The translations under genes and the position numbers were made by a program. Of a DNA stretch of 64,000 nt, positions 1-64,000 are shown piece by piece (the first letter of the stretch is position 1; every line of letters starts with the position of its first letter). The stretch is taken from assembly GCF_009791395.1 (NCBI RefSeq), contig NZ_WSZK01000001.1, positions 62,001 to 126,000 of the forward strand, written 5' to 3'. The DNA is from Halomarina oriensis (lineage in GTDB: Archaea; Halobacteriota; Halobacteria; Halobacteriales; Haloarculaceae). Below the pieces are notes generated by a model. The model was not told where the DNA came from and made no database searches. It saw only the letters and a program-made list of their open reading frames with translations.

Positions 1-68
1 GGGTGGCCGGCAGTCGATGCCCGACCGAGCGTCGTCGGTGGTGTCGCGGCCGGCCTCCCGACCCCGTC

Positions 69-1094
69 GTGAACCGAATCGCGGCGGCGTCCCGGTTCCT
101 GCCCGGAATCTGCGTCCTCGTCGTGATGGGCGTGCTCGCCAGGGGTGTCACCGCGCTCGTTCCGCTCGGTAGCGAACTCATCGTCGCCGTCGTGCTCGGG
201 ATGGTCGTCGGGAACACCGTCGGCGTCCCGTCGTGGGCCGCCCCCGGCGTCGAGACGAACACACGCTGGCTGGAGGCGGGTATCGTCCTCATGGGGGCGT
301 CGGTCGCAGTCGACCAGGTAATCGCGGCCGGGCCGACCGTCGTCGTCCTCATCGTCGCCGCCGTCACGACGACGGTCCTCACGGTGGAACTCGTCGCACG
401 AGTCTTCGTTCGCATCCCGGAGAAGGTCGGGTCGTTGCTCGCCGCGGGGTCCGGCATCTGCGGGGTCTCGGCGGTCGCTGCCGTCGCGGCGGGCATCCGT
501 CCGACCGACCAGCAGGTCGCGTACGCGGCCGCGACGATTCTGCTGTTCGACGCGGTGACGCTGCTCGTCTACCCCGCCGTCGGGGCCGCGCTCGGCCTCT
601 CTGACGTCGTCTTCGGCGTCTGGGCGGGGACGACGATGTTCAGCACGGGCCCCGTCACCGCCGCGGGGTTCGCCTACTCGGGGGCCGCCGGCCAGTGGGC
701 CGTGCTGGTGAAACTGGCGCGGAACGCGCTCATCGGGGTCGTCGCCGTCGGCTACGCGCTGTTCTACAGTCGGCGCGAGTCGGGCGACACCGCGACGCTG
801 CCGGACGGTGTGACGGCACAGAGCCTTCGGTTCTTCTGGTCGAACTTCCCGACGTTCGTCGTCGGGTTCGTCGTCGTGACGGCGCTGTCGAGTGCCGGAG
901 CGTTCTCGGCGGCGCAGTTGGCGGCGCTCGACGACGCCTCGAACTGGCTGTTCCTGTTCGCGTTCGTCGGACTCGGTCTGACCGTCGAACTCGCCGAACT
1001 CCGTGAGACGGGCTTTCGACCGGTCCTCGTGGTACTGCTCGGCCTGCTCACGGTCAGTAGCGTGATGCTCGCCGTCCTCTCGGTCGTCTTCTGA
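69..1094 (+). CDS. YeiH/UPF0324-family putative sulfate exporter, membrane protein
   Basis: Integral membrane protein with about ten hydrophobic helices over about 341 residues, matching the PSE/YeiH (UPF0324) family. The small-residue motif GSGICGVSAVAAVAAGI, followed by a second repeat-like half with FSTGPVTAAGFAYS, is typical of the family. Family members are predicted to export sulfate-like anions, but few are tested, so the substrate is inference. I chose the GTG at 69 because the preceding 22 residues are Arg/Pro-rich and unlike a membrane N-terminus; an in-frame GTG at 3 also exists, and the gene could begin before the window. The strand switches after it, with no operon partner downstream. 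Confidence 0.8.
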   Translation: MNRIAAASRFLPGICVLVVMGVLARGVTALVPLGSELIVAVVLGMVVGNTVGVPSWAAPGVETNTRWLEAGIVLMGASVAVDQVIAAGPTVVVLIVAAVTTTVLTVELVARVFVRIPEKVGSLLAAGSGICGVSAVAAVAAGIRPTDQQVAYAAATILLFDAVTLLVYPAVGAALGLSDVVFGVWAGTTMFSTGPVTAAGFAYSGAAGQWAVLVKLARNALIGVVAVGYALFYSRRESGDTATLPDGVTAQSLRFFWSNFPTFVVGFVVVTALSSAGAFSAAQLAALDDASNWLFLFAFVGLGLTVELAELRETGFRPVLVVLLGLLTVSSVMLAVLSVVF

Positions 1095-1334
1095 CCGGTC
1101 GCCCGTCGGAACTCGCTGGCGACCGACTCCGCCGATTCCCCCTTCGTCGACCACATCCGGAGTGAAGTCCCGGACGAGGGGTCTCCGGACGACAGTTCCG
1201 GGCCGTGACCGGCCCGGCCGGCCCGGTCGCGCTGACGGGTTGCTCCGCGACGTCGTCACTGTCCGCACGCGTGCCGACTCGCCGCCGAGAACACCGCGGT
1301 TCTATCGGCCCGCCCGTGGACGGGTCGTCCTCGC

Positions 1335-3587
1335 TCAGACGTCCGTGTCCTCGCCGACGACCTCGTCGGTCTCGCTCTCGGTGAACGGGACGAACGCGCC
1401 CGCGCCGTCGACCGGCCGGGCCGCGGCGGGACCGAACTCGTAGCTCCCGGTCGCCTCCGCGCCCGAGGGCGCTTCGAGGAAGTAGGTCAGCGAGTCGCCG
1501 CTGGTCGCGCTGGCGTCGAACTCGACGTATCTCGCACCGTCGTCGGTGTAGACCGTCGCGCTATCGCCACCGACGAGGGTCCAGTCGAACGGAATCCGGT
1601 CGCGGACGGTCGCCTCTTTCGTCGCCTCGCTGACGCCGATGGTGACCTGGTTGGTCTGGCCGCCGGTGAAGACGCTCCCGTCGTCGCTGCGGCTGCCCGA
1701 GACCGAGAACAGCGGGTCGGTCACCTCGCCGTCGACGGCGAGTTCGGCGTCCTTGAACTTCGGCTTCCCGTTCGATAAGGCCATCTCGATGGCGTCGTCG
1801 GCGTCGGCGAACCCGGAACCGACGTTCCAGGTGTTGTGTCCTTCTCGGGCGTCGTGGGCCGTCGCCTCGACGATCTTGATGACGTCGATGGGGTCGGGGA
1901 ACTCGCCTTCTTCCTGTCTGATGGCGTCGTAGACGAGCGCACAGATGCCGGTGAGGACGGGACCGGACATCGACGTCCCCGAGAGCCGACCGTAGTAGAT
2001 TTCGGTACCCTGCTCCTCGGGTGCGCCCGCGAACGCGGTCGTATACGCCTGGTGGCCGTCGTCGGGCGCGAGCGTGCTCATCACCAGTTCCCCGGGCGTC
2101 CCGGCCGACGGACGGTAGATGCCGTACGGTCCCGAGGGCTGCTGGCCCTTCGGGAGCGCCTCGTACATCGTCAGCTCCGCCGAGTACGTCGCCACGAGGT
2201 TGACGAACGGTCGAACCTCGACGAAGTACGTCTCCCCGCCCGTGAGACCGCCGCTCAGCTCTTCGGGGTTCTGCAGGGTCGCCCCGCTGGCGACGACCGG
2301 ACCGTCTTTCGTCCCTTCGTGGACGTAGATATCGAGGTCCTCGCCGGGGGGCGTCCACGAGACGGTGAGGTCGAACGTCCCCGCGTCCTTCGGCGCGGTG
2401 AACTGCTCGTAAGCGCTCTCGCCCACCCCGGCGTCGCTCGACCCCGGTCCGACCGTCCCCGAGAACGACTGCTCGGCGACGACCGGTTGGTCGCCCCGGT
2501 CCGTGTCGAAGAAGTCGCTGAGGTTCCGGAACGCCTCACGGCGGTCGTAGTGTGCGCCCTCGCCGCCGCCCGAGTAACTCGGTTTCCGCCCCCGCGAGGA
2601 GAAGTCGGTGACGTTCATGTCGTCGTCCGTGGCGGCACTCGCCAGGACGTGTGGCCCCTTCGCGTAGTTGCCGAGCGTCTGCGTGCCCGGTCCGGAGTTG
2701 CCCGCCGAGAAGATCGGGAGGATTCCCTCCTCGACGGCGTACCACGTCGCCGTCTCCAGCGCACCGTTGGGATTGTAGTCGTCCCCGCCGCCCGCACCGT
2801 AGGAGTTGTTGACGACCTGCACGTCGTGTTTCCCCGCACGCTGGCGGTCGAGCAGGTCGTCGTACGCGCCGACGATGTTCAGCAGCGCGGCCGCGGCGTC
2901 CGTCGAATACACCGTCAGGTCGGCGTCCGGGGCCATCCCTCGGTACGTACCGTCTGACTCGGTGCCGTCGCCCGCGACGGTCCCCGAGACGTGGGTTCCG
3001 TGGCCGAGGCTCGCGGTGTCTACCGGCCCGGCGTCGACCCACATCGTCTCCTCGTCGAGCGGGTCGACGAACCGGAAGTTGTGCTGCAGGTTGCCCTTCA
3101 GGTCCGGGTGGTCGCCGTCGACGCCGGAGTCGATGACGACCGCGTGGACCGTCTCTCCCGTGTAGTGCCGTTTCTCCTGGACGGTCTTGACGCCCGTCAC
3201 CTCGCGGGCGTCGTCGTTGTGGAACTCGACTTCGTGGTTCGCCTCGACGTAGCGCACGTCCGACCACGAGGCCACCTCCTCGACCTGTGTTCCCGTCAAC
3301 AGCGTGTAACCCACGGGCAGCACGCTGAACGTGAAGTACCCCTCCGCGAGGTCGAGATGCCGGAGGTGGTCGACGTCGGCGTTCGAGTCGAACACCACGA
3401 GTACCTCCTGGAGCGTGTCGGTCGCGGTGTCGAGTGCGTCGTCGACGGTCGGCAGGTCGGTGCTCGTCGCTCCCGCCGTCCCGGCGAACGGGAGGACGGT
3501 CGCCGCGCCGAGCGCGCCCGCTCCCTTGAGTACGGTGCGTCGGTCGATGGTTCGTCCGTCGGTGTGTCGTGTGTCGTCGTCTGTCAT
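1335..3587 (-). CDS. Tat-secreted subtilisin-like serine protease (S8) with inserted PPC-like domain
   Basis: Extracellular peptidase of 750 aa. A Tat signal covers residues 1-40 (RR at 16-17, then a hydrophobic stretch ending AGTAGA). An inhibitor-I9-like propeptide follows at about 55-120. Catalytic residues are visible: Asp153 (VIDSG), His196 (GHGTHV), oxyanion Asn297 (SAGNSGP) and Ser539 (GTSMSGP). Between Asn and Ser sits an extra beta-rich stretch, about 370-475, resembling a pre-peptidase C-terminal (PPC) domain, which pushes the catalytic Ser far along the chain. Residues about 615-750 form a C-terminal module (GGQTNQV; YEFGPA) shared with the next protease. It lies 81 bp downstream of that protease on the same strand, so co-transcription is possible. 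Role inferred: halolysin-type protein degradation outside the cell. Confidence 0.9.
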   Translation of the reverse strand: MTDDDTRHTDGRTIDRRTVLKGAGALGAATVLPFAGTAGATSTDLPTVDDALDTATDTLQEVLVVFDSNADVDHLRHLDLAEGYFTFSVLPVGYTLLTGTQVEEVASWSDVRYVEANHEVEFHNDDAREVTGVKTVQEKRHYTGETVHAVVIDSGVDGDHPDLKGNLQHNFRFVDPLDEETMWVDAGPVDTASLGHGTHVSGTVAGDGTESDGTYRGMAPDADLTVYSTDAAAALLNIVGAYDDLLDRQRAGKHDVQVVNNSYGAGGGDDYNPNGALETATWYAVEEGILPIFSAGNSGPGTQTLGNYAKGPHVLASAATDDDMNVTDFSSRGRKPSYSGGGEGAHYDRREAFRNLSDFFDTDRGDQPVVAEQSFSGTVGPGSSDAGVGESAYEQFTAPKDAGTFDLTVSWTPPGEDLDIYVHEGTKDGPVVASGATLQNPEELSGGLTGGETYFVEVRPFVNLVATYSAELTMYEALPKGQQPSGPYGIYRPSAGTPGELVMSTLAPDDGHQAYTTAFAGAPEEQGTEIYYGRLSGTSMSGPVLTGICALVYDAIRQEEGEFPDPIDVIKIVEATAHDAREGHNTWNVGSGFADADDAIEMALSNGKPKFKDAELAVDGEVTDPLFSVSGSRSDDGSVFTGGQTNQVTIGVSEATKEATVRDRIPFDWTLVGGDSATVYTDDGARYVEFDASATSGDSLTYFLEAPSGAEATGSYEFGPAAARPVDGAGAFVPFTESETDEVVGEDTDV

Positions 3588-3668
3588 TGGTCGGTGATGG
3601 ATGTGGCCGGTGAAGTGTGGGTGTGGAAAACAAGGGTCGACGGGGGTCTGCGCCCGTCGACCGTTCGA

Positions 3669-6146
3669 TTAGACGTTCGTGTTCTGTCCTTCGACGACGT
3701 TCGTGTCGCTGGTGCCCGCGACGCCGACCCAGCCGCTGCCGGGGTCGACCTCGGCGGGACCGAACGTGTACGCCCCGGAGAACGTGAGGCCGTCCGGTGC
3801 CTCCACGAAGTAGCTGTAGGTCGTGTCGGTATCGGCCTTCGCCTTCTTCCGGAAGTAGACGTACTGGACGCCGTCGGCCTCCTCGACGCGCTTGACGTCG
3901 TCGGACTGCTCGGCGAGGACGGTCCACTCCGAGGGGACGACGTCACGCGTGCGGCACTTCTCCGAGGGGTCGACGGTGATGTCGACCTGGTTGGTCTGCC
4001 CGCCGGTGAAGACGCTCCCGTCGTCCTCGCGTGTCCCGTCGACGAAGAAGCCGTCCTCGACGCTCGTCGTGAGGTCGAGTCGCGCCTGGACGTCCGTCCC
4101 GTTGACCGCGCCGGGGACGTTGACGAGTTTGGCGACGACGTAGAGCGTCTTCGTCTCGCTCTCACGACCGAGCGACACCTCGACGGTCGCGTTGCCGTCG
4201 AGACCCTGGGCGCGACCGAGGATGTTCGGTTCCCCGAACTGCGCCGGGGTCTCGGCGTCGTAGACGAACAGGTCGACGTGCGGGTTCTCGACGGCCTGTC
4301 CCTTCTCGCCGCCCGAATAGCCCGCAAAGGACACCTCGGCGGTGACCGTGCCGGGGCCGGCCTGGACGTAGCCCGCGACCGCACGCTCGTCCTCTGGCAG
4401 GTTCAGCCCGACCGTCTCCTCCGACGTCCCGGAGAGTTCGCGGGTCGTCGCGTCGACGGCGGCCGACGGATTGACGCGGCCGAAGCCCTCGTAGGGGTCA
4501 CGGCCGCCGAAGTCGTACGTCGGCGCTTTCACGCGGTGGTACGGCGCGGCCGTGAACACCGTCTCGCTGGCCGTCGCCAGGATGGCCTGCTTCAGCCGGT
4601 AGACGTCTTCGAGACCGGCGTCGGCGGGTGCGGGCAGTGAGAGGCTCGACGGCGCGTCCTCCTCCATCGCCTGGGCGACGAGGCCGGCGACGCCCGTCGT
4701 GAACGGCGCGGCCATGGAGGTGCCTGCCTTCCGGGTGTACTCGCGGATGGGTGGCTGCTCGCTCTCGGGGGTGTCGGGCTGACCGGTCAGCGCCGCGATG
4801 ATGGAGTCGGTGACGTAGCCCCCCGGCGCGGTGACGTCGGGTTTCATGTACGCGTCGTCGGGTTCCGGCGAGCGGAAGTCGGCGTCCTCGTCGAGACCAC
4901 CGATACCCCCCGAGGAGTACGCCGAGATACCGTCGAGCGGGCCCGTCGCTACCACCGAGAGACACTCGTCGGCGATACCCGGTGCACCGTTCCCGTTCGC
5001 GGGCGTCGCGGCGTTGCCGGCCGCCGCACACGTCAGAACCCCTGCCTGTGCGATCTCCTTGATGCTCGCGGGGATGTCGCCGAGCGTCCCGCCGGCCGCA
5101 CCGAGCGGGAGGCCGCCGACGTAGCCCCACGACATGTTGACCGCACGCATGTTGAATATCCGGGCGAACTCCTCGGCGTTCGCGCCGAGATCGTTCGTCG
5201 GAGTGCTCAGTCCCTGCAGACACACGAGACTGTGGTCGGGAGCGACGCCCGTGTGGAGTCCGGAGGCTTCGCCCGTCCGGTCGGCCGCGGTCGAGTCCGG
5301 GTCGAGGAACGCACCGACGGCGATGCGCTCCAGGAACGCCGCCGAGAGCGCGGTGTTGCCCGCGGCCTGCGCGTAGACGGTGTAGGTGCCGGTCTGCTCG
5401 GCGGGAGCCTCGACGACGACGTTGTCGGTCGTGCTGGCGTCGCTGTCGATGGCGGTGCTGTCGAGGGTCTCGCCGTCCGGCCCCTCGATGCGGAGTTCGA
5501 TGGCCTCGCCGTACGCCGAGGCGAACACACCCGTCCCGGCCTCGGCCTCGACCTCGTAGCCGAGGACGTTCCCGACGACCGCGGCGAGCGCGGTCCGTGG
5601 CCGTTCTTGCTGGACGGTCGACTCGTCGACGGCGCTCGCACGACCGCTCCCGCCCATGATGGACGTACAGTGTGTGCCGTGGCCGTTGGGGTCGCGCGGC
5701 CGGTCGTAGTCGCCGTAGCGCGTGCCGGGGTCGTACCAGCCGACGGTCTTGGGGGTGTCGGCGGTCGGCGTCCCCTCGACGTCTGCGAACACCTCGCTCT
5801 CGTCGGCCGCCGTCCCCTCGTCGGGTCGGCGAAGCGTCACCTCGCCGTTCTCGACGAGCGCTTGGATACCGTTCCACGGGCCGAGGTCGGGGTGGCGCGC
5901 TTCGAGTCCCGAGTCCGTCAGCGCGATGGTCCGGTCGGTCCGCCCACGGTAGCCCCGGTCCCACACCTTCTGTGCTTCCTGGGCGCGGAAGTTCAGGAAG
6001 TCGTCGTCGAGCGCCGTCGTAGCGGCCCCCCGTCCGCTCGCTCCCGCCCCTAACACTCCAGCGCCCGCGAGGAGTCCGGTGGTTCGAACGAACGTTCGCC
6101 GTGTCAGTTCCGTCTGCGAGGAGTCCTCGTCCCTCCGAGTCATCAT
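3669..6146 (-). CDS. Tat-secreted subtilisin-like serine protease (S8), 825 aa
   Basis: Second secreted S8 peptidase. Tat signal at 1-41 (RR at 16-17, TRRTFVRTTGLLAGAG). Catalytic Asp78 (LTDSG), His156 (GHGTHC), Asn378 (AAAGNAA) and Ser477 (GTSMAAP). There is no obvious I9 propeptide: Asp78 follows the signal closely. A beta-rich insertion of about 100 residues (about 180-280) lies between His and Asn, so the two neighbours carry extra domains at different points of the fold. The C-terminal part (about 620-825) contains FTGGQTNQV and AYTFGPAEV, clearly related to the end of the adjacent protease. The pair looks like a divergent tandem duplication or exchange of a C-terminal module. Substrates are unknown. 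Confidence 0.88.
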   Translation of the reverse strand: MMTRRDEDSSQTELTRRTFVRTTGLLAGAGVLGAGASGRGAATTALDDDFLNFRAQEAQKVWDRGYRGRTDRTIALTDSGLEARHPDLGPWNGIQALVENGEVTLRRPDEGTAADESEVFADVEGTPTADTPKTVGWYDPGTRYGDYDRPRDPNGHGTHCTSIMGGSGRASAVDESTVQQERPRTALAAVVGNVLGYEVEAEAGTGVFASAYGEAIELRIEGPDGETLDSTAIDSDASTTDNVVVEAPAEQTGTYTVYAQAAGNTALSAAFLERIAVGAFLDPDSTAADRTGEASGLHTGVAPDHSLVCLQGLSTPTNDLGANAEEFARIFNMRAVNMSWGYVGGLPLGAAGGTLGDIPASIKEIAQAGVLTCAAAGNAATPANGNGAPGIADECLSVVATGPLDGISAYSSGGIGGLDEDADFRSPEPDDAYMKPDVTAPGGYVTDSIIAALTGQPDTPESEQPPIREYTRKAGTSMAAPFTTGVAGLVAQAMEEDAPSSLSLPAPADAGLEDVYRLKQAILATASETVFTAAPYHRVKAPTYDFGGRDPYEGFGRVNPSAAVDATTRELSGTSEETVGLNLPEDERAVAGYVQAGPGTVTAEVSFAGYSGGEKGQAVENPHVDLFVYDAETPAQFGEPNILGRAQGLDGNATVEVSLGRESETKTLYVVAKLVNVPGAVNGTDVQARLDLTTSVEDGFFVDGTREDDGSVFTGGQTNQVDITVDPSEKCRTRDVVPSEWTVLAEQSDDVKRVEEADGVQYVYFRKKAKADTDTTYSYFVEAPDGLTFSGAYTFGPAEVDPGSGWVGVAGTSDTNVVEGQNTNV

Positions 6147-6235
6147 CTTTCCTGCAGGATGGAGCCGTATTCAGCTCGTCCCCTCAACACTCAGGTGTGG
6201 TACGTCTGTTCGTACCACGAGTCTACCGCACCCGA

Positions 6236-8158
6236 TCAGAACCGACGACCAGCGGGGGTCCCCGAGAGATACGCCGCGACGAGCTTTCGCTCGGCGATGC
6301 GCAGGTGCTCGTGGAACGTCGCTGGTGCGATGTCGAGTTCGGCGGCCACGTCCGTCCCCGTGCTCACCCGAGGGGTCTCGAAGAATCCGAGGTGGTAGGC
6401 GGTCGCCAGGACGCTCCGCTGTCGGTCGGTCAGGGACTCCGCAGGGTCCGGCCCCTCGACGTCAGAGCGGGCGCGCTCGCGCCGGGCGAGCAGTTCGACG
6501 GAGGGGGCGTGCTCGTCGAGGGTGTCGAGCACCTGTCGGACGTCGACGTCGCGGGGGAACGTTGCGACGAGGCGTGCGCCGTCCTCGCCGACGTCGATAC
6601 GACGGACGGTCCCCCCGAAGTCCGCGATGAGGGCGCTGACGCCGACCTCGTCGGTGACGCGGATGACGACACCCCCCTCGTCGCGCTTGACGACCGAGAA
6701 CGTCGCCCCGCGGTCCCGGACCGTCGTGAGGACGTCCTCGACGTCCCCTTCGAGTCGGTAGAACTGGGCGGGACCGTCCTCGGTCACGACCGCCCCGCGG
6801 AAGGCGACGGTCGACGCGGCGGTCTCGAGGCCGGCGGCCGGGGCCGCCTCCCCGAGGGTGAACTCCAGTTCGACGAGCGTGTCGGCGAGCAGTGCCCGCC
6901 GACGCTCGGTCGCCCCGATGGCGTACGCGACAGTCTCGCCGAGTTCCGCGAGCACCGCCCGCTCGGTCTCGCCGAACGCCTCCTCCCGGTCGGCGTAGAC
7001 ACAGAGAACCCCGTAGGTCGCCTCGCGGTGGGCCAGCGGGACTGCGGCCGCGGAGGCGAAGCCGTACTCCCGTGCCGTCTTGCCCCACGACCCGAGCGGT
7101 TCGTCCGTGACGTGCTGTGCGACCCGCATCTCCCCGCTGCGAGCGACCGTCGTCGCCGTCACGTCGTCGGGCGCGAACTCGACGGCCTCGCGGTCCTCCA
7201 GGTAGCCGGCCCCCTCGCCCGCCCACGCCGTCGGGACGACACGGTCCTCGGTCGTCTCGTAGCGGCCGACCCACGCGAAGCGATACGTGTCCTCCGCGAC
7301 GAGTCGCTCGACGACCGCCTCCTCGACGGCCTCGCGGGTGTCGGCGCGTACGAGGTCACCGTTGACGTTCCGGATGACCTCGTTGATGCGATTGAGCGTA
7401 CCGAGCCACTCCGCCTGCTGTTCGAGTGCTCGCTCGCGGTGCTGCTGGTCGGTGATGTCACGACCGACGCCACAGATGCCGACGACCTCCCCCGCGTCGT
7501 CGGTGAGTGCCGCACCGGTGAACTCGTACGGGATGCGCTCGCCATCGTTCGTCAGGAAGTGCGCCCGCTTCGTCGCCCGGCCCTCCTCGGTGGCGTCCGC
7601 GATGGCAGCCGCGATGGCGCCGGCTTCGTCTTCGGGGACGAACTCGAGCGGGCTCATCCCCCGAACCGCTGCGTGGTCGTAGCCGGTCACTTCGACGAAC
7701 CGCTCGTTCCACGAGAGGAACTGCAGGTCCGTATCGAAGACGAAGAACACGTCGGTCAGTTCGTCGATGGCCTTCCGGAGAAGCGCGTTCGACAGCGGGG
7801 GGCGGGCGTCCGTCCCCGCTCCGTCGAACGCCCCGTCGTCGCCCGACTGGCCCGGTCGCTCGGCGCGGACGGCCCGCACCGCGGCCGTGATGTTCGCGGC
7901 GTCGATGTCCCGGTCCCCGACGAGGTGGACCGTTCGGTCGACGCCGTGGTCGAGGAGGGTGGACGCTTCGGCGGGGTCCTCGTAGACGCCGACAGTCGGC
8001 TCTGTGCGGTCCCCCAGCCGTCTCGGCGTGACGAGCGTACAGTCGGCCGCGTCGTCCCCGCGGACGACGCGAACGTTCCGGTCCGCGAGTACGCCAGCGA
8101 GGTCGTCCCCCACGACTCCGTGAGGGACTCGAAGGGCGGCAGTGTGGGTCACGTTCAC
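6236..8158 (-). CDS. Bat-type (bacterio-opsin activator-like) regulator: PAS-GAF-HTH_10
   Basis: Cytoplasmic sensor-regulator of 640 aa, GTG start. Domains in order: a degenerate receiver-like N-terminus (1-80); a PAS domain (about 135-255, ending GVGRDITDQQHRERAL); a GAF domain (about 270-410, with FAWVGRY and YGVLCVYADR); the bacterio-opsin-activator-associated domain (about 420-560); and a C-terminal HTH_10 (about 575-635, LTDRQRSVLATAYHLGFFETPR). The family couples redox, light or small-molecule sensing to transcription in haloarchaea. The ligand cannot be read from sequence. It lies about 90 bp upstream of the two proteases on the same strand, so control of secreted protease genes is a reasonable but unproven guess. 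Confidence 0.88.
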   Translation of the reverse strand: MNVTHTAALRVPHGVVGDDLAGVLADRNVRVVRGDDAADCTLVTPRRLGDRTEPTVGVYEDPAEASTLLDHGVDRTVHLVGDRDIDAANITAAVRAVRAERPGQSGDDGAFDGAGTDARPPLSNALLRKAIDELTDVFFVFDTDLQFLSWNERFVEVTGYDHAAVRGMSPLEFVPEDEAGAIAAAIADATEEGRATKRAHFLTNDGERIPYEFTGAALTDDAGEVVGICGVGRDITDQQHRERALEQQAEWLGTLNRINEVIRNVNGDLVRADTREAVEEAVVERLVAEDTYRFAWVGRYETTEDRVVPTAWAGEGAGYLEDREAVEFAPDDVTATTVARSGEMRVAQHVTDEPLGSWGKTAREYGFASAAAVPLAHREATYGVLCVYADREEAFGETERAVLAELGETVAYAIGATERRRALLADTLVELEFTLGEAAPAAGLETAASTVAFRGAVVTEDGPAQFYRLEGDVEDVLTTVRDRGATFSVVKRDEGGVVIRVTDEVGVSALIADFGGTVRRIDVGEDGARLVATFPRDVDVRQVLDTLDEHAPSVELLARRERARSDVEGPDPAESLTDRQRSVLATAYHLGFFETPRVSTGTDVAAELDIAPATFHEHLRIAERKLVAAYLSGTPAGRRF

Positions 8159-8420
8159 ACAGTACCGCCGGTTACAGTCATGCTTTCCGTTCCGACGAGG
8201 ACGGGACGCTCAGACCTCACCTCCGAGCGGACTCCGTATCGGTGGCGTCGGACGCTCGCGTGCGGTGAGACGGCCTGGCCGACCTCACCACGGACGAACG
8301 GAGACCCGTTCACGCCGGCGCAGGTCGGTGTTGGGCAATCCACGTCTACTGTCCTTCGCTGTCGACCGGTCGGCCGTGCAGGCGAGTGAGGACGTTCGTC
8401 GGTCGGCCTCCGGGTCGTCG

Positions 8421-9683
8421 CTACTCCGTTGCGACCGGCAGGAGCGTCAGTCGCGCGCCCAGTCGGTCGACGGTCTCGTCCTCGACAGTCGCCGGGTACG
8501 CGAGCACCGGAACGGTCCCGGCGTCGGCCGCCGCGAGCGCCCGACCGGCGGCCGCCGGGGCCGCCTCGGCCGTCGAGGCGAGAGCGACCACCATCGGAAC
8601 CGGCCCCGCGACCCGGAACGCCACGTCCGACGCCGGACTCACGGTTCCAACACCGTAGGCGTCGACGAGTCGGCGTTCTACCGCCGCGCGAAGCGACGCG
8701 TCGCCGTCGCTCCCGTCGTCTCCAGCAGGGTCGTCGCCGCCCCCGCTCCCAGCACCGTCGTCGCCCCCACCGACCGGGGTGAGTTCGCCGTGTTCGGCCT
8801 CGACGGCGTCCATCGGCGCGGCGATGGTGGCGCGGTCGCTCCCGGCGAACAGGAGGTGTGTCGCGCGAAAGCCGCCGTCGACGACACCGATGAGACTGCC
8901 GCTGTCGCCCCCCGCGCTCATCGGGCCGAACAGGTCGACGCCGGTGAACAGCGTCGGTTCGTCGTGGTAGCCGTTGACGCGGATGCGAACGTCTCGGCCC
9001 CGGAGGTCGCCGGTCGTGACGCCCGTCGTCCGGCCGCTCTTCGTGTACGTCGCGTCCGTCCCGGCGTCGGTGAACCCGGCGAACGGCCCGACCCCGAGTA
9101 CCGTGTCGCGTACGTCACCTGGGTCGACCTCGACCAGAGCGCTGTCGGTCGTGTTCGGTTCGTCGGAGCTGATCTCCGAGAACGCCGCGAGCGTACCGAG
9201 AGCGTCGTCCTCCCTGCCACCGTCGGCCGGTCCGGGCTGGAGGATGTCGTCACCCGTCTCGGCGACGCCGACGGGTGCGGCGACGTGGGCGTTCGTCAAC
9301 ACGACCGTCCGTCCGTCCTCGGTCTCCAGCGCAGGGCTGCCGAGCGTCCCGGCCGTGATCTCGGGATGGCCGAGCGAGACACCCGCCGGTGCGGGTCTGA
9401 ACCGCCCCTTCCGGTCGGGGGCGGCCGGTCGACTCGCCGTCGCCTGGGTGCGCACGTCCCCGACCTCCTGCACGTCGGTCCTGACCCGCTGGCCGTCGAT
9501 CTCTATCTCGGCGGGGATGCGGTCGGTCTCGGCCAGGTGGCTCTCGGGGAGCTTCCGCGAGACCAACACGACGATGACCTCTTCGCCGGTCGCCTGTCCG
9601 CGAACGCGCTTGGGACCCCGACACGTCCCAACGACGTTCGCCCGCGATTCGAGGTCGTCACGGATCTCTTCGGGGATGTCCAT
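8421..9683 (-). CDS. Trypsin-fold (chymotrypsin-like) serine peptidase-like protein
   Basis: About 420 aa, no signal peptide. It has the trypsin-fold landmarks: His in VVLTNAHVAAPVG, Asp in TDSALVEVD and Ser in GGDSGSLIGVVDGG, spaced as expected. The N-terminus (PEEIRDDLESRANVVG) and the segment EEVIVVLVSRKLPESHL resemble haloarchaeal proteins annotated as Nal1-like or S1-like peptidases. The C-terminal third after a Gly/Asp-rich linker (GGGDDGAGSGGGDDPAG) is a separate alpha/beta domain of unknown role. Start set at ATG 9683 (MDIPEEI); an in-frame GTG lies five codons upstream. Catalytic activity is inferred from the triad. Probably cytoplasmic. Confidence 0.75.
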   Translation of the reverse strand: MDIPEEIRDDLESRANVVGTCRGPKRVRGQATGEEVIVVLVSRKLPESHLAETDRIPAEIEIDGQRVRTDVQEVGDVRTQATASRPAAPDRKGRFRPAPAGVSLGHPEITAGTLGSPALETEDGRTVVLTNAHVAAPVGVAETGDDILQPGPADGGREDDALGTLAAFSEISSDEPNTTDSALVEVDPGDVRDTVLGVGPFAGFTDAGTDATYTKSGRTTGVTTGDLRGRDVRIRVNGYHDEPTLFTGVDLFGPMSAGGDSGSLIGVVDGGFRATHLLFAGSDRATIAAPMDAVEAEHGELTPVGGGDDGAGSGGGDDPAGDDGSDGDASLRAAVERRLVDAYGVGTVSPASDVAFRVAGPVPMVVALASTAEAAPAAAGRALAAADAGTVPVLAYPATVEDETVDRLGARLTLLPVATE

Positions 9684-9759
9684 GCGTCTCGTTCGCACTG
9701 TCGTCTGTTAACGTTTAGTCCGGTCCAGACTTTTAGCTGAACGACACCAGACCGCACGC

Positions 9760-10443
9760 ATGGACGACCGTCCGGACGACGACCCGCCGCTCGAACTCGC
9801 CCGCGAAGAGGCCCGCCTGACGCTCGACGCCCAGCTATCGACGCTGGACGACATCGACGCCAAGGCGCTGTCGGTGTTCCGGTTGAACGTGGCGCTCGCA
9901 ACACTGCTGGTGTCGGCGTCGACGCTCGCCGCGACGAGCGACGTCACGACCGTGGCCACACTGGTCTCGCCGGTCGTCGTCGGCAGCGTCGGACTGTTCG
10001 CGCTCTCGGCGGCGACGGCTGGACTCACCTACACCGCCGCCGGCCGGTACGTCGGCGTCGGTCCGGCGACGCTCGACGCGGCCACGGACCGGTCGCGGAC
10101 GGCGTTCCTGTCGTCGCTCGTCGGAGGCTACGCCGACTGGATACGCGCCAACGAGCGAACGAACGACCGCAAGGCGCTGCTCGTCACGCTGTCGGTGGTC
10201 GGAACGGTGGCCGGCACGCTCGCGCTCGGCGTCGGCGTCGTCGCCGCTGCGACCGGGGCGCTCGTCGTCCCAGGACTGAGTGCGCTCGTGGTGCTGGCAG
10301 TTCTGACGGCACTGAGCGGGCTACCTGACCAGGTCGGTCGGCTTCGTGACGACGACGATGGACTCGGAACCGTCGCTCCCGAATCACTCGACGGGCCGGC
10401 ATCCGGCCAGCGAACGTTCACCGGACGCGACCGTGAGACGTGA
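9760..10443 (+). CDS. Four-helix membrane protein, function unknown
   Basis: 227 aa. An acidic, charged N-terminus (to about residue 40) precedes two hydrophobic hairpins, about 43-95 and 145-190, giving four predicted membrane helices. The C-terminus is polar and disordered. I do not recognise a family domain; small four-helix proteins with this acidic leader are common in haloarchaea. A T/A-rich patch (CTTTTAG) about 30 bp before the ATG fits a leaderless archaeal promoter. It is divergent from the trypsin-like peptidase, with about 75 bp between their starts. Confidence 0.7.
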   Translation: MDDRPDDDPPLELAREEARLTLDAQLSTLDDIDAKALSVFRLNVALATLLVSASTLAATSDVTTVATLVSPVVVGSVGLFALSAATAGLTYTAAGRYVGVGPATLDAATDRSRTAFLSSLVGGYADWIRANERTNDRKALLVTLSVVGTVAGTLALGVGVVAAATGALVVPGLSALVVLAVLTALSGLPDQVGRLRDDDDGLGTVAPESLDGPASGQRTFTGRDRET

Positions 10444-10714
10444 ACTGTCGGGCGGAGCGTATCTGGCCGACTCTCGGCGAATCCGACGTCACTCGGGAGA
10501 ACTCGGGTGGAGTCCCCACGTGTCGCCTCTCGTGTGCGCGAGAGGGCCGTATCACGTCGAGTGCGTGTGAGGGTGGTCTGGACTCCCGATACTCACCACT
10601 CCTCCTTTCGCACTGACTCGGAGTGACGCGGGCGTTAGACGCGTGCCGCGAGTATATCGCGTCGAGAGACGTCCGGCAAAGAAGATATCACTCCTGTGGG
10701 AACGAAGGGTGGCT

Positions 10715-11425
10715 ATGGATCTCGACCAGTTTCGATACTATACCACGTGGCATCACCACGTGAATCAGCGTTCTTACGACGCTCCGCCCTCCCCATGGAA
10801 ACTTCTCTCTGTGAGTCCATCTGCAGTGAAATGGTACCATCCGAATATCCGGCTCAGCTGGGGCCTCAGCCGAGTGGAAGGCGGCGAGTGGGACGACACA
10901 AGCAACTGCTCACGTATTCGAGAGTCCGTCACCTATCGAGGGCTCAGAGAGCGTTTCGAAGAGGGGTACGCGTGGGAGGACACAGCGCTCTTCCGATACG
11001 TCGTCGAGCAGTTCGATGACCGTGGCGCAGTCCGTGGGTACGAATCCCCTGCGGAGTATCTAAAGATTCGCTGTACATATCTCGACGACCTCTTCGACTC
11101 GATTCGTGAGGATGGCTATCGACCCAATGCGGCCGCCTCTCACGAGAAAGCGACCGAGGATAACGCATTCGAGGACGCATATGCGAACCATCTGGATCCA
11201 CTTGTCGCTATCTCTCGAACTGGCGATGTGTACTGGGCAGAGGGGTACCATCGGTTCGCTATTGCCTCGGTTCTCGGGGTGGAGACGATACCTGTGTTAG
11301 CCTTGTGCCGCCATCAAGCGTGGCAACAGGCACGTGACGACCTCTGTACTGAATTGTCCTTCTCTCGCCCCTCTGGGTTGGAGGAGCATTCTAACCATCC
11401 CGACATGCAGGATATCGGTCAGTGA
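10715..11425 (+). CDS. Hypothetical protein with ParB-like C-terminal motif, AT-richer than neighbours
   Basis: 236 aa from ATG 10715 (MDLDQFRYYTTWHHHVNQ). Upstream in-frame codons to 10643 are Arg-rich and probably untranslated. The stretch DPLVAISRTGDVYWAEGYHRFAIASVLG (shown here only in part: GDVYWAEGYHRF) is like the ParB/sulfiredoxin-type loop that handles a nucleotide or phosphate, but the rest is unfamiliar. Similar Trp/His/Tyr-rich proteins occur as orphans in haloarchaeal genomes, often near mobile DNA. Base composition is visibly more AT-rich than flanking core genes and it lies within 400 bp of the provirus left end, so transfer is plausible. Function unknown. Confidence 0.7.
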   Translation: MDLDQFRYYTTWHHHVNQRSYDAPPSPWKLLSVSPSAVKWYHPNIRLSWGLSRVEGGEWDDTSNCSRIRESVTYRGLRERFEEGYAWEDTALFRYVVEQFDDRGAVRGYESPAEYLKIRCTYLDDLFDSIREDGYRPNAAASHEKATEDNAFEDAYANHLDPLVAISRTGDVYWAEGYHRFAIASVLGVETIPVLALCRHQAWQQARDDLCTELSFSRPSGLEEHSNHPDMQDIGQ

Positions 11426-11808
11426 GGCTCGTAGGTCGATGGCAACCGGCGTGCGTTACAGACACTCGTCGCTCCTACCGTTGGTTGTTGGACCCACGCT
11501 CTGTATCTATCATCCCCGGCAAGCGACGAAGTGGATACTCTCGTACGTCGAGTCGAACGTTGCCTCGTCGACTGCCACGGTCCATTCCTGACGGTTCTGC
11601 CGTTGCTACCGAGAACACCCGACTGGCGATTGATTGCCTCTCCGACGTGTTTCGCCCATCTACGAAGGCAACAGAACGACGGCCTGCAACCATACGACGA
11701 ATCAGCCCTAATTGCCCCTCACTACTCGCGTGAGGGACGAGATGAGAATTCGGCCGTCAGAAGGCCGGTGGCTACTGAATCAATCGGCTCAGAAGCGCGC
11801 ACGTTCTG
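11426..11808. other. Intergenic, low-GC, no convincing gene
   Basis: 383 bp between the ParB-motif orphan and the left att core. Open frames here are short and have no acidic haloarchaeal composition on either strand. Composition is like the preceding orphan gene, so the two probably arrived together. It may be the remains of older inserted DNA. No tRNA or clear repeat was seen. Confidence 0.5.
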
Positions 11809-11823
11809 GATGGGCCCTGCCGG
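11809..11823. repeat. attL core of the provirus (15 bp)
   Basis: GATGGGCCCTGCCGG, identical to 29881-29895. It is a stranded copy of the tRNA 3' end (acceptor and T-arm strand) without the rest of a tRNA, as expected for the distal att site. It lies 45 bp beyond the integrase stop codon. Confidence 0.88.
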
Positions 11824-11868
11824 CCCCCGACTCCAAGCTTCCCGCTCGGCGGGTGGGTCCGTGCAGGC

Positions 11869-12903
11869 TCATCGGTCACCCGCGAGGTAGTGGCGGCGCT
11901 GTTCGGCCTTCTGGCGCTCGTTGCGCCGGTCGTAGTGCTTGTCGAGGATTTCCTCCGAGGCGTTGAGACGGTCGCTGACGATGGGCCGTGGGACGTCGTC
12001 GAGTCGGTAGGCGGTCACCCGTCCGCTCCGGACGTCGTGGGGTGACCGTGACGACGGACACGAACTCGCGCTCGCGTAGTAGGTCGCGTCGCACTCGTCG
12101 AGGTCGCGGTCGTGCGGGCACGCCTCGCCGCGCCAGCATGGGCGGGTCACGCAGTAGAGCGTGTCTCTCAACGTCGACGTCACCGGTCGGCCGCTGCTCG
12201 TCGTGACGAGTGGGGCGCGGCCATGCTTGTCGAGGACGTCCTCGCGAGGGCCGTCGATGTAGTCCCGGAGGACGTCGGCCACGTGGGGCGAGATACCGTT
12301 CCACCGCTCGCTTTTCTCCTTGTTCTTCAGGGGCGTCCCCGTCGACGGTCGATGGACGAAGTGGACGGCTGGCTCGCTGCCCTCCAGGTCGCAGTCGTCG
12401 ACGTCCAGCGCTCGGAGTGCTCCGGCCCGACACCCAGTGTGCCAGAGGAGCAGCAAGGTGACGTGTCGGCGTGAGGCCCACTCGTACCGTTCGAGGTAGT
12501 CGAGGATGGCGTCGGCCCGCCCGACTTCGAGCGTCGAGTCGGAGACGTCCTCACCTGCCGAGACGGTCGGCAGTGGGACCTGTTCGAACAACTCTGACGG
12601 GACGGCGTCGACGCTCCCACAGAATCGGAGGAACGCACGAAGGGTCGAGAGGTTCCCGCGCAGCGTGACGGGTGCGATTTCGGTGCCATCGTAGCCACCT
12701 TCGCGACGCCAGACACGGAACGCGTAGAGGTCGCGACCGCCGAGGTCGTTGAGGTTCGTGTGGTCGTGTTCCTCACACCACGCGACGAACGTCCGAAGGC
12801 GGTACTTCTGGCCCTTCAGTGTCTCGCTGGTGAGTTCGTCGCGACGGGCGTCGAGATAGAGGTCGACGCCGTCGGCAGGCGCGAGCGGTTCGAGGTCACT
12901 CAT
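11869..12903 (-). CDS. Provirus tyrosine integrase
   Basis: 344 aa from ATG 12903 (MSDLEPLAPADG). N-terminal SAM-like core-binding domain about 10-110; catalytic domain about 125-335. Catalytic residues visible: Arg159 (HTGCRAGALRALD), the His289-x-x-Arg292 box (SPHDVRSGR) and Tyr324 (LDKHYDRR). A cysteine-containing insertion (C256, C262, C271, C282) lies before the HxxR box and may bind zinc. The start overlaps the J-domain gene by 8 bp, so it ends a leftward early operon. It presumably recombines the 15-bp core in the tRNA 3' end with the viral site. It is clearly homologous to the second integrase at 37899-38942. A much longer open frame upstream is a shadow of neighbouring genes. Confidence 0.93.
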   Translation of the reverse strand: MSDLEPLAPADGVDLYLDARRDELTSETLKGQKYRLRTFVAWCEEHDHTNLNDLGGRDLYAFRVWRREGGYDGTEIAPVTLRGNLSTLRAFLRFCGSVDAVPSELFEQVPLPTVSAGEDVSDSTLEVGRADAILDYLERYEWASRRHVTLLLLWHTGCRAGALRALDVDDCDLEGSEPAVHFVHRPSTGTPLKNKEKSERWNGISPHVADVLRDYIDGPREDVLDKHGRAPLVTTSSGRPVTSTLRDTLYCVTRPCWRGEACPHDRDLDECDATYYASASSCPSSRSPHDVRSGRVTAYRLDDVPRPIVSDRLNASEEILDKHYDRRNERQKAEQRRHYLAGDR

Positions 12904-13480
12904 CCAGCATCGCCTCCCGAGCGTCGTTGACGCGCTGGAACGCATCGGGGTCGCCGCCACGGTCGGGGTGGACGTCCTTGGCGAGTTCCCGATACGCGCG
13001 CCGGACCTCGCGGTCGGTGGCGTCGGCGTCGACGCCGAGCACTTGGTGTGGTGGGGCCGCACCCGCGACGACGTCGTCGGCGCTCGGGAGTCGCGCCGTC
13101 GCGAACTCCGACTCCGCCGTGGCGACGCCGTACCGTTCCAGCGCGCGCTTCGCGTCGAGATAGAGTGCCGTCGCCTGCGCGTTGTCACGGATGTTGTTCC
13201 AGGCGTCACAGGCGGCTGCGAACTGCTCACCGTCGACGGTCCACCGAGCGACGACGCCAGGGTCGTCGGGTTTGTTCGGCGCACCTGCGTAGGGGATGTG
13301 CGGTTCATCGCTCCGGTGGTCGGTGCCGGAGTCGACGCGCCACTCGTCGACGTCCATCCGCTGGAGTTGCGTCACGATGTTCTCGAAGGCGGTGTGCATG
13401 TCGACGCGGAAGCCGTGGGGGTAGGCTCGGCGCTCGTCGACGGGCGTTCGCTCGAAACCGGGCGGCCAGTCGAGACTCAT
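12896..13480 (-). CDS. J-domain (DnaJ-like) protein of the provirus
   Basis: 194 aa. The C-terminal 60 residues are a J domain: APPHQVLGVDADATDREVRRAY followed, in part, by ELAKDVHPDRGG, with the HPD tripeptide intact and usual helix spacing. The first 130 residues are Trp/Asp-rich and unlike DnaJ. There is no Gly/Phe region or zinc domain, so it is a J-protein with its own substrate-facing N-terminus, not a general co-chaperone. J-domain proteins stimulate Hsp70 ATPase; a viral one could recruit host DnaK for replication or assembly (inference). The stop overlaps the integrase start, and its start overlaps the upstream zinc-protein stop (TGATG). Confidence 0.85.
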   Translation of the reverse strand: MSLDWPPGFERTPVDERRAYPHGFRVDMHTAFENIVTQLQRMDVDEWRVDSGTDHRSDEPHIPYAGAPNKPDDPGVVARWTVDGEQFAAACDAWNNIRDNAQATALYLDAKRALERYGVATAESEFATARLPSADDVVAGAAPPHQVLGVDADATDREVRRAYRELAKDVHPDRGGDPDAFQRVNDAREAMLDE

Positions 13481-13707
13481 CAGTCGTAGCCTCGCTGGTC
13501 CATGTCGCGCTTTCCGAGAGCGATACGTGCGTCCATGACCGTCTCCCAGCCTATCTGGCAGTCGTCGTCACAGAACCGCTCGCTGGGGTCGTCGGTCGGC
13601 GCGTCGAGGCGGTCGTTACAGAAGCGACACTGGTCGGCAGCGACGTCGCGCGTCGCCCACGCTTCCATCAGCGACCCGAGCACCTGGTCGAGTTTCTGCT
13701 GGTTCAT
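13480..13707 (-). CDS. Small zinc-binding protein
   Basis: 75 aa from ATG 13707 (MNQQKLDQVLGSLMEAW). It has a CxxC...CxxxC arrangement (CRFC, then FCDDDC) suggesting one structural zinc site of the kind seen in short treble-clef or ribbon proteins. Overlaps the J-domain gene by one base and the next upstream gene by four bases, so it is an operon member. Function unknown. The longer in-frame extension upstream is Arg-rich shadow sequence and was not used. Confidence 0.7.
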   Translation of the reverse strand: MNQQKLDQVLGSLMEAWATRDVAADQCRFCNDRLDAPTDDPSERFCDDDCQIGWETVMDARIALGKRDMDQRGYD

Positions 13708-14162
13708 CGGAAGTCCCTCCCGAACCCGCCCAGTCCCGTCTCGTCGGCCTTCTCCTGGCGGGTGAAATCGTGGTCGTCCAGCGCCGTCTGGAGCGCCCTG
13801 TATGACCGACTCCCGCTGCGTGGTTCCTCGACGCCGATGTTCGCAAGACCGACGTGTTCGACCGTGGCGATGAGTTCGCACAGCGCGGCGTTCTGATAGC
13901 GCAGCTGCGCCTCGATGCCTTCGAGCGCGTCGACGCGGCGCTCCTCCAGGTCGCGCCCGCCGTCGGTCGCGACGTTCCGTGGTTCGTAGGTGACGAACGA
14001 GTGGCCGCACACCGACTTGCGAGTCGCGGTGCCGTTCAGACGGTCGGTCGCGAGGTCAAGCGACGGTTGGTCGTCGCTTTCGACGTGCATCCCGCAGGTC
14101 TCGCAGCGGGCGACGTACTTGGTGGGTGATACTGGCGTCTCGTCGGTGGTGTCTCGGGTCAT
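13704..14162 (-). CDS. Hypothetical provirus protein with N-terminal CxxC
   Basis: 152 aa. The N-terminal 50 residues carry CETCGMHVE and a later VCGHSF, a possible zinc knuckle. The middle (LEERRVDALEGIEAQLRYQN) is predicted helical, perhaps a coiled coil, and the last 40 residues are basic/polar. No family recognised. The start overlaps the stop of the next upstream gene by four bases (ATGA); the stop overlaps the start of the 75-aa zinc protein. Likely an early leftward protein. Confidence 0.68.
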   Translation of the reverse strand: MTRDTTDETPVSPTKYVARCETCGMHVESDDQPSLDLATDRLNGTATRKSVCGHSFVTYEPRNVATDGGRDLEERRVDALEGIEAQLRYQNAALCELIATVEHVGLANIGVEEPRSGSRSYRALQTALDDHDFTRQEKADETGLGGFGRDFR

Positions 14163-14365
14163 GGTGAGTCCTCGTCGAGAATGGTGAGCAGGTTCCGGGC
14201 GACGGCACAGCCACAGGGACCGACGCGGTGGTCGGTCGGGCCGCGCGTCGTGAGGAACGCAATCGGGGTCGAGCAGCGCGGGCAGCGCGGCTCTGTGGTC
14301 TGGGACCGGTCCTCGAACAGTCGTACGCCGGAAGACCTAATTTCCGGCTTCTCGTTGGTCCGCAT
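14159..14365 (-). CDS. Small zinc-ribbon-like protein, first gene of leftward operon
   Basis: 68 aa. It contains CPRC and later PCGC about 20 residues apart, a probable zinc ribbon. It is the first gene of the leftward early block that ends with the integrase. Small zinc proteins at the start of haloviral early operons are often DNA- or protein-binding, but nothing in the sequence fixes the role. Confidence 0.65.
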   Translation of the reverse strand: MRTNEKPEIRSSGVRLFEDRSQTTEPRCPRCSTPIAFLTTRGPTDHRVGPCGCAVARNLLTILDEDSP

Positions 14366-14576
14366 GGGTTACGCGCCCACTCGCGGCCCGGACTATGCCT
14401 CCGGGTCGCTTTTCCGAACGACCCTGACCGCGTAGCGGAGCGGCCGTGCCGCGAGTGGGTTGCTCGGCTAGAACTTTTGAACTAAGATATATCTTTGGTT
14501 GCAGGAGAGCGACCGCCAAATAAGACATATCCCATTTCCGACGGGTGGATTGCTCTCGTGAAGTATAGTGTGCCTA
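14366..14576. promoter_or_regulatory. Divergent control region between leftward early block and winged-helix repressor
   Basis: About 210 bp, AT-rich at its right half. It holds a perfect 12-bp palindrome, AAGATATATCTT (14484-14495), directly followed by CTTTGGTTGCA (14493-14503). The same 11 bases recur at 15316-15326, before another winged-helix gene. Repeated sequence next to two regulator genes suggests operator sites, here inferred. TATA-like tracts are present on both strands. Confidence 0.55.
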
Positions 14577-14867
14577 ATGCGCTATTCCGGACGCTGGATG
14601 TCGATAGTCGACGACCGCGTTCTGGAGTACATCCGCGAAAACGGGTCTGGTTCGCCAACGAAGATGAAAACAGAAGCGCGAATCCGGTATACTCCAGAGT
14701 ACGTCGCAGAGCGGTGTCGAAAACTTGCGAGTAGAGGTCTCCTCCAGCATCTCGGAAATGGCGTCTACGTCATCACTGAGGATGGAGAGCGGTATCTCGA
14801 CGGTGAACTCGACACGGGAGAGACGGAGGACGATGAGGGGGGCGGTGAGCGACGAGCGTCAGCGTGA
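14577..14867 (+). CDS. PhiH1-repressor-like winged helix regulator
   Basis: 96 aa from ATG 14577 (MRYSGRWMSIVDDRVLEYI). The order of MRxSGRWM, a helix with YIRENGSGSPTKM, a recognition helix region (YVAERCRKLASRGLLQHLG) and the wing GVYVITEDGERYL is typical of short haloarchaeal winged-helix proteins related to the phiH1 repressor. An acidic tail follows. Its position opposite the integrase block makes it the best candidate for the lysogeny switch. A GTG nine bases upstream is in frame, but the ATG gives the family N-terminus. Confidence 0.82.
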   Translation: MRYSGRWMSIVDDRVLEYIRENGSGSPTKMKTEARIRYTPEYVAERCRKLASRGLLQHLGNGVYVITEDGERYLDGELDTGETEDDEGGGERRASA

Positions 14868-14906
14868 CGCCGGGAGATTTATTGCTAGTCTATCCAACAC
14901 GACGAC

Positions 14907-15185
14907 GTGAGCGTCGAGCGACCAGCCGACGGCGGGCAGGTGTGTAGTCAGAGGACCACCGAGAGTTCGGGCAGAGTTCATGCAGGGGCGAGCGTACGGA
15001 TCGTCGAGGCGGTCGCTCGGCGCGAGTCCTGCGACCCGCTCGACCTGCCCCCGCTCTACGACGTGATCGACCCGGACGCACTGAACCAGTTCTGTGCGAC
15101 CGCGACCGGGTCCATCACGTTCCAGTGGGCGGGGTGCCGGGTGCGCGTCGACGTCGACGACCGACTCCTGGTGAGCGTCGAGTAG
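14907..15185 (+). CDS. HalOD1 output-domain protein
   Basis: 92 aa, GTG start. The region from VRIVEAVARRESCDP through DLPPLYDVIDPDAL and the closing beta strands (SITFQWAGCRVRVDV) match the haloarchaeal HalOD1 output domain, a small domain otherwise found alone or fused to sensor histidine kinases. Here it stands alone in a provirus, 40 bp after the repressor gene. The molecular role of HalOD1 is not known; a viral copy may interfere with host signalling (inference). Confidence 0.75.
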   Translation: MSVERPADGGQVCSQRTTESSGRVHAGASVRIVEAVARRESCDPLDLPPLYDVIDPDALNQFCATATGSITFQWAGCRVRVDVDDRLLVSVE

Positions 15186-15304
15186 CGGCCGAAACACCGA
15201 CAAGGACCGAGCAACAGGCTCCCGGTGGCGGGCCTGCCCATTGACAGCAGTTCGGCCCCTTCCCGCCGGGCCGATTTCCCCCGAAACGGCCCGCTTTCTT
15301 GCCG

Positions 15305-15374
15305 TTGTTAGTCTACTTTGGTTGCATAGAAGACAGGTTTATTTGTCTAGCATTTTGAGAATGTTTTGGCACAC
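15305..15374 (+). promoter_or_regulatory. Promoter/operator region before the rightward late block
   Basis: Contains the 11-mer CTTTGGTTGCA (15316-15326) shared with the divergent control region. Next come an AGACA/TGTCT inverted pair and a TTTATT TATA-like box about 30-45 bp upstream of the ATG at 15375. Consistent with a promoter for the long rightward gene run, under the same regulator as the divergent region. Confidence 0.5.
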
Positions 15375-15713
15375 ATGGCACGCGACGAACCGGGGGCTGA
15401 CACCCCTGAGACCGACGATGAGCCGTCCCGACTCCAGTACGACCTGCTGGTTGCGGCGGCGGAGCTCGACCGACTGAACCAGTCGCTGACCGCTCGGGCC
15501 GTCTGGGACCGGGCACGGCGCTACGGCGTTCGCATCTCGCACGCGGCGCTGTACAACAACCTCTCGGCGCTCGTCGAGACGGGGCTGCTATCGAAGCGGA
15601 CGAACCCGGCGGACGCACGCTCCTCGCTCTACGAACCGACTGAGACGGGCATCGAGACGCTTCGGAACCGGTCGACACGACTCTCTTCGGCACTTTCGGG
15701 GGCATTGGCATGA
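15375..15713 (+). CDS. Winged helix-turn-helix protein, first gene of rightward run
   Basis: 112 aa from ATG 15375 (MARDEPGADTPE). After an acidic leader, residues about 20-95 form a winged helix with YGVRISHAALYNNLSALVETG as the recognition region and LYEPTETGIETL as the wing. It resembles PadR/MarR-like small regulators. Its stop overlaps the next gene by four bases. Likely regulates the late block; target inferred from the repeated 11-mer upstream. Confidence 0.75.
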   Translation: MARDEPGADTPETDDEPSRLQYDLLVAAAELDRLNQSLTARAVWDRARRYGVRISHAALYNNLSALVETGLLSKRTNPADARSSLYEPTETGIETLRNRSTRLSSALSGALA

Positions 15714-15946
15714 GCTACGTCCCGACGCCCGAGGAGTTCGAGGACGAGAAGTTCTACACCGGGGACCTCGGTGCTGAAACGAGCATCGAGGAGTGGTACG
15801 CCTACCAGCAGGCATCGGCAGCGGCCCAACAGACCCGTCACCTCCGACGGCAGGCCGACGCGGCTGAACAGAACGCGCGGCTGAACTCGCTCGCGACGGC
15901 GGTCATGGTGGGCGGGGCGGCCTACGCGGCGCTCCGGGCACTCTGA
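15710..15946 (+). CDS. Small provirus protein with C-terminal hydrophobic helix
   Basis: 78 aa. Acidic/aromatic N-terminus (SYVPTPEEFEDEKFYTGD), Gln/Ala-rich predicted coil in the middle, and an Ala-rich hydrophobic C-terminus (ATAVMVGGAAYAALRAL) that could be a membrane segment. Overlaps neighbours by one to four bases. No family recognised. Confidence 0.65.
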   Translation: MSYVPTPEEFEDEKFYTGDLGAETSIEEWYAYQQASAAAQQTRHLRRQADAAEQNARLNSLATAVMVGGAAYAALRAL

Positions 15947-16173
15947 TGCTCGCCCGCGTGAACGAGCTTCCGCTTCGGATGGGGCTGTATCCACAGTCCG
16001 ACGCCGACGTGCGAGCGCTCGAACGACTCCGCGAGACGCTGGACCACCCGAGCGAGTGGACCACCGACGCCGACCGACTCGGCGTGCCCGCCGACGTCGT
16101 CGACGACATCCCCGGACTGGTGGTGCCGCTGCGATTCGACTGGACGGGGTTCGTCGACGGGGTGGCGTCGTGA
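15946..16173 (+). CDS. Small hypothetical provirus protein
   Basis: 75 aa. No cysteine motif and no membrane segment; the centre (SDADVRALERLRETLD) is helical and acidic. It starts on the last base of the upstream stop and ends overlapping the next GTG start. Gene status rests on tight packing and acidic composition. Function unknown. Confidence 0.62.
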   Translation: MLARVNELPLRMGLYPQSDADVRALERLRETLDHPSEWTTDADRLGVPADVVDDIPGLVVPLRFDWTGFVDGVAS

Positions 16174-16349
16174 GCACCACCGAGTCCGGGCTGTGGATAC
16201 CGGGGTGTTTTCTCATGGGTATCGCCGTTGGTGTCGGACCCTTCAGCGTCCTCGACGGCTTCATCGTGCTCGGTATCGCTTGTTTCGTCCTGAGTTCTGC
16301 CGAGTTCGTCGGGTTGGTTGCGAACAGACTCGGTGGTGAGGGACCGTGA
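16170..16349 (+). CDS. 59-aa two-helix membrane protein
   Basis: GTG start overlapping the upstream stop. Almost the whole protein is two hydrophobic helices (about 8-27 and 30-50) with short polar ends. Small two-helix proteins are common constituents of internal-membrane haloviruses, so it may be a virion membrane protein (inference). Ends overlapping the start of the 413-aa gene. Confidence 0.65.
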   Translation: MSTTESGLWIPGCFLMGIAVGVGPFSVLDGFIVLGIACFVLSSAEFVGLVANRLGGEGP

Positions 16350-17587
16350 GCAAGACCCACGAGTTCGCGACGAAAGAGGCGGCCGACGCGGCCCGCGAGA
16401 CCTTTTCAGACGTGGTCTGTCCCGTCGACGACGACCGGCGACTGAAGACCGTCGCGTTCGTCGAGGACGTCGGCGGGCGGACGTGGGCGGAAATCATCGA
16501 CGAGGCGGCCGACGGCCACGCCGAGCGAGACCGCCAGACGGGTCAGGAACCACTCACGAGGGGCGAGCGGGACCGCTTCGACTTCTCGAACCCCGGTCTC
16601 AACGTCCCGAAACTGCGCTCTATCAAGGGAATAGCGGCTGCCGAGGGCGTCGACGACTGGACGTCGTTCATCGACCGACGACTCACCGTCGACGAACACC
16701 GCGAGGTGATGGCTCGCGCCGCTCGCGACGAATCGGGTGGCGCGGACCGTCGCGAGGAGACGGCCGTCGAGAAGCAAGCACGGGCAGCGCACACCGCCCG
16801 AGGGTCCGAGTGCGACCACGCCCGGGGCCACTGTGAGAACGGCAATGCGTCAGCCTGTGAGTTCCTTCAGGAGACGTGCGACGTTGAACAGTCGACGGTG
16901 GCGGGGTTCATCGTCGACGGTGGGGGCGCGGTCCCGTTTGAGGACCTCCCTGGGGAGGTGAAGGGCGCACTGTCGAGAAGTTGGACAGGCTACAAGACGG
17001 CCGTCCGGCGACTAAACCGGTTGCTGGCCGATGTCGACGACGAGTTGGCGAACGCCGAGCAGTCCGCGTCGGCCATCGTCGCCATCGAGGAGTCGGTGAG
17101 CGACGTCGAGACCTCCGAGTTCCGAGCACTGGCGGGTCACCACGGGCAACTCGCTGACCTCGCGGCCGACCACACTGGGAGACTCCACGGCCAGCCCGGC
17201 GCGGCGCTCGCTCGTCGAGAACCGACCCGACCGTCGGGGGACGTGGCGACCGACCAGGAGGTGCGCGAGCACGTCCGAGCGGTCGACCCACCGGAGGAGG
17301 CGAGCGACGCGGCGGTGGCGACCGCCGTCGACGGCGTCGACGCCGGCCACGAGTGGACTGACACACGCGAGGACCCGGAGACGGCGGGCACGCTGTTCGA
17401 GCACGCCGAGAACGACCCAGAACGAGCGACCGGTCCGAGTGAGGACCACCGTCGGGCACAGAACAGCGGATACCTCCGGAGCGGCACGCGCGGCCGGGCT
17501 GAGGGTGTGAGTAGCCGGGACGCGCTGGGACAGTTCACCGCCACGGGCGGTGAGCGAACGTTAGCGAATTTTGAGACTGATGAGTGA
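16346..17587 (+). CDS. 413-aa provirus protein, unknown function
   Basis: GTG start. The N-terminal 130 residues are acidic, with WAEIIDEAADGHAERDRQTG. A cysteine cluster follows (about 155-178: CDHARGHCENGNASACEFL, then TC), possibly one zinc site. The middle has a long predicted helix (SRSWTGYKTAVRRLNRLLAD), and the last 90 residues are low-complexity, ending SRDALGQFTATGG, a form seen at haloarchaeal protein termini. It is the largest protein of the run before the ATPase; structural or minor virion role is possible but not shown. Confidence 0.68.
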   Translation: MSKTHEFATKEAADAARETFSDVVCPVDDDRRLKTVAFVEDVGGRTWAEIIDEAADGHAERDRQTGQEPLTRGERDRFDFSNPGLNVPKLRSIKGIAAAEGVDDWTSFIDRRLTVDEHREVMARAARDESGGADRREETAVEKQARAAHTARGSECDHARGHCENGNASACEFLQETCDVEQSTVAGFIVDGGGAVPFEDLPGEVKGALSRSWTGYKTAVRRLNRLLADVDDELANAEQSASAIVAIEESVSDVETSEFRALAGHHGQLADLAADHTGRLHGQPGAALARREPTRPSGDVATDQEVREHVRAVDPPEEASDAAVATAVDGVDAGHEWTDTREDPETAGTLFEHAENDPERATGPSEDHRRAQNSGYLRSGTRGRAEGVSSRDALGQFTATGGERTLANFETDE

Positions 17588-18374
17588 GCACATCAACTGC
17601 GACGTCGACGGGTGCGACTACGCCGGAACCCCGGCGGGTCTGCGCTCACACGTCGTCGCCAAGACGGATGCGGAGCACCGAGCAGCAGCCAACCAGCGGG
17701 CCTGGGAGCACTGGCACCCCGAGACCTACGAGGTCGGTAGCGAGAAAGACGGGTCCAACGACCTAACAAAGGGGTCTGAGGGGGACGAAACCCCTCAGAA
17801 TAGCGAAATTGAGGGGGCAGACGACCCCCATTCGCCGTCGGTCAACGACGAAGACGGCCCGGACGACCCACCGGCAGGGGGGGTTTCGACATCCCCTTCC
17901 GGTGGGTCTGAGGGGGTTGAGCGTACAGAACCAGACGGCACCATGCGACCGACCGCGAAAGGGGATAGGGTCCCCCCTTCGGACCCCCCTCAAGCGGCCC
18001 CTGACGGAGGCTCGGAGTACGATGACCAATGGACGGCCGCAACGAGCGGTTCGACGGCACCCCCTTCCGAGGGGTCTGAGGGGGTTGAACGTACAGAATC
18101 AGACGACACTACACGACCGACGAACGAGGGGGGTCAGACCCCCCCTTCGACCTCCTCTGAAGGGGGGTCGTCGTCGCTCGGTACGTGGCTAGCAGTCGGC
18201 GGTGCCCTGCTCGGGGGGGTCGTCGCGCTGGGTCGGGCTGGGTCTCGACCGACCGTCGACGAGTCGACCGGAACCGGGGAGACCGCGACGGACCCGACCA
18301 CGACCGGGACCGAGGCGGAGAACGATCTCGATGCGGCAATGGGTGGTGCGGTCGACGGAGGTGAGTGGGCGTGA
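17580..18374 (+). CDS. C2H2-like zinc-finger protein with disordered repeats and a C-terminal membrane helix
   Basis: 264 aa from ATG 17580, overlapping the upstream gene. Residues 7-33 make a C2H2-like finger (C7, C12, H24, H33). Residues 50-195 are Gly/Ser/Glu/Pro-rich and contain two near-copies of SEGVERTE plus D-TRPT, reflecting duplicated DNA at about 17908-17965 and 18068-18125. A hydrophobic Gly/Ala-rich stretch (LGTWLAVGGALLGGVVALG) at about 198-216 is a likely membrane anchor, with an acidic tail beyond. Looks like a membrane-attached virion or entry protein with a variable linker; function inferred only. Confidence 0.68.
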   Translation: MSEHINCDVDGCDYAGTPAGLRSHVVAKTDAEHRAAANQRAWEHWHPETYEVGSEKDGSNDLTKGSEGDETPQNSEIEGADDPHSPSVNDEDGPDDPPAGGVSTSPSGGSEGVERTEPDGTMRPTAKGDRVPPSDPPQAAPDGGSEYDDQWTAATSGSTAPPSEGSEGVERTESDDTTRPTNEGGQTPPSTSSEGGSSSLGTWLAVGGALLGGVVALGRAGSRPTVDESTGTGETATDPTTTGTEAENDLDAAMGGAVDGGEWA

Positions 18375-18619
18375 GCGTGCTTCGCGTGTTCCGATTGCTT
18401 CGGACCAACCCGCACGACATCAAACTCCACGGTGCGGTGCTCGGCTGGGGCATCGAGTTCCCGAACTCGGGCTGTTACGTCGACTGGCGACTGACGGCCT
18501 TCCCGAAAGACGACCGGTTGGGCGGCCCCCACGTCAGTATCTACGACACCGTCGACGACGTGGTACAGGCGACCGGTGCGACGCTACGGACGCTGTTCGA
18601 GCGTGAGGTGGGTCGATGA
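18371..18619 (+). CDS. Small hypothetical provirus protein, 82 aa
   Basis: GTG start overlapping the upstream stop. Mixed alpha/beta sequence with GWGIEFPNSGCYVDWRLTAF and HVSIYDTVDDV; no membrane helix. The pattern of strands and the well-conserved-looking core suggest a folded globular protein. I know of no named family. Ends in a four-base overlap with the next ATG. Confidence 0.65.
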   Translation: MSVLRVFRLLRTNPHDIKLHGAVLGWGIEFPNSGCYVDWRLTAFPKDDRLGGPHVSIYDTVDDVVQATGATLRTLFEREVGR

Positions 18620-19215
18620 GCGACGCCGAGGACGTCGACCAGAAGGTGACTCCCGAGGAGGGGGTCGACGTTGACGACGACGTCACTGACGACGCCGAGG
18701 ACGAGACGCCCGAACTTGACGCCGACGAACGCGCGGAGATGGACGTCTCGGACCTCGCGGCGATGGCGAACGAGGAAGACGAAAGCGACGACGACACCGA
18801 AGAGACGGCCGGTGTCGACGCCGAGGGCGATGAGTCAGCCGACGCGGAAGCGACCGAGACGCCCGCCAGTGGATGCGAAGCGGCGTTCACGTACGGCGAT
18901 ATGTACGTGACGGCACTGTCGACGGTGTTGGCGGCCATCGTCCAGCAGCATGCCGATGACGCCGACGACGCCCCCACAAGCAACGACCTCGCCGAGCGGG
19001 CCCGGAGCGAACACGTGCGACTCGACGAAGCGACAAACCGACTCGCCGAGAAGCGACTCGGGGGAACGGCCGTCATGACGCCCGAACAGGCGTTCATCAG
19101 TGGAAACGTGATGTTCGCGGCCGGGGTGCTGATGGAGGAAACGAGCATCGTCGACGATGGGCTGGCCGAGGCCCTGGACGGCGTCGGCGCGGCCGACGGG
19201 GGTGCCGCTGCATGA
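18616..19215 (+). CDS. Acidic provirus protein, 199 aa
   Basis: First 90 residues are almost wholly Asp/Glu with few hydrophobics, so disordered. The second half is helical (MYVTALSTVLAAIVQQHAD; AISGN-like stretch QAFISGNVMFAAGVLM) and may contact membrane or capsid. It precedes a 195-aa partner with a four-base overlap. Unknown function; possibly a scaffold-like or minor capsid protein by position. Confidence 0.63.
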   Translation: MSDAEDVDQKVTPEEGVDVDDDVTDDAEDETPELDADERAEMDVSDLAAMANEEDESDDDTEETAGVDAEGDESADAEATETPASGCEAAFTYGDMYVTALSTVLAAIVQQHADDADDAPTSNDLAERARSEHVRLDEATNRLAEKRLGGTAVMTPEQAFISGNVMFAAGVLMEETSIVDDGLAEALDGVGAADGGAAA

Positions 19216-19799
19216 GGGGTGGCGCGAAAGTGATAGCGAAGAAAATCATCGAGACACCGCTGTTCGACGACGTGATGGGCGTTGTTGGCGCAATCCTGTC
19301 CGAGCTTGAGCGGGACAACCGGGTGGCCGTCCGCGAGCACGTCGACGCGCTTGCCATGGAGGGCATCGATGTCGACGCGGAACTGTCTCCACTGCCCGAA
19401 GAAGACGAACGGGTGGCGACGATTCGAGAAACGGTCCGGGCACTCGTCGACGGCGAGGCGGCGGTCTGGGGGCTGTGGTGTGCAGCCGGTCCCGAGGAGT
19501 TCGACGGGGAGAAAGCGAGCGACTTCGTCGGTCTCGACACCGAGGAGTGGGAGGCGAAACAGACCCAGTGGGGCGACCTCTACCGCGAGAACGGCGGGGA
19601 GACGTTCTCGGGAGCGACCGACCGCGAGATTGCGGACGTCCACCTGCAGGAGACGTTCGGGATGGACGTCGACGAGTTCGAAGAGCGAGTCATCGGGTGG
19701 ACGAAGGCTGACGCCCTGGACGATCTCGTGGCCGGCCCCTCCCGACAGACGACGGCCGTGCTCGAGCAGGCGACTGAGGAGGTGCGCCGTGGGGCGTAG
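19212..19799 (+). CDS. Hypothetical provirus protein before ATPase, 195 aa
   Basis: ATG in a four-base overlap with the upstream gene. Predicted mostly helical, acidic, with aromatic clusters (AVWGLWCAAGPEEF and ETFGMDVDEFEERVIGW). No motif recognised. It overlaps the start of the broken ATPase gene by 11 bp, so they were probably translationally coupled. Confidence 0.63.
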   Translation: MRGGAKVIAKKIIETPLFDDVMGVVGAILSELERDNRVAVREHVDALAMEGIDVDAELSPLPEEDERVATIRETVRALVDGEAAVWGLWCAAGPEEFDGEKASDFVGLDTEEWEAKQTQWGDLYRENGGETFSGATDREIADVHLQETFGMDVDEFEERVIGWTKADALDDLVAGPSRQTTAVLEQATEEVRRGA

Positions 19800-20720
19800 A
19801 GTGGGCACCGGCCAGTCGTGGAACACCTACGCCCGACTCGGTCGGGACCAACCCGGATTCGACGAGGATGCCGACGTACCGCCTGCAGTTCGGGTGCTGG
19901 GGGTGTCGGAGTAGATGCACATGGCGGTGCTGGCGGCCTCGGGGCACGGTAAATCGTGGGTGACACAGGCGCTCATCGAAAAGAACCGCCCGAATTACGA
20001 GTACGGGCTGATTCTGGACTTCAAAGACGAGTTCCGAGGACTTGTGTCGAAGCAACACGGGCCGGGTCTCGCCAAGCACTGGATAGCTGGCGAGCGGGAG
20101 TTAGAGCACTTCACGCCGGACCACTACGACGAGTTGCTTCGACGCAACAAGTGGGTCGTGCTGGCGAAACACTCCCGTATCGACGACAACGAGGACTGGC
20201 GGAGCATCGCGGCGGACGCCATCACCGCTGCCCGTCGACGCGGGGACGTCCTGGTGGTCCTCGACGAGGCCCACCGACTCGCCCCTCAAGACTGTGGCTA
20301 TCCTGACGCGATATCGGGTTTGGCAACGACTGGACGCGGCGAAGTCGTCTCGTCAATCTCGGCGACACAGCGCCCGGCGAGCTTCGATAACGACTTTCTG
20401 GGCAACCAGACCGCTCGATTCATCGGCGGGTTCACCTACCCTGCCGACATCAACGCCTTCAAACAGGCAGTTGAGTACCCTGTTGACGTCCACAAGGTCG
20501 TGGCCACCGACTCGACTACCTGCCCGACGACCTGCTGACGGCCGAGGGCGAGGCGCTGAGCGTCCGGAAGTTCAAAGACGCCGAGGACAACGTGACGTCG
20601 TCCGAATGGGTCTACAGTGACGACTCGGGCGATCTGGCACGCATCGACAGCGCCGACCACTTCTCTCCGGTCTGTGAGCACGTCAGTCCGCAGGGCAAAT
20701 CCATCGACGTAGGGCTATGA
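19789..20720 (+). pseudogene. Genome-packaging ATPase (FtsK/HerA type), broken by amber codon and frameshift
   Basis: P-loop ATPase with Walker A ASGHGKSW (about 19942), Walker B VLVVLDEAHR (about 20248-20277) and a sensor-like SISATQRP. In halo-icosahedral internal-membrane viruses this protein drives DNA packaging. The GTG at 19789 opens a frame (MGRRVGTGQSWNTYARLG) that ends at TAG 19912-19914. The same frame continues at once as MHMAVLAASGHGKSW, so the TAG splits one protein. Near 20505-20514 the frame also shifts by -1: the original frame stops at 20536-20538, while the shifted one runs on with DYLPDDLLTAEGEALSVRKF to 20720. The two lesions leave at most a 207-aa ATPase core starting at 19915. 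Either the provirus is decaying or there are two sequence errors. Confidence 0.8.
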
Positions 20721-20860
20721 GCGAGGCACACGTCACGCTGTACGGGTCGCACGCCGAACGGTTCGAGGAGATTCGAGAAGAGCTCGAACAACAGCGCGGG
20801 TTCGAGGTCGGCCACGCCGACACCGTCCGCGAGTTGATGGCCGCGTGGCCCGGTGAGTAG
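20717..20860 (+). CDS. 47-aa protein after the ATPase
   Basis: ATG overlaps the shifted-frame stop of the ATPase (CTATGAG), which itself supports that stop as the true ATPase end. The sequence HVTLYGSHAERFEEIREEL followed by a second helix (TVRELMAAW) looks like a short ribbon-helix-helix-like or helical-hairpin protein. Function unknown; probably part of the same transcription unit. Confidence 0.6.
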   Translation: MSEAHVTLYGSHAERFEEIREELEQQRGFEVGHADTVRELMAAWPGE

Positions 20861-20922
20861 TCCGGAGAATCGGCTGCACATGTGGAGTAACATGTATCCA
20901 TATGCGGCCAGTGTGTCCGTAT

Positions 20923-21165
20923 ATGGCGACTCACGAGTCTGAAGAGACGACGGTTAGTGATAGTGGGATGATTACGATTCCTGCGGATATCCGCCGCCGT
21001 CTCGATATCGGAGCGGGTGACAAGCTCCGGTGGGACGTCGACGAGAGTGGCCGACTCACCGTTGAGGTCGTTCATCAGCGGGAAGGCGTCTTCGACGACT
21101 TCGAACCCGTTGACGCGGGTGAGACGAACGCAGTTGAGGCCGAACGAGAGTTCGGGAGCGAGTAA
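20923..21165 (+). CDS. vapB: AbrB/SpoVT-fold antitoxin (VapB-like)
   Basis: 80 aa from ATG 20923 (MATHESEETTVSDSG). The swapped-hairpin AbrB core is visible: GMITIPADIRRRLDIGAGD, then KLRWDVDESGRLTVEV. The C-terminal tail (VFDDFEPVDAGETNAVE) is acidic and typical of the toxin-binding segment. It ends two bases before the PIN-domain gene. It should bind its own promoter and neutralise the PIN RNase. An ATG at 20902 is also in frame, but its first seven residues do not fit the family. The pair interrupts the viral ATPase-to-capsid order, so it is an acquired cargo module. Confidence 0.82.
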   Translation: MATHESEETTVSDSGMITIPADIRRRLDIGAGDKLRWDVDESGRLTVEVVHQREGVFDDFEPVDAGETNAVEAEREFGSE

Positions 21166-21167
21166 TC

Positions 21168-21593
21168 GTGGTCGCCCTGCTCGATACGAACGTCCTGTTC
21201 GCCGCCGCCAGCGCCCGTGACCAGTACCATGATCAGGCGCGGGCAATCGTCGGGGCGGTCGACCACGGCGAGCTTCCGACGGGAGTGGTGACAAACTACA
21301 TCGTCGCGGAAGCGCTGAACCTCACCCGCGAGAAGCTCGGCTCAGAGGCGGCGAACGGACTGCTGGACCGACTCATCGAGGGTGCACACTTCGACGTGGC
21401 CCACGCCCCGCACACCGATTTCAACGCCGCGCAGGGGTTGTTCCGACGCTACCCGGCGCTGTCGTTCGTCGACGCCACTATCGCCGCGTTCATGCAGCGC
21501 GAGGGTATCGAGTATCTCTATTCGTTCGACGATGATTTCGACGCCGTAGAGGGGGTTGCGCGTATGGCGACGGCCGACAACCCCTATCGCTGA
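21168..21593 (+). CDS. vapC: PIN-domain toxin (VapC-like)
   Basis: 141 aa, GTG start two bases after the antitoxin stop. PIN acidic residues are in place: Asp6 (LLDTNVLF), Glu48 (IVAEALN), Asp102 (SFVDATIAAF) and Asp121-125 (YSFDDDFD). VapC enzymes are Mg-dependent RNases cutting tRNA or rRNA; the target is not readable here. The length is that of a complete enzyme. In a provirus such a pair may stabilise the element or act against superinfection (inference). Confidence 0.85.
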   Translation: MVALLDTNVLFAAASARDQYHDQARAIVGAVDHGELPTGVVTNYIVAEALNLTREKLGSEAANGLLDRLIEGAHFDVAHAPHTDFNAAQGLFRRYPALSFVDATIAAFMQREGIEYLYSFDDDFDAVEGVARMATADNPYR

Positions 21594-21703
21594 CGTCAAC
21601 AGGGGACCACGCGAGTCCCGCGGGGTATCCGCGTGACACCCCGGATGCAGAGTGATTCTTTGTCGGTTCTTGACGGTCTCGGACCTTTTGATGGGGTAGT
21701 GCA

Positions 21704-22003
21704 ATGTCTGCAATGGACGCTTTTGAAACGCTGGCGGACCCCGATTTCGCAAAGCGCGTCGGGACCGTGTTCGGCGCGTTCTTCGCGCCGACCATCGCCA
21801 GTGGTCTCGTCAACGACTACTCACCCGTGGAGATGCTCAAGGAGATTCCCCAGGAGGGCTACGGCGTCGCCGAAATCGTCGCCGCGCAGTACGCCCTGTC
21901 GGGCGACCTCCGGACGGACGTTCAGATGGGTGGCGGTCTCTACACCGCCGACAAGCTTGCCGAACGCGCTGGCGTGAAGAGCACGATTCAGGGGGCACTG
22001 TAG
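21704..22003 (+). CDS. Small virion-type protein preceding the capsid genes
   Basis: 99 aa. Hydrophobic-aromatic N-terminal half (RVGTVFGAFFAPTIASGLV) followed by a folded-looking C-terminal half ending AERAGVKSTIQGAL. It abuts the small capsid gene (stop directly followed by ATG). In SH1-like viruses a small membrane-associated virion protein lies at this place, so it is a positional candidate for that (inference). Confidence 0.65.
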   Translation: MSAMDAFETLADPDFAKRVGTVFGAFFAPTIASGLVNDYSPVEMLKEIPQEGYGVAEIVAAQYALSGDLRTDVQMGGGLYTADKLAERAGVKSTIQGAL

Positions 22004-22528
22004 ATGACCGATCTGTTCATCATCAACGGCGAGTCTGCCGAGGGTGTCGAAGCCCTGCAGAACGTCCCGACGTCGCCGGACGCGACGGCCATCGCGGAGT
22101 TCTCTCCTGAGCGCGGCATGGCGTTCTTCTTCCGCAACCGGGTCGAGCGCGGCGAGCAGACGCTGGGTCTACCCATCTTTGGGTCGTTCGTCGACGCGAA
22201 CGGTGACCCGCTGCCGGTCAACACCTCGCTGTACCTGGCGCTCAAACTCAAAGGCCGCGCACAGGCCGTGAAGGTCTCCGACCGCAAGGGGAACATCTCG
22301 TTCTACCAGAACTCCGTCGACACCCAGCAGGACGTCGACAACATCGACGGCGCGAAATTCGTCCTCCGACAGACGGAGGAACAGGGTGGTGCGCCGGTCG
22401 AACACATCCGTGTCCGCGACATCGACTCGTTCCGGCTGATGTGCGACTCGTCGGCCCAGATCGACTGGTCGCAGTCCGAGATGTACGTCGACGCGCAGGC
22501 CGTGACCGAGCGCGAACTGGGGAACTGA
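22004..22528 (+). CDS. Small major capsid protein (SH1 VP7-like)
   Basis: 174 aa, no signal or membrane helix, beta-rich throughout (MAFFFRNRVERGEQTLG; LYLALKLKGRAQAVKV; GNISFYQNSVDTQQ). Size, order and adjacency to a second beta-rich protein of about 245 aa, just after an FtsK/HerA ATPase region, match the VP7/VP4 capsid pair of SH1-type viruses, in which single vertical jelly-roll proteins form the T=28 shell. Assignment is by gene order and fold character, not by alignment. The reading frame is intact. Confidence 0.72.
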   Translation: MTDLFIINGESAEGVEALQNVPTSPDATAIAEFSPERGMAFFFRNRVERGEQTLGLPIFGSFVDANGDPLPVNTSLYLALKLKGRAQAVKVSDRKGNISFYQNSVDTQQDVDNIDGAKFVLRQTEEQGGAPVEHIRVRDIDSFRLMCDSSAQIDWSQSEMYVDAQAVTERELGN

Positions 22529-22529
22529 G

Positions 22530-23267
22530 ATGGCCGGAGAGCCAGTGCAGCAGGCGCTCGCGGAGATGCCCCGGACGCCCGACGAACTCTCGCCGAGCGC
22601 GTTCGACAGCTTCGAGACGGGCATCCCGAACACGATGGCTGCCATCGCCAATCTCACCGCTGACGCGGTCCTCTCGCTGCGCGACGGTGCGGTGAAGGTG
22701 GCCGTCCCTGCCTACCAGCAGTACACGTCCAACGCGACCCAGAACGACACGGAGACTATCGACCTGGACCACTCCATCGCGGAGTGCCCGGATTCTCAGG
22801 ACGTCGTCGTGTGGCGCTCGTCGAACAACGGCGTGGCCTACTACGGGTCGCCCGATGCAGTCGACTACCAGAACGGGACCGTCGACGTCACCGACCCCGG
22901 AGCGACCAATGACATTCACGTCTTCTACCTGAGCCGCGCGCCGGCGACGGTCGAACTCGTGAAGGTGTCGACGGACGGCCGGACGACGTCGCGGCCGCTC
23001 TACGAGTCGAACGTCGGTCTCCTGCACCGCCGGAACCAGAACGAGCAGCCCGACAGCATCGCGCTGGGGGACTCCTGGCGGCGGTTCGTCGCCACGGACA
23101 TGGAGTTGCAGGTTCGCATCGACGCGCCGTACACGGCCGCGCTGGCGGTCACCGACGAAGCGAGCGGCGAGCAGGTCACGGCGACCAACGCGCTGCTGCA
23201 GTTCGACGTGACGAACGGCAGCGGCACGGTGCCCGGTCTGGCACAGGTCGTCAAAGACTCGATGTGA
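22530..23267 (+). CDS. Large major capsid protein (SH1 VP4-like)
   Basis: 245 aa, starts one base after the small capsid stop. Helical N-terminus (to about 60), then a beta-rich body with strands such as VKVAVPAYQQYTSNAT, DIHVFYLSRAPATVELV and MELQVRIDAPYTAALAV, consistent with a jelly-roll. No cysteine and no membrane helix. With the preceding gene it forms the two-capsid-protein module of Halopanivirales. Intact frame, so capsid genes have not decayed even though the ATPase has. Confidence 0.72.
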   Translation: MAGEPVQQALAEMPRTPDELSPSAFDSFETGIPNTMAAIANLTADAVLSLRDGAVKVAVPAYQQYTSNATQNDTETIDLDHSIAECPDSQDVVVWRSSNNGVAYYGSPDAVDYQNGTVDVTDPGATNDIHVFYLSRAPATVELVKVSTDGRTTSRPLYESNVGLLHRRNQNEQPDSIALGDSWRRFVATDMELQVRIDAPYTAALAVTDEASGEQVTATNALLQFDVTNGSGTVPGLAQVVKDSM

Positions 23268-23277
23268 GGTAGCTCCG

Positions 23278-23544
23278 ATGACTTCTTTCACACCAACGCA
23301 GACGACGGGGAGCGGCGCGTTCGGACCGACGGTGACGGCCGGCCGACAGCCGGCCACGCCGTCGATGTCGTCGACGACCGACCGCGCGCCCACAGCATCG
23401 ACCGACAACGAGTCGCCACTCACGGCCTGGATTGAGGCATCGCGGTGGACGCGCGAAGACCTCGAACTCGTCTTAGAGGTGCTCTATACGCTCGCTCTCG
23501 TCGGGTCGACGGGACTGGCACTCTACCTCGGGGTGGCGGCGTGA
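23278..23544 (+). CDS. Small membrane protein, VP13-like by position
   Basis: 88 aa. Ser/Thr/Pro-rich N-terminal half (disordered) and one strongly hydrophobic C-terminal helix (VLYTLALVGSTGLALYLGVAA). Single-helix proteins behind the capsid pair are virion membrane proteins in SH1-like viruses; assigned by position only. Stop overlaps the next GTG start. Confidence 0.62.
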   Translation: MTSFTPTQTTGSGAFGPTVTAGRQPATPSMSSTTDRAPTASTDNESPLTAWIEASRWTREDLELVLEVLYTLALVGSTGLALYLGVAA

Positions 23545-24455
23545 GCGTCAACGACGTGCTCGCCGACTGGACCGGCTGGGACGACCTCGCTGACCACGAA
23601 CAGGCGACACTCGAAGCCGCCCAGGCGAGTGTCGCACTCCAGAAGGCACTCCTCGCCGAACTCGGTGGCGACCCCGATGCACTCGGTATCGACCTCGAAT
23701 CGACCGCGACGGTGACGCTTCCCGGCGACGGCGGGGCCGCACCGGACCCCCTTCCGCACGAAGTGGTTGACGTCCCCGCCGACGCCGACGCGTTGGCCCT
23801 GCCGGCCGGCGAGACGACGCTCGTCACCCGCACCGGAATGGTTCAGCATGATTCGGGTGTGCTCGGGTCGTTCACCGGCACGCAGACTCTCACCGAGGCC
23901 TCCTCGCGGACGTTCGAGGGGTTCCGATCGGTGGCCGTCTCGCCCGACGACGTGGTGACGGTTCAGGCCGGCGACCGAGAGCCGGTGCGGGTCCGGCCGG
24001 GCGACACGGTGACGCTCGCCGGGTGGGACATGGAGCGGGTCCGCATCGACGCCGAGCGGCCCTGCCGCGCCGTCGTGGCGCTGGGGACGCGGGCGGACTC
24101 CATCGACGGAGCGCTCGGGACGCTGTCGCTCGCTCGCTCGGGGACTGGCGGCGGGGCCGGCACGTACGGCGCGGTCTTGCTCGGTCCGGGCGACGTCGAC
24201 GGTGCTCAGACGGTGCGCACGGCTGACTGTGAGCGCGTGAGCATCATCGCCAACAACGACAGTGGGTCGGCCGCCGACGTCCGCGTGACGGCGTGCGACG
24301 ACGTCAACGGGGCCGGCACGTTCTACCCCATCGTGGAGGTGACGGGTCTCGCAGACGGCGACCACCATGTGTTTGAGTTGGCGACGGCGCACCGCTTCCT
24401 CAAGGTCGACGCCACGCAGGACGTCGACGTGACGCTCTCGGGGGTGACACGGTGA
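23541..24455 (+). CDS. Beta-rich putative virion/spike protein, 304 aa
   Basis: GTG start. The N-terminal 50 residues are helical; the rest is beta-strand rich with regular Gly/Asp turns (TVTLAGWDMERVRIDAE; ADVRVTACDDVNGAG) and ends with FLKVDATQDVDVTLSG. No catalytic motif. It lies immediately before a YadA-head-like protein (four-base overlap), so it may form the base or partner of a spike. Function inferred from position. Confidence 0.65.
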   Translation: MSVNDVLADWTGWDDLADHEQATLEAAQASVALQKALLAELGGDPDALGIDLESTATVTLPGDGGAAPDPLPHEVVDVPADADALALPAGETTLVTRTGMVQHDSGVLGSFTGTQTLTEASSRTFEGFRSVAVSPDDVVTVQAGDREPVRVRPGDTVTLAGWDMERVRIDAERPCRAVVALGTRADSIDGALGTLSLARSGTGGGAGTYGAVLLGPGDVDGAQTVRTADCERVSIIANNDSGSAADVRVTACDDVNGAGTFYPIVEVTGLADGDHHVFELATAHRFLKVDATQDVDVTLSGVTR

Positions 24456-25114
24456 GCCTCAACGGCGTGACGAAGGTGCCCGACAGCGGGGGCGGCGGTG
24501 GTGAGCATCCAATCCCGTTTGGCGAGATGGCGGATGAAACGAACATCGCTCTCGGCCCGTCTTCGACGGCGACAGGGACGCAGGCGCTCGCTCAGGGGTA
24601 CTTCTCCCAGTCGTCGGGCAACTACGGTGTCGCATACGGCGCTCGAAGCCGTGTCGACGGGCAGGACGGGACGGCGCTGGGCCGGCAGGCCAAGGTGTTC
24701 TCCGACTCGGGGACCGCGGTCGGCGGTGGCGCGTTCGTCAACGACCAGTGGGGCGTCGGTCTCGGGTTCGATACGAGCGTGTACGGCCGGCAGTCGATAG
24801 CTATCGGGGCGTTCGCCGAGACGAACAACACGACCCGAGCGACCGCAATCGGGACGGGAGCGACCGCGAACCTCTCGGACGTGCTGACGCTCGGAGACGG
24901 CGTCAACTACGTTCAGCAGGCCCAGATAGCGGCTCCGGCGGCGGCTGACTCGAAGACGGCGAACGGCGCGAACATGCAGAACGGCATGGTGACGTTTGAG
25001 ATCACCGACGACGGTTCGGCCCTGAACGTCTACGTCAAACAGAACGACGGCGACGGGTTTAGCTCAGATGATGGCACCCTTCTGGCGGGTAGTATCGCGT
25101 TGACTCAACCATGA
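24452..25114 (+). CDS. YadA-head-like beta-roll protein 1 (putative receptor-binding spike)
   Basis: 220 aa, GTG start. Residues 32-148 consist of about eight repeats of roughly 14 residues with the pattern [IVL]A[IVL]G-x-x-[AS]-x-[AS]-x-G (for example IALGPSSTATGTQALAQG, then GVAYGARS and SIAIGAFAE). This is the signature of the trimeric left-handed beta-roll of YadA/Hia-type adhesin heads. The C-terminal 50 residues (GMVTFEITDDGSALNVYV) form a small beta domain that is also recognisable in the second copy. There is no signal peptide or anchor, which fits a virion-attached trimeric spike rather than a cell adhesin (inference). Confidence 0.75.
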   Translation: MSLNGVTKVPDSGGGGGEHPIPFGEMADETNIALGPSSTATGTQALAQGYFSQSSGNYGVAYGARSRVDGQDGTALGRQAKVFSDSGTAVGGGAFVNDQWGVGLGFDTSVYGRQSIAIGAFAETNNTTRATAIGTGATANLSDVLTLGDGVNYVQQAQIAAPAAADSKTANGANMQNGMVTFEITDDGSALNVYVKQNDGDGFSSDDGTLLAGSIALTQP

Positions 25115-25172
25115 AATCAAACAAAACTACGCAGATGACGACGAGAGACACCAACGACGGAGGTAACGGCAG

Positions 25173-25763
25173 ATGAGCACGTTCGAGAAGGACCTGAACG
25201 CGAACCGCGCAGACCTCGGAAGCCCACCTATCGACGCCGACGGTGACGGCACCGTCGAGACGTGGGGAGCGACCGACGAAGACACGCAAGCGGCCGTCCG
25301 TGAGGGCTACTACACTGCCGACGACGATGACGAGTCGTCGGGCACGTCGACAACGGCGACCTCGACGACGTCGACGACCCCCGACAGCCCGTACTCGGTC
25401 GAGAACGACCCTCGGCAGGACGTCCGCAACTGGGACGGTGACTCGTCGAACGCCGTCGACGAAGACCGCGAGGAGACGTACACGTTCGACGAGACCGCGC
25501 CAGGCTTCGGTGCGTTCGGCAACGGCTACGTCCCCGGCAACGGGACACACGAGAACTACAACGGCGAAGACGGTTACTGGTACGGGACCGACCCCGAAAA
25601 CCAGCCAGCGGCGAATGCGCCGGTCTCGGCGGACTGGATCGAGGCGAACACCCACGCACCCGGTGAGGGTACCGGACAGTCGAACGGTGGTCTCGACGCC
25701 AGGACCGTCGCCATCGGCGCGGCAGCGCTCGGAATCGCTGCACTCGTCGGGGGGTCGAAGTGA
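25173..25763 (+). CDS. Acidic protein with C-terminal membrane helix, 196 aa
   Basis: Long polar, Asp/Glu/Thr/Asn-rich part with many aromatic residues (DETAPGFGAFGNGYVPGN; GEDGYWYGTDPENQP) followed by a hydrophobic Ala/Gly/Ile tail (VAIGAAALGIAALVGGSK) as a probable single membrane helix. Orientation suggests a tail-anchored virion membrane protein. The TSTTATSTTSTT stretch could be a linker. GTG of the next gene overlaps the stop. Confidence 0.66.
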   Translation: MSTFEKDLNANRADLGSPPIDADGDGTVETWGATDEDTQAAVREGYYTADDDDESSGTSTTATSTTSTTPDSPYSVENDPRQDVRNWDGDSSNAVDEDREETYTFDETAPGFGAFGNGYVPGNGTHENYNGEDGYWYGTDPENQPAANAPVSADWIEANTHAPGEGTGQSNGGLDARTVAIGAAALGIAALVGGSK

Positions 25764-26212
25764 GCCAGTCGAGCGCGTCGGTGCCGGGTGTCGGGTCGGC
25801 ATCGATTTCTGATGACATCGTGAAAGTCGCGCTGGTGCTGCTGTTCGCACTGCTGGCGTACATCCTGTGGACCTCGGCGGACCTGCTGAACGATGCTACC
25901 GACGCCGCCGGAACCGCCTACGACGATGCGAGCGGCGCGGCGGGTGGATTCGCCGACTTCACGGGGGGCGTGGCCGACGGTGTGGCCGACGAAACGCAGG
26001 AGACGTATGACGGCTTTCAGTCGGCCGGGGACGACCTGTTCAATGGCACTCAGGATGTCGCTCGCGGAACGGGCGACGTCGTGAGTGACGGCCTGGACTG
26101 GTGGTTCGGTGGTGGAGCCGACCACCTCGAACGCGCAGCCGACGACGCGGGCAACGTCGCTCGGGGGACGGTCGACTGGTTCGACGGGCTTCAGGAGGGG
26201 CCGATATGGTGA
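25760..26212 (+). CDS. Single-helix membrane protein with repeated amphipathic segment, 150 aa
   Basis: GTG start overlapping upstream stop. One membrane helix at about 17-40 (VKVALVLLFALLAYILWTS). The rest consists of Ala/Gly/Asp-rich amphipathic stretches with repeating DD-A-G patterns (GGVADGVADETQETYDGF; GTQDVARGTGDVVSDG). This is like internal-membrane virion proteins. Function unknown. Confidence 0.65.
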   Translation: MSQSSASVPGVGSASISDDIVKVALVLLFALLAYILWTSADLLNDATDAAGTAYDDASGAAGGFADFTGGVADGVADETQETYDGFQSAGDDLFNGTQDVARGTGDVVSDGLDWWFGGGADHLERAADDAGNVARGTVDWFDGLQEGPIW

Positions 26213-26490
26213 CCGCCCTGTTCCTCGAGAGCATCGGCGTGCAGGCCGCAGGTGCGGCGCTGGGGGCGCTTATCGTCGCCACGCTGACGATGGCCGGGAC
26301 GACCGCGTGGCGGGTCCGCCAGCACGACGACACGCTTTACGGTCTCGGTCGGGACGAGGGCGACGACGGTCTCGCCGGCCGGGTCCGCGAGAACGCCGAC
26401 CGGAGCGAGCGCAACGAGGACGTTCTCCGCTCGGAGGGAATGCTCGCCGTTCGGACGGACGGCGGCGAGGAGGTGAGTCGCCGTGAGTGA
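26206..26490 (+). CDS. Small membrane protein with cytoplasmic-type charged tail, 94 aa
   Basis: ATG 26206 overlaps the upstream gene by seven bases. One hydrophobic segment (about 10-32: GVQAAGAALGALIVATLTMAG) and a charged tail with SERNEDVLRSEG. Similar small proteins (one helix, then an acidic/basic helix) precede spike genes in other haloviral modules; the role is not known. Its end overlaps the second beta-roll gene by eight bases. Confidence 0.64.
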   Translation: MVTALFLESIGVQAAGAALGALIVATLTMAGTTAWRVRQHDDTLYGLGRDEGDDGLAGRVRENADRSERNEDVLRSEGMLAVRTDGGEEVSRRE

Positions 26491-27193
26491 CGGCTACGAC
26501 GTGCTCGAGCGGTCGGGCAGTCGGGACGGGAACACGGCGATTCATCCGCGGCGGGTGGGGAGTGATGCCCGGCCGGTGCGCTCGCTGGCATTCGAGGACG
26601 ATGCGGGCGACGTCGTGGACTTGGCGACGGCGCTCGCCTCGGCGGGCATCGACCTGACGCTTGGCGAGACGTCGGGGACCGACTCCCTCGCGCTCGGGCC
26701 ATTCTCGCAGGCTCAGGGCAACCATGCGGTCGCTCTCGGTGAGAGCGCGTCGGCAACGGAGGTCGACGCGACGGCGCTCGGCGGCAGTTCGCAGGCGCTT
26801 GCTTCCGACACGACGGCGGTGGGCTTCGGGGCCTACGTGGACGGCATCGAGAGCGTGGCAGTCGGGCGAGGGAGCTACGCGCCGGGGTCGTCGGTCGCGG
26901 TCGGGAAGGACGCTTTCGGTTACGTTGATGGGACGGTCGCGCTCGGCCACAACGCCGAGGCGCAAGAAGCGGGGAGTCTCGCCCTCGGGACGGGGACGGT
27001 CGTCGCCACGGTGGGACTGGCCCGAATCGGAACCGACGCGCTGGCGTTCGGCGCGACCTCGGGGACGGTGCCCGACGCGGCCCTCTCGAACGGCGAGATG
27101 ACCGTAGAGATGAACGAGACGGCCGGTGCGTTCGTGCTCCGGGGGAAGGACTCCACCGGCACGGTTCGCACCGCACAGGTGGCATGGCAGTGA
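26483..27193 (+). CDS. YadA-head-like beta-roll protein 2 (putative spike, paralogue)
   Basis: 236 aa, GTG start. Residues about 68-190 carry the same roughly 14-residue AxG-type repeats as the protein at 24452 (SLALGPFSQAQGNHAVALG; SVAVGRGSYAPG; TVALGHNAEAQEAG). A related C-terminal domain follows (GEMTVEMNETAGAFVLRG). The N-terminal 65 residues differ and include FEDDAGDVVDLATALAS. Two diverged copies in one virus genome suggest alternative receptor-binding tips or a heteromeric spike (inference). Confidence 0.74.
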   Translation: MSDGYDVLERSGSRDGNTAIHPRRVGSDARPVRSLAFEDDAGDVVDLATALASAGIDLTLGETSGTDSLALGPFSQAQGNHAVALGESASATEVDATALGGSSQALASDTTAVGFGAYVDGIESVAVGRGSYAPGSSVAVGKDAFGYVDGTVALGHNAEAQEAGSLALGTGTVVATVGLARIGTDALAFGATSGTVPDAALSNGEMTVEMNETAGAFVLRGKDSTGTVRTAQVAWQ

Positions 27194-27348
27194 GCGTCTC
27201 TGAGCGCGGTTCTGAGCGAGACTTTTTGGTGGTCGACGACCGCCCCGGCCTCTCGGCTTCGAGGCCGGACGGGGACCTCCTGCTCCACGAGGAGGGCGAG
27301 GCGGCCGCGTGGCTGATGGCCGGGAACCCGGTGGACGTCTATCATTGA
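27190..27348 (+). CDS. 52-aa acidic protein ending the late block
   Basis: GTG start overlapping the upstream stop (CAGTGA). Sequence centre is VVDDRPGLSASRPDGDLLL, then HEEGEAAAWLMAG. No membrane helix. The overlap and acidic composition support a real gene. Small proteins of this type occur in haloarchaeal genomes; function unknown. Confidence 0.6.
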   Translation: MSVSERGSERDFLVVDDRPGLSASRPDGDLLLHEEGEAAAWLMAGNPVDVYH

Positions 27349-27505
27349 GGATGACTCTTTTCGCGTTTCATCTCGGGGTTACGCCAGGAGATTTTCGCAA
27401 CTCTGGTTCCGGCCGGTTTCGTCGACCGGTGGGCGTTCGACCCGCCCGATTGTCACTCCGGACACGGGGGGTGCCGCCACGATCTCGCCCGTCGACGATG
27501 ACGGC

Positions 27506-27514
27506 TTTATATAC
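27506..27514 (+). promoter_or_regulatory. TATA box before the 82-aa gene
   Basis: TTTATATAC, 74 bp upstream of the ATG at 27588, is a strong archaeal TATA box in an otherwise GC-rich context. A second A/T tract (TATAAAAATG) abuts the start codon itself. Confidence 0.45.
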
Positions 27515-27587
27515 TCACCATCACTCAGCGACTCGCGAGCGACAGCTACTCACCCCACCGGCCGGAATCGACCGACCGGGTATAAAA

Positions 27588-27836
27588 ATGACAAGCTCGA
27601 TGACGCTCGAACTCCCCGACGACCGGCATGACCGACTCCGCCGACTCGTCGAGGCGACTGGCGAGCGGACGAAGGCCGGCGCACTCGACGTCGCGGTCAA
27701 ACACTACCTCGCGGACCTCCGGAACAAGGAGGCGGTCGTCGACGACCTCCCGGCCGACGTCGTCGACGACCTCTCGACACCGTTCCTCCCACTGGAGCGA
27801 GAAACGTCGGTCGGGCGGTCTCGACCCGAAAAGTAG
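27588..27836 (+). CDS. Ribbon-helix-helix-like small protein, 82 aa
   Basis: ATG 27588 (MTSSMTLELPDDRHDRL). A short beta strand (MTLELP) followed by two helices (DRLRRLVEATGERTKAGALD, then VAVKHYLADL) matches the layout of haloarchaeal RHH-type proteins with the usual TKAGALD turn. The acidic tail is typical. It has its own promoter, separated by 240 bp from the late block. Probably a DNA-binding regulator of the plasmid or Rep side (inference). Confidence 0.7.
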   Translation: MTSSMTLELPDDRHDRLRRLVEATGERTKAGALDVAVKHYLADLRNKEAVVDDLPADVVDDLSTPFLPLERETSVGRSRPEK

Positions 27837-28310
27837 GGTAAGCCGGTGCCGTGCTGCGGTTTCACACCTCTTGCTTCAGATTTCAGGTGGAATACAAACG
27901 CGGGGGTGGGGTACTCGACGGAGGGACTTCGATTCTACCTTGCTCTCTCAGGCCTTCTAACGCCATTCTTGCTTGTATTCTCTCCGTATGGGTATGAATA
28001 TAATGCGGCAGTGAAAATCTCGATACCGGGTTTTTCGCACTAACCGTTATTCGATAAGAGAACGCCAGTAGAGCGGCTGATACGCCAAAATTTTCGCGCG
28101 CCGCGGGGCGGGAGGCCCGTCAGGGCCGTCCCCTTATTCTCTATCCTGCCGGGACCGCGCCGCCCCCACCCCCCAGAGACCCCCGCTCTGGCCCGGTCGA
28201 GGCCGGCGGCTCATGGCGCCACAAATCATACACGCTGGAGTTGGTAGAAAAGAAGGATGGAGGGGAGAGCAGTCGCTGGGAACCGGGCGAGCGTCGAGAG
28301 GCGAGGGCGG
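27837..28310. other. Non-coding region between RHH gene and Rep
   Basis: 474 bp. The left part is AT-rich with short open frames that lack haloarchaeal acidity; the right part (about 28100-28200) is C/G-rich with G- and C-tracts (CCCCCACCCCCCAGAGACCC). It lies where two convergent transcription units meet, so it may hold terminators. No tRNA or clear iteron array was seen. Confidence 0.45.
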
Positions 28311-29711
28311 TCAGCCGCCGCGTCTATCTTCCCTGCCGGGGTCATCGAGGAGCCACTCCTCGTAGGCGTCGCGAAGGTCGTCCGCAAACTCGCCGTCCCA
28401 CTCGGGGTCGTCGAGAACGCGATGGGCCGTCGAGATACGGCTCATGGTCCCGGTACACTCCCGGAGTTCGAACGCGGTGTCGTCCTGGTCGCTCCCCTCG
28501 AGGACGTCGTCGACGCCTACCTCCTGGTCGGCCGTCGACGTCGACGCAGCGGCGTCGAGATCGCGGTCGTCGTCACCCTTGCTCGCGAAGCCGGGGAGCG
28601 AGTCCATGTCGATGACTCGCGGACCGACTTCGCGCTCGACGCGGCAGTCGAAGTCGTTGTACGAGAGGCCGAGCGTGTCGACGCTGGCCCGGCGAACGAG
28701 CTTCGTGACGTAGGGGTCGTATTTGTCGAGAATCTGCGCCTCGCGGAGCGTGTCACCGATGTACTGGTACTCGTTGGAGTTGCGACCGTTGTCGTGATAG
28801 CCCATCCGAACGCCCGTGTGTGAGAGGCAGTAGGAGACGGCGCGAGCGAGCGCGTAGTCGTCCGGGATAGAGATGCTGGAGTTGTCGCGATGGATGCGGT
28901 GGAGAATCCAGTCAGTCTCCTCGTAGACCCGCTTTGTGACGTCGCTACCCTCGATGTGGTGGCCGACAACGATGACGTGAAAGTGGGGCGCGTACTCAAG
29001 TCGGTCTTTGACATCGTCCCAGTCGAGGCCCTTCCCGAGAATCTGCTTCCAGAACCCACGGTCGTCGAGTTCGCGCTCGGAGTCGTCGCCACGATACGGA
29101 TGGTAGAACCAGACACCCTCGACGCCGTAGGCGCTGAGGATTTGCTTGATGACCTTCACGGTCCGCTTGAGGGGGTCGCTGTTTTCGAGCGTCCAATCGG
29201 CCGACGGCGAGAACATCAAATGATGGAACCGCTGGTGGGTCTCGCGACGGGCATCGAGCATCGAGCGGAGCGCGATGAGCTTCCCGGTGATGGTCTTCGC
29301 GGTGTTGCGCGCCCAGGCTGGAGCGCAGCGCGGACACTCCGACCGGCGGCACGTTCGCCCGAACGCGGAGGTGTGCCCACAGTCCTCGCAGAAGTGGACC
29401 ATGTCGTCGCCACAGTCAGGATAGGCGTCGCCGAACCCAGGGAGGTCGCAGACCGGGAGGTAGCCCTTCGAGAACGACGGGGCCTGCTTCGGCCGCTCGA
29501 TGGCTTCGATAATCTCCTCTGAGAGCTCGCGGTCGTCGTCGTCCATCGCGTCGACGTCGACGTCGTCGACGTCCTCTGGGAGCCACTCCTCGCTCGCGCC
29601 CGCTGGTTGCTGCTGGCCGAGGCCAGTGGTCCGGTGGAGGTTCGGCGACTCGGTTGCAGGGTCGGTGACGTTCCGGAGCGCCCGGCGCTCCTCGGCGCTG
29701 TAGTCGCTCAC
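28311..29711 (-). CDS. Rolling-circle replication initiator (HUH Rep)
   Basis: 466 aa from GTG 29711 (VSDYSAEERRALRNVT); another GTG lies three codons upstream. An N-terminal acidic region precedes a cysteine cluster (about 105-130: CEDCGH, RTC, SECPRC). The HUH motif is at about 240 (APHFHVIVVG), and a tyrosine motif follows at about 292 (RAVSYCLSHTG). This is the Rep type of haloarchaeal RCR plasmids and of the temperate virus SNJ1. It nicks the origin and makes a 5' phosphotyrosine bond. It is read leftward, opposite to the late block, from the attR side. It implies that the excised element can replicate as a plasmid. Confidence 0.87.
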   Translation of the reverse strand: MSDYSAEERRALRNVTDPATESPNLHRTTGLGQQQPAGASEEWLPEDVDDVDVDAMDDDDRELSEEIIEAIERPKQAPSFSKGYLPVCDLPGFGDAYPDCGDDMVHFCEDCGHTSAFGRTCRRSECPRCAPAWARNTAKTITGKLIALRSMLDARRETHQRFHHLMFSPSADWTLENSDPLKRTVKVIKQILSAYGVEGVWFYHPYRGDDSERELDDRGFWKQILGKGLDWDDVKDRLEYAPHFHVIVVGHHIEGSDVTKRVYEETDWILHRIHRDNSSISIPDDYALARAVSYCLSHTGVRMGYHDNGRNSNEYQYIGDTLREAQILDKYDPYVTKLVRRASVDTLGLSYNDFDCRVEREVGPRVIDMDSLPGFASKGDDDRDLDAAASTSTADQEVGVDDVLEGSDQDDTAFELRECTGTMSRISTAHRVLDDPEWDGEFADDLRDAYEEWLLDDPGREDRRGG

Positions 29712-29721
29712 CGCGACCACC

Positions 29722-29746
29722 CGTCGGCCACGGTAACCGGCCGACG
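29722..29746. repeat. Hairpin upstream of rep
   Basis: Perfect 8-bp inverted repeat CGTCGGCC...GGCCGACG with a 9-nt loop (ACGGTAACC), 11 bp upstream of the Rep start. It could be the double-strand origin nicked by the Rep or an autoregulatory site; no nick consensus was identified. Confidence 0.4.
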
Positions 29747-29880
29747 TCGAGGCAGTGCGCGTGCCCGGCGCTCGGACTCATTCTGACGATATTCGAGACG
29801 ACACGAGGAACGGGCGTGACAGGTGCCAAGTCGCCGAGTATCGCGCGTTCGGCTTTCGGCCGAGAAACGGTAAGCTTCGC

Positions 29881-29895
29881 GATGGGCCCTGCCGG
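29881..29895. repeat. attR core of the provirus (15 bp), inside the tRNA 3' end
   Basis: GATGGGCCCTGCCGG, identical to 11809-11823. It covers the 3' acceptor strand and part of the T arm of the leftward tRNA gene, so integration leaves the tRNA intact. Confidence 0.88.
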
Positions 29896-29957
29896 AGTTG
29901 AACCAGCGCTCACCCGGTTATGAGCCGGGCGCTTTAACCAGACTAAGCTAAGGGCCC
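29883..29957 (-). tRNA. tRNA with CAT anticodon (Ile2 or elongator Met)
   Basis: 75 nt, minus strand. Acceptor stem GGGCCCT pairs with AGGGCCC, discriminator A. The D arm contains TAGCTTAGTCTGGTTA and the anticodon loop is CTCATAA. The T arm reads GCTGGTTCAACTCCGGC. The CAT anticodon fits elongator tRNA-Met or the tRNA-Ile2 whose C34 is modified to agmatidine; I favour Ile2 from the GGGCCC acceptor but cannot prove it. It is the integration target of the provirus. Confidence 0.85.
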
Positions 29958-30213
29958 TCTGTCGTATGGTTTTCCGCGTCGCTCTTTAGCCTACCGGGAT
30001 TGCCCACAACTCCGGGCGTCGACGGGCCGAACAGCACGGAGAGGCCGACCAGCACCGCCAGCGGTCCCCGACTCGTCGGTGCGTCGGGGTGTGTGCCCGA
30101 CGACGGCCGTCGGAGCTATCTCGACTCCTCGGTCGGTGACGCCGCCGTTCCGAACGGGGTGACCGACCCGCGAACGCGTAGCGACCGCTCTCGAAGGAGG
30201 CGTCGGGAGGAAG

Positions 30214-30286
30214 CGCCGTCACCAGGGCTCGAACCTGGGACAACCTGGGTAACAACCAGGTGCTCTACCAGCTGAGCTATGACGGC
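30214..30286 (-). tRNA. tRNA-Asn (GTT)
   Basis: 73 nt. Acceptor GCCGTCA pairs with TGACGGC, discriminator G. D arm TAGCTCAGCTGGTAGAGC, anticodon loop TTGTTAC with anticodon GTT, T arm CCAGGTTCGAGCCCTGG. Same strand as the CAT tRNA 256 bp away; no second att-like copy nearby. Confidence 0.92.
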
Positions 30287-30444
30287 TCTACCACCGAGTA
30301 ACGCGATTCCGACAATAGGGCTTTCGCTTCGCTCGCGCCACGGCGTGTGGATACATGCCACGTCACCGTGGGTCGTGGCTGGTGGCCGAGGCGTCGGAAC
30401 GCGTGGACCGACACGCTTTCCGCTGGCGGCCGAAACGGGCGGGT

Positions 30445-31833
30445 ATGAACGAGTTCGAGCGGGTCGTCGCGGCGGTCGACGAGCGTATCACGCCCGAGAC
30501 CGCCGAACGCGAGCGTCTGGCCGAGGTCGCCGCGCTCGTCACCGAACGGGCCGAGACGGCCATCGACGCCCTCCCGGTCGACGCGGACGTGGTGCAGGTC
30601 GGGTCGACGGCCCGCGGGACGTGGCTCGCGGGTGACCGCGACATCGACCTCTTCGTCCGGTTTCCGCCGGCCCTCCCACGCGACGACCTCGAAGCGTACG
30701 GCCTGGAGGTGGGCCGTGCGGCCGTCCCCGAGGGCCGCGAGGAGTACGCCGAACACCCCTACATCAAAGGGGTGGTCGAGGGGTTCGACGTCGACTGCGT
30801 CCCCTGCTATCGCGTGCCGACCGCACCGGACATCCAGTCGGCGGTCGACCGGACGCCGTTCCACAACGCCTACCTCATCGAGCGTCTCGACGCGGCCCTC
30901 GCCCGCGAGGTTCGCCTCGCCAAGGCGTTCCTGAAGGGTATCGGTGCGTACGGTAGCGACCTGCGCACCGAGGGGTTCTCCGGGTATCTCACCGAACTCC
31001 TGGTCGTCGAGTCCGGGAGCTTTCGTGGGTTGCTCGACGCGGCCGCCGACTGGCACCCTCCCGTCGACCTCGACCCGGAGGACCACGGCACCCGCGAGCA
31101 CGACGACCCGCTGGTCGTCGTCGACCCCACCGACCCCACACGCAACGTCGCCGCCGTCTGCTCGGCGACCAACGTCGCTCGGCTCACCCACTACGCTCGG
31201 CGGTTCCTCGCCGCCCCGGACGAGTCGTTCTTCGACCCGCACGACCCCGACCCGCTGGACGAGGCCGCGGTCCGCGAGCACGTCGAGCGTCGTGGGACTC
31301 GTCCGGTCGCGGTCCGCTTCGACCCGCCGGACGTGGTCGAGGACCAGCTCTACCCACAGCTAGCGAAGTCACTGACGGGCGTCGTCGGGGCGCTCGACCG
31401 GAACGGCTTCGACGTCCTCAGAGCCGACGCGTGGGCGGTGCCCGACGACACCCCCGAGACCGCCGGCGACGCGACGTGGCGTGACGCCGTGCTGTTCTGT
31501 GAGTGCGAGGTGGTCGAGCGTCCGCACGTCGAACGCCACGACGGGCCACCGGTCCACGTCGGGGAGCACGCCACCGGGTTCTACGACGCCTACGCCGACG
31601 ACGGGGAGAGCTACGGCCCCTTCGTCGACGGCGGCCGGTACGTCGTCGAACGCGAGCGCCCACACCGAACCGCCCGCGGCCTGCTCGAATCGGCGCTGTT
31701 CGAGGTGTCGCTGGGTGTGCAGGTCGAACGGGCACTCCGGGAGGGCTACGACGTGCTGGTCGGCGAGGAGTGCGTGACGCTGGCCGACGCGTTCGGCGAG
31801 CAGTTGGCACGGTACTTCGACCCCCGACCCTGA
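30445..31833 (+). CDS. cca: Archaeal CCA-adding enzyme (tRNA nucleotidyltransferase, class I)
   Basis: 462 aa from ATG 30445 (MNEFERVVAAVDERITP). It adds CCA to tRNA 3' ends from CTP and ATP. The nucleotidyltransferase motif is visible early: VGSTARGTWLAGDRDIDLFV, with metal-binding DxD. It is followed by FDVDCVPCYRV. Length and motif placement match class I archaeal enzymes (about 440-460 aa). The frame extends upstream to 30355, but that part is atypical. It lies just downstream of two tRNA genes on the opposite strand. Confidence 0.93.
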   Translation: MNEFERVVAAVDERITPETAERERLAEVAALVTERAETAIDALPVDADVVQVGSTARGTWLAGDRDIDLFVRFPPALPRDDLEAYGLEVGRAAVPEGREEYAEHPYIKGVVEGFDVDCVPCYRVPTAPDIQSAVDRTPFHNAYLIERLDAALAREVRLAKAFLKGIGAYGSDLRTEGFSGYLTELLVVESGSFRGLLDAAADWHPPVDLDPEDHGTREHDDPLVVVDPTDPTRNVAAVCSATNVARLTHYARRFLAAPDESFFDPHDPDPLDEAAVREHVERRGTRPVAVRFDPPDVVEDQLYPQLAKSLTGVVGALDRNGFDVLRADAWAVPDDTPETAGDATWRDAVLFCECEVVERPHVERHDGPPVHVGEHATGFYDAYADDGESYGPFVDGGRYVVERERPHRTARGLLESALFEVSLGVQVERALREGYDVLVGEECVTLADAFGEQLARYFDPRP

Positions 31834-31894
31834 TTCGGGGCGACCGTCGCTCGGTCACGGCTGTGGCCGTTGTCCGTCGTCGTCGGTCGGCGGT

Positions 31895-32896
31895 TCAGAA
31901 CTCGTAGCGGTCGCACAGGTCGTCGACGACCGACCGGGCGTCGTCGTTCGCGTCGCCGTCCGGTTTCACCGGTTCCTTTCCCATGTACACCTCCTGAATC
32001 GTGCCGATGGACTCGGCGAGACACTCCAGGCCGTAGCCACCCTCCAGCACGTAGCCCAGTGCGACGTCGTGGTCGTCGGCGAACGCCCGACAGCGCTGGG
32101 CGAGCAGGCCGTAGCCCTCCGTCGAGACGCGCATCCGCGAGATGGGGTCGCGCTCGTGGGCGTCGAAGCCCGCACTGACGAGGAAGAGGTCGGGGTCCTG
32201 CCGCTCGATGGCGGGGAAGACGGCCCGTTCGAGCGCGTCGACGTACTCGGCGTCGCCGCTCCCGGCAGGGTACGGCAGGTTCATCGTCGCCAGTTCGCCG
32301 TCGCCCTCGCCGGTCTCGTCGACTGCGCCGGTGCCCGGATAGAGGCCGTCTTCGTGGATGGAGGCGTAGAACACGTCGCCGCGGTCGTAGAAGATGTCCT
32401 GCGTGCCGTTGCCGTGGTGGACGTCCCAGTCGAGGATGGCGACGCCGTCCGCCCCGGCGTCGAGGGCGGCCTGGGCTGCGACGGCGACGTTGTTGAAGAA
32501 ACAAAAGCCCATCGCGTCGTCGTAGACGGCGTGGTGGCCCGGCGGTCGGCCGAGCGAGAACGGCGCGTCGTTGCCGTCCGCCCCGTCGAGCGCTTCCTCG
32601 GCGACCCACTGGGCCGCACCCGCGCTTGCCAGGGCGGCGTCCCACGTCGCCTCGACGGCGACTGTGTCGGCGTCCCACGAGCCGCCACCGTCGGCACAGA
32701 ACTCCTCGACAGAGGCGACGTAGTCGGCGTCGTGGACGGCTTCGACGGCCGCGACGCTGGCGTCGTCGGAGTCCGCGTACTCGACGCCGTGGAGGCGTGC
32801 CAGCGCGCGTCGAATCGCACGAAGGCGGTCCGGCCGCTCGGGGTGGCGCGGCCCGGTGTCGTGGTCCAGACAGACCTCCCGGTAGGCGAACCTCAT
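31895..32896 (-). CDS. Histone deacetylase family protein (AcuC/HdaI-like)
   Basis: 333 aa zinc hydrolase of the arginase/deacetylase fold. Motifs: RPPGHHA (active-site His pair), DWDVHHGNGT (zinc Asp/His) and SAGFDAHERDP (zinc Asp), then EGGYGLECLAES. Haloarchaeal homologues are the HdaI type; substrates may be acetylated proteins or small acetyl-amides. It starts inside the stop codon of the histone gene (4-bp ATGA overlap), so the two are co-translated, which makes a chromatin link attractive but unproven. Confidence 0.92.
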   Translation of the reverse strand: MRFAYREVCLDHDTGPRHPERPDRLRAIRRALARLHGVEYADSDDASVAAVEAVHDADYVASVEEFCADGGGSWDADTVAVEATWDAALASAGAAQWVAEEALDGADGNDAPFSLGRPPGHHAVYDDAMGFCFFNNVAVAAQAALDAGADGVAILDWDVHHGNGTQDIFYDRGDVFYASIHEDGLYPGTGAVDETGEGDGELATMNLPYPAGSGDAEYVDALERAVFPAIERQDPDLFLVSAGFDAHERDPISRMRVSTEGYGLLAQRCRAFADDHDVALGYVLEGGYGLECLAESIGTIQEVYMGKEPVKPDGDANDDARSVVDDLCDRYEF

Positions 32897-33381
32897 CCGG
32901 GTGGGAAGTACGCGTCGAGTTCGAAGTACGCCTCGATGTCCTCGGCGATGACCGTCCGCCGGTCGGCGTGGCGTGCGAGCACCGCGGCGGCCGCCGCGAC
33001 GTCCTCGGCGTAGGTTTCGAGGACGCCAGCCAGCGCGATTCGGGCGTCCATCGACACGCGATAGCGGTCGTCGATGTCGAGACGGGCGATACGGTCGATG
33101 GGGGCGATGGGCAGGTCCGGTCCGTCGGCCGCCGGGTCGACCGTCGCGTCCCCGTCGTCGTCGACGCTCCCGCCGTCGGCGCTCGGGCCCGCGAAGTCCT
33201 CGGCCATCAGCGTCTTGCGACCGTCGGCGGTCGCTCGCTGGGCGGCCTCGGTTGCGAGCGCTGCCCCGCGCTCCTGGATTCGTCGTGCGAGCGTTTCGGC
33301 AGCGTCCGCGCTCACCCGGAGTTCCCCCGCGTTCCGCCGGATTATCGCGTCCACCGGCGCGAACGGAAGCTCGACGCTCAT
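32893..33381 (-). CDS. Doublet archaeal histone
   Basis: 162 aa from ATG 33381 (MSVELPFAPVDAIIRRN). Two histone folds in one chain: the first about 5-65 (helix with AGELRVSADAAETLARRIQE; TADGRKTLMAEDF), an acidic linker about 66-90, the second about 92-155 (APIDRIARLDIDDRYRVSMD; TVIAEDIEAYF). Fused histone doublets are the haloarchaeal form; the protein is acidic, unlike eukaryotic histones, and may act more as a regulator. A TATA-like CTTATG lies about 25-30 bp upstream. It is the first gene of an operon with the deacetylase-like protein. Confidence 0.93.
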   Translation of the reverse strand: MSVELPFAPVDAIIRRNAGELRVSADAAETLARRIQERGAALATEAAQRATADGRKTLMAEDFAGPSADGGSVDDDGDATVDPAADGPDLPIAPIDRIARLDIDDRYRVSMDARIALAGVLETYAEDVAAAAAVLARHADRRTVIAEDIEAYFELDAYFPPG

Positions 33382-33531
33382 ACCGTGTGACGGGAGTGTT
33401 GCGGGCATAAGCGTTCCGCGTGCGTAGACGACGACCGCCACCCCCGTCGGCGACAGCGACCGTCGCCCTCGCCGCGTGAGTCGTTCACGAACCACCACAA
33501 GAGGCTTGAGCGACCGGCGGAACCCCCGTAC

Positions 33532-34485
33532 ATGGACGACCGTGTCGAGACGGCACTCTCCCGTGCCTTCCCCGACCGGGCGGTCACCGACGTCGGGACG
33601 ACCGGCCCGTCGTGGAACCACCTGAACGAGACGGTCCGTGTCACGTTCGCCGCCGCCGACCCGGTCTACCTGAAGGTCACCAGCGACGACGCCGCTCGGA
33701 TCGCCCGCGAACGAGCGGTCGTCGAGTACGTCGGTGCGAACCGTGCCCTCCCGGTTCCGACCGTCCTCGCCTGCGACACCGACGGGACGGTTCCGTACCT
33801 CGTCACCGAACCCGTCGACGGCCCGACGCTGGTCGAGCCGTGGTCCGAAGCGACCGACGACGAGCGTGCGACGCTCGCTCGACAGGTCGGGACCTCGCTC
33901 GCACGACTCCACGAGGGGCGCTTCGGGCAGGCGGGCCACGTCCTCGGTGGCGACGCCGACGGTCTCGACCTCGACACCGCGCCGTGGAGCGACGTGCTGA
34001 CCGACTGGGTCGCGTGGTATCGCGGCTACAGCCCCTCCGAGCGCTTCGACCACCACTTCGACGCGGTGCTCGACGCCGTCGAAGCGACCCGCGAGGCGCT
34101 CGACGCCGCGCCCGCCGCGCTCCTCCACACGGACACCGCCACGCCGAACTGTTTCGTCGGCGCGGAGGGGGTCGGCTTCCTCGACTGGGAGATCGCCCTC
34201 GTCGGCGATCCCGCCTGGGACCTCACCCGTGGTCGTCACTACCTCGTCGGCGTCCGCGACGACGCCCCCGAGCGTGTCGTCGAAGCGTTCTTCGACGGGT
34301 ACCGCGAGACGGCCGACGGGCTTCCGACGGGCTATCACGAGCGCGTCCCCGTCTACCGCGCGGTCTGGCTGCTCAGCTGGTCGGGGTTCTTCGAGAACTA
34401 CCTCGACTTCGTCGAGGAGTCGCCGGCGGAACTCGCCAGGTGGGTCGAGACGACGATGGAGCACCGTCTGGCCGACCTCGCGTAG
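33532..34485 (+). CDS. APH/choline-kinase-fold phosphotransferase
   Basis: 317 aa. Catalytic loop HTDTATPNCF (about 199-208) and metal-binding FLDWEIALVGDPAWDL are diagnostic of aminoglycoside-phosphotransferase-type small-molecule kinases. The N-lobe has VYLKVTSDDAARIARERAVV, with the ATP-binding Lys. The substrate (sugar, amine or other) cannot be told from sequence. Divergent from the histone operon. Confidence 0.86.
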   Translation: MDDRVETALSRAFPDRAVTDVGTTGPSWNHLNETVRVTFAAADPVYLKVTSDDAARIARERAVVEYVGANRALPVPTVLACDTDGTVPYLVTEPVDGPTLVEPWSEATDDERATLARQVGTSLARLHEGRFGQAGHVLGGDADGLDLDTAPWSDVLTDWVAWYRGYSPSERFDHHFDAVLDAVEATREALDAAPAALLHTDTATPNCFVGAEGVGFLDWEIALVGDPAWDLTRGRHYLVGVRDDAPERVVEAFFDGYRETADGLPTGYHERVPVYRAVWLLSWSGFFENYLDFVEESPAELARWVETTMEHRLADLA

Positions 34486-34513
34486 GGTCGCGTCGGGACC
34501 CCGTCGCCACCGC

Positions 34514-35980
34514 TCAGAAGACCTCGTCGGCGTCCAGTCTCCCGTCGACGAGTCGGCCGCGAACCGTTACCTCCTGCCCGAGTCGGACGTCCGCGTCCGT
34601 CTCGACGGTGAGCGTCTCCGAGCCGTCGTCGAGCATCACGGGGTCGCCCGTCTGGACGACCGTCCCGGTGAACTCCGTGGGGCCGTCGGTGGCGTCGGCC
34701 TCGGTCGCTGGTGTCTCACTCGCCTCCGCCGTCGCCCCCGTCTCGGCGTCCTCGGCCGCGTCCGACGTGTCCGACGCGAACGCCGAGAGGCCGGTCGACT
34801 GCTGGTCGCTGGCGCTACTCCCCGTTCCGTTGGTCGTCGCGCCGTCCGTGGCGTCGCCGGCGTCGGTCGCCCCGGCGTCGAGGACCGACACCGTCGACCG
34901 CCACCCGGCCGAGGCTTCGAGGTCGTCCTGCCAGCCGTCTTTGACCTCGACGTCGGCGAACAGCACCTCGTCGCCCGGCCCGATGTCGACGTCGGCCTTC
35001 TCGCCCCACATCGCCACCCGAATATCGCCGGTCTTGTCCTGGACGCGGACGTTCCGGACCTGCCCCTCGGAGCCGTCGTCACGGTCGAACGTCCGCTTGG
35101 GGTCCGCAGACCGGATGACGCCCGCGATGTCGACGGTGTCGCCCAGCTCCAGGTCGGCGACGTTCGTCGTCTCCGGGACGTAGCTGACCTCGTCGTTCGT
35201 CTCCTTGATGGCCCCGCGCTCCCCGACGTGGAGTTCGAGCGTCCCGTCGCGGTCACGGACGTAGCCGTCGACGATTTCGACCGAGATACCCTCCGAGAGC
35301 GCCTCGACGGTGTCGGCCTGTTCGTCCCACATCGTCACGCGGACGCGGCCCGTCTCGTCGCCCAACACGAGGTTCGACACCCTCCCCTCGGAGCCGTCGT
35401 TGCGGTCGAACGTCCGGACGGGTTCGACGCCGAGGACCTTCCCCCGGACGCTCACGTCGCTCTGCCCCAGTGAGAGCGACTCGATGGTCCCCTCCTCGGC
35501 GAGGTCGACGTCGATGTCGGCGTCCTGGTCGCCCTCGACGCGACTCGCCGACACCTCCAGTCCGCTGTAGCCCTCCTTCGGCCGGCCCTTGATGCGCAGG
35601 ACGTCGCCCGCGTGGAGTTCCTCCTCGGCCGCGGCGGCGTCCTGGTCCCAGAGGGCGACCCGGACGCGACCGGTCTCGTCGGCGACCTCCAGGTTCAGCA
35701 CCTGTCCCTCGCCGTCGTCACGCTCGAACGTCCGGATGTCGCCGACGCTGACGACCTTGGCGAGGAACTTCACCTCCTCCATCCCGGCGTCGATGTCGGC
35801 GATACCGTTGATCTCGTCCTCGCTCAGTTCGTGGGCGATGAGCATCGCCGCGGTCTCCTCGTCGGCCAGTCCGTCCATCTGTTCGACCTTCTCCAGCACC
35901 GCCTCGCGGAACTCCTCCTCCGAGACGTCGGTTTCGAGGTCGGCGTAGACATCCTCGATTGCTCCCATTGGTTCGGTCAT
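34514..35980 (-). CDS. RPA-like single-stranded DNA-binding protein (multi-OB)
   Basis: 488 aa from ATG 35980 (MTEPMGAIEDVYADLE); a further in-frame ATG at 36019 adds 13 residues. Three tandem OB folds, each with the repeated pair R-FDR(N/D)DGSEG-V.N and ETGRVRVxxWD, at about 65-160, 170-270 and 280-370. A Ser/Thr/Ala/Asp-rich linker (about 385-445) leads to a short C-terminal OB (TEFTGTVVQTGDPVMLDDG). It binds ssDNA during replication and repair. Next to the histone genes, as the Haloferax rpa2-type gene is; paralogue number assigned by context. Confidence 0.88.
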   Translation of the reverse strand: MTEPMGAIEDVYADLETDVSEEEFREAVLEKVEQMDGLADEETAAMLIAHELSEDEINGIADIDAGMEEVKFLAKVVSVGDIRTFERDDGEGQVLNLEVADETGRVRVALWDQDAAAAEEELHAGDVLRIKGRPKEGYSGLEVSASRVEGDQDADIDVDLAEEGTIESLSLGQSDVSVRGKVLGVEPVRTFDRNDGSEGRVSNLVLGDETGRVRVTMWDEQADTVEALSEGISVEIVDGYVRDRDGTLELHVGERGAIKETNDEVSYVPETTNVADLELGDTVDIAGVIRSADPKRTFDRDDGSEGQVRNVRVQDKTGDIRVAMWGEKADVDIGPGDEVLFADVEVKDGWQDDLEASAGWRSTVSVLDAGATDAGDATDGATTNGTGSSASDQQSTGLSAFASDTSDAAEDAETGATAEASETPATEADATDGPTEFTGTVVQTGDPVMLDDGSETLTVETDADVRLGQEVTVRGRLVDGRLDADEVF

Positions 35981-36130
35981 GGCAAGTGGGCTGTTAATCG
36001 TTGTCGGTCCGTCGGACATGGCGGGGCTGGTCGCGGCTTCGGTCTTGAATCTACGTGCGCCGTGCGAACGCCGAGCACCCGCCGGACGAACCGTAACCGT
36101 CTTACGTACCTCGCCGGTAGCTGAAGATGA

Positions 36131-36203
36131 GTCCTGGTAGGGTAGTGGACTATCCTCTTGGCTTGCGGAGCCAGGGACCGGAGTTCAAATCTCCGTCAGG
36201 ACG
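36131..36203 (+). tRNA. tRNA-Arg (GCG)
   Basis: 73 nt. Acceptor GTCCTGG pairs with TCAGGAC; anticodon loop TTGCGGA with anticodon GCG; T arm CCGGAGTTCAAATCTCCGT. Discriminator G. Its 3' end is repeated twice downstream, at 36303-36322 and 36453-36466. Confidence 0.88.
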
Positions 36204-36530
36204 TTTCTGCGAGGCGCTACGTGACGAGCGAAGCGAGGAGCCAGCGCCTCGTGAAACGCCACCGAGGAGACTCTGAACAGCGAGCGACCAGCGGGAGCGA
36301 GTGAGTTCAAATCTCCGTCAGGGCGCGAACGATGAGGCGAGTCGCTCACCTCATCGTTCGCGCCCTGACGTGCCTCACGCTCGTTGTGTCACCGGAACGC
36401 GGAGCGTTCCGGTTTCCAGCGGGAGCGAAGCTCCCGCGCGGCTCGCGTGAGACTCCGTCAGGACGTACCGACAGTCGGAACGTCGCTACTGGGGTTCTCT
36501 CGTTCGCACACGCCGAGCGGTGAGCGTTCG
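36204..36530. repeat. Hairpin cluster with partial tRNA-Arg 3' copies
   Basis: No gene. A 20-nt copy of the tRNA-Arg 3' portion (36303-36322) and a 14-nt copy CTCCGTCAGGACGT (36453-36466) follow the intact tRNA. Inverted repeats: CGAGGCGCT/AGCGCCTCG (36210-36218, 36243-36251); a 55-nt near-perfect hairpin at 36316-36370 (22-bp arms, whose left arm starts inside the tRNA-like copy); CCGGAACGC-GGA-GCGTTCCGG (36392-36412); GCGGGAGC-GAA-GCTCCCGC (36419-36437). Looks like old attachment-site remnants plus REP-like palindromes. Confidence 0.75.
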
Positions 36531-36971
36531 CTACTCGCCGGTCATCGGGTAGAGCACCCGACCGACGTACGACTGGGCGACTTCGCCGTCGGTTTTGACG
36601 GTGTCGATACGGGTCCGGACGACGCCGATGCCTTCGCGCCACGGCTCCTTGCTCAGGATTTCGACGTCGATGGAGAGCACGTCGCCGGGGCGGACGGGGT
36701 TCGGCCAGCGCAGTTCGTCGACGCCGACCGCACCCATCGCGCCGGAGTCCTCGAGGATGCCGTCGACGACCAGTCGCATCGTGGCGCTCGCGGTGTGCCA
36801 CCCGCTGGCGACGAGGCCGCCGAACAGCGAGCTTTCGGCCGCTTCCTCGTCGGTGTGGAACGGCTGTGGGTCGTACTGCTCGGCGAACGTCAGTATCTCC
36901 TCGCGGGTCATCTCGTACTCGCCGTGGGTCGTCGTCGCGCCGACTTCGACCGCCTCGTAGGTTGAGAACAC
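36531..36971 (-). CDS. MaoC-type (R)-enoyl hydratase-like protein
   Basis: 146 aa from GTG 36971 (VFSTYEAVEVGATTTHG). Hot-dog fold with the hydratase motif: Asp34 and His39 in YDPQPFHTDEEAA, followed by FGGLVASGWHTASATMR. The C-terminal half has ELRWPNPVRPGDVL, as in MaoC-like dehydratases acting on acyl-CoA thioesters. Substrate not known. A much longer frame upstream is a shadow of DUF309 and integrase DNA. Confidence 0.87.
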   Translation of the reverse strand: MFSTYEAVEVGATTTHGEYEMTREEILTFAEQYDPQPFHTDEEAAESSLFGGLVASGWHTASATMRLVVDGILEDSGAMGAVGVDELRWPNPVRPGDVLSIDVEILSKEPWREGIGVVRTRIDTVKTDGEVAQSYVGRVLYPMTGE

Positions 36972-37088
36972 ACCTGTCTCTCCGGGCGGGCCACCGTAAG
37001 CGTTCGTGGGAGCACGCTCCCGGCCGCTCTCGTCGCTTCCGGTCGGGGGTGACGGGATACCTTTCCGTCTGGCTCCCCATGGCGGCGT

Positions 37089-37742
37089 ATGGACCGCACC
37101 GAGCGCTACCTCCGTGCGGGACTCGCACTCTACACCGCGGGCGAGTACCACGCGGCCCACGACCCGTGGGAACATCGCTGGCTCGAACTCGGGGCGGACG
37201 ACGCCGAGACGGGTGGGGCGGACTCCCCGGACCGTCGCCTGCTCCAGGGGCTCATCCAGACGGCGGCGGCCATCCACCACGCCCGAACGGGCAACTGGGA
37301 GGGGGCGAGCGGACTCGCCGAGAGCGCTCGGGGGTATCTCGGTGGTCTCGGCGCGACCCACCGCGACGTGTCGCTCGACCCCGTCCGGACGTTCCTCGCA
37401 ACCGTCGCCGTCACGCCCGAGGCCGCCGAACGTGACGACCCGGTCGCCATCGACTTCGACGGGACGCCCGTCGACGCGGCCACCGAGGGGTTCGAGACGG
37501 TCGCACTCTGTGTCGAGGCACTCGTCGAGGAGTACGATCTCGACGAGGCGACGGTCGGGCGAGCCATCGAGTACGGGCGGGCGGACCTCGACGACGGGCG
37601 TGCGAGCAGTCCGTTCGTCTCGTTGCTCGTCGACCTGGTCGGTGGTGGGAACCGGGCGCTCGTCGTGAAACGCCTCGGTGACCACGTCGACCGACGCGAG
37701 CACCGCGAGTCGGGCGTCGAGGGTCTGTTCGACGTGGAGTGA
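37089..37742 (+). CDS. DUF309 family protein
   Basis: 217 aa. The N-terminal domain (residues 1-95) has the DUF309 signature: LYTAGEYHAAHDPWEHRW and LLQGLIQTAAAIHHARTGN, an all-helical fold with conserved His/Glu. The C-terminal 100 residues are specific to haloarchaea. DUF309 proteins have no established function. It ends 21 bp before the left repeat of the integrated element and is intact. Confidence 0.85.
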   Translation: MDRTERYLRAGLALYTAGEYHAAHDPWEHRWLELGADDAETGGADSPDRRLLQGLIQTAAAIHHARTGNWEGASGLAESARGYLGGLGATHRDVSLDPVRTFLATVAVTPEAAERDDPVAIDFDGTPVDAATEGFETVALCVEALVEEYDLDEATVGRAIEYGRADLDDGRASSPFVSLLVDLVGGGNRALVVKRLGDHVDRREHRESGVEGLFDVE

Positions 37743-37762
37743 CGACAGGGCCCTGGACAGTC

Positions 37763-37849
37763 TCAGTCGTGCTCGGCGGAGTCGTCCTGTGGCTGGTAGC
37801 CGAGGATGTCGCGCGCCCGCTCGATGGAGTAGTACTTCCGGTCGTTGTC
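37763..37849. repeat. attL: stranded copy of the azf 3' end (87 bp)
   Basis: 85/87 identical to 41076-41162. Read leftward it encodes the dehydrogenase C-terminus with one conservative change (RARDILGY here, RARDVLGY in the expressed gene) and the stop codon at its left end. One mismatch is synonymous. Depending on the crossover point, this copy is the original host 3' end or most of it. Confidence 0.9.
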
Positions 37850-37898
37850 TGCCTCCGGGGGTGCCCCCTCCGGCAGACGGGTCGGTTCGGACCAATCA

Positions 37899-38942
37899 AT
37901 GACGGACGCCACACCGAACCAGACTGCACCGACCCACCACCCAACCCTCGAACCCCTGTCCCCTGCAGAGGGGAGGTCACTCTACCTCGAATCCCGGAGC
38001 GACGAACTGGCCGACCGTTCTCTCGAACTCCACGAGAAACACATCACGTCGTTCGTCACATGGTGTCGGGAGAACGGTATCGAGAACATGAACGAGGTGA
38101 CCGCCCGGAGTGTCCACGAGTACCGGCTCTCCATCCGGGAGGGGTTCGCACAATCCACCCTGAGCATCTACCTCAGTACTGTCCGCCAGTTCGTGCGATT
38201 CTGTGAGAGTATCGACGGGGTGGGGGGTGGGGTAGCGGAGAAAATCGTCCTCCCCGACCGGGACCGGACTGCCCGTTCAGAGACCCTCGAAGCGGACGAC
38301 GCTACTGCCATCCTCTCGTACCTCCGGAAGTACCACTACGGGAGTCGCACACACGCTCTCATGGCCCTGTTATGGCATACAGGGATTCGGACGGGAACCG
38401 TCCAAGCCCTCGATGTGAGCGACCACCAGCACGAACGTGAACGTCTTCGGGTTCGACACCGACCCGAGACAGACACCCCCCTGAAGAATGGCGAGAACGC
38501 CGAACGGTACATCGCTCTCTCCGCAGAGGTGAGTGAGATACTCGCGGACTACGTGAGCGAGGTCCGTCACAGTGTGACCGACGAATATGACCGGGAACCC
38601 CTGTTCACGAGCAAGGGGGGTCGGCCCTCAAAGAACACCATCCGACGGAACATCTACGCGGCCACCCGTCCCTGTTCGACAGGTCGGGGGTGTCCTCACA
38701 ACAGAGACCCCGATACGTGTGAAGCGGCGGGTCGGACGAACGCGGCCTCGAAGTGCCTCTCTACGGTATCCGGTCACCCTGTCCGCCGGGGGGCCATCAC
38801 CCACCACCTCCGGCAAGACGTGCCTGAGAAGGTCGTGAGCGACCGGATGAACGTATCTCAGTCGATTCTCGAACGGCACTACGACCAACGCACGGAGGAC
38901 GAGAAAACAGAACAGCGCCGTCAGTTCCTTTCCAACATTTGA
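37899..38942 (+). CDS. Tyrosine integrase of the mini-element
   Basis: 347 aa from ATG 37899 (MTDATPNQTAPTHHP); the frame opens upstream at a TTG inside attL. Core-binding domain about 20-115, catalytic domain about 130-335. Arg164 (HTGIRTGTVQALD), His293-x-x-Arg296 (SGHPVRRGA) and Tyr328 (LERHYDQR) are in place. A cysteine insertion (C259, C265, C274, C286) is shared with the provirus integrase, to which it is clearly homologous along the whole length. Its start is only 49 bp from the att repeat. Target: 3' end of the azf-like gene rather than a tRNA. Confidence 0.93.
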   Translation: MTDATPNQTAPTHHPTLEPLSPAEGRSLYLESRSDELADRSLELHEKHITSFVTWCRENGIENMNEVTARSVHEYRLSIREGFAQSTLSIYLSTVRQFVRFCESIDGVGGGVAEKIVLPDRDRTARSETLEADDATAILSYLRKYHYGSRTHALMALLWHTGIRTGTVQALDVSDHQHERERLRVRHRPETDTPLKNGENAERYIALSAEVSEILADYVSEVRHSVTDEYDREPLFTSKGGRPSKNTIRRNIYAATRPCSTGRGCPHNRDPDTCEAAGRTNAASKCLSTVSGHPVRRGAITHHLRQDVPEKVVSDRMNVSQSILERHYDQRTEDEKTEQRRQFLSNI

Positions 38943-40159
38943 CCAAGAGGGGGCCTGACCCTCCGAGGGACCTGAAACGTGGGAACGCCGCCGCCACCCC
39001 TGGGGGTACCCTGGTGGTACCTGTGGGCCATATGGTCTGGTCTTTCTCTCATGTCGGGGATTGGTGGGGTGGGGGGTCAGACCATTTAGCAATTTCTTGG
39101 TGGTGGATTTCCCACTGGGCTTGAGAATTTGTCAGGGGGTACCCACCCAACACCCAACGAAAGGTCAAATTCTGTGGTAGTTGTTGGCCAACCTTGGCAT
39201 TCCGCTAAAGGTGGTTTAGAGAGGCCGCACTTTCTACGAGGGTCATTGGTCAGCCACGCTAGATAAATCGATTTGCGGCGCTCTCAGATACTTTAGAGAG
39301 GATGCCAAGTTCCTCCAACACTCTCGCAATTCTCGTTTCGCACACTTCTGGCCCAACTCCAGGGGGTGCCCCCACCAGTCGGGGTCCGGTGGGTCCCCAC
39401 CTGTCCGGGGAGCGTGGGAAGCGCCCCCGTCCCTCCGAGGGACGGTATGGGGGTACCCCCATCCAGTAAGATGGATTGTAATAGTACCACAATAGAGGAC
39501 CTGAAGCGCCTTCTCACGTGTAAGGATTAGTTGTACGGTTAGCGGTTAGAATACCAACCCATCAATATAGCGCCCGCCCCCACACGCGCGAGGCCTTGCC
39601 TTGGATTGGGTGGGTGGGTAGGGGGAGGGGTGTCTGCCTACCACTCCCCCCACCCTACTGGTCCTTCATTCACTGTCGCTGGTGTCTGTAGCCCGACCAA
39701 GACGCCATCTAAAGTGTCTGAGTGCCTCGTAGAGCCATCGCCCACATCGTTCCGAAGAGACCCTCTGACACATGAGGGTGACGCTCAAAACGCCGCTCAC
39801 GGAAACCCATCAACGGGGGGTCAAATCCAGAATAATAGCGCCGGGGGTAACTTTCCCTGCACCCCCTTGTGGTGGGTTTGGTCTCAAAACCGGGGGTAGG
39901 TGGGGATGAGGTTCTGTCTCAGAGATACCCCCCGATTGAAGATGGTGGGCAGTACTGAATTATCAATCAAATGTAATATTTCTAGGTCCTCACCCCTCGA
40001 CTCACTCCGATACCAAAACCCACCGACTGCGCGGCACTCCTCGTATCCCGACCCCCCGACTTGGGGTATCGCGAGTGAACCCACCGTACCCGAAGTGGCC
40101 GACCACCGATAGAACAATAGTCACCGAATAATACAGGTCAAGATATCTGACCAAACGCC
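38943..40159. other. Inverted-repeat-rich non-coding region of the mini-element
   Basis: 1.2 kb with stops in all frames and no acidic reading frame; short open frames are Pro/Ser/Gly-rich and not credible. It holds a perfect 16-bp palindrome ATGGGGGTACCCCCAT (39447-39462), a hairpin GTCCCT-CCG-AGGGAC (39429-39443), and the 12-mer CCCTCCGAGGGA twice (38959-38970, 39431-39442). Several further GGGGGTACC/GGTACC and GTGGGG/CCCCAC pairs and A/T-rich patches occur. Possible origin, structured RNA or decayed genes. Confidence 0.6.
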
Positions 40160-40357
40160 ATGTCAGGTGAATTCGGAGAAGCAGTGGAAGCGATTGTAGC
40201 CATCGGGTTCGGCGGCCTCATCTTGGTGATGTTGGCCCCACACCTGGGGGGGTACGTGTCCGTGGACTTGGCGGCGTGGGGGGTACTCTACCTGCTCGCC
40301 GCCTTGTTCGGTGGTATCGCGTTCATCATGGTGGCGTTTCGTGCGCTGGTCGGGTGA
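40160..40357 (+). CDS. 65-aa two-helix membrane protein of the mini-element
   Basis: ATG 40160. Two hydrophobic helices (about 11-27, AIGFGGLILVMLAPHLG; about 38-62, AAWGVLYLLAALFGGIAF) joined by a short loop. An AGATATCT palindrome (40141-40148) and AT-rich sequence lie directly upstream, probably the promoter. No homologue recognised. It is nine bases upstream of the next gene, so they form an operon. Confidence 0.68.
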   Translation: MSGEFGEAVEAIVAIGFGGLILVMLAPHLGGYVSVDLAAWGVLYLLAALFGGIAFIMVAFRALVG

Positions 40358-40366
40358 CCTGAGACC

Positions 40367-40909
40367 ATGCAAAACACGCTAAGTTCGCTGTTCGACGCGA
40401 CCGCCAGTAGCGACGACGGGGTTCCCGACGAGTCGATTCTCAACGTCTTGCGAAGGAGTGACGAAAAGGTCCTCAAAACGAGTGAGATTGCCGACCCCCT
40501 CCCAATCAAGCAGGGTTGGACCAGTGACCGACTGAAGACGCTGGAGGGGGAGGGGCGGGTTCATTCAAAGAAGGCCGGTTCGGGGAGAGTGTGGTGGTTG
40601 GATGATTCGGAGCCCACCCACCCTGTCGCTGAAGGCTTTGAGGACGTCCGTTGGTGGGTCTCGTTGCTGAGTAACGTGGGTACCAACGTCGCCAAGATGG
40701 GGGTGGGGGTATTGGTCCTCAGTGGGATGCTTCTGATTCCCATCTTCGCACTATTTGCCGCCCCCACCTGGGAATTCGGGATGCTCACCACTGAGAACCT
40801 TGTGACTGTCGCGTTGGTTGGCGCGATTGATGGGGGGTTGTTCCTGGTGGTGGGGGGTGGTTTCAAGCTCGGGGGTGCCCTCCTCCAGCGAAAGTTCTTG
40901 ATAGAGTAG
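40367..40909 (+). CDS. Winged-helix protein with two membrane helices
   Basis: 180 aa. Residues about 24-78 look like a winged helix (ILNVLRRSDEKVLKTSEIAD; SDRLKTLEGEGRVHSKKAG; VWWLDD as the wing). Two long hydrophobic segments follow (about 105-135, MGVGVLVLSGMLLIPIFALF; about 143-172, LVTVALVGAIDGGLFLVVGG). A membrane-bound DNA-binding protein could sense the envelope or tether the element DNA; this is inference. Similar HTH-plus-two-helix proteins are common, unexplained, in haloarchaeal mobile DNA. Confidence 0.72.
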   Translation: MQNTLSSLFDATASSDDGVPDESILNVLRRSDEKVLKTSEIADPLPIKQGWTSDRLKTLEGEGRVHSKKAGSGRVWWLDDSEPTHPVAEGFEDVRWWVSLLSNVGTNVAKMGVGVLVLSGMLLIPIFALFAAPTWEFGMLTTENLVTVALVGAIDGGLFLVVGGGFKLGGALLQRKFLIE

Positions 40910-41075
40910 CTGGCCGCCTTCTCACCCGAAAGAACTAGGTTCTCGGGGCTACCACTACGAGTGAACCGACCGAAGACGGCGACTTCCCTACACGGTATGT
41001 AGGACTACGAAACACGACCATCGAAGACCAGGGTTGAATACGCTGACACGATTATCGTAAAATGGCCGTAACAGG

Positions 41076-41162
41076 TCAGTCGTGCTCGGCGGAGTCGTCC
41101 TGTGGCTGGTATCCGAGGACGTCGCGCGCCCGCTCGATGGAGTAGTACTTCCGGTCGTTGTC
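41076..41162. repeat. attR: 3' end of the azf-like gene (87 bp)
   Basis: Direct repeat of 37763-37849, here fused in frame to the dehydrogenase body. The left boundary is the stop codon, so the element brought a replacement C-terminus of 28 residues and the host protein stays full length. Confidence 0.9.
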
Positions 41163-41816
41163 GGAGATGCCGTAGACGATCTCGTAGCGGTAGTCGGCGC
41201 GGATACAGCGGTCGAACAGGTGGGCACAGTCGCGGTAGGAGAGCCACATCGCCTGTCCGCGCTCGTAGTCGACGGGCGGGTGGCCTTTCGTCAGGTTGCC
41301 GATGCGGACGTTGACCACGGAGAGGCCGTGCATGTCGTGGTAGTAGCGGCCCAGCGTCTCGCCGGCGGCCTTCGAGACGCCGTAGACGTTCTTGGGGCGG
41401 GGGAGTTCGGAGCCGTCGAGGCGGTAGTCGCTCTCGGTGCGGTAGATGTGGGGTTTGCGGTCGGTCTCGTAGGCCCCGACGGCGTGGTTCGAGGAGGCGA
41501 ACGCCACCTTCTCGACGCCCTGCTCGACGGCGGCCTCGTAGACGGCGTGGGTGCCGTCGATGTTGTTGGCGAGTACGGAGTCCCAGGGGGCTTCGGGTCG
41601 GGGGTCGCCCGCGAGGTGGACGACGACGTCGATGTCCTCCATCGCGGACTGGAGGGCTTCTTCGTCGGTGATGTCGGCGACGTAGTACTCGTAGTCGGCG
41701 AGGTCGCCCGTCGGTGGTTCGCGGTCGAGCAGTCGCCAGTCGTGGTCCGCGCCGATACCGCCGAGGATGGCAGTCCCGACCCGACCGGCCGCCCCCGTGA
41801 GTAAGACCCGCGCCAT
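41076..41816 (-). CDS. azf: Azf-like NAD-dependent glucose-6-phosphate dehydrogenase (SDR/epimerase fold)
   Basis: 246 aa extended short-chain dehydrogenase. Rossmann motif GAAGRVGTA (8-16), HLAGDPRPEAPWDS around 67-80, catalytic Tyr145-x3-Lys149 (YGVSKAAGE), and RIGNLTKGHPPVDYERGQ. These features match the haloarchaeal zwischenferment Azf, which oxidises glucose-6-phosphate with NAD+ in the oxidative pentose phosphate pathway; annotation as a generic NAD-dependent epimerase is the alternative. Its last 28 codons lie in attR of the mini-element, so the present C-terminus is recombinant. Confidence 0.75.
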   Translation of the reverse strand: MARVLLTGAAGRVGTAILGGIGADHDWRLLDREPPTGDLADYEYYVADITDEEALQSAMEDIDVVVHLAGDPRPEAPWDSVLANNIDGTHAVYEAAVEQGVEKVAFASSNHAVGAYETDRKPHIYRTESDYRLDGSELPRPKNVYGVSKAAGETLGRYYHDMHGLSVVNVRIGNLTKGHPPVDYERGQAMWLSYRDCAHLFDRCIRADYRYEIVYGISDNDRKYYSIERARDVLGYQPQDDSAEHD

Positions 41817-41906
41817 GTACTGGGAGAGTAGTGAGTGGGTGTGATGAAAGAAGCGATTCCCACGAGGGGGCGACCGCGAGTGAGCGAGTTCACCCGTCTC
41901 CCCCGC

Positions 41907-42563
41907 TCACTTCCCGTCGAGCAGTTCGAGGACCGTCTCCCGAAGCGCGTCCGAATCCTCGGCGACGGCGTCGGCACCGTCGATGGCCGTCGTCGCCTCG
42001 TCGCGCTGGAACCGGACGACGGTCGCTCCCGCGGCGTCGGCGGCCCGCACACCGCTGACCGAGTCCTCGACGACGACACACGCCTCGGGGGCGACGCCGA
42101 CCTGCGCGGCCGCGTGTTCGTAGATGCCAGGTGCGGGCTTGCCGGGGCCGTCGATATCCTCGGCGCTGACGACGGTGTCGAGCGGTTCGAGGCCGAAGCG
42201 GTCGACGACGGTCCGAATCCAGTCGTGTGGGGCCGACGAGACGATACCCACCCGCAGGGCTCGGCGACGGCCCTCGGCGAACAGTTCGCCGACGCCGGGG
42301 GTCAGACTCACTCGTTCGCCGTAGACGCCGACGGCGTGCTCGTCGAACCGGGCAGCGTAGTGACCGACGCCGTTCGGGAGGTCGTAGGCCTCGACCAACT
42401 CGCCGAGACTCTCGTGGTAGTTTCGGCCCGTCACGTCGTCGAGCGTGGGCGTCCCGCGCCGGGCGTCGGCGAACACCTCCTCGCGCCAGAAGCGGTTCCA
42501 GTGGCGCTCGGAGTCGACGAGCACGCCGTCCATGTCGAACAGCACCGCACGAAATCGGCTCAC
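41907..42563 (-). CDS. HAD superfamily hydrolase (phosphoglycolate phosphatase/PGM-like)
   Basis: 218 aa from GTG 42563 (VSRFRAVLFDMDGVLVDSE). Motif I DMDGV (nucleophile Asp10, general acid Asp12), motif II IVSSAP, motif III Lys in GPGKPAPGIY, motif IV VVVEDSVSGVRAA. Cap type C1. Probably a phosphatase or phosphoglucomutase on small sugars; substrate not predictable. The open frame continues far upstream but without HAD features. Confidence 0.86.
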   Translation of the reverse strand: MSRFRAVLFDMDGVLVDSERHWNRFWREEVFADARRGTPTLDDVTGRNYHESLGELVEAYDLPNGVGHYAARFDEHAVGVYGERVSLTPGVGELFAEGRRRALRVGIVSSAPHDWIRTVVDRFGLEPLDTVVSAEDIDGPGKPAPGIYEHAAAQVGVAPEACVVVEDSVSGVRAADAAGATVVRFQRDEATTAIDGADAVAEDSDALRETVLELLDGK

Positions 42564-42657
42564 TGGGGAGTGCTCGTCTCGAGAACGCAAGGTCGTTCCG
42601 GCGGCGGTGACCGGTGTGGAGAACCGTATCGAGCGGTCGGCGAGAGCGGCGACCGGT

Positions 42658-43278
42658 CTACTGCTTGGATTCGAGGCGGGCGAACGCGAGCGACCCGGAG
42701 ACGTTGTCGATGTACGCCTCGACGATGTCGCCCTCCTGTGCGCCGGGAACGAAGACGGTGTACTCGCCGCGTTCGGCGACGCCGTCGCCCTTCCGGCCCG
42801 TCGAGGTGATCTCGAGCGTGTAGGTCTTCCCCTCCTCGATGGCGTCGTGTTGCTGTTGCTGCTGGCTGGAGCGACGCTGTTTGGAGACGGGGCGGAACGC
42901 ACCGCAGGCGTCACAGCGGAGCATCGGCGTGCGGTCCTCGGTGACGAGGCGGGTGTCGGGGAGGCCACACTCGCCACAGATGACGTACGTCTCGACGTAG
43001 GACTCGATGGTGGCGTCGAAGTCAGACCCGCTGAAACTGCCGTTGTAGCGGCCGACACCCTCTTCGAGCTTCCCGTTGGTGCCGAGTTCGCGCTGGACGA
43101 ACCGGTGGACGTGGTCGGTCTCACGCGAGAGCGTGTCGGCGACGTCGTCGAGGTTGGTCAGTCGGGTGAACGCGCCGTCTTTCTGCGCCTCGGCGTCGGG
43201 GACGGAGAGTCGCTCGCCGCTAGAATCGATGTCCGGAACGTTCTCTATCGCCCGGTCGAGGGATGATTCGTAGTCCAT
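42658..43278 (-). CDS. Translation initiation factor aIF2 subunit beta with C-terminal TRAM domain
   Basis: 206 aa. N-terminal helix and central alpha/beta domain (HVHRFVQRELGTNG; NGSFSGSDFDATIESYVETY). Then comes the zinc-ribbon (CGECG...RCDACG), as in eIF2-beta/eIF5. A Gln-rich linker leads to a TRAM domain (about 145-206, EEGKTYTLEITSTGRKGDGV). This fusion is the normal haloarchaeal form. It acts in Met-tRNAi delivery to the ribosome with aIF2 alpha and gamma. Confidence 0.92.
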   Translation of the reverse strand: MDYESSLDRAIENVPDIDSSGERLSVPDAEAQKDGAFTRLTNLDDVADTLSRETDHVHRFVQRELGTNGKLEEGVGRYNGSFSGSDFDATIESYVETYVICGECGLPDTRLVTEDRTPMLRCDACGAFRPVSKQRRSSQQQQQHDAIEEGKTYTLEITSTGRKGDGVAERGEYTVFVPGAQEGDIVEAYIDNVSGSLAFARLESKQ

Positions 43279-43434
43279 AGGGGCCGAAGGTGACTCGGCC
43301 GTAAACCGATTGCGTGTTGGACGTTGGCGTATCGACAGGTGTCTCGGGGCGTCTCGCGGCCGAATCGCTCCCGCCCGCCACGCTGGGGGACGTGACTCGT
43401 CGGTCTTTTAGGCGGAGCGACGAAACCGCCGAGT

Positions 43435-43770
43435 ATGGACCCCACGGACGCCGAAGCCGCCTGCTTCGAGGCGGGTATCAAGTTCGGCACCCTGTACCAC
43501 CAGTTCGCCGGCACCCCCGTCAGTCCCGGGAGCGCGGCGAGCCTCGAACGTGCGATGGCCGAAGCCATCGAGAACCAGCCGTTCTGTGCGGACTGTTCGG
43601 TCGACATCCTCGACGACGAACTCGATACGACCCACGACTACACCGAACTGACGGGCGAGTACATGGAGGTCAGCATGCGTATCGAGTACGGAGAGGAGGT
43701 CGTCCACACCGAGATGGCGATGGAAGACGGCTACCCGCTGATGCGCGTCGTCGACGTGGTCTCGCGGTAG
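43435..43770 (+). CDS. mptD: Archaeal dihydroneopterin aldolase (MptD-like)
   Basis: 111 aa. The conserved stretch ACFEAGIKFGTLYHQFAGTP and the later AIENQPFCADC match the archaeal MptD family (formerly DUF372), unrelated in sequence to bacterial FolB. It cleaves 7,8-dihydroneopterin to 6-hydroxymethyl-dihydropterin in pterin/folate biosynthesis. Length is that of a full protein. Neighbour at 44443 may also act in pterin or flavin synthesis. Confidence 0.85.
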   Translation: MDPTDAEAACFEAGIKFGTLYHQFAGTPVSPGSAASLERAMAEAIENQPFCADCSVDILDDELDTTHDYTELTGEYMEVSMRIEYGEEVVHTEMAMEDGYPLMRVVDVVSR

Positions 43771-43908
43771 CCGTCCCACCGCCGGCGTCACCGGCCGGCG
43801 TCGGCCGCTGTGGGTCTCCCGCGAACAGCCACGAGCGAGTTCGAGACACGACCGTTCACTTTCACTTTCGGGCGGGTACTTATACTCACAGCTAGCAAAC
43901 CCCGTGCC

Positions 43909-44382
43909 ATGAGCCAGTCCGCTCTCGACGACGACGAACTGTTCGGCGAGGCCGCCAGCGAGATGCGTGCCGACGTCGAGAAACACCTCGACGCCGCCCG
44001 CGAAGAACTCCCCGAACCGGCCGCCATCTGGGAGGTCGAGGCCGAGAACACGCTCGGCGTGCTCAACGCTCTCCGCGGGGCACTCGACGTGGGGGACGCC
44101 GAACAGCACCTCCGGGACGCTCGCAAGTGGTACACGATGGGCCAGCGGGCGGACGCGTTCGAGGACGCCGACGACCTCGAAGCGGAACTGGAGACGCTCA
44201 GCGAGACGATGGAGGACATCGTCGCCGCCCGCGAGCAGGTCGGCGAACTCGCCAGCACCGTCCCACAGCTCCGTGGACTGCTTGACGACCTCCACGAGGC
44301 CGAGGCGGCCGAGGCGGACGACGCCGAGGAGGAAGCGGCGGACGAAGGCGACGAGGACGAGGACGAGGAAACCGAGGAGTAG
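43909..44382 (+). CDS. Haloarchaeal DUF5790-like acidic protein
   Basis: 157 aa from ATG 43909 (MSQSALDDDELFGEA). Helical, with the conserved-looking DVEKHLDAAREELPEPAAIW and WEVEAENTLGVLNALRGAL, and a long Glu/Asp tail. A TATA box (TACTTATAC) lies about 30 bp upstream, as for a leaderless transcript. Upstream in-frame codons do not fit. Function unknown; family name from memory. Confidence 0.75.
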   Translation: MSQSALDDDELFGEAASEMRADVEKHLDAAREELPEPAAIWEVEAENTLGVLNALRGALDVGDAEQHLRDARKWYTMGQRADAFEDADDLEAELETLSETMEDIVAAREQVGELASTVPQLRGLLDDLHEAEAAEADDAEEEAADEGDEDEDEETEE

Positions 44383-44442
44383 AACTGCCTCGCGGTCCTC
44401 GCCGCGGTTCGTCCACGGTCCCCGACTCGCGTCGTGTCCCGG

Positions 44443-45153
44443 TCAGCGTTCTTCGACGACGGTCACCAGTTCACGGAGCGCTGTCGCCGCCCCCGCCAGC
44501 AGCGCCTCGCCCGCCTCGGCGTCGCCGGCCGTTGGGTCGCCCACCACACCGTTCTCGGCGAACTCGTCGCTGTCGTACGCGAGGTCGACGCCCGCGACCC
44601 ACTCCCCCCACCGCTCGGCGGCGTGCTCGCGGGCCTCCTCGAGTCGGCCCTCACGCACGAGGTCCGGAGCGACGTGGCGCAACAGCGCGGTCTCTCTCGC
44701 CCCGGCGTGGCCCATCGGGAGGTCGCTCGCCACGCTGTCGAACCACGTGAACGGGAGCGTGTAGGCCACCTCGTCGCGGCTGAGTCGCCCACAGACCTCC
44801 CGGAGGGCGGCGACGTTCCCGCCGTGGCCGTTGACCACGACCACCCGGTCGACGCCGTGGTGGGCGAGACTCGTCACGACGTCGTGGACGTACGCCCGGA
44901 AGGTGTCCTCGCGGACCCACAGCGTCCCGGCGAACGCGCGGTGCTCCTCGGAGACGCCGACCGGTATCGTCGGTGCGACGAGCACCTCACCGTCGTACGC
45001 CTCGGCGGCGGCGTCCGCGACGGCCGCCGCGGCGAGGTGGTCGGTCCCGAGCGGTGCGTGCGGGCCGTGCTGTTCGGTGCTGCCGACCGGGAGGAGCGCG
45101 ACGTCCGCGTCGTACGCCTCGACGTCCGTCCAGGTGTGTGCGGCGAGGTCCAT
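44443..45153 (-). CDS. Creatininase-family amidohydrolase (possible ArfB)
   Basis: 236 aa from ATG 45153 (MDLAAHTWTDVEAYDADVALL). Metal-binding motifs: GSTEQHGPHAPLGTDHLAA (Glu, His, Asp, His) and VVNGHGGNVAALREV, then HAGARETALLRH. In archaea, members of this family hydrolyse the formamide of FAPy-type intermediates in flavin and F420 synthesis (ArfB); others are creatininase. ArfB is favoured by being near mptD but not proven. Confidence 0.85.
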   Translation of the reverse strand: MDLAAHTWTDVEAYDADVALLPVGSTEQHGPHAPLGTDHLAAAAVADAAAEAYDGEVLVAPTIPVGVSEEHRAFAGTLWVREDTFRAYVHDVVTSLAHHGVDRVVVVNGHGGNVAALREVCGRLSRDEVAYTLPFTWFDSVASDLPMGHAGARETALLRHVAPDLVREGRLEEAREHAAERWGEWVAGVDLAYDSDEFAENGVVGDPTAGDAEAGEALLAGAATALRELVTVVEER

Positions 45154-45246
45154 ACGAACCGCTCCGTGCGCGCCGTCTTCAATCGGGCGGCCGGCCGTGA
45201 CGGGCAGGCCACAGCGCTTTGTCGCGGCCGCGTCTCGGGGGCGACC

Positions 45247-45549
45247 ATGAGCGACGACGACCGTACCCACGGCGTGACGTTCGAGGACTTCGACCCGGAG
45301 GACGTCGATTACCCCATCTCGACCGCCGACCTCCGCGAGGAACACGGCGACGTGACCCTCGACATGCAGGGCGAGGAGACGACCCTCGGCGAGGTGCTGG
45401 CGGGCTACGACGACGAGTTGCAGGACGTCGAAGCGCTCCGCGAAGCCGTGATGACGATGCTCCCCGACGACGCCGTCGGCCGCGAGGACTACTCCGACCG
45501 CGGCACCGAGGAGGGAAGCGGGCAGGAAGCGGACGAGGAGTCGCTGTAG
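45247..45549 (+). CDS. DUF5789-like small acidic protein
   Basis: 100 aa from ATG 45247 (MSDDDRTHGVTFEDFD). The pattern DYPISTADLREEHGDVTLDM, a paired helix (EVLAGYDDELQDVEALREAV) and VGREDYSDRG matches a common haloarchaeal family of small proteins with a GxxYSDR end. Function unknown. Monocistronic, divergent from the creatininase-like gene. Confidence 0.75.
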   Translation: MSDDDRTHGVTFEDFDPEDVDYPISTADLREEHGDVTLDMQGEETTLGEVLAGYDDELQDVEALREAVMTMLPDDAVGREDYSDRGTEEGSGQEADEESL

Positions 45550-45699
45550 GGCGTCCTCGACGCTCCACTCGGTGACAATCGGACGTCGTGTCTACGTGCG
45601 TCTCTCGGCCGCTAGCACGGCTTGCCGGTTTTGTTAGACCCGTGGCACGGGTCTAACGATTCGTCTCATTGAATCTATTCAAACAGTCCGGCTGCCAGA

Positions 45700-45924
45700 A
45701 TGCATATGTTTGAGGAATCGATGGCTGATATAATGGGTAGAGAATCGATTATTTTGACGGTCATCGGGTTCCTTTTGAGCGTCATCGCCCTCGAACCAGC
45801 GACCAGTGTGGGCGGTGTTTTGGGCGCGTATGTGGCTTTTATGGTATTCACACTGACTATCGTACTCCCTCTGTACGTAGGCTATCAGATTTACGAGGCG
45901 CTCGAAGAAGGACGGTCTGAGTAG
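45700..45924 (+). CDS. 74-aa two-helix membrane protein
   Basis: ATG 45700 or 45706 (MFEESMADIMGRESI). Two hydrophobic helices (LTVIGFLLSVIAL and YVAFMVFTLTIVLPLYVGYQ) and a short acidic tail. AT-rich relative to neighbours. An overlapping minus-strand frame is less credible because it lacks this helix pattern. No family recognised. Confidence 0.6.
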   Translation: MHMFEESMADIMGRESIILTVIGFLLSVIALEPATSVGGVLGAYVAFMVFTLTIVLPLYVGYQIYEALEEGRSE

Positions 45925-46019
45925 TAGGCAGTCAACGATTCCTGATGTGGTCGTTAGACTCACGCTCTCTGTCTAACGGCTGATTCGAGGATGTGAATCT
46001 CGACAATAACCACCATAGC

Positions 46020-46143
46020 GTCCGCGTGAGCGAAGCGAGCGCGGTTCACCGCGAGACGCGCGAAGCGCGTCGAGTGGCCTTTTTCGTCGAGGGTTTTGCG
46101 CCGAGCGGTGACGCGGAGCGTCACCCGAGGCGTAAAACGGTCG
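46020..46143. repeat. REP-like hairpins at the 3' end of the ABC exporter gene
   Basis: GGTGACGC-GGA-GCGTCACC (46107-46125) is a perfect hairpin with the same NACGC-GGA-GCGTN core as 36392-36412. GACGCGC-GAA-GCGCGTC is another, just before it. They lie beyond the stop of the ABC exporter and could serve as terminator or mRNA 3' structure. Confidence 0.6.
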
Positions 46144-48078
46144 TTAGTCGTCGTCGCTACTCGTCCGTGCCTGCCGTTGCTGGGCACGTTCGATGAACTC
46201 CTCGGGCAGTTCGTCGATTTCGCCGGCCTGCACGCCCCAGAGGTGGGCGTAGAGGTCGTCGTTGCCGAGCAGTTCCTCGTGGCTGCCGCGTTCGGCGATC
46301 TTCCCGTCTTCGAGGACGACGATCTGGTCGGCGTCCTTGATGGTCGAGAGGCGGTGGGCGATGGAGAAGGTGGTGCGCTCTTCGGTCAGTTGGTCGAGCG
46401 AGCGCTGGATGAGCATCTCCGTCTCGGTGTCGACGTCGCTCGTGGCCTCGTCCAGCACGAGGATTTCGGGGTCTTTGAGGATGGCCCGTGCGATGGAGAG
46501 GCGCTGACGCTGGCCGCCCGAGAGTTTCACGCCGCGTTCGCCGACTTCGGTGTCGTAGCCCTCGGGCAGGTTCTCGATGAAGTCGTGGGCCTCGGCGGCC
46601 TTGGCGGCTTCGACGACCTCCTCGCGGGAGGCGTCGAACGTCCCGTAGGAGACGTTCTCCTCGACGGTGCCGTAGAAGAGGAACGTGTCCTGAGAGACGT
46701 AGCCGATGTTCTGCCGGAGACTCGGGATGGTGACGTCCCGCAGGTCCTGGCCGTCGATGGTGATGGCCCCCTCGTCGACGTCGTACATCCGGAGCAGGAG
46801 TTTGAGGACGGTCGACTTCCCCGCTCCCGTCGGGCCGACGAGTGCGAGCGTCTCGCCGCCGTCGACGTGGAACGAGACGTCCTCGACGATGGTCTCTTCC
46901 TCGTCGTAGCCGAACGTGACGTCGTCGTAGACGACTTCGCCGTCACCGACGACGAGTCCGTCGGCGTCGGGGTCCTCGACGATGCGCGAGGGTTCGTCCA
47001 TCAGTCCGAAGATGCGTGAACTGGAGGCGTACGCCCGCTGGTACATGTTGATGATCTGCCCGAACTGCGCCATCGGCCAGATGAACCGCTGGGTGAACAG
47101 CACGAAGCCGACGAACTCACCGGAGCTGAGGGACCCGGTGAATATCCACGGGGCGGCACCGGTCTCCGCGTAGACGAGGACCCACCAGCCACCGACGAGA
47201 AACGTGCTGACGAAGCCGACGCCGGCCATCACACGCAGGCTGGGGAAGAACTTGATACGGGTGCCGATGGCGTCCCAGTTGGCGTCGAAGTAGTCCTGTG
47301 AGACGTCGTCGACGCGGTCGGACTCGAAGTTCTCGGTGTTCGACGTCTTGATGACCTGGACCCCACCGAGGTTGTTCTCCAGACGGGAGTTCATGTTCCC
47401 GACCGACGACCGGACGTCGGCGTACTTCGGCTGAATCGCCTGGATGAACTTGTAGGTGAAAAAGCCGATGAGCGGCACGACCGAGAGCGTGATGACGGCG
47501 AGCTGCCAGTTCCAGTAGAGCAGGATGCCGGCGATGCCGACGACCATCACACCCAGCCGAAAGGCCGAGTTCATCCCGTCGTTGAGGAACCGTTCGAGGC
47601 GGTTGACGTCGTTCGAGAGGATGGACATCATCTCGCCGGTCTGTTTCTCGGCGAAGAAGTCCATGTTCAACCGCTGCATCTTGTCGTAGGTGTCGGTCCG
47701 GATGTCGTGTTGGATGTTCTGTGCGAAGGAGTTCCACCCCCAGTTTCGGGTCCAGTGGAACGCCGCCCCGCCGAAGAAGGCGAGCGCGATGAGCCCGACC
47801 GAAAGTATCAGTTGATTGACTGGTTCGGTCGGGAGCCAGCTATCGGGGACGAACAGCAGCGAGAACGGCCGCTCATTCCTGAAGATGGCGTCGATAGCGA
47901 CGGTCAGCAGGACGATGGGGAGCAGGTCGAGGACGCGGGCCGTGATACTGGAGAGGAGGCCCACGAGGAACGCGAAGCGGTTCTCCGCGCCGTACTCCGC
48001 GAACAGCCGGCGCATCGGGTTCTCCGCGTTCTCCCGTTGTTCCTCGAACGGGTCGTCGTCGTCAGCGGTGATGCCCAT
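46144..48078 (-). CDS. ABC exporter half-transporter (MsbA-like)
   Basis: 644 aa. An N-terminal acidic stretch precedes a six-helix transmembrane domain (about 30-340). The ATPase domain has Walker A GPTGAGKST at about 411, signature LSGGQRQRLSIARAI at about 516, Walker B LVLDEATSDVD at about 536 and an H-loop His in SIAHRLSTIK. One chain holds one membrane domain and one ATPase, so it must dimerise. Substrate (lipid, peptide or drug) unknown. No partner gene adjacent. Confidence 0.92.
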   Translation of the reverse strand: MGITADDDDPFEEQRENAENPMRRLFAEYGAENRFAFLVGLLSSITARVLDLLPIVLLTVAIDAIFRNERPFSLLFVPDSWLPTEPVNQLILSVGLIALAFFGGAAFHWTRNWGWNSFAQNIQHDIRTDTYDKMQRLNMDFFAEKQTGEMMSILSNDVNRLERFLNDGMNSAFRLGVMVVGIAGILLYWNWQLAVITLSVVPLIGFFTYKFIQAIQPKYADVRSSVGNMNSRLENNLGGVQVIKTSNTENFESDRVDDVSQDYFDANWDAIGTRIKFFPSLRVMAGVGFVSTFLVGGWWVLVYAETGAAPWIFTGSLSSGEFVGFVLFTQRFIWPMAQFGQIINMYQRAYASSSRIFGLMDEPSRIVEDPDADGLVVGDGEVVYDDVTFGYDEEETIVEDVSFHVDGGETLALVGPTGAGKSTVLKLLLRMYDVDEGAITIDGQDLRDVTIPSLRQNIGYVSQDTFLFYGTVEENVSYGTFDASREEVVEAAKAAEAHDFIENLPEGYDTEVGERGVKLSGGQRQRLSIARAILKDPEILVLDEATSDVDTETEMLIQRSLDQLTEERTTFSIAHRLSTIKDADQIVVLEDGKIAERGSHEELLGNDDLYAHLWGVQAGEIDELPEEFIERAQQRQARTSSDDD

Positions 48079-48213
48079 TAGAGACTGAATACTTGTTCAG
48101 GACTCAAAAGGGTTGGCAAACCGACTCACGGCACCGCTACTGAGGGGCGTCAACACGGCTCACACTGTCGGCTCGACGGTCGGTGTGTTCGCGTCCCGGT
48201 CGGGCCTCGCGGT

Positions 48214-48741
48214 TCAGGCCGCGCAGGTCGTCTCGTAGCCCGTCGCGTCCAGACAGTCGCCGACAGAGACGTCGTGGCGCGTCGTCCAGTCGGCGGGCAG
48301 TTCGAGGACGTACTTCCCCTCGCCGCTGTAGCGCAGCGACTCGCCGTCCTGCCCCTCGACGGGCGCTTCGGCGTGGTGGACGGTCGTGATCGTCCCGTTG
48401 GCGCTCACGAACACGATGTCGATGTCGAAGGACATCCCCCGCATGACGAACGTCCGCGAGTCGGCGTCCGCGTGGACGAACCACATCCCCTCGCCGTCGC
48501 TCAGGTTCTCGGTGTAGCTCAACCCGGCGTACCGCGAGACTCGGTCGTCGGCGACGCGAGCGTCGACGCTCCCGAGCCGCTCGCCGTCGTCGCCGTCGTA
48601 CGCGGTGACGGTGGTCCGGTCGTACTCCGTCGGTGGGCCGAGGACACCGACCGCGAGCACCGGGTAGAGGGCGTAGCCGAGAAGCAGGACGGCGACGAGA
48701 CCGACGACTGCGACGAGAATCGCCGAACTCCGCTGGCTCAT
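48214..48741 (-). CDS. DUF192 protein, membrane-anchored
   Basis: 175 aa. N-terminal membrane helix (ILVAVVGLVAVLLLGYALYP), then an extracellular DUF192 domain with the hallmarks LSYTENLSDGEGMWFVH, RTFVMRGMSFDIDIVFVS and KYVLELPADW. Ends in a Cys pair (VGDCLDATGYETTC). The family has an unknown, probably ligand-binding, role at the cell surface. Confidence 0.86.
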   Translation of the reverse strand: MSQRSSAILVAVVGLVAVLLLGYALYPVLAVGVLGPPTEYDRTTVTAYDGDDGERLGSVDARVADDRVSRYAGLSYTENLSDGEGMWFVHADADSRTFVMRGMSFDIDIVFVSANGTITTVHHAEAPVEGQDGESLRYSGEGKYVLELPADWTTRHDVSVGDCLDATGYETTCAA

Positions 48742-48793
48742 ACCGGGTGGAGGCGAGTGCGTGGCGTAAGCGTTCCGTCGTCCGGTGTCGGAG

Positions 48794-49837
48794 TCACTCG
48801 CGTTGTCGCCCCTCGAAGTCGGTGTTCAGGAGCTTCAGCCGCTCGATACGGTCGGCGGTCGAGGGGTGGGTCGCCGTCGCCGCCCCGCCGAACCCGTGGG
48901 GGAGGAGACAGAGTCCCGAGACGGCGAGCGAGCGGGCGTCCGCGGCGGGTTCGCCGTCCGTGTCGAGCGCCCGAAGCGCCCCGGCGAGCGCCGCGGGACT
49001 CCCGACGGCGAGCGCACCGGCCCGGTCGGCGGCGAACTCGCGGTCGTGCGCGAGGCGTTCGCCGAGGTAGACGACGGGGGCGGCGGCGAGGCCGAGGAGG
49101 ACACCGCCGAAGAGGACGACGAACAGCGTGAGGACGACCGCGCCGGCGAGCGACCCACCGGGCGCACCCGTCGCGGCGGCGGCGAGCGCCCCGCCACCGA
49201 GCACCGCGACGATGGCGAGGAAGCTCACCGAGGTGGGGACGCCACGCGGCGTGACGGCGTCGAGCAGCGAGTACTCGCCGCGGGCGACGGCGGGGAGGAA
49301 CGTCGCGAGCGTCATCACCGTCGCGTCGCGGTTCTTGACGTGTGCGAGTTCGTGGGCGAGCACCGCGTCGAGTTGGGCGTCGTCGAGTCGCTCCAGGAGG
49401 CCCGTCGAGACGACGACGGTCGCGTCGCGCGTGCCACCGACGGCGAAGCTGTTGGCCATCTCCGTCTCGGCGACGGCGACTGCCGGGACGGCGACGTCGG
49501 CCTGCGCCGCGAGGCGCGTGATACGGGCGTGGAGGTCCGGGTGCTCGCGGGGACCGACGACCTCGGCGTCGACCGCGTCGAGCGTCTCGCGGCGCGTGTA
49601 GCGGAGTTGGACCCAGAGGAACGCGGCGAGGGCGGGGAGACCGAACGCCAGCCACGCGACCGCTGGCGGGGCGCTGACACCGAGTGCGTCTCCGAGCATG
49701 CCGCCCAGCGGCGCGAGCCACGGCCGGACGAGGAGCGCCAACACGGCGACTGCGAGCGTGTCGACGACGAGAACGGCCGCGAGCGTGGCGACCATGCGAC
49801 GGGTCAGGCTGGTGTCTCGTGTCGGGAGGGCATCCAT
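48794..49837 (-). CDS. htpX: HtpX-like M48 zinc metalloprotease, membrane
   Basis: 347 aa. HExxH at about 161-165 (VLAHELAHVKNRDATV) with the third zinc ligand Glu in the later FAADRAGALAV. Two hydrophobic helices precede and two follow the active site, as in HtpX. It is a membrane protein quality-control protease. Start ATG 49837. Its start lies only 11 bp from the alternative ATG of the divergent DUF4129 gene, so their control regions overlap. Confidence 0.9.
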   Translation of the reverse strand: MDALPTRDTSLTRRMVATLAAVLVVDTLAVAVLALLVRPWLAPLGGMLGDALGVSAPPAVAWLAFGLPALAAFLWVQLRYTRRETLDAVDAEVVGPREHPDLHARITRLAAQADVAVPAVAVAETEMANSFAVGGTRDATVVVSTGLLERLDDAQLDAVLAHELAHVKNRDATVMTLATFLPAVARGEYSLLDAVTPRGVPTSVSFLAIVAVLGGGALAAAATGAPGGSLAGAVVLTLFVVLFGGVLLGLAAAPVVYLGERLAHDREFAADRAGALAVGSPAALAGALRALDTDGEPAADARSLAVSGLCLLPHGFGGAATATHPSTADRIERLKLLNTDFEGRQRE

Positions 49838-49892
49838 AGTTTATTTGATGGACGCGAAACACATATATTTCCCGGAAAATAAGACTCGTTCC
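49838..49892. promoter_or_regulatory. Shared bidirectional promoter between htpX-like and DUF4129 genes
   Basis: A single A/T-rich element ACATATATTT (49861-49870) lies about 25-35 bp from each candidate start, GTG 49893 on the right and ATG 49837 on the left. This suggests one TATA region read both ways, and decides against the upstream ATG 49848, which would put the TATA inside the gene. Confidence 0.5.
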
Positions 49893-50906
49893 GTGTACGC
49901 ACCCCGCCGCGCAGCCCTCCTCGCGCTGTGTGCGATCGCCGTGGTCCTGGCAGCGTCGCTGTTCCCTGCGACGGGACTCGGGACGTATCCGACCGACGTC
50001 TGGAGCGGTGCGCCCGGCGGCCCTCCACTGTTCGCCCCTGGCGAGCAACAACCGCTCCCGCAACCGGACCCACCAGCCAGCGAGGCGACCCCGACACCGA
50101 CGCCGACCGAGACGCCCGAACCAGCCAACGACGCCGGTACCGACCCGCCAGCGTCGAGCGACGGCGGTGGTCTCGCCATCGTCCCCATCGCCGCCGTCGG
50201 TGGACTGCTCCTCGTGGTGGGTCTCCTCCTCAACCGCCTCGGCTACCGCCGCGAGGGGTTCTGGCTCGTCCACCCCTCCCTCCCCGACCTCCCGCCCGCG
50301 TTCGTCCAGCGGCTACTGAGTACCGTCCCCCGCGTGACGATGGGGTTCGTCGTCGGTCTCTCGGCGACGCTCCCACGACTCGTCGACGACACCGCGACCG
50401 TCCTCGGTGCGGCCGGTTCCGCCGCCTCGATGGTCGTCCGTGGCACCGCACGCGGCATGGCCGCGGCACTCGTGGCGCTCCCGACGCTGTTCACCAGCGG
50501 GTCGAGCGGTCTCGCGAGCGGCCTGGGGCGTGCGCTCGGCGCACTGCCGGGTGCGGTCTCCTCGCTCGGCGGCCAGACCAACCGCGACTGGTCCCGGACC
50601 CCGTCGACCGACGTGTCGGCCGCCGAGGCCGACCTGGTCCCGACCGACGACGACCGCGGCCCGCTCAGCGTCGAGGAGGCCTGGGCGGCCATGACCGACC
50701 GTGTCCCGATGCGTAACGGCGACGCCAAGACTCCCGGTCAGTACGCTCGCGCAGCGGTCCGTCGTGGCTTCCCCGCTCGCTCGGTGGGCACGCTCACCCG
50801 AGCGTTCGAGGAGATTCGGTACGGCGACCGGCCGAGCACCGACGACCGGGTCGACGCCGCCCGCGGTGCCTACGACGACATCGACGACGGGGGTGACGAC
50901 GAGTGA
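49893..50906 (+). CDS. DUF4129 domain membrane protein
   Basis: 337 aa from GTG 49893 (VYAPRRAALLALCAIAVVL); ATG 49848 is an alternative. Signal-like N-terminal helix, Pro/Thr-rich extracytoplasmic linker, second membrane helix (LAIVPIAAVGGLLLVVGLLL), and a C-terminal DUF4129 region with LSVEEAWAAMTDRVPMRNGD and TPGQYARAAVRRGFPA. The family accompanies DUF58 and transglutaminase-type proteins. First gene of a four-gene operon with end-to-start overlaps; no MoxR ATPase present. Confidence 0.83.
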   Translation: MYAPRRAALLALCAIAVVLAASLFPATGLGTYPTDVWSGAPGGPPLFAPGEQQPLPQPDPPASEATPTPTPTETPEPANDAGTDPPASSDGGGLAIVPIAAVGGLLLVVGLLLNRLGYRREGFWLVHPSLPDLPPAFVQRLLSTVPRVTMGFVVGLSATLPRLVDDTATVLGAAGSAASMVVRGTARGMAAALVALPTLFTSGSSGLASGLGRALGALPGAVSSLGGQTNRDWSRTPSTDVSAAEADLVPTDDDRGPLSVEEAWAAMTDRVPMRNGDAKTPGQYARAAVRRGFPARSVGTLTRAFEEIRYGDRPSTDDRVDAARGAYDDIDDGGDDE

Positions 50907-51610
50907 CCTCGCTCTCGCTCCCGCGACTGCCGCGACCCACGAGAGCGCACGTCCTCGTCTCGCTCGCCGTCGTCCTGCTCGTCGCGGTCGGCGTCGTCCT
51001 CGCCGCCCCGGACCGACTCGCCGACCTCTCCGTACTGGACGAGAGCGCCCAGGCCGTCGTCTCGCTCGCGGCACTGCTCGTCGGCGTGCTCGGACTGCTG
51101 TTCGTCCTCCGACTCCCGTCGCTCACCGAAGCGACCGACCCGCTCGATTTCGAGGACTCCGCGGCCGAGATCGGCCGTGGCGACCCGCTCGGTCACGACG
51201 TCGACGAGGCGCTCGACCGCTACAGCGAGGTCAACGAGTGGGAGCGAATCAAGGCCCGAAAGCTCGTTCAGGAACGCCTCATCCACGCTATCGTCCACGT
51301 CCTGGTCGAACGGGAGGGCGTCACCGAATCCGCGGCCTACCGTCAGATCTGGCGCGGGACGTGGACCGACGACCGGGTCGCCGCGGCGTTTCTCGCCAAA
51401 GACGACAACGTCGTCCTCCCGCTTCGGGTCCGACTGCAGGAGTGGCTCACCGGCGACCAGTTCGCACGCCACGCCCGTCGCGTCGTCGCAGTGCTCACCG
51501 AACGTCGAGCGGAACTCCGCGCCGAGGATGTCTCGGTCGCCCGCGAGTCCACGCGTGGCGGTGAGCGAACCGCCGCGGTTCGCATCACCGTCGACGGAGG
51601 CGAGCGATGA
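50903..51610 (+). CDS. Membrane protein of the DUF4129/DUF58 operon, two helices
   Basis: 235 aa. Two membrane helices (VLVSLAVVLLVAVGVVLAA; AVVSLAALLVGVLGLLFVL), then a soluble part with WERIKARKLVQERLIHAIVH and AAYRQIWRGTWTDDRVAAAF. Start overlaps the DUF4129 stop by four bases and the end overlaps the DUF58 start. Probably haloarchaeal DUF7269; function unknown. Confidence 0.77.
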   Translation: MTSLSLPRLPRPTRAHVLVSLAVVLLVAVGVVLAAPDRLADLSVLDESAQAVVSLAALLVGVLGLLFVLRLPSLTEATDPLDFEDSAAEIGRGDPLGHDVDEALDRYSEVNEWERIKARKLVQERLIHAIVHVLVEREGVTESAAYRQIWRGTWTDDRVAAAFLAKDDNVVLPLRVRLQEWLTGDQFARHARRVVAVLTERRAELRAEDVSVARESTRGGERTAAVRITVDGGER

Positions 51611-52995
51611 GCACGACGCTCGAGACCGACGCGTCGAGCGAGGCCGCCGAGTCGCTCCGAGACGCCTCCGTCGATGTCGGTGACGAGTCCGACGTCGAAA
51701 CACCGGCCGACGAGCAGGTCACGACCTCCCGTGAGGTGACCGTCGACACCCGCGCCGTCGACCGGTGGTCCTCGGGCATCGTCCTCGCGCTGTTCGCCGG
51801 AGCGACCGGGGTCACACTGGAGAACCCGGTCGTCTTCCTCGGGGCCGTCGTCGGTCTGGCCTACGCCTGTTTCGGCTACGTCACGCGCCCACCACCGCTC
51901 GACCTCGCGGTCGAGCGGACGGTGTCGGCGGCCGCGCCGTTGCCCGGCGACCGGGTCGGCGTCACGCTCGCCGTGACGAACGAGGGTGACCGACCCATCG
52001 CCGACCTGCGCATCGTCGACGGCGTTCCGGGTGCGCTCCCGGTCGCCGACGGCGAGTCACGCGCCTGTGTGAGCCTCCGGGCCGGTGAGACGACGGTGCT
52101 GACCTACGAACTCCCGGCCCGCCGTGGCGAACATCGGTTCTCGGGGCCACGACTCGTCGCCCGGAACGCCAGTGGAACGGTCCGCCGGGCGGTGACGGCG
52201 ACCGTCGAGTCGTCGATAACCGTCGACACGACGCTGGAGACGCCGACGCTCCACGGCCAGACGCTGCCGTACCCCGGTCAGACGGCGACCGACGACGGTG
52301 GCGAGGGCGTCGAGTTCTACAGTACGCGCCAGTACGCCCGTGGCGATCCGATGAACCGTATCGACTGGAAGCGCTACGCCCGGACGAACGAACTGTCGAC
52401 GGTCTCGTTCCGCGAGGACGAGGCGACGAGCGTCACCGTCATCGTCGACGACCGCGAGGCGGCACAGGTCGCCCGCGAACCCGACGGCGAGACGGGTGCG
52501 GCGCTCGGTCGTCACGCCGCCGTCCGCATCGCGGTCGGCCTGCTCGACCGGAACGACCGTGTCGGGGTCGCCTCGCTCGGCGCGGGGAGCTACGTCACGC
52601 CGTCGACCGGCCGCGAGCAGCGCGCTCGCATCACTCGTTTCCTCGACGACCCTCGGGGCCTCCACGACCGACCGGGCGTGCTCACCGACGTCTGTAACGG
52701 CGAGGTCGACCGACTCTGTGGCCACCTCGACCGTCGCTCGCGGGTCGTCGTCTGTACACCGCTGGCCGACGACTCGCTGGTGGCGATGACGAAGACGCTG
52801 ACGGCCCGTGGCCACGCGGTGACGGTCATCACCCCCGACATGACTCCCGACACGACTGGCGGCGACCTGGCACGTATCGAGCGGTCGAAACGCGTCGACG
52901 ACCTTCGACGCGGCGGCGTCCGACTGGTCGAGTGGTCGCCCGACGACGCACTCGCGGTTGCGATGGCACGCGCCGAACGGCGGTGGTCCGCGTGA
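51607..52995 (+). CDS. DUF58 domain protein
   Basis: 462 aa. Two adjacent membrane helices near 55-95 and a large DUF58 domain with the signature RQYARGDPMNRIDWKRYAR, followed by a von Willebrand A-like region (VIVDDREAAQ). DUF58 proteins work with MoxR ATPases in assembly or stress processes; the ATPase is not encoded here. A four-base overlap links it to both neighbours. Confidence 0.88.
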   Translation: MSTTLETDASSEAAESLRDASVDVGDESDVETPADEQVTTSREVTVDTRAVDRWSSGIVLALFAGATGVTLENPVVFLGAVVGLAYACFGYVTRPPPLDLAVERTVSAAAPLPGDRVGVTLAVTNEGDRPIADLRIVDGVPGALPVADGESRACVSLRAGETTVLTYELPARRGEHRFSGPRLVARNASGTVRRAVTATVESSITVDTTLETPTLHGQTLPYPGQTATDDGGEGVEFYSTRQYARGDPMNRIDWKRYARTNELSTVSFREDEATSVTVIVDDREAAQVAREPDGETGAALGRHAAVRIAVGLLDRNDRVGVASLGAGSYVTPSTGREQRARITRFLDDPRGLHDRPGVLTDVCNGEVDRLCGHLDRRSRVVVCTPLADDSLVAMTKTLTARGHAVTVITPDMTPDTTGGDLARIERSKRVDDLRRGGVRLVEWSPDDALAVAMARAERRWSA

Positions 52996-54437
52996 GCGAC
53001 ACCGCGGCCGCCCGGCCGAACCGCTTTGGCGCACGGGTGACGGTCGGTATCGCCGGTCTCCTGGCCCTCGCCATGAGCTACGCGGTCGGTGTCGGCGTGC
53101 AGGCGCTCGTCGCCCTCGTCGGTGCCCTGAGTCTCTCGTGGGCCGTCGGCACCCCCGACGGCGCGTCGGTCGGTCGCCGTACATTGGCGAGTGTCGCCAC
53201 GCTCGGCGGCATCGGTGCGCTCGCGCTCGGTGTCGGCCACACGTACCCGCCCGTCCAGACGACGGTGGTCGGTGCGGGCAGCGCCGCAGTGCTCGCGCTC
53301 GGCGTCTCGCTCGGTGCGCGGTCGCTCTCGGAGTCGCGGTTCCCGGCGGTGCTCCAGTCGTGTGTGCTCGCGCTGGTCGCGCTCGTCGCCCTCTCGATTC
53401 TGTTCAACCCGGCGGCGCTCGCCGTCGCTGGCGTCGGCCTCGTCGTGCTGTGGAACGCCGCCACCGCGACGCCGTTTCTCGCGCTGGTCGCGCTTCAGGG
53501 TGCGGCCATCGCGCTGTTGGCGATGCTCCCGCCGACGACCCGGACGCTCGAACGCTGGCTTCCCGGCCGCGAGTCGGTGCCGCCGCGCCGCCTCGCCGAG
53601 TCCGGACTCTCGTTCGACGACATCCGCTCGGCCCCCCGGTGGCTCGTGGTCGCGTTCGTCGCCGAGGTGTACGTCGCGCTGTTCGTCCCGACGCTGCTCG
53701 ACTGGGTGTTCGCACAGCTCTCCATCCTCGGGACCGTCCTGGCGGCGATTCTCGAATCGGGGGTCGTCCTCGCCGTTCTGCTGTTCGGCATCGTGCTCTG
53801 TGGCATCGTCCTCGTCGGCCGCCTGCTCCAGCGGGCCGCGGTCGCGGTCGGTGACCAGGACCCGGCGGGCGTCGCGGCCGACGCCGCCGGTGGCGTCGTC
53901 GCCCCGGTTCTCGGTGCGGTCTGGCTCACCACGCTCTCGCCGGCCACTCTCGAACCCATCGCCGTGCTCCTCGGTGGTTTCGGGAGCGTCGGTCTCGTCG
54001 CGCTCGTTCTGGTCGTCATCACGCTCGGCGTGTTCGTCGTCTGGGACTTCCTCACGCTCCGGCCGACCGACGCGGGTCTCGTCTCGCTGTCGGGCCACGG
54101 CTTCGCCGCGATGCTGTTCGGCGTCGTCGTGCTGGTCGTCGCCGAGCAGAGCGCCCCGGCACTGTTGGTGTTCGCCGGCTTCGCCGGCATCCTGCTGGTC
54201 CGTGACGGTGGTGAGTACGCGACGACACTCGGTCGGGAACTCCCCGGTGTCGACGGTCGACAGGGTGTGCTCGCGCACACGACGGCGAGCGTACTGGTCG
54301 GCGTCGGTGCCATCGTCGTCGCCATGCTGACCGTCTTCGTCGTCGGGCCGGCCACGTCGGTTCCCGCCGGTGTCGGGACCGTCGCGCTGGCGCTGGCGCT
54401 CCTCGCTATCGTCGCACTCGTCGCCGCCGAGGCCTGA
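52992..54437 (+). CDS. Polytopic membrane protein closing the DUF58 operon
   Basis: 481 aa from GTG 52992 overlapping the DUF58 stop. About 14 hydrophobic segments, Val/Ala/Leu-rich, with few charged loops; a cytoplasmic loop carries DDIRSAPRWLVVAFVAEV. Typical of a haloarchaeal family of DUF7519-type. May form the membrane part of a complex with DUF4129 and DUF58 proteins (inference). Ends just before tRNA-Val. Confidence 0.8.
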   Translation: MSDTAAARPNRFGARVTVGIAGLLALAMSYAVGVGVQALVALVGALSLSWAVGTPDGASVGRRTLASVATLGGIGALALGVGHTYPPVQTTVVGAGSAAVLALGVSLGARSLSESRFPAVLQSCVLALVALVALSILFNPAALAVAGVGLVVLWNAATATPFLALVALQGAAIALLAMLPPTTRTLERWLPGRESVPPRRLAESGLSFDDIRSAPRWLVVAFVAEVYVALFVPTLLDWVFAQLSILGTVLAAILESGVVLAVLLFGIVLCGIVLVGRLLQRAAVAVGDQDPAGVAADAAGGVVAPVLGAVWLTTLSPATLEPIAVLLGGFGSVGLVALVLVVITLGVFVVWDFLTLRPTDAGLVSLSGHGFAAMLFGVVVLVVAEQSAPALLVFAGFAGILLVRDGGEYATTLGRELPGVDGRQGVLAHTTASVLVGVGAIVVAMLTVFVVGPATSVPAGVGTVALALALLAIVALVAAEA

Positions 54438-54487
54438 CCCGGCGAGTGTCGCAAGCGTTATTCACCGCCGTCGGAATGTGGGGACGA

Positions 54488-54561
54488 GGGCTCGTGGTCT
54501 AGCTGGTCATGACGCGGCCTTTACAAGGCTGAGGTCGGTGGTTCGAATCCGCCCGAGCCCA
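54488..54561 (+). tRNA. tRNA-Val (TAC)
   Basis: 74 nt. Acceptor GGGCTCG pairs with CGAGCCC, discriminator A. Anticodon loop TTTACAA with anticodon TAC; T arm GGTGGTTCGAATCCGCC. No duplicated 3' end was seen nearby, so the site is not occupied. Confidence 0.92.
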
Positions 54562-54620
54562 CTTTTCTCCGTGAACCACTCGCCGGCGAGTTGATATCCT
54601 CGTGAGACCATCTATGCTGT

Positions 54621-55028
54621 ATGCGCACAGGAACCACGACACTACTGAGCGACAGCCTCGTCAGCACCGCTCGGGCCGGTATCGGCGACACCCTCCGGAG
54701 TGTCATCTACTTCACGCCGGTGACGTTCGAGGTGCTCTACCTCCGGAAGGACCTCTACGACGACGAGGCGGCCGCCCGTGAGGTGAAGGGTCGTCTGGTG
54801 GACGTCGAGCGCTCGGGGTTCGTCGACGGCTCCGCGTACTCCTCGCTCGGGCCCGGTGGGACGGACGGGCCGACGTTCGGCGAGTACGAGTTCACCCTCC
54901 GGGTCTTCCGGGACGGGTTCGTCAGCCGTGTCATCGTCGGTGACCACGGTGTCCTCCTGACGACCGACGAGGTGGACGTCGGGGACTTCGAGGAGGTCGC
55001 GGTCACGCTCCGAAAGCTCCTCGCGTAG
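54621..55028 (+). CDS. Haloarchaeal hypothetical, 135 aa (DUF7522-like)
   Basis: ATG 54621. Alpha/beta protein with VIYFTPVTFEVLYLRKDLYD, EYEFTLRVFRDGFVSRVIVG and GVLLTTDEVDVGDFEEV. The alternation of helix and strands with a central RDGF turn suggests a small sensor-like fold, but no family function is known. The family name is from memory. Confidence 0.72.
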   Translation: MRTGTTTLLSDSLVSTARAGIGDTLRSVIYFTPVTFEVLYLRKDLYDDEAAAREVKGRLVDVERSGFVDGSAYSSLGPGGTDGPTFGEYEFTLRVFRDGFVSRVIVGDHGVLLTTDEVDVGDFEEVAVTLRKLLA

Positions 55029-55046
55029 TCGGGTGGCCGCGCAGAG

Positions 55047-55313
55047 TCAGATACCGCCGACCGTGCTACGGTACTCGGTGACGTGTTCGAGCGCGGCTTC
55101 CACGTGTGGGGTCGCTTCGTCGTCGCTCCCGGCGAGTTCGCGCAGGACGTTCATGTGGCGGTCGAGTCGACCCTGGTCGGGGCCTCGCTCGCGGTCCGCG
55201 AGGGTCGTGAGCGCCTCGGCCTGTCCCTCGATTCGCTCGCGGCGTTCGCCGTCGGCGTGGCTGGCGGCTGTTTCGAGTTCCGCTGCTGCGTCGGTGAGTG
55301 CTGTGCGACTCAT
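55047..55313 (-). CDS. Small helical protein, 88 aa (DUF7553-like)
   Basis: All-helical, acidic, with LTDAAAELETAASHADGE and QGRLDRHMNVLRELAGSD. No membrane helix or cysteine. Two long amphipathic helices point to a coiled dimer. Function unknown; family name from memory. Confidence 0.68.
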   Translation of the reverse strand: MSRTALTDAAAELETAASHADGERRERIEGQAEALTTLADRERGPDQGRLDRHMNVLRELAGSDDEATPHVEAALEHVTEYRSTVGGI

Positions 55314-55376
55314 GGCGGCGCTACGACACCCGAGATAAAATCCCTGTGGCCGGGTGGCGGTCGACCCGTGGTCGCG

Positions 55377-55832
55377 CTACGGCGGCGAGAGGTCGGTGTC
55401 GGAGAGTCGGTTTCGCAGTCGTTCGCCGTCGACGACCGAGACCTTGGTCTTCGCCGTCGCGTCGTGGGTCCGCTCGTCCACGTCGTCCGGGTGGACCAGC
55501 GCGGCGCGGTCCGCGCCGCTCATCCCGCGTGCGTAGTCCAGTCTGTCGACGCTTCCGGGCGTGACCGACGTCCCGGCCGTCGTCACCGAGACGACCGTCG
55601 TCCGTGTCGACCGGAGGAGTCGGTCCTTCCGGGCGACCACCGCGACGTCCCCCTCGGCGTTCGGTGCGGCCCACTCGACGTCGTACCCTTCCGCGGCGTA
55701 GAGGTCGAACACCGTCTGTTCGAGCGCTGACCGGTCGAACGTACTCAGATCGACCGTCCACCAGGACGTCCCGCCGCCCCCGTCGTCGTCGCTCCCCGTT
55801 GACATGCGCTGATACATCGTGTACTGTGACAT
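55377..55832 (-). CDS. PD-(D/E)XK/Mrr-like restriction-endonuclease-fold protein
   Basis: 151 aa from ATG 55832 (MSQYTMYQRMSTG); ATG 55805 (MSTGSDDDG) is also possible. Helix-strand order: FDRSALEQTVFDLYAAEGYD, VEWAAPNAEGDVAVVARKD, TTVVSVTTAG. This resembles the Mrr-type N-terminal domain, with the Asp of GDVAVVARK as candidate catalytic residue. The second half lacks obvious motifs. Could be an inactive haloarchaeal family member. Confidence 0.6.
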   Translation of the reverse strand: MSQYTMYQRMSTGSDDDGGGGTSWWTVDLSTFDRSALEQTVFDLYAAEGYDVEWAAPNAEGDVAVVARKDRLLRSTRTTVVSVTTAGTSVTPGSVDRLDYARGMSGADRAALVHPDDVDERTHDATAKTKVSVVDGERLRNRLSDTDLSPP

Positions 55833-56251
55833 AAACGTTACTTCGTTCGTGAAAGTCGGCCCGGCGTCGACAGAACCGTGCGATGACGTGACAGACCTAC
55901 ACAATTATTAAGGGGGTCCCCTCGAATGCTGGTAGTACGCAACACCCCACGGTGCATTCCAGATGAAGTCCCACATCGCCCACGCACTCGCTGACCAGGT
56001 CAGCGACGCGTACGGCGAGGGCGGGATGGTCTGGAACCGTGGTTGCACTCGGTCCACCCCGTTCGCGTAACCCGGACGGCACTTCCCGTCCGGCCGTGCG
56101 TCGGAAGGGGGTGTGACCGAGTGTCCTTCTCTCTCCCGACTCCACGCCGGACGGAGTGTCACGTCTCTCCGACACTCCGGATACGTGAGTGGTGGACCGC
56201 GTCCGCGTGGACGTGGCCACACACCGGGTTCGACTCCCGGCGGACGTCTCC
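55833..56251. other. Intergenic region, no clear gene
   Basis: 419 bp. Short frames are His/Arg/Ser-rich and not acidic. AT-rich patch CAATTATTAAGGG at about 55902-55914. At 56224-56240 CCGGGTTCGACTCCCGG folds like a tRNA T arm (5-bp stem, 7-nt loop), but no tRNA body is attached. Confidence 0.5.
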
Positions 56252-56518
56252 ATGTCGATGGAACTCGCGGTCACGAGAGTGGCCGTCAGGCTCTGGGTGC
56301 CTCGCGGCGCTGCCGGTGACCTCGCCGGCGGTGCACAGCAGGTGCTCGACGACGCACAGGCGATAGACCGCATCGAGACGCTCGACGTGACGGGCTTTCG
56401 CCCCACGGCGACGGACATCCGTGTCGACCTCGACGCGCGTGTCGTGCTGGCCCCCGGCGACGACGCCGCGGCCATCGGCGACGCGTTCGGCATCCTCGAA
56501 GTCGAGGTGGACGCGTGA
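56252..56518 (+). CDS. Small haloarchaeal protein, 88 aa
   Basis: ATG 56252 (MSMELAVTRVAVRLWVP). Beta-alpha-beta pattern with LDDAQAIDRIETLDVTGF, TDIRVDLDARVVLAPGDD and a final strand (ILEVEVDA). An in-frame GTG at 56189 would add 21 residues of less typical sequence. Function unknown. Confidence 0.65.
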   Translation: MSMELAVTRVAVRLWVPRGAAGDLAGGAQQVLDDAQAIDRIETLDVTGFRPTATDIRVDLDARVVLAPGDDAAAIGDAFGILEVEVDA

Positions 56519-56845
56519 CTCGCTCCCGACGGTCGGCGAACGCTCCTCGCGTCGTGGGGCCCGAACGGTCGGGTGTCGGTTCGACTCCGACCGGGGAGCC
56601 TGTGCATTCGGGAGCGACAGCGACCGTGATGCACAGGCGAGGGAGATGTCGAAGCAGGGAGTGGAGCGAGCGGAGCGAGCGAAACGACCGCGGTTCGACT
56701 CCGACCGGGGAGCCTACGAACCCGCGACCGCCCGTGAGCGTGGCTCGCCACGCGGGTCGGGGTCGGCGTAGTGAGGCGTGACGCGCGTCACACGGGTCTC
56801 CACCGACCGCTCTCTTCAACACGTCGCCGCCCCGAGAGGCGAGCG
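56519..56845. repeat. Intergenic with a 25-bp direct repeat
   Basis: A 25-bp sequence beginning CGGTTCGACTCCGACCGG occurs at 56577-56601 and 56691-56715. The first copy, with one base more to the left, can form a tRNA-T-arm-like hairpin (GTCGG-TTCGACT-CCGAC). Between the copies are AGCGAGCGGAGCGAGCG-type runs. No gene seen. Confidence 0.6.
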
Positions 56846-57460
56846 ATGACCGTCTCGTTCGACCTGTTCGGTACGCTCGTCGACGCCGACCTGCCGGTGG
56901 ACCCTGCCCGAGCGGTCGCCCGCGAACTCGCCGCCCGCGACGTGACCGTGCCCGACGACTGGGACGACGCCTACCACGAGGTCCACGTCGACGCCCCGAA
57001 GCACGCGGAGGTACCGCTCCCCGCGCACGTCGCGCGAGCACTCGCTTCGCGTGGCGTCGACGCGCCCGGCAACGCGCCGCGCCGGGCCGTCGTCGCCGCG
57101 TTCGACCCCGCAGTCGAGACCCGCGCGAGCGCCGTCGACGCAGTCGCGGCGGCGAGCGAACGCGGCCCGGTCGCGCTCTGTTCGAACTGCGCGGTCCCGG
57201 AACTCGTCGGGCGGACGCTCGTCCGTTCCGACCTCTCGCGCGACGACTTCGACACCGTCGTGACGAGCGTCGCCTGTGGCTGGCGGAAACCACACGCACG
57301 AATCTTCGAGACGACGGCCGACTTCCTCGACGCGGCCCCGAACGCCCTCGTCCACGTCGGCGACGACCCGGAGACGGACGGCGGTGTCGAGGCCGTCGGC
57401 GGCGAGTTCGTCGACGTCGGGGAGACGTCACTGGGGGCAGTGGCTCGTCGGTTCGAGTGA
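56846..57460 (+). CDS. HAD superfamily hydrolase
   Basis: 204 aa from ATG 56846 (MTVSFDLFGTLVDAD). Nucleophile region FDLFGTLVD (motif I has Asp-x-Phe instead of Asp-x-Asp, as in some dehalogenase-like members), motif II LCSNC, motif III Lys in GWRKPHARIF, motif IV VHVGDDPETDGG. The Phe/Gly motif I form is known in haloacid-type and in haloarchaeal proteins. Substrate unknown. Convergent with the thermosome gene. Confidence 0.83.
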   Translation: MTVSFDLFGTLVDADLPVDPARAVARELAARDVTVPDDWDDAYHEVHVDAPKHAEVPLPAHVARALASRGVDAPGNAPRRAVVAAFDPAVETRASAVDAVAAASERGPVALCSNCAVPELVGRTLVRSDLSRDDFDTVVTSVACGWRKPHARIFETTADFLDAAPNALVHVGDDPETDGGVEAVGGEFVDVGETSLGAVARRFE

Positions 57461-57482
57461 CAGAAAAACCGCTGTTCGGACG

Positions 57483-59081
57483 TTAGAAGTCCATCTCGTC
57501 GTACGCCCCGCCGCCCTTCTTCAGGTCGCCCGCCGCGACGACGTCGTCGATGCGGAGCAGGAGTTCGACGGCTTCGGTCGCGCTCTCGACGGCCTGGAGT
57601 TTGACGCGGACCGGTTCGACGACGTGCTGAGCCATCATATCGGCGGTCGCGCCGGTGTAGACGTCGAGGCCGGCGGTCACGTCGCCCGTCTCGTGGCGGG
57701 CACGGAGGTCGACCAGCGAGTCGATGGGGTCGAGGCCGGCGTTCTCCGCGAGCGTGCGGGGGACGATTTCGAGTGCGCTGGCGAACGCCTCGACGGCGAG
57801 CTGTTCGCGCCCGGCGACGGAGTCGGCGTAGTCGCGCAGGCGGCGCGCGAGTTCGATTTCGGGTGCGCCGCCGCCGGCGACGACGCGGCCGTCGAGGGCG
57901 GTGACGCGGACGACGCCGAGAGCGTCCTCGACCGCGCGTTCGACCTCGCTGACGACGTGCTCGGTGCCACCGCGGAGGACGATGGTGACGGCCTTCGCGT
58001 CGGGGCACTCCTCGACGAAGAGGCGGGTCTCGTCGCCCAGTTCGCGCTGTTCGACGAGGCCGGCGTCGCCGAGGGCGGATTCGAGGTCGTCGAAGTCGCT
58101 GGTGACGGTCGCGCCGGTCGCGCGAGCGAGGGCGCGCACGTCGGACTTCTTCGCGCGCTTGACTGCCAGCACGCCCGCCTTCGACAGGTAGTGGACCGCG
58201 AGGTCGTCGATGGCCTTCTGGCAGACGACGACGGTCGCGCCGGAGTCGACGATGGCGTCGACCATGCGCCGAACCTCGCCTTCCTCGCGGGCGAGGAACT
58301 GTTCGAGCTGGTCGGGCGAGGTGATGTCGAGCTGTGAGTCGATTTCGGTCTCGCGGACCTCGATTGGCGCGTCGAACAGGAGCACCTTCGCGTCCGTGAC
58401 GCGGCGGGGCATGTTCTCGTGGGTGCGCTCCTTGTCCATGACGACGCCGCGGACGAGGTGGGCGTCGGCGACCGCACCGCCGACGATGGGTTCGACGACG
58501 ACGTCGTCGAGGTCGATGCCCTCTTCGGACTCCACGGCCCGAACCGCCTCGACGACGAGGTCGGCCAGCAGGTCACGCGAGGCCTCCGCGCCCTTGCCGG
58601 TCATCGCGGTGATGGCGATCTCGCGCAGGGACTCCTCGCCCTCGACGTCCGTGGCGATGGATTCGAGGATGGCGCGAGCCTCGGCCGCGGCGAACCGGTA
58701 GCCGTTGGCGACGACGGTGGGGTGGACGTCGTTCTCCAGTAAGTCCTCGGCGCGGGCGAGCAGTTCGCCCGCGAGGATGACCGCCGTCGTCGTGCCGTCG
58801 CCCGTCTCCTCGTCCTGGGTCTGGGCGACCTCGACGATCATCTGGGCGGCGGGGTGGTCGACGTCCATCTCGTCGAGGATGGTGACGCCGTCGTTGGTGA
58901 TGACGACGTTGCCCATCGAGTCGACGAGCATCTTGTCCATGCCCTTCGGGCCGAGGGTCGTGCGTACCGCCTCGGCGACCGCTCGGCCGGCGACGACGTT
59001 CATCGACTGGGCGTCGCGCCCGGAGGTGCGTCGGCTTCCTTCACTCAGAATGTAGATGGGTTGGCTACCAACGTATGCCAT
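57483..59081 (-). CDS. Thermosome subunit (group II chaperonin), short-tailed
   Basis: 532 aa from ATG 59081 ([18 protein letters not shown]). Chaperonin motifs: [22 protein letters not shown], written here in part as [11 protein letters not shown] and TNDGVTIL, then [13 protein letters not shown] and, near the end, [10 protein letters not shown]. It forms double-ring folding chambers with other subunits. Unlike most haloarchaeal alpha/beta subunits it has no Gly-Gly-Met tail: the C-terminus is [12 protein letters not shown]. It therefore fits the third, Cct3-like, subunit type. Confidence 0.93.
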
Positions 59082-59340
59082 AATCACCCCCGGTTAGGAC
59101 GGCCGAGGAGATAAACATAGATTGAGTGACAGTCGTTCGCCTGCCACGGTGTGTCTCACCCCGTGCGACAGTCGTCGAGCGGTGCGTATTGATACCCCCG
59201 AGTCGCTACCTACTGGTGCGGTCCCCCGACCGCCGAGTCGGCCACCGGCACCGGTCCCCAACCCAGGTGCCGGTGGTCGTTTCTCCCGTATCCGACTCAC
59301 GAGCGACGCGTCGGCGTGTCGGGTTGTTCCCGCCGCTGGG

Positions 59341-60171
59341 TCATCGCTCGATAGCCGCCCCCGGTGACTCGCGGGCGTCGACCAGTTCGTAGCCCACCGA
59401 GCCTTCGCGCAACCGGTCGGTGTGGGCGGCGAGGTCACGTGGTCCGACGAGCAACAGCACCGACAGCCCTCGCGTCGCGGCCTCCTCGACGGCCTGTGCG
59501 GTGCCGAACCGAACGTCCGGGTCGTGGCCCGCACGGCGGGCGGCCGCCAGCGCTTCGACGCCCGCGGTCGCCAGGAGGTCGTGTTGGGTCGTGAGTCTCG
59601 CTACCTCGTCGGCCGCCACCGCGCGACTCCCCCCGTCGCGCACGTCCGGGAGGACGACGACGGTGACGGTGCCCGTCTCGTAGTCGAGCAGCCCGTCGAA
59701 CTCCGCGACGCCCACGTCCGCGCCGGCGTCGGCGGCGGTGAGCGTCCGGGCCGTCGCGCTCCCCTCCTCGCCCGCGTGCGCGTGGAGGACGCCGTCGTCC
59801 ATCGTCAGCGTGACCGTCTCGCCGGCGTCGAGCGGTTCGCCGGCGATGGCGGTGTCGGCGTCGACCTGTCCGACCACCTCCTCGGTGACGAACTCGGTGA
59901 ACGCCCGGAGGTCCTCGGTCCGGGAGATGAGCCAGTCGACACCCTCCTTGGTCACCTCGTAACGTCCCCGGCCGTGTTTCTCGACCGCGCCGGACTCGAC
60001 CAGTTCGCGGACGTACTCGCTGACCGCCTGCGCGGTGACGCCGACGGCGTCGGCGATCTCCTGTTGGCTCACCGCCGGTTGCCGCGCGGCGATGGCGACG
60101 AGGATCTGGTACCGCGAGGCGTCGCGCTTGTTGCGTAACACGGCCACGTCGCGGCCGTCCTCACCGTTCAT
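59341..60171 (-). CDS. MarR-like winged-helix regulator with C-terminal sensor-like domain
   Basis: 276 aa. N-terminal winged helix (about 15-80): SRYQILVAIAARQPAVSQQE, then TAQAVSEYVRELVESGAVEK and the wing GRGRYEVTKEGVDWL. A long C-terminal domain of beta/alpha type with LTMDDGVLHAHAG and TVTVVVLPDVRDG may bind a ligand. The haloarchaeal family of this architecture (DUF7839 C-terminus) is uncharacterised. Divergent from the redoxin gene, a possible target. Confidence 0.85.
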   Translation of the reverse strand: MNGEDGRDVAVLRNKRDASRYQILVAIAARQPAVSQQEIADAVGVTAQAVSEYVRELVESGAVEKHGRGRYEVTKEGVDWLISRTEDLRAFTEFVTEEVVGQVDADTAIAGEPLDAGETVTLTMDDGVLHAHAGEEGSATARTLTAADAGADVGVAEFDGLLDYETGTVTVVVLPDVRDGGSRAVAADEVARLTTQHDLLATAGVEALAAARRAGHDPDVRFGTAQAVEEAATRGLSVLLLVGPRDLAAHTDRLREGSVGYELVDARESPGAAIER

Positions 60172-60338
60172 ACCCGGCGTTGGGGGCCGACGTGCAAGAG
60201 CGTTGCCACCTGAGTTGTCTTGTGGAACAGTCGAGTTGTGCTCGGTCCGACCGGCCGGTGTTCAGTCGTCCGCCGGTGTGCACCGAACGGACACGTCCGC
60301 CCCGGCCGCTATCAGGGGGCCGCGTGTATCGCCGGGTG

Positions 60339-60821
60339 ATGACACTCGAAGGAGAGCAGGCACCGGGGTTCAGTCTGGAGAGTACGACCGGCGACGAGAC
60401 GTCGCTGGCCGATGCGGTCGAGGACGGACCAGCCGTCGTCCTCGTCAACCGTGGTCACTGGTGTTCGTTCTGCGCCGAGCAGCTACAGACGTTCAGCGAG
60501 GTCGAGTACGACCTCTGGTTCAACGACGACGTGACGATTCTCCCCATCGTCACCGACCCCGTCGGGGAACTCGTCGAGATGCGCGACCGCTACGACCTCT
60601 CGACCCAGTTGCTCGCCGACCCCGACGGCGAGGTGGCCGAGCAGTACAGCGGCACCGAACAGACCAGTCACGGCCTGACCGGTGTCGCCGCGACGTACGT
60701 CATCGACGAGGAGGGCGTGATTCAGTACGAGCAGGTCGCCGACCACCCCGGCGACCGAACGTACGGGAACTGGGTTCGCTACTACATCCGCAACGGCTTC
60801 GAGGGCCCGTTCTCCGGGTGA
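60339..60821 (+). CDS. Redoxin/peroxiredoxin-like thiol protein
   Basis: 160 aa from ATG 60339 (MTLEGEQAPGFSLES). Thioredoxin fold of AhpC/TSA type: ANRG-like VNRGHWCSFCAEQLQTF, with the Cys pair WCSFC (about 46-50). Then ILPIVTDPVGELVEMRDRYD and TYVIDEEGVIQYEQV. A CxxC in place of the single peroxidatic Cys context suggests a thiol reductase or a CxxC-type peroxiredoxin. Complete. Confidence 0.85.
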   Translation: MTLEGEQAPGFSLESTTGDETSLADAVEDGPAVVLVNRGHWCSFCAEQLQTFSEVEYDLWFNDDVTILPIVTDPVGELVEMRDRYDLSTQLLADPDGEVAEQYSGTEQTSHGLTGVAATYVIDEEGVIQYEQVADHPGDRTYGNWVRYYIRNGFEGPFSG

Positions 60822-61123
60822 GCCACGCGCGTCGAGCGCTCCCTGACGGGTCCGGCAGTACCGCCCGACTGCTCGTCACCTGACCGACTCCCGCCCCGCC
60901 TCCTCGTGTGGCGCTCGATGGCCTCGGCGGCGGCGTGTTCTCGCTGTTCCACCCCTCGCAGACGGCGTGTTCCTCGCCATCTGGGCGCTGACGACCCAAC
61001 GACTGTTCTTCGGGCCACCGTTCGACGGCGTGGGGTTCGTCCTCTCGGTGGCCGGCGTCGTCGCCTTCGGTGGGGTGGCGACTGGTCGGACCCGAACGAG
61101 GCCAACGGCCTCGACCGGGACAC
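60822..61123 (+). pseudogene. Possible remnant of a small membrane protein gene
   Basis: At about 60967-61095 a frame opening with GTG reads VFLAIWALTTQRLFFGPPFD and GVGFVLSVAGVVAFGGVAT, two membrane-type segments. It has no good start and runs into a non-acidic Arg/Thr/Ser tail. A frame change near the beginning (about 60950) may hide the N-terminus. Could be decay or a small real gene. Confidence 0.35.
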
Positions 61124-61270
61124 TCAGTAGTAGTAGAGGTCGATGCGGTGACCACAGTCTTCACAGGGGACGCTTCGACCGTGGAGGGTGTCGTCACCTC
61201 GTGGCTCGCCCGGTTGGGCCGTGACCGACGCCGAACAGCCGGGACACGCCACGCGGACTCTGACCGACAT
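61124..61270 (-). CDS. Small zinc-ribbon protein, 48 aa
   Basis: ATG 61270 (MSVRVRVACPGCSASV). Two CxxC knuckles (CPGC and CEDCGH) about 25 residues apart make a classical zinc ribbon, ending HRIDLYYY. Short ribbons of this type are abundant and uncharacterised in haloarchaea. Confidence 0.7.
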   Translation of the reverse strand: MSVRVRVACPGCSASVTAQPGEPRGDDTLHGRSVPCEDCGHRIDLYYY

Positions 61271-61667
61271 ATCAGAAGCGACGACGGTACACGGCTTAGT
61301 TATCTCGTCCGTACCGTCGTCGAACCGCCTCGTCCGGGAAGTCGCCGTCCTCGCCCACCGAACCGCCGTGTCACGTGTCGAGTTAGCAGTTCGCATCCTC
61401 CGATTTGGGTCTCGCTACCGTACCCGTCGGTGGTGTGTCATCGTCCGATGACGGGCGCGTGACCACCGTCAGACAGGAGTGCAGAAGACTCATTACCGAC
61501 GCGGAAGCCCACTCTGACGGGCGAGTGTCACACCGTCGCCCGTTCGTGCGGCCACCCGGCCGTTCTCCCCTTCGGTCACGACGACGGCGAGCGGTTGCGC
61601 CCGGTAGTCGACGGCTTCCGGTCGTCGCCGGCCCAACGGTTATCCTACAGAACGTGGTGACGAGCGT
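61271..61667. other. Intergenic, nothing recognised
   Basis: 397 bp without an acidic reading frame on either strand. A T/A patch (GGTTATCC) about 30 bp before the next start is a weak TATA candidate. No repeat found. Confidence 0.5.
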
Positions 61668-62387
61668 ATGGCACGAACCGTACTGTTCGCCGGGACGACG
61701 CGGGAAGCGGGCGTCGAGTCGCTCGTCACGGCGCTCTGTCGTGGCTACGCCGACCGCGGTCGGTCGGTCACGCCGTTCGCCGCGCTCGCTCCGGCACCGG
61801 TCGGTGCCACCGTCGCTCCCGCCGTCCGGACGCAGGCGCTCGCGGCGGGTGTCGACCCCGACCCGACGCTCTCGCCGGTGTTGCGTGCCCCCGACGGTGG
61901 ACTCACGGTCGACGGCGAGTCGGTCGGCGTCCCCGACGGCTACCACGACCCCCGCTGGGGACGGGCACGCGCCGCCGCCGAACGCGCCCACGACCGACTC
62001 CCGACGACCACCGACCTCGTGCTCGCCAGCACCCACGAACCGCTCTCGGAGGGACCGGTCGACGCCCCACCGCTCGGGTCGTCGGACCTCGCGCGGGTCG
62101 CCGACGCCGACGTCGTCCTCGTCGCCGACGCGAGTCGGGGCGGGGCGTTCGCCTCGCTCGCGGGGACGCTCGGACTCCTCTCGCCGGCCCTCCGCGAGCG
62201 TGTCCGTGCCTGCGTTCTGACCCGTGTCCCGAGTGCGGACCGCACCGCCCTCGAAGCGCGCGTCGAGCAGTTCGAGGCGGAGGTCGAACGCCCCGTCTGC
62301 GGCCTCCTCCCCGCGCTGACGGCGGGGACGGTCGACGAGGCCGCCCGGACCGTCGACGCGGACCTGACGCTCCCGTTCGCGCCGTAG
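61668..62387 (+). CDS. CobQ/CobB N-terminal-like protein without a P-loop
   Basis: 239 aa. The order of VLFAGTTREAGVESLVTALC, SVTPFAALAPAPVGA, a P-P-x-L-S-PVLRAPDGG stretch, WGRARAAAERAHDRL and ADVVLVADASRGGAFASLAGTL follows the ATP-binding half of cobyric-acid synthase (CobQ). In CobQ the first motif is G-x-x-x-x-GKS/T; here it is GTTREAGVES, so the Lys is gone. The glutaminase half is also missing. Likely a non-ATPase paralogue, next to a true MinD-like ATPase. Role unknown. Confidence 0.72.
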   Translation: MARTVLFAGTTREAGVESLVTALCRGYADRGRSVTPFAALAPAPVGATVAPAVRTQALAAGVDPDPTLSPVLRAPDGGLTVDGESVGVPDGYHDPRWGRARAAAERAHDRLPTTTDLVLASTHEPLSEGPVDAPPLGSSDLARVADADVVLVADASRGGAFASLAGTLGLLSPALRERVRACVLTRVPSADRTALEARVEQFEAEVERPVCGLLPALTAGTVDEAARTVDADLTLPFAP

Positions 62388-62450
62388 TCCGACGACGCGA
62401 CCCTCATCGATTCCGAGCACTTATCTGTCGGAAGGAACCAGACCCGGTGA

Positions 62451-63218
62451 ATGGTCGAGGCGTTCGCCGTCGCCTCCGGGAAGGGAGGGACGGGCAAGAC
62501 GACGAGCACCCTCGCACTCGGGATGGCGCTGGCCGAGGAGTACGACGTGACGGTGGTCGACGCCGACACGGGGATGGCGAACCTCCTGTTTCACGCCGGC
62601 CTCGCGGACGTCGACGTGACGCTCCACGACGTGCTGTCGGGGTCGGCCAGTACCCACGAGGCGGCGTACGACCGCTTCGGGATGCGCGTCGTCCCCTGCG
62701 GGACGAGTCTCGCCGGGTTCCGCGACGCCGACCCCGAGCGCCTGCGGTCGGTCGTCGCCGACCTCGCGGCGGACACGGACGTCCTCCTGCTCGACTCGCC
62801 GGCCGCGCTGGGGTCGAAGACGGCCGTCCTCCCCGTCGTCCTCGCCGACCGCGTCGTCGTCGTCCTCAACCCCACCGTGCCGTCGCTCTCCGACGCGCTG
62901 AAGGTCCAAGAGTACGCTCGCTCGTACGGCACCGAGACGGCGGGGGTGCTGTTCAACCGCGTCCGCGACGAGGACGCCGTCGACCGGGTCGGCGAGCAGG
63001 CAGAGCGCTACTTCGACGGGCCGACACTCGCGGCGGTGCCCGAGTCCGACGCGGTACGGGCGAGCAGACAGGCCGGCGAACCGCTGCTCGCGCACGCACC
63101 GGACAGTCCGGCGGCGGCGGCCTACCGCTCGGCGGCGACGAGTCTCGACGTCCGGTCGGGTGCGGCGGGGGCCGTGGCCGACCGGTTCCGGAGCGCGGTC
63201 ATCCCCGACCCGCCATGA
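62451..63218 (+). CDS. MinD/ParA-type deviant-Walker ATPase
   Basis: 255 aa. Deviant Walker A ASGKGGTGKTT (about 8-18), VVDADTGMANL as the switch/Walker A' region, LLLDSPAALGSK as Walker B. MinD-like ATPases in haloarchaea position surface structures or act as molecular switches; membrane-targeting helix at the C-terminus is not clear. It overlaps the next gene by four bases. Confidence 0.88.
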   Translation: MVEAFAVASGKGGTGKTTSTLALGMALAEEYDVTVVDADTGMANLLFHAGLADVDVTLHDVLSGSASTHEAAYDRFGMRVVPCGTSLAGFRDADPERLRSVVADLAADTDVLLLDSPAALGSKTAVLPVVLADRVVVVLNPTVPSLSDALKVQEYARSYGTETAGVLFNRVRDEDAVDRVGEQAERYFDGPTLAAVPESDAVRASRQAGEPLLAHAPDSPAAAAYRSAATSLDVRSGAAGAVADRFRSAVIPDPP

Positions 63219-63769
63219 GCCTCGGCGACGGGTCCGTCGACATCCCGCACGGCCGTCTCGTCTACTCGCGGGTCGTCGACGACGTCGGCGTCGCCCTCGC
63301 CACCGCGTTCGAGCGTTCGCTGACCGGCTACGCCGTCCTCACCCCCCAGAGTGCGCTCCTCCTCGACGACGCCGAGTGCGTCCTCACCTTCGAGGCGGGC
63401 GTCCCGGTGCTCGCCTACGACGTGGCGAGCGACGTGGGCGGTACCGACGCGCTCACTGCCTTCTCCGCGGGCGGCCCCTGCCGAACCGAGTTGTACGACC
63501 TCCCCGCCGACGCGCTCACCGTCGCCCACGACACCCCCGAGTTGCGCGTCCCACCCGGTGCCCCCGCCGACCACCTCGCCGACGACGCTGCGCTCGCCGA
63601 CCGCTGTCGGGCGCGGGCCCCCGACGACCGAACCGACGACCCCGAGACCGACCCGCTCGAAGCGTTCCTCGCCGACGAGGAGCGCATCGCCGCCATCCAG
63701 GAGGAGGCACGCGCGGACGCCGAACGCCGCGCGGCGGAGTGGGGTCTCGACGACCACCTCGACGGGTAG
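63215..63769 (+). CDS. Conserved haloarchaeal protein paired with MinD-like ATPase
   Basis: 184 aa from ATG 63215 (MSLGDGSVDIPHGRLVYSR). N-terminal globular part with LTGYAVLTPQSALLLDDAEC and VLTFEAGVPVLAYDVAS, then a long acidic helix (ERIAAIQEEARADAERRAAE). Translationally coupled to the ATPase, so probably its partner or regulator (inference). Family of DUF8054 type by resemblance; function unknown. Confidence 0.72.
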   Translation: MSLGDGSVDIPHGRLVYSRVVDDVGVALATAFERSLTGYAVLTPQSALLLDDAECVLTFEAGVPVLAYDVASDVGGTDALTAFSAGGPCRTELYDLPADALTVAHDTPELRVPPGAPADHLADDAALADRCRARAPDDRTDDPETDPLEAFLADEERIAAIQEEARADAERRAAEWGLDDHLDG

Positions 63770-63861
63770 CCGGTCCCTCGTGGGGAGTCGTCCGGATTCG
63801 AGGAGACGCCGACGGCGCTGGCCGTCGTGGCCTCGCCGTCGGTTCCGTCGGACCGACCAGT

Positions 63862-64000
63862 TCAGTCGGTCCGGGTCGTGCCGCTCGACCCGACCGGAAT
63901 CGGTGTCCGGTCGCTCACCGCCCGCTTGAGTGCGGGCACCGCCCGGTCGACGGTGTAACGCAGGCCGTGGCTCCGCAGCGAGATGAGGAGGCGCTCGACG
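63862..64000 (-). CDS. C-terminus of a gene running off the window
   Basis: The last 45 codons of a leftward gene: VERLLISLRSHGLRYTVDRA and VGSSGTTRTD-stop at 63862. Too short to identify. Composition is normal for the host. The 5' part lies beyond 64000. Confidence 0.6.
   Translation of the reverse strand, partial: VERLLISLRSHGLRYTVDRAVPALKRAVSDRTPIPVGSSGTTRTD

Follow-up and report, generated by a model that had tools for sequence, protein, structure and literature searches.

A 3.3-kb integrative element at the 3′ end of azf in Halomarina oriensis and its place among SNJ2-type integrases found beside protein-gene ends

A small site-specific integrative element very probably occupies the 3′ end of azf, the gene for an NAD-dependent glucose-6-phosphate dehydrogenase, in the 64,000-nt stretch of Halomarina oriensis DNA analyzed here (the window). 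Its circular form would carry an azf tail as att site together with an SNJ2-type integrase, and integration keeps azf full length. The repeats, an empty site, the intact azf, the recurrence with unrelated cargo, a target-specific phylogeny and conserved flanking motifs, on which this reading draws, can each be read directly in the sequences. The element may also be active at the present day.

Two 87-bp direct repeats lie in the window at 37763–37849 and 41076–41162. They are identical at 85 of 87 positions and are spaced by 3313 bp. The second copy, attR (minus strand), is where the functional azf gene ends after recombination; this gene covers 41076–41816 on the same strand and encodes 246 amino acids; the product scores 451.7 bits against the NCBIfam equivalog NF041293 Azf, whose cut-off is 400. 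The first copy, attL (minus strand), lies on the integrase side and is a displaced azf 3′ end of 28 codons plus the stop. The peptide encoded by attL is 93% identical to azf residues 218–246. An earlier note on this DNA had held that the repeats start at the azf stop and duplicate 28 codons, that the dehydrogenase stays full length, and that the target is a protein gene of central metabolism, not a tRNA gene. All of this is borne out; azf is intact, full length and open in 6/6 loci with both ends on one contig. The target is left open by repeats that are made of its own 3′ end, as in a gene-reconstituting integration. The outer edge of attL is located 21 bp past the stop of a convergent DUF309 gene (PF03745, 61.5 bits; 37089–37742, plus strand), the original downstream neighbor of azf in the host flank. 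The GC content is 0.55–0.60 between the repeats versus ~0.68–0.70 outside. A chance origin of the repeats is excluded by 85/87 identity exactly at a gene end and by the same arrangement in other genera. No second copy was found in the assembly, so the element is single-copy, and no circle or attP junction was seen there. Viral contigs scanned for the integrase and for free forms yielded no carrier and no relative. Elsewhere in the window, the 3′ end of a tRNA-Arg(gcg) gene (36131–36203) is repeated downstream at 36303–36325 (23 bp, 96%) and 36453–36465 (13 bp); these repeats are possibly scars of earlier integrations.

The element encodes an SNJ2-type tyrosine integrase of 347 aa at 37899–38942 on the plus strand. 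Phage_int_SAM and Phage_integrase domains are both present, with PF02899 at 25.1 bits (cut-off 22.3) and PF00589 at 40.9 bits (cut-off 27.1). The catalytic residues R164, H293, R296 and Y328 (R, H-x-x-R, Y) are invariant in eight aligned integrases of azf elements. Identity is 45.6% with the integrase of SNJ2 (over 95%) and 43.0% with that of HHPV4, where 30% across 60% of the protein is the lower bound for the SNJ2-type family (PMC8371274). The SNJ2-type loci, searched for within the class of the window, all came from that class or from named haloarchaea, in line with a restriction to Halobacteria. A tRNA gene is the usual, not the defining, target of the family, and here the target is azf. 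The accessory Orf2 and Orf3, optional in the family, are absent from the int operon, and the integrase gene is followed by 1.2 kb with no convincing gene. The element has three ORFs only, and neither Pfam nor PHROGs gave a match to pleolipovirus spike, VP3-like or ATPase genes. Seven further SNJ2-type integrase matches occur in the same genome, one of these inside the window. This second SNJ2-type integrase of the window, at 11878–12894 (minus strand), is 43% identical to that of the element; no att repeat for it was found within the window.

The arrangement at azf is not confined to Halomarina. The earlier note had proposed a search for azf 3′ duplications accompanied by the same integrase type, and these were found in nine other haloarchaea of several genera and families. 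The nine nearest integrases, 69–79% identical (loci L065, L066, L067, L068, L069, L119, L120, L122 and the XH8 locus L159), are all adjoined by an azf 3′ fragment of 27–36 codons just upstream of the int start. Beside 42 SNJ2-type integrases of lower similarity, no such fragment occurs. Hosts include Halovenus aranensis, Halorientalis persicus, Natribaculum breve and Haloferacaceae archaeon XH8. In five of the nine genomes, the contig also holds a complete azf on the same strand, 7.1 (genome G035), 7.6 (G036), 11.4 (G247), 14.0 (G257) and 23.1 kb (G384) away. In G097 and G077, azf is on a separate contig with a right-arm-like motif just past its stop. In Halorientalis persicus (L069) and Natribaculum breve (L122), the azf fragment on the int side again abuts the DUF309 gene, which forms the outer flank. 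The fragment keeps a fixed distance and orientation to int across elements, and each displaced fragment resembles the azf of its own host. The cargo varies: an HSDR_N-like protein in G035, an HNH protein in G247 and a Rad50-like ATPase in G257 and G384. In Natribaculum breve, the azf-type integrase is interrupted by ~1 kb (L189 3670–4694).

An empty site is present in one relative. The flanks of the element are syntenic in seven congeners, from genomes sampled one per species. In congener G001, azf and the DUF309 gene are neighbors, and the joined flanks of the window align to this site unbroken with 73.6% identity over 1433 bp (76.3% over 427 bp across the junction itself). The earlier note had named a plain duplication with no empty-site allele in relatives as the result that would overturn its reading; in G001, such an allele exists and its flanks are continuous. 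In the congeners other than G001, the azf–DUF309 gap is filled with other genes, and no integrase of the azf type was found in this gap in the congeners searched. The gap in six of them (L085–L090) holds htpX, an MFS transporter with a cold-shock protein, a glycosyltransferase-like gene and others, and it looks like a hotspot. In G005, 114 bp past azf match the right end of the window element at 81%, and no second azf fragment is present; this match beside azf is the scar of an earlier element. Genome G135 shows an older right-arm motif as well, situated beyond the outer edge of the azf fragment that forms attL (L067, near 4864 on the stored minus strand). A free circle was rejected as the source of the G135 fragment. 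Since the contig is otherwise chromosomal, the structure is read as successive insertions at azf. Together with the scar in G005, it indicates that the azf site is used repeatedly.

The position of the crossover can be narrowed by comparing the two ends of each element. A 28-bp interval, ACAACGACCGSAAGTACTACTCSMTCGA in the coding sense (motif DNDRKYYS), is the only stretch that is identical between left and right copies in all six two-ended elements. In attL of the window it corresponds to 37821–37848 (codons DNDRKYYS-I-E). Mismatches between the copies within the gene end occur on the stop side of this interval only, in 6/6 pairs. Identity over the 28 bp with mismatches on one side is the pattern expected from strand exchange inside the interval, and we infer that the crossover takes place there. 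G035 and G036 represent separate species of a single genus; their displaced tails agree in the final 24 bases, while the tails on the gene differ. This fits a direction in which the gene gains the tail of the element and the old tail moves beside the integrase. The window copies differ at only 2 positions, too few to tell which tail is the original there. The differences between tail copies are mostly synonymous or conservative. Tyrosine recombinases usually need dyad symmetry; the 28-bp core has none beyond chance, as the best dyad did not surpass column shuffles (86% as good). This lack of a clear dyad, like the missing circle and the missing replication gene, weighs against the reading as an integrative element.

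Outside the repeats, short motifs are conserved at both ends of the element. The left motif, TCGGTTCGGA (37882–37891, plus strand), lies between attL and int and is an inverted copy of the right arm. The sequence GGTTCGGA or TCGGTTCGGA, or a near variant, stands directly before the int start in 10/10 azf elements. On the right, a 59-bp block, ACTACGAGTGAACCGACCGA...GTAGGACTACGAAA (40954–41012), is conserved beside azf. The block contains GTGAACCGACCGA and GACTACGAAA and is present past the azf stop in most azf elements; it is kept beside azf in G257, G384, G035 and G036, occurs in the scar of G005, and is partial in G097 and G077. The left and right motifs are mutually inverted around the core and are common to elements with unrelated cargo. 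Judged by this placement, they probably act as arm-type sites of the integrase.

Integration could then proceed as follows. The circular form would carry a copy of the last ~28 azf codons as attachment site. The SNJ2-type integrase would recombine this copy with the chromosomal azf 3′ end inside the 28-bp DNDRKYYS interval. The host's own azf tail would be displaced to the far, int-bearing end, and the tail borne by the element would be supplied in its place, leaving azf open and full length.

Two small genes lie on the plus strand toward azf. P0002 (40160–40357) encodes 65 aa with two hydrophobic segments by hydropathy, and is the first gene of a two-gene module. P0003 (40367–40909) encodes 180 aa in which a winged helix-turn-helix (phrog_18890, E 3e-7) is followed by two hydrophobic segments. 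The earlier note had described the cargo as an integrase and two membrane proteins. The integrase and the 65-aa protein stand, and the third ORF is better described as a putative membrane-anchored winged-helix protein. Full-length homologs of P0003 with 50% identity occur in G417 and G180, and homologs of P0002 (38–52%) adjoin P0003 homologs at other loci. The pair is found with its order kept in other haloarchaea (L192 9254–10015, L193 9799–10543, L194 and L195); in L192 it is placed between another integrase and more genes near a tRNA-Glu gene. Because the same pair recurs in the same order, it is probably a mobile module. The pair would be passenger or regulatory cargo, with a membrane-anchored regulator as our best guess for its role. 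A defence function was rejected, a single CARF match at E 0.015 being all that was seen.

Between int and P0002 lies a non-coding stretch of ~1.2 kb (38943–40159) with no convincing gene and no homolog found, which is possibly an origin or a regulatory region. It has no match in plasmids, and against 390 other genomes it gave just 28–33 bp matches, in 4 of the 390. The earlier note had also seen structured DNA in the element. This holds for a hand-picked segment, 39160–39330, where 171 nt chosen by eye form a long imperfect hairpin with an RNA z of -3.5; it does not extend to the region as a whole, the two halves of which fold no better than shuffles (z -0.8). No Rfam family matched at gathering score, and weak miRNA-model matches far below it were taken as chance. 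A replication gene and a capsid gene are absent among the three ORFs. With no replication gene, the element either rides with the chromosome, replicates from some origin, or uses a helper.

The phylogeny of the integrases follows their targets. In an unrooted tree of 52 SNJ2-type integrases, those at azf form one clade (100/96), nested in a clade of 15 (100/96) whose members all lie beside protein-gene 3′ ends. The other members of the larger clade are found at the 3′ end of a DUF7331 gene (L070, L071 and L121; the target of L070 matches PF24018 with 83.1 bits) or of a nucleoside-recognition (Gate-like) gene (L072, L073 and L125; the target of L073 matches PF07670 with 25.8 bits, under the cut-off of 29.6), the target of L121, L072 and L125 being read from the fragment beside int alone. 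Repeats place 13 integrases at tRNA genes, and all of these fall outside the protein-gene clade, as does SNJ2, whose target was taken from the literature; 23 further members carry no target label. The target labels need three changes on the tree, the minimum. By the sequences compared, one integrase clade keeps to azf and is part of a larger one confined to the 3′ ends of protein genes. We consider it likely that a single switch of target class, between tRNA genes and the 3′ ends of protein genes, took place, after which sub-clades each became fixed on one gene (azf, DUF7331 or the Gate-like transporter). As their members would bring along functional C-terminal codons of the target, an enzyme of central metabolism would time and again have its C-terminus exchanged in haloarchaea, the cargo ranging down to the 3.3-kb minimal form. 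As the tree is unrooted, the direction from tRNA to protein genes is suggested and not read from it.

Two special cases of a site-specific integrative element deserve consideration. The first is a dead remnant that integrated once, then lost what it needed to replicate and transfer, and has become fixed, with the integrase as a relic. The three genes, the orphan non-coding region, the lack of a replication gene, the decay of elements at azf to scars in G005 and G135, and the interrupted integrase of Natribaculum breve agree with such a fate. However, the integrase of the window is intact with all catalytic residues present, the att copies are unbroken and 98% identical, and both arm-like motifs and the P0002–P0003 pair are intact, so that we regard a dead remnant as possible, if rather unlikely. 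Much the same standing is given to the second case, a satellite in which int and att provide mobility, and a second SNJ2-type virus or plasmid of the cell supplies replication and transfer in trans. Such dependence would suit the missing replication and capsid genes, the seven further SNJ2-type integrase matches in the genome, one of them in the window, and the occurrence of the P0002–P0003 module at other integrated loci; yet no helper was identified, and the viral contigs held no packaged or free form.

Descent of all the azf fragments from one ancient insertion, inherited vertically in place of repeated insertion, is very improbable. The monophyly of the azf integrases and the azf–DUF309 order conserved between some hosts could be so explained. 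However, the site is empty in G001 and the other congeners searched have no integrase at azf. The most similar pair of integrases (L068 and L069) comes from two genera, Halovenus and Halorientalis, every displaced fragment resembles the azf of its own host, and the cargo is unrelated between elements. Simple segmental duplication, by which two azf 3′ ends would come to enclose unrelated genes, would fit the repeat alone and the variable azf–DUF309 gap within the genus. It has practically no probability left, being already refuted by the recurrence of the arrangement and its integrase clade in nine other haloarchaea with unrelated cargo, plus the empty site of G001, and disfavored by the fixed distance and orientation of the fragment to int.

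The site-specific element can be set against known systems. Protein-gene 3′ ends are already known as integration targets, while the azf target and a protein-gene clade of SNJ2-type integrases appear to be unreported in the open-licence literature; no report of azf as a target was found among open-licence papers. The 2018 IntSNJ2 study of Wang et al. is said to describe a tRNA-Met target and a 14-bp core. SNJ2-type integrases are a known haloarchaeal family with many members lacking Orf2/Orf3, and a Halovivax SNJ2-type virus has a 13 bp core (PMC8371274). The window element shares with the SNJ2 (IntSNJ2) elements the integrase family, the domain make-up, att sites outside int, and int beside an att repeat. 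SNJ2 elements known so far recombine at tRNA genes through short cores (13–14 bp), whereas the target of the azf clade is azf and its repeats reach ~120 bp. Unlike SNJ2, the window element has neither adjacent Orf2/Orf3-like accessory genes nor pleolipovirus genes. Among bacterial elements, prophage e14 keeps the function of its target gene through a gene end borne by the element. It resides in the isocitrate dehydrogenase gene of E. coli, which still works (PMC4632033). Both are insertions into a gene of central metabolism without functional loss, although e14 is a larger lambdoid prophage of a bacterium and its integrase family is unrelated. In archaea, tRNA genes are the main target, and protein genes are listed as exceptions without experimental test (PMC8371274). 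Thaumarchaeal integrated elements lie in protein-gene 3′ regions in 14 of 68 cases (PMC6563490), and Halorubrum virus BJ1 resides in an HMG-CoA reductase gene (PMC8371274). These resemble the window element in being archaeal and in protein genes, 3′-distal in the thaumarchaeal cases. They differ in their targets and mostly in having short att sites, and for none of them has an integrase clade been shown to keep to a single metabolic gene.

The azf core, in which no dyad exceeds chance, touches on a question raised about dyad symmetry of protein-gene att sites (PMC8371274). The 3.3-kb element could serve as a minimal vector directed at one defined and apparently harmless site in haloarchaeal chromosomes, and the azf tails are an example of gene-end exchange by mobile elements. 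In this widespread haloarchaeal integrase family, target choice can differ by class, tRNA genes versus protein genes, and can be fixed clade by clade. Comparison along this natural series could show which residues of the integrase determine the target.
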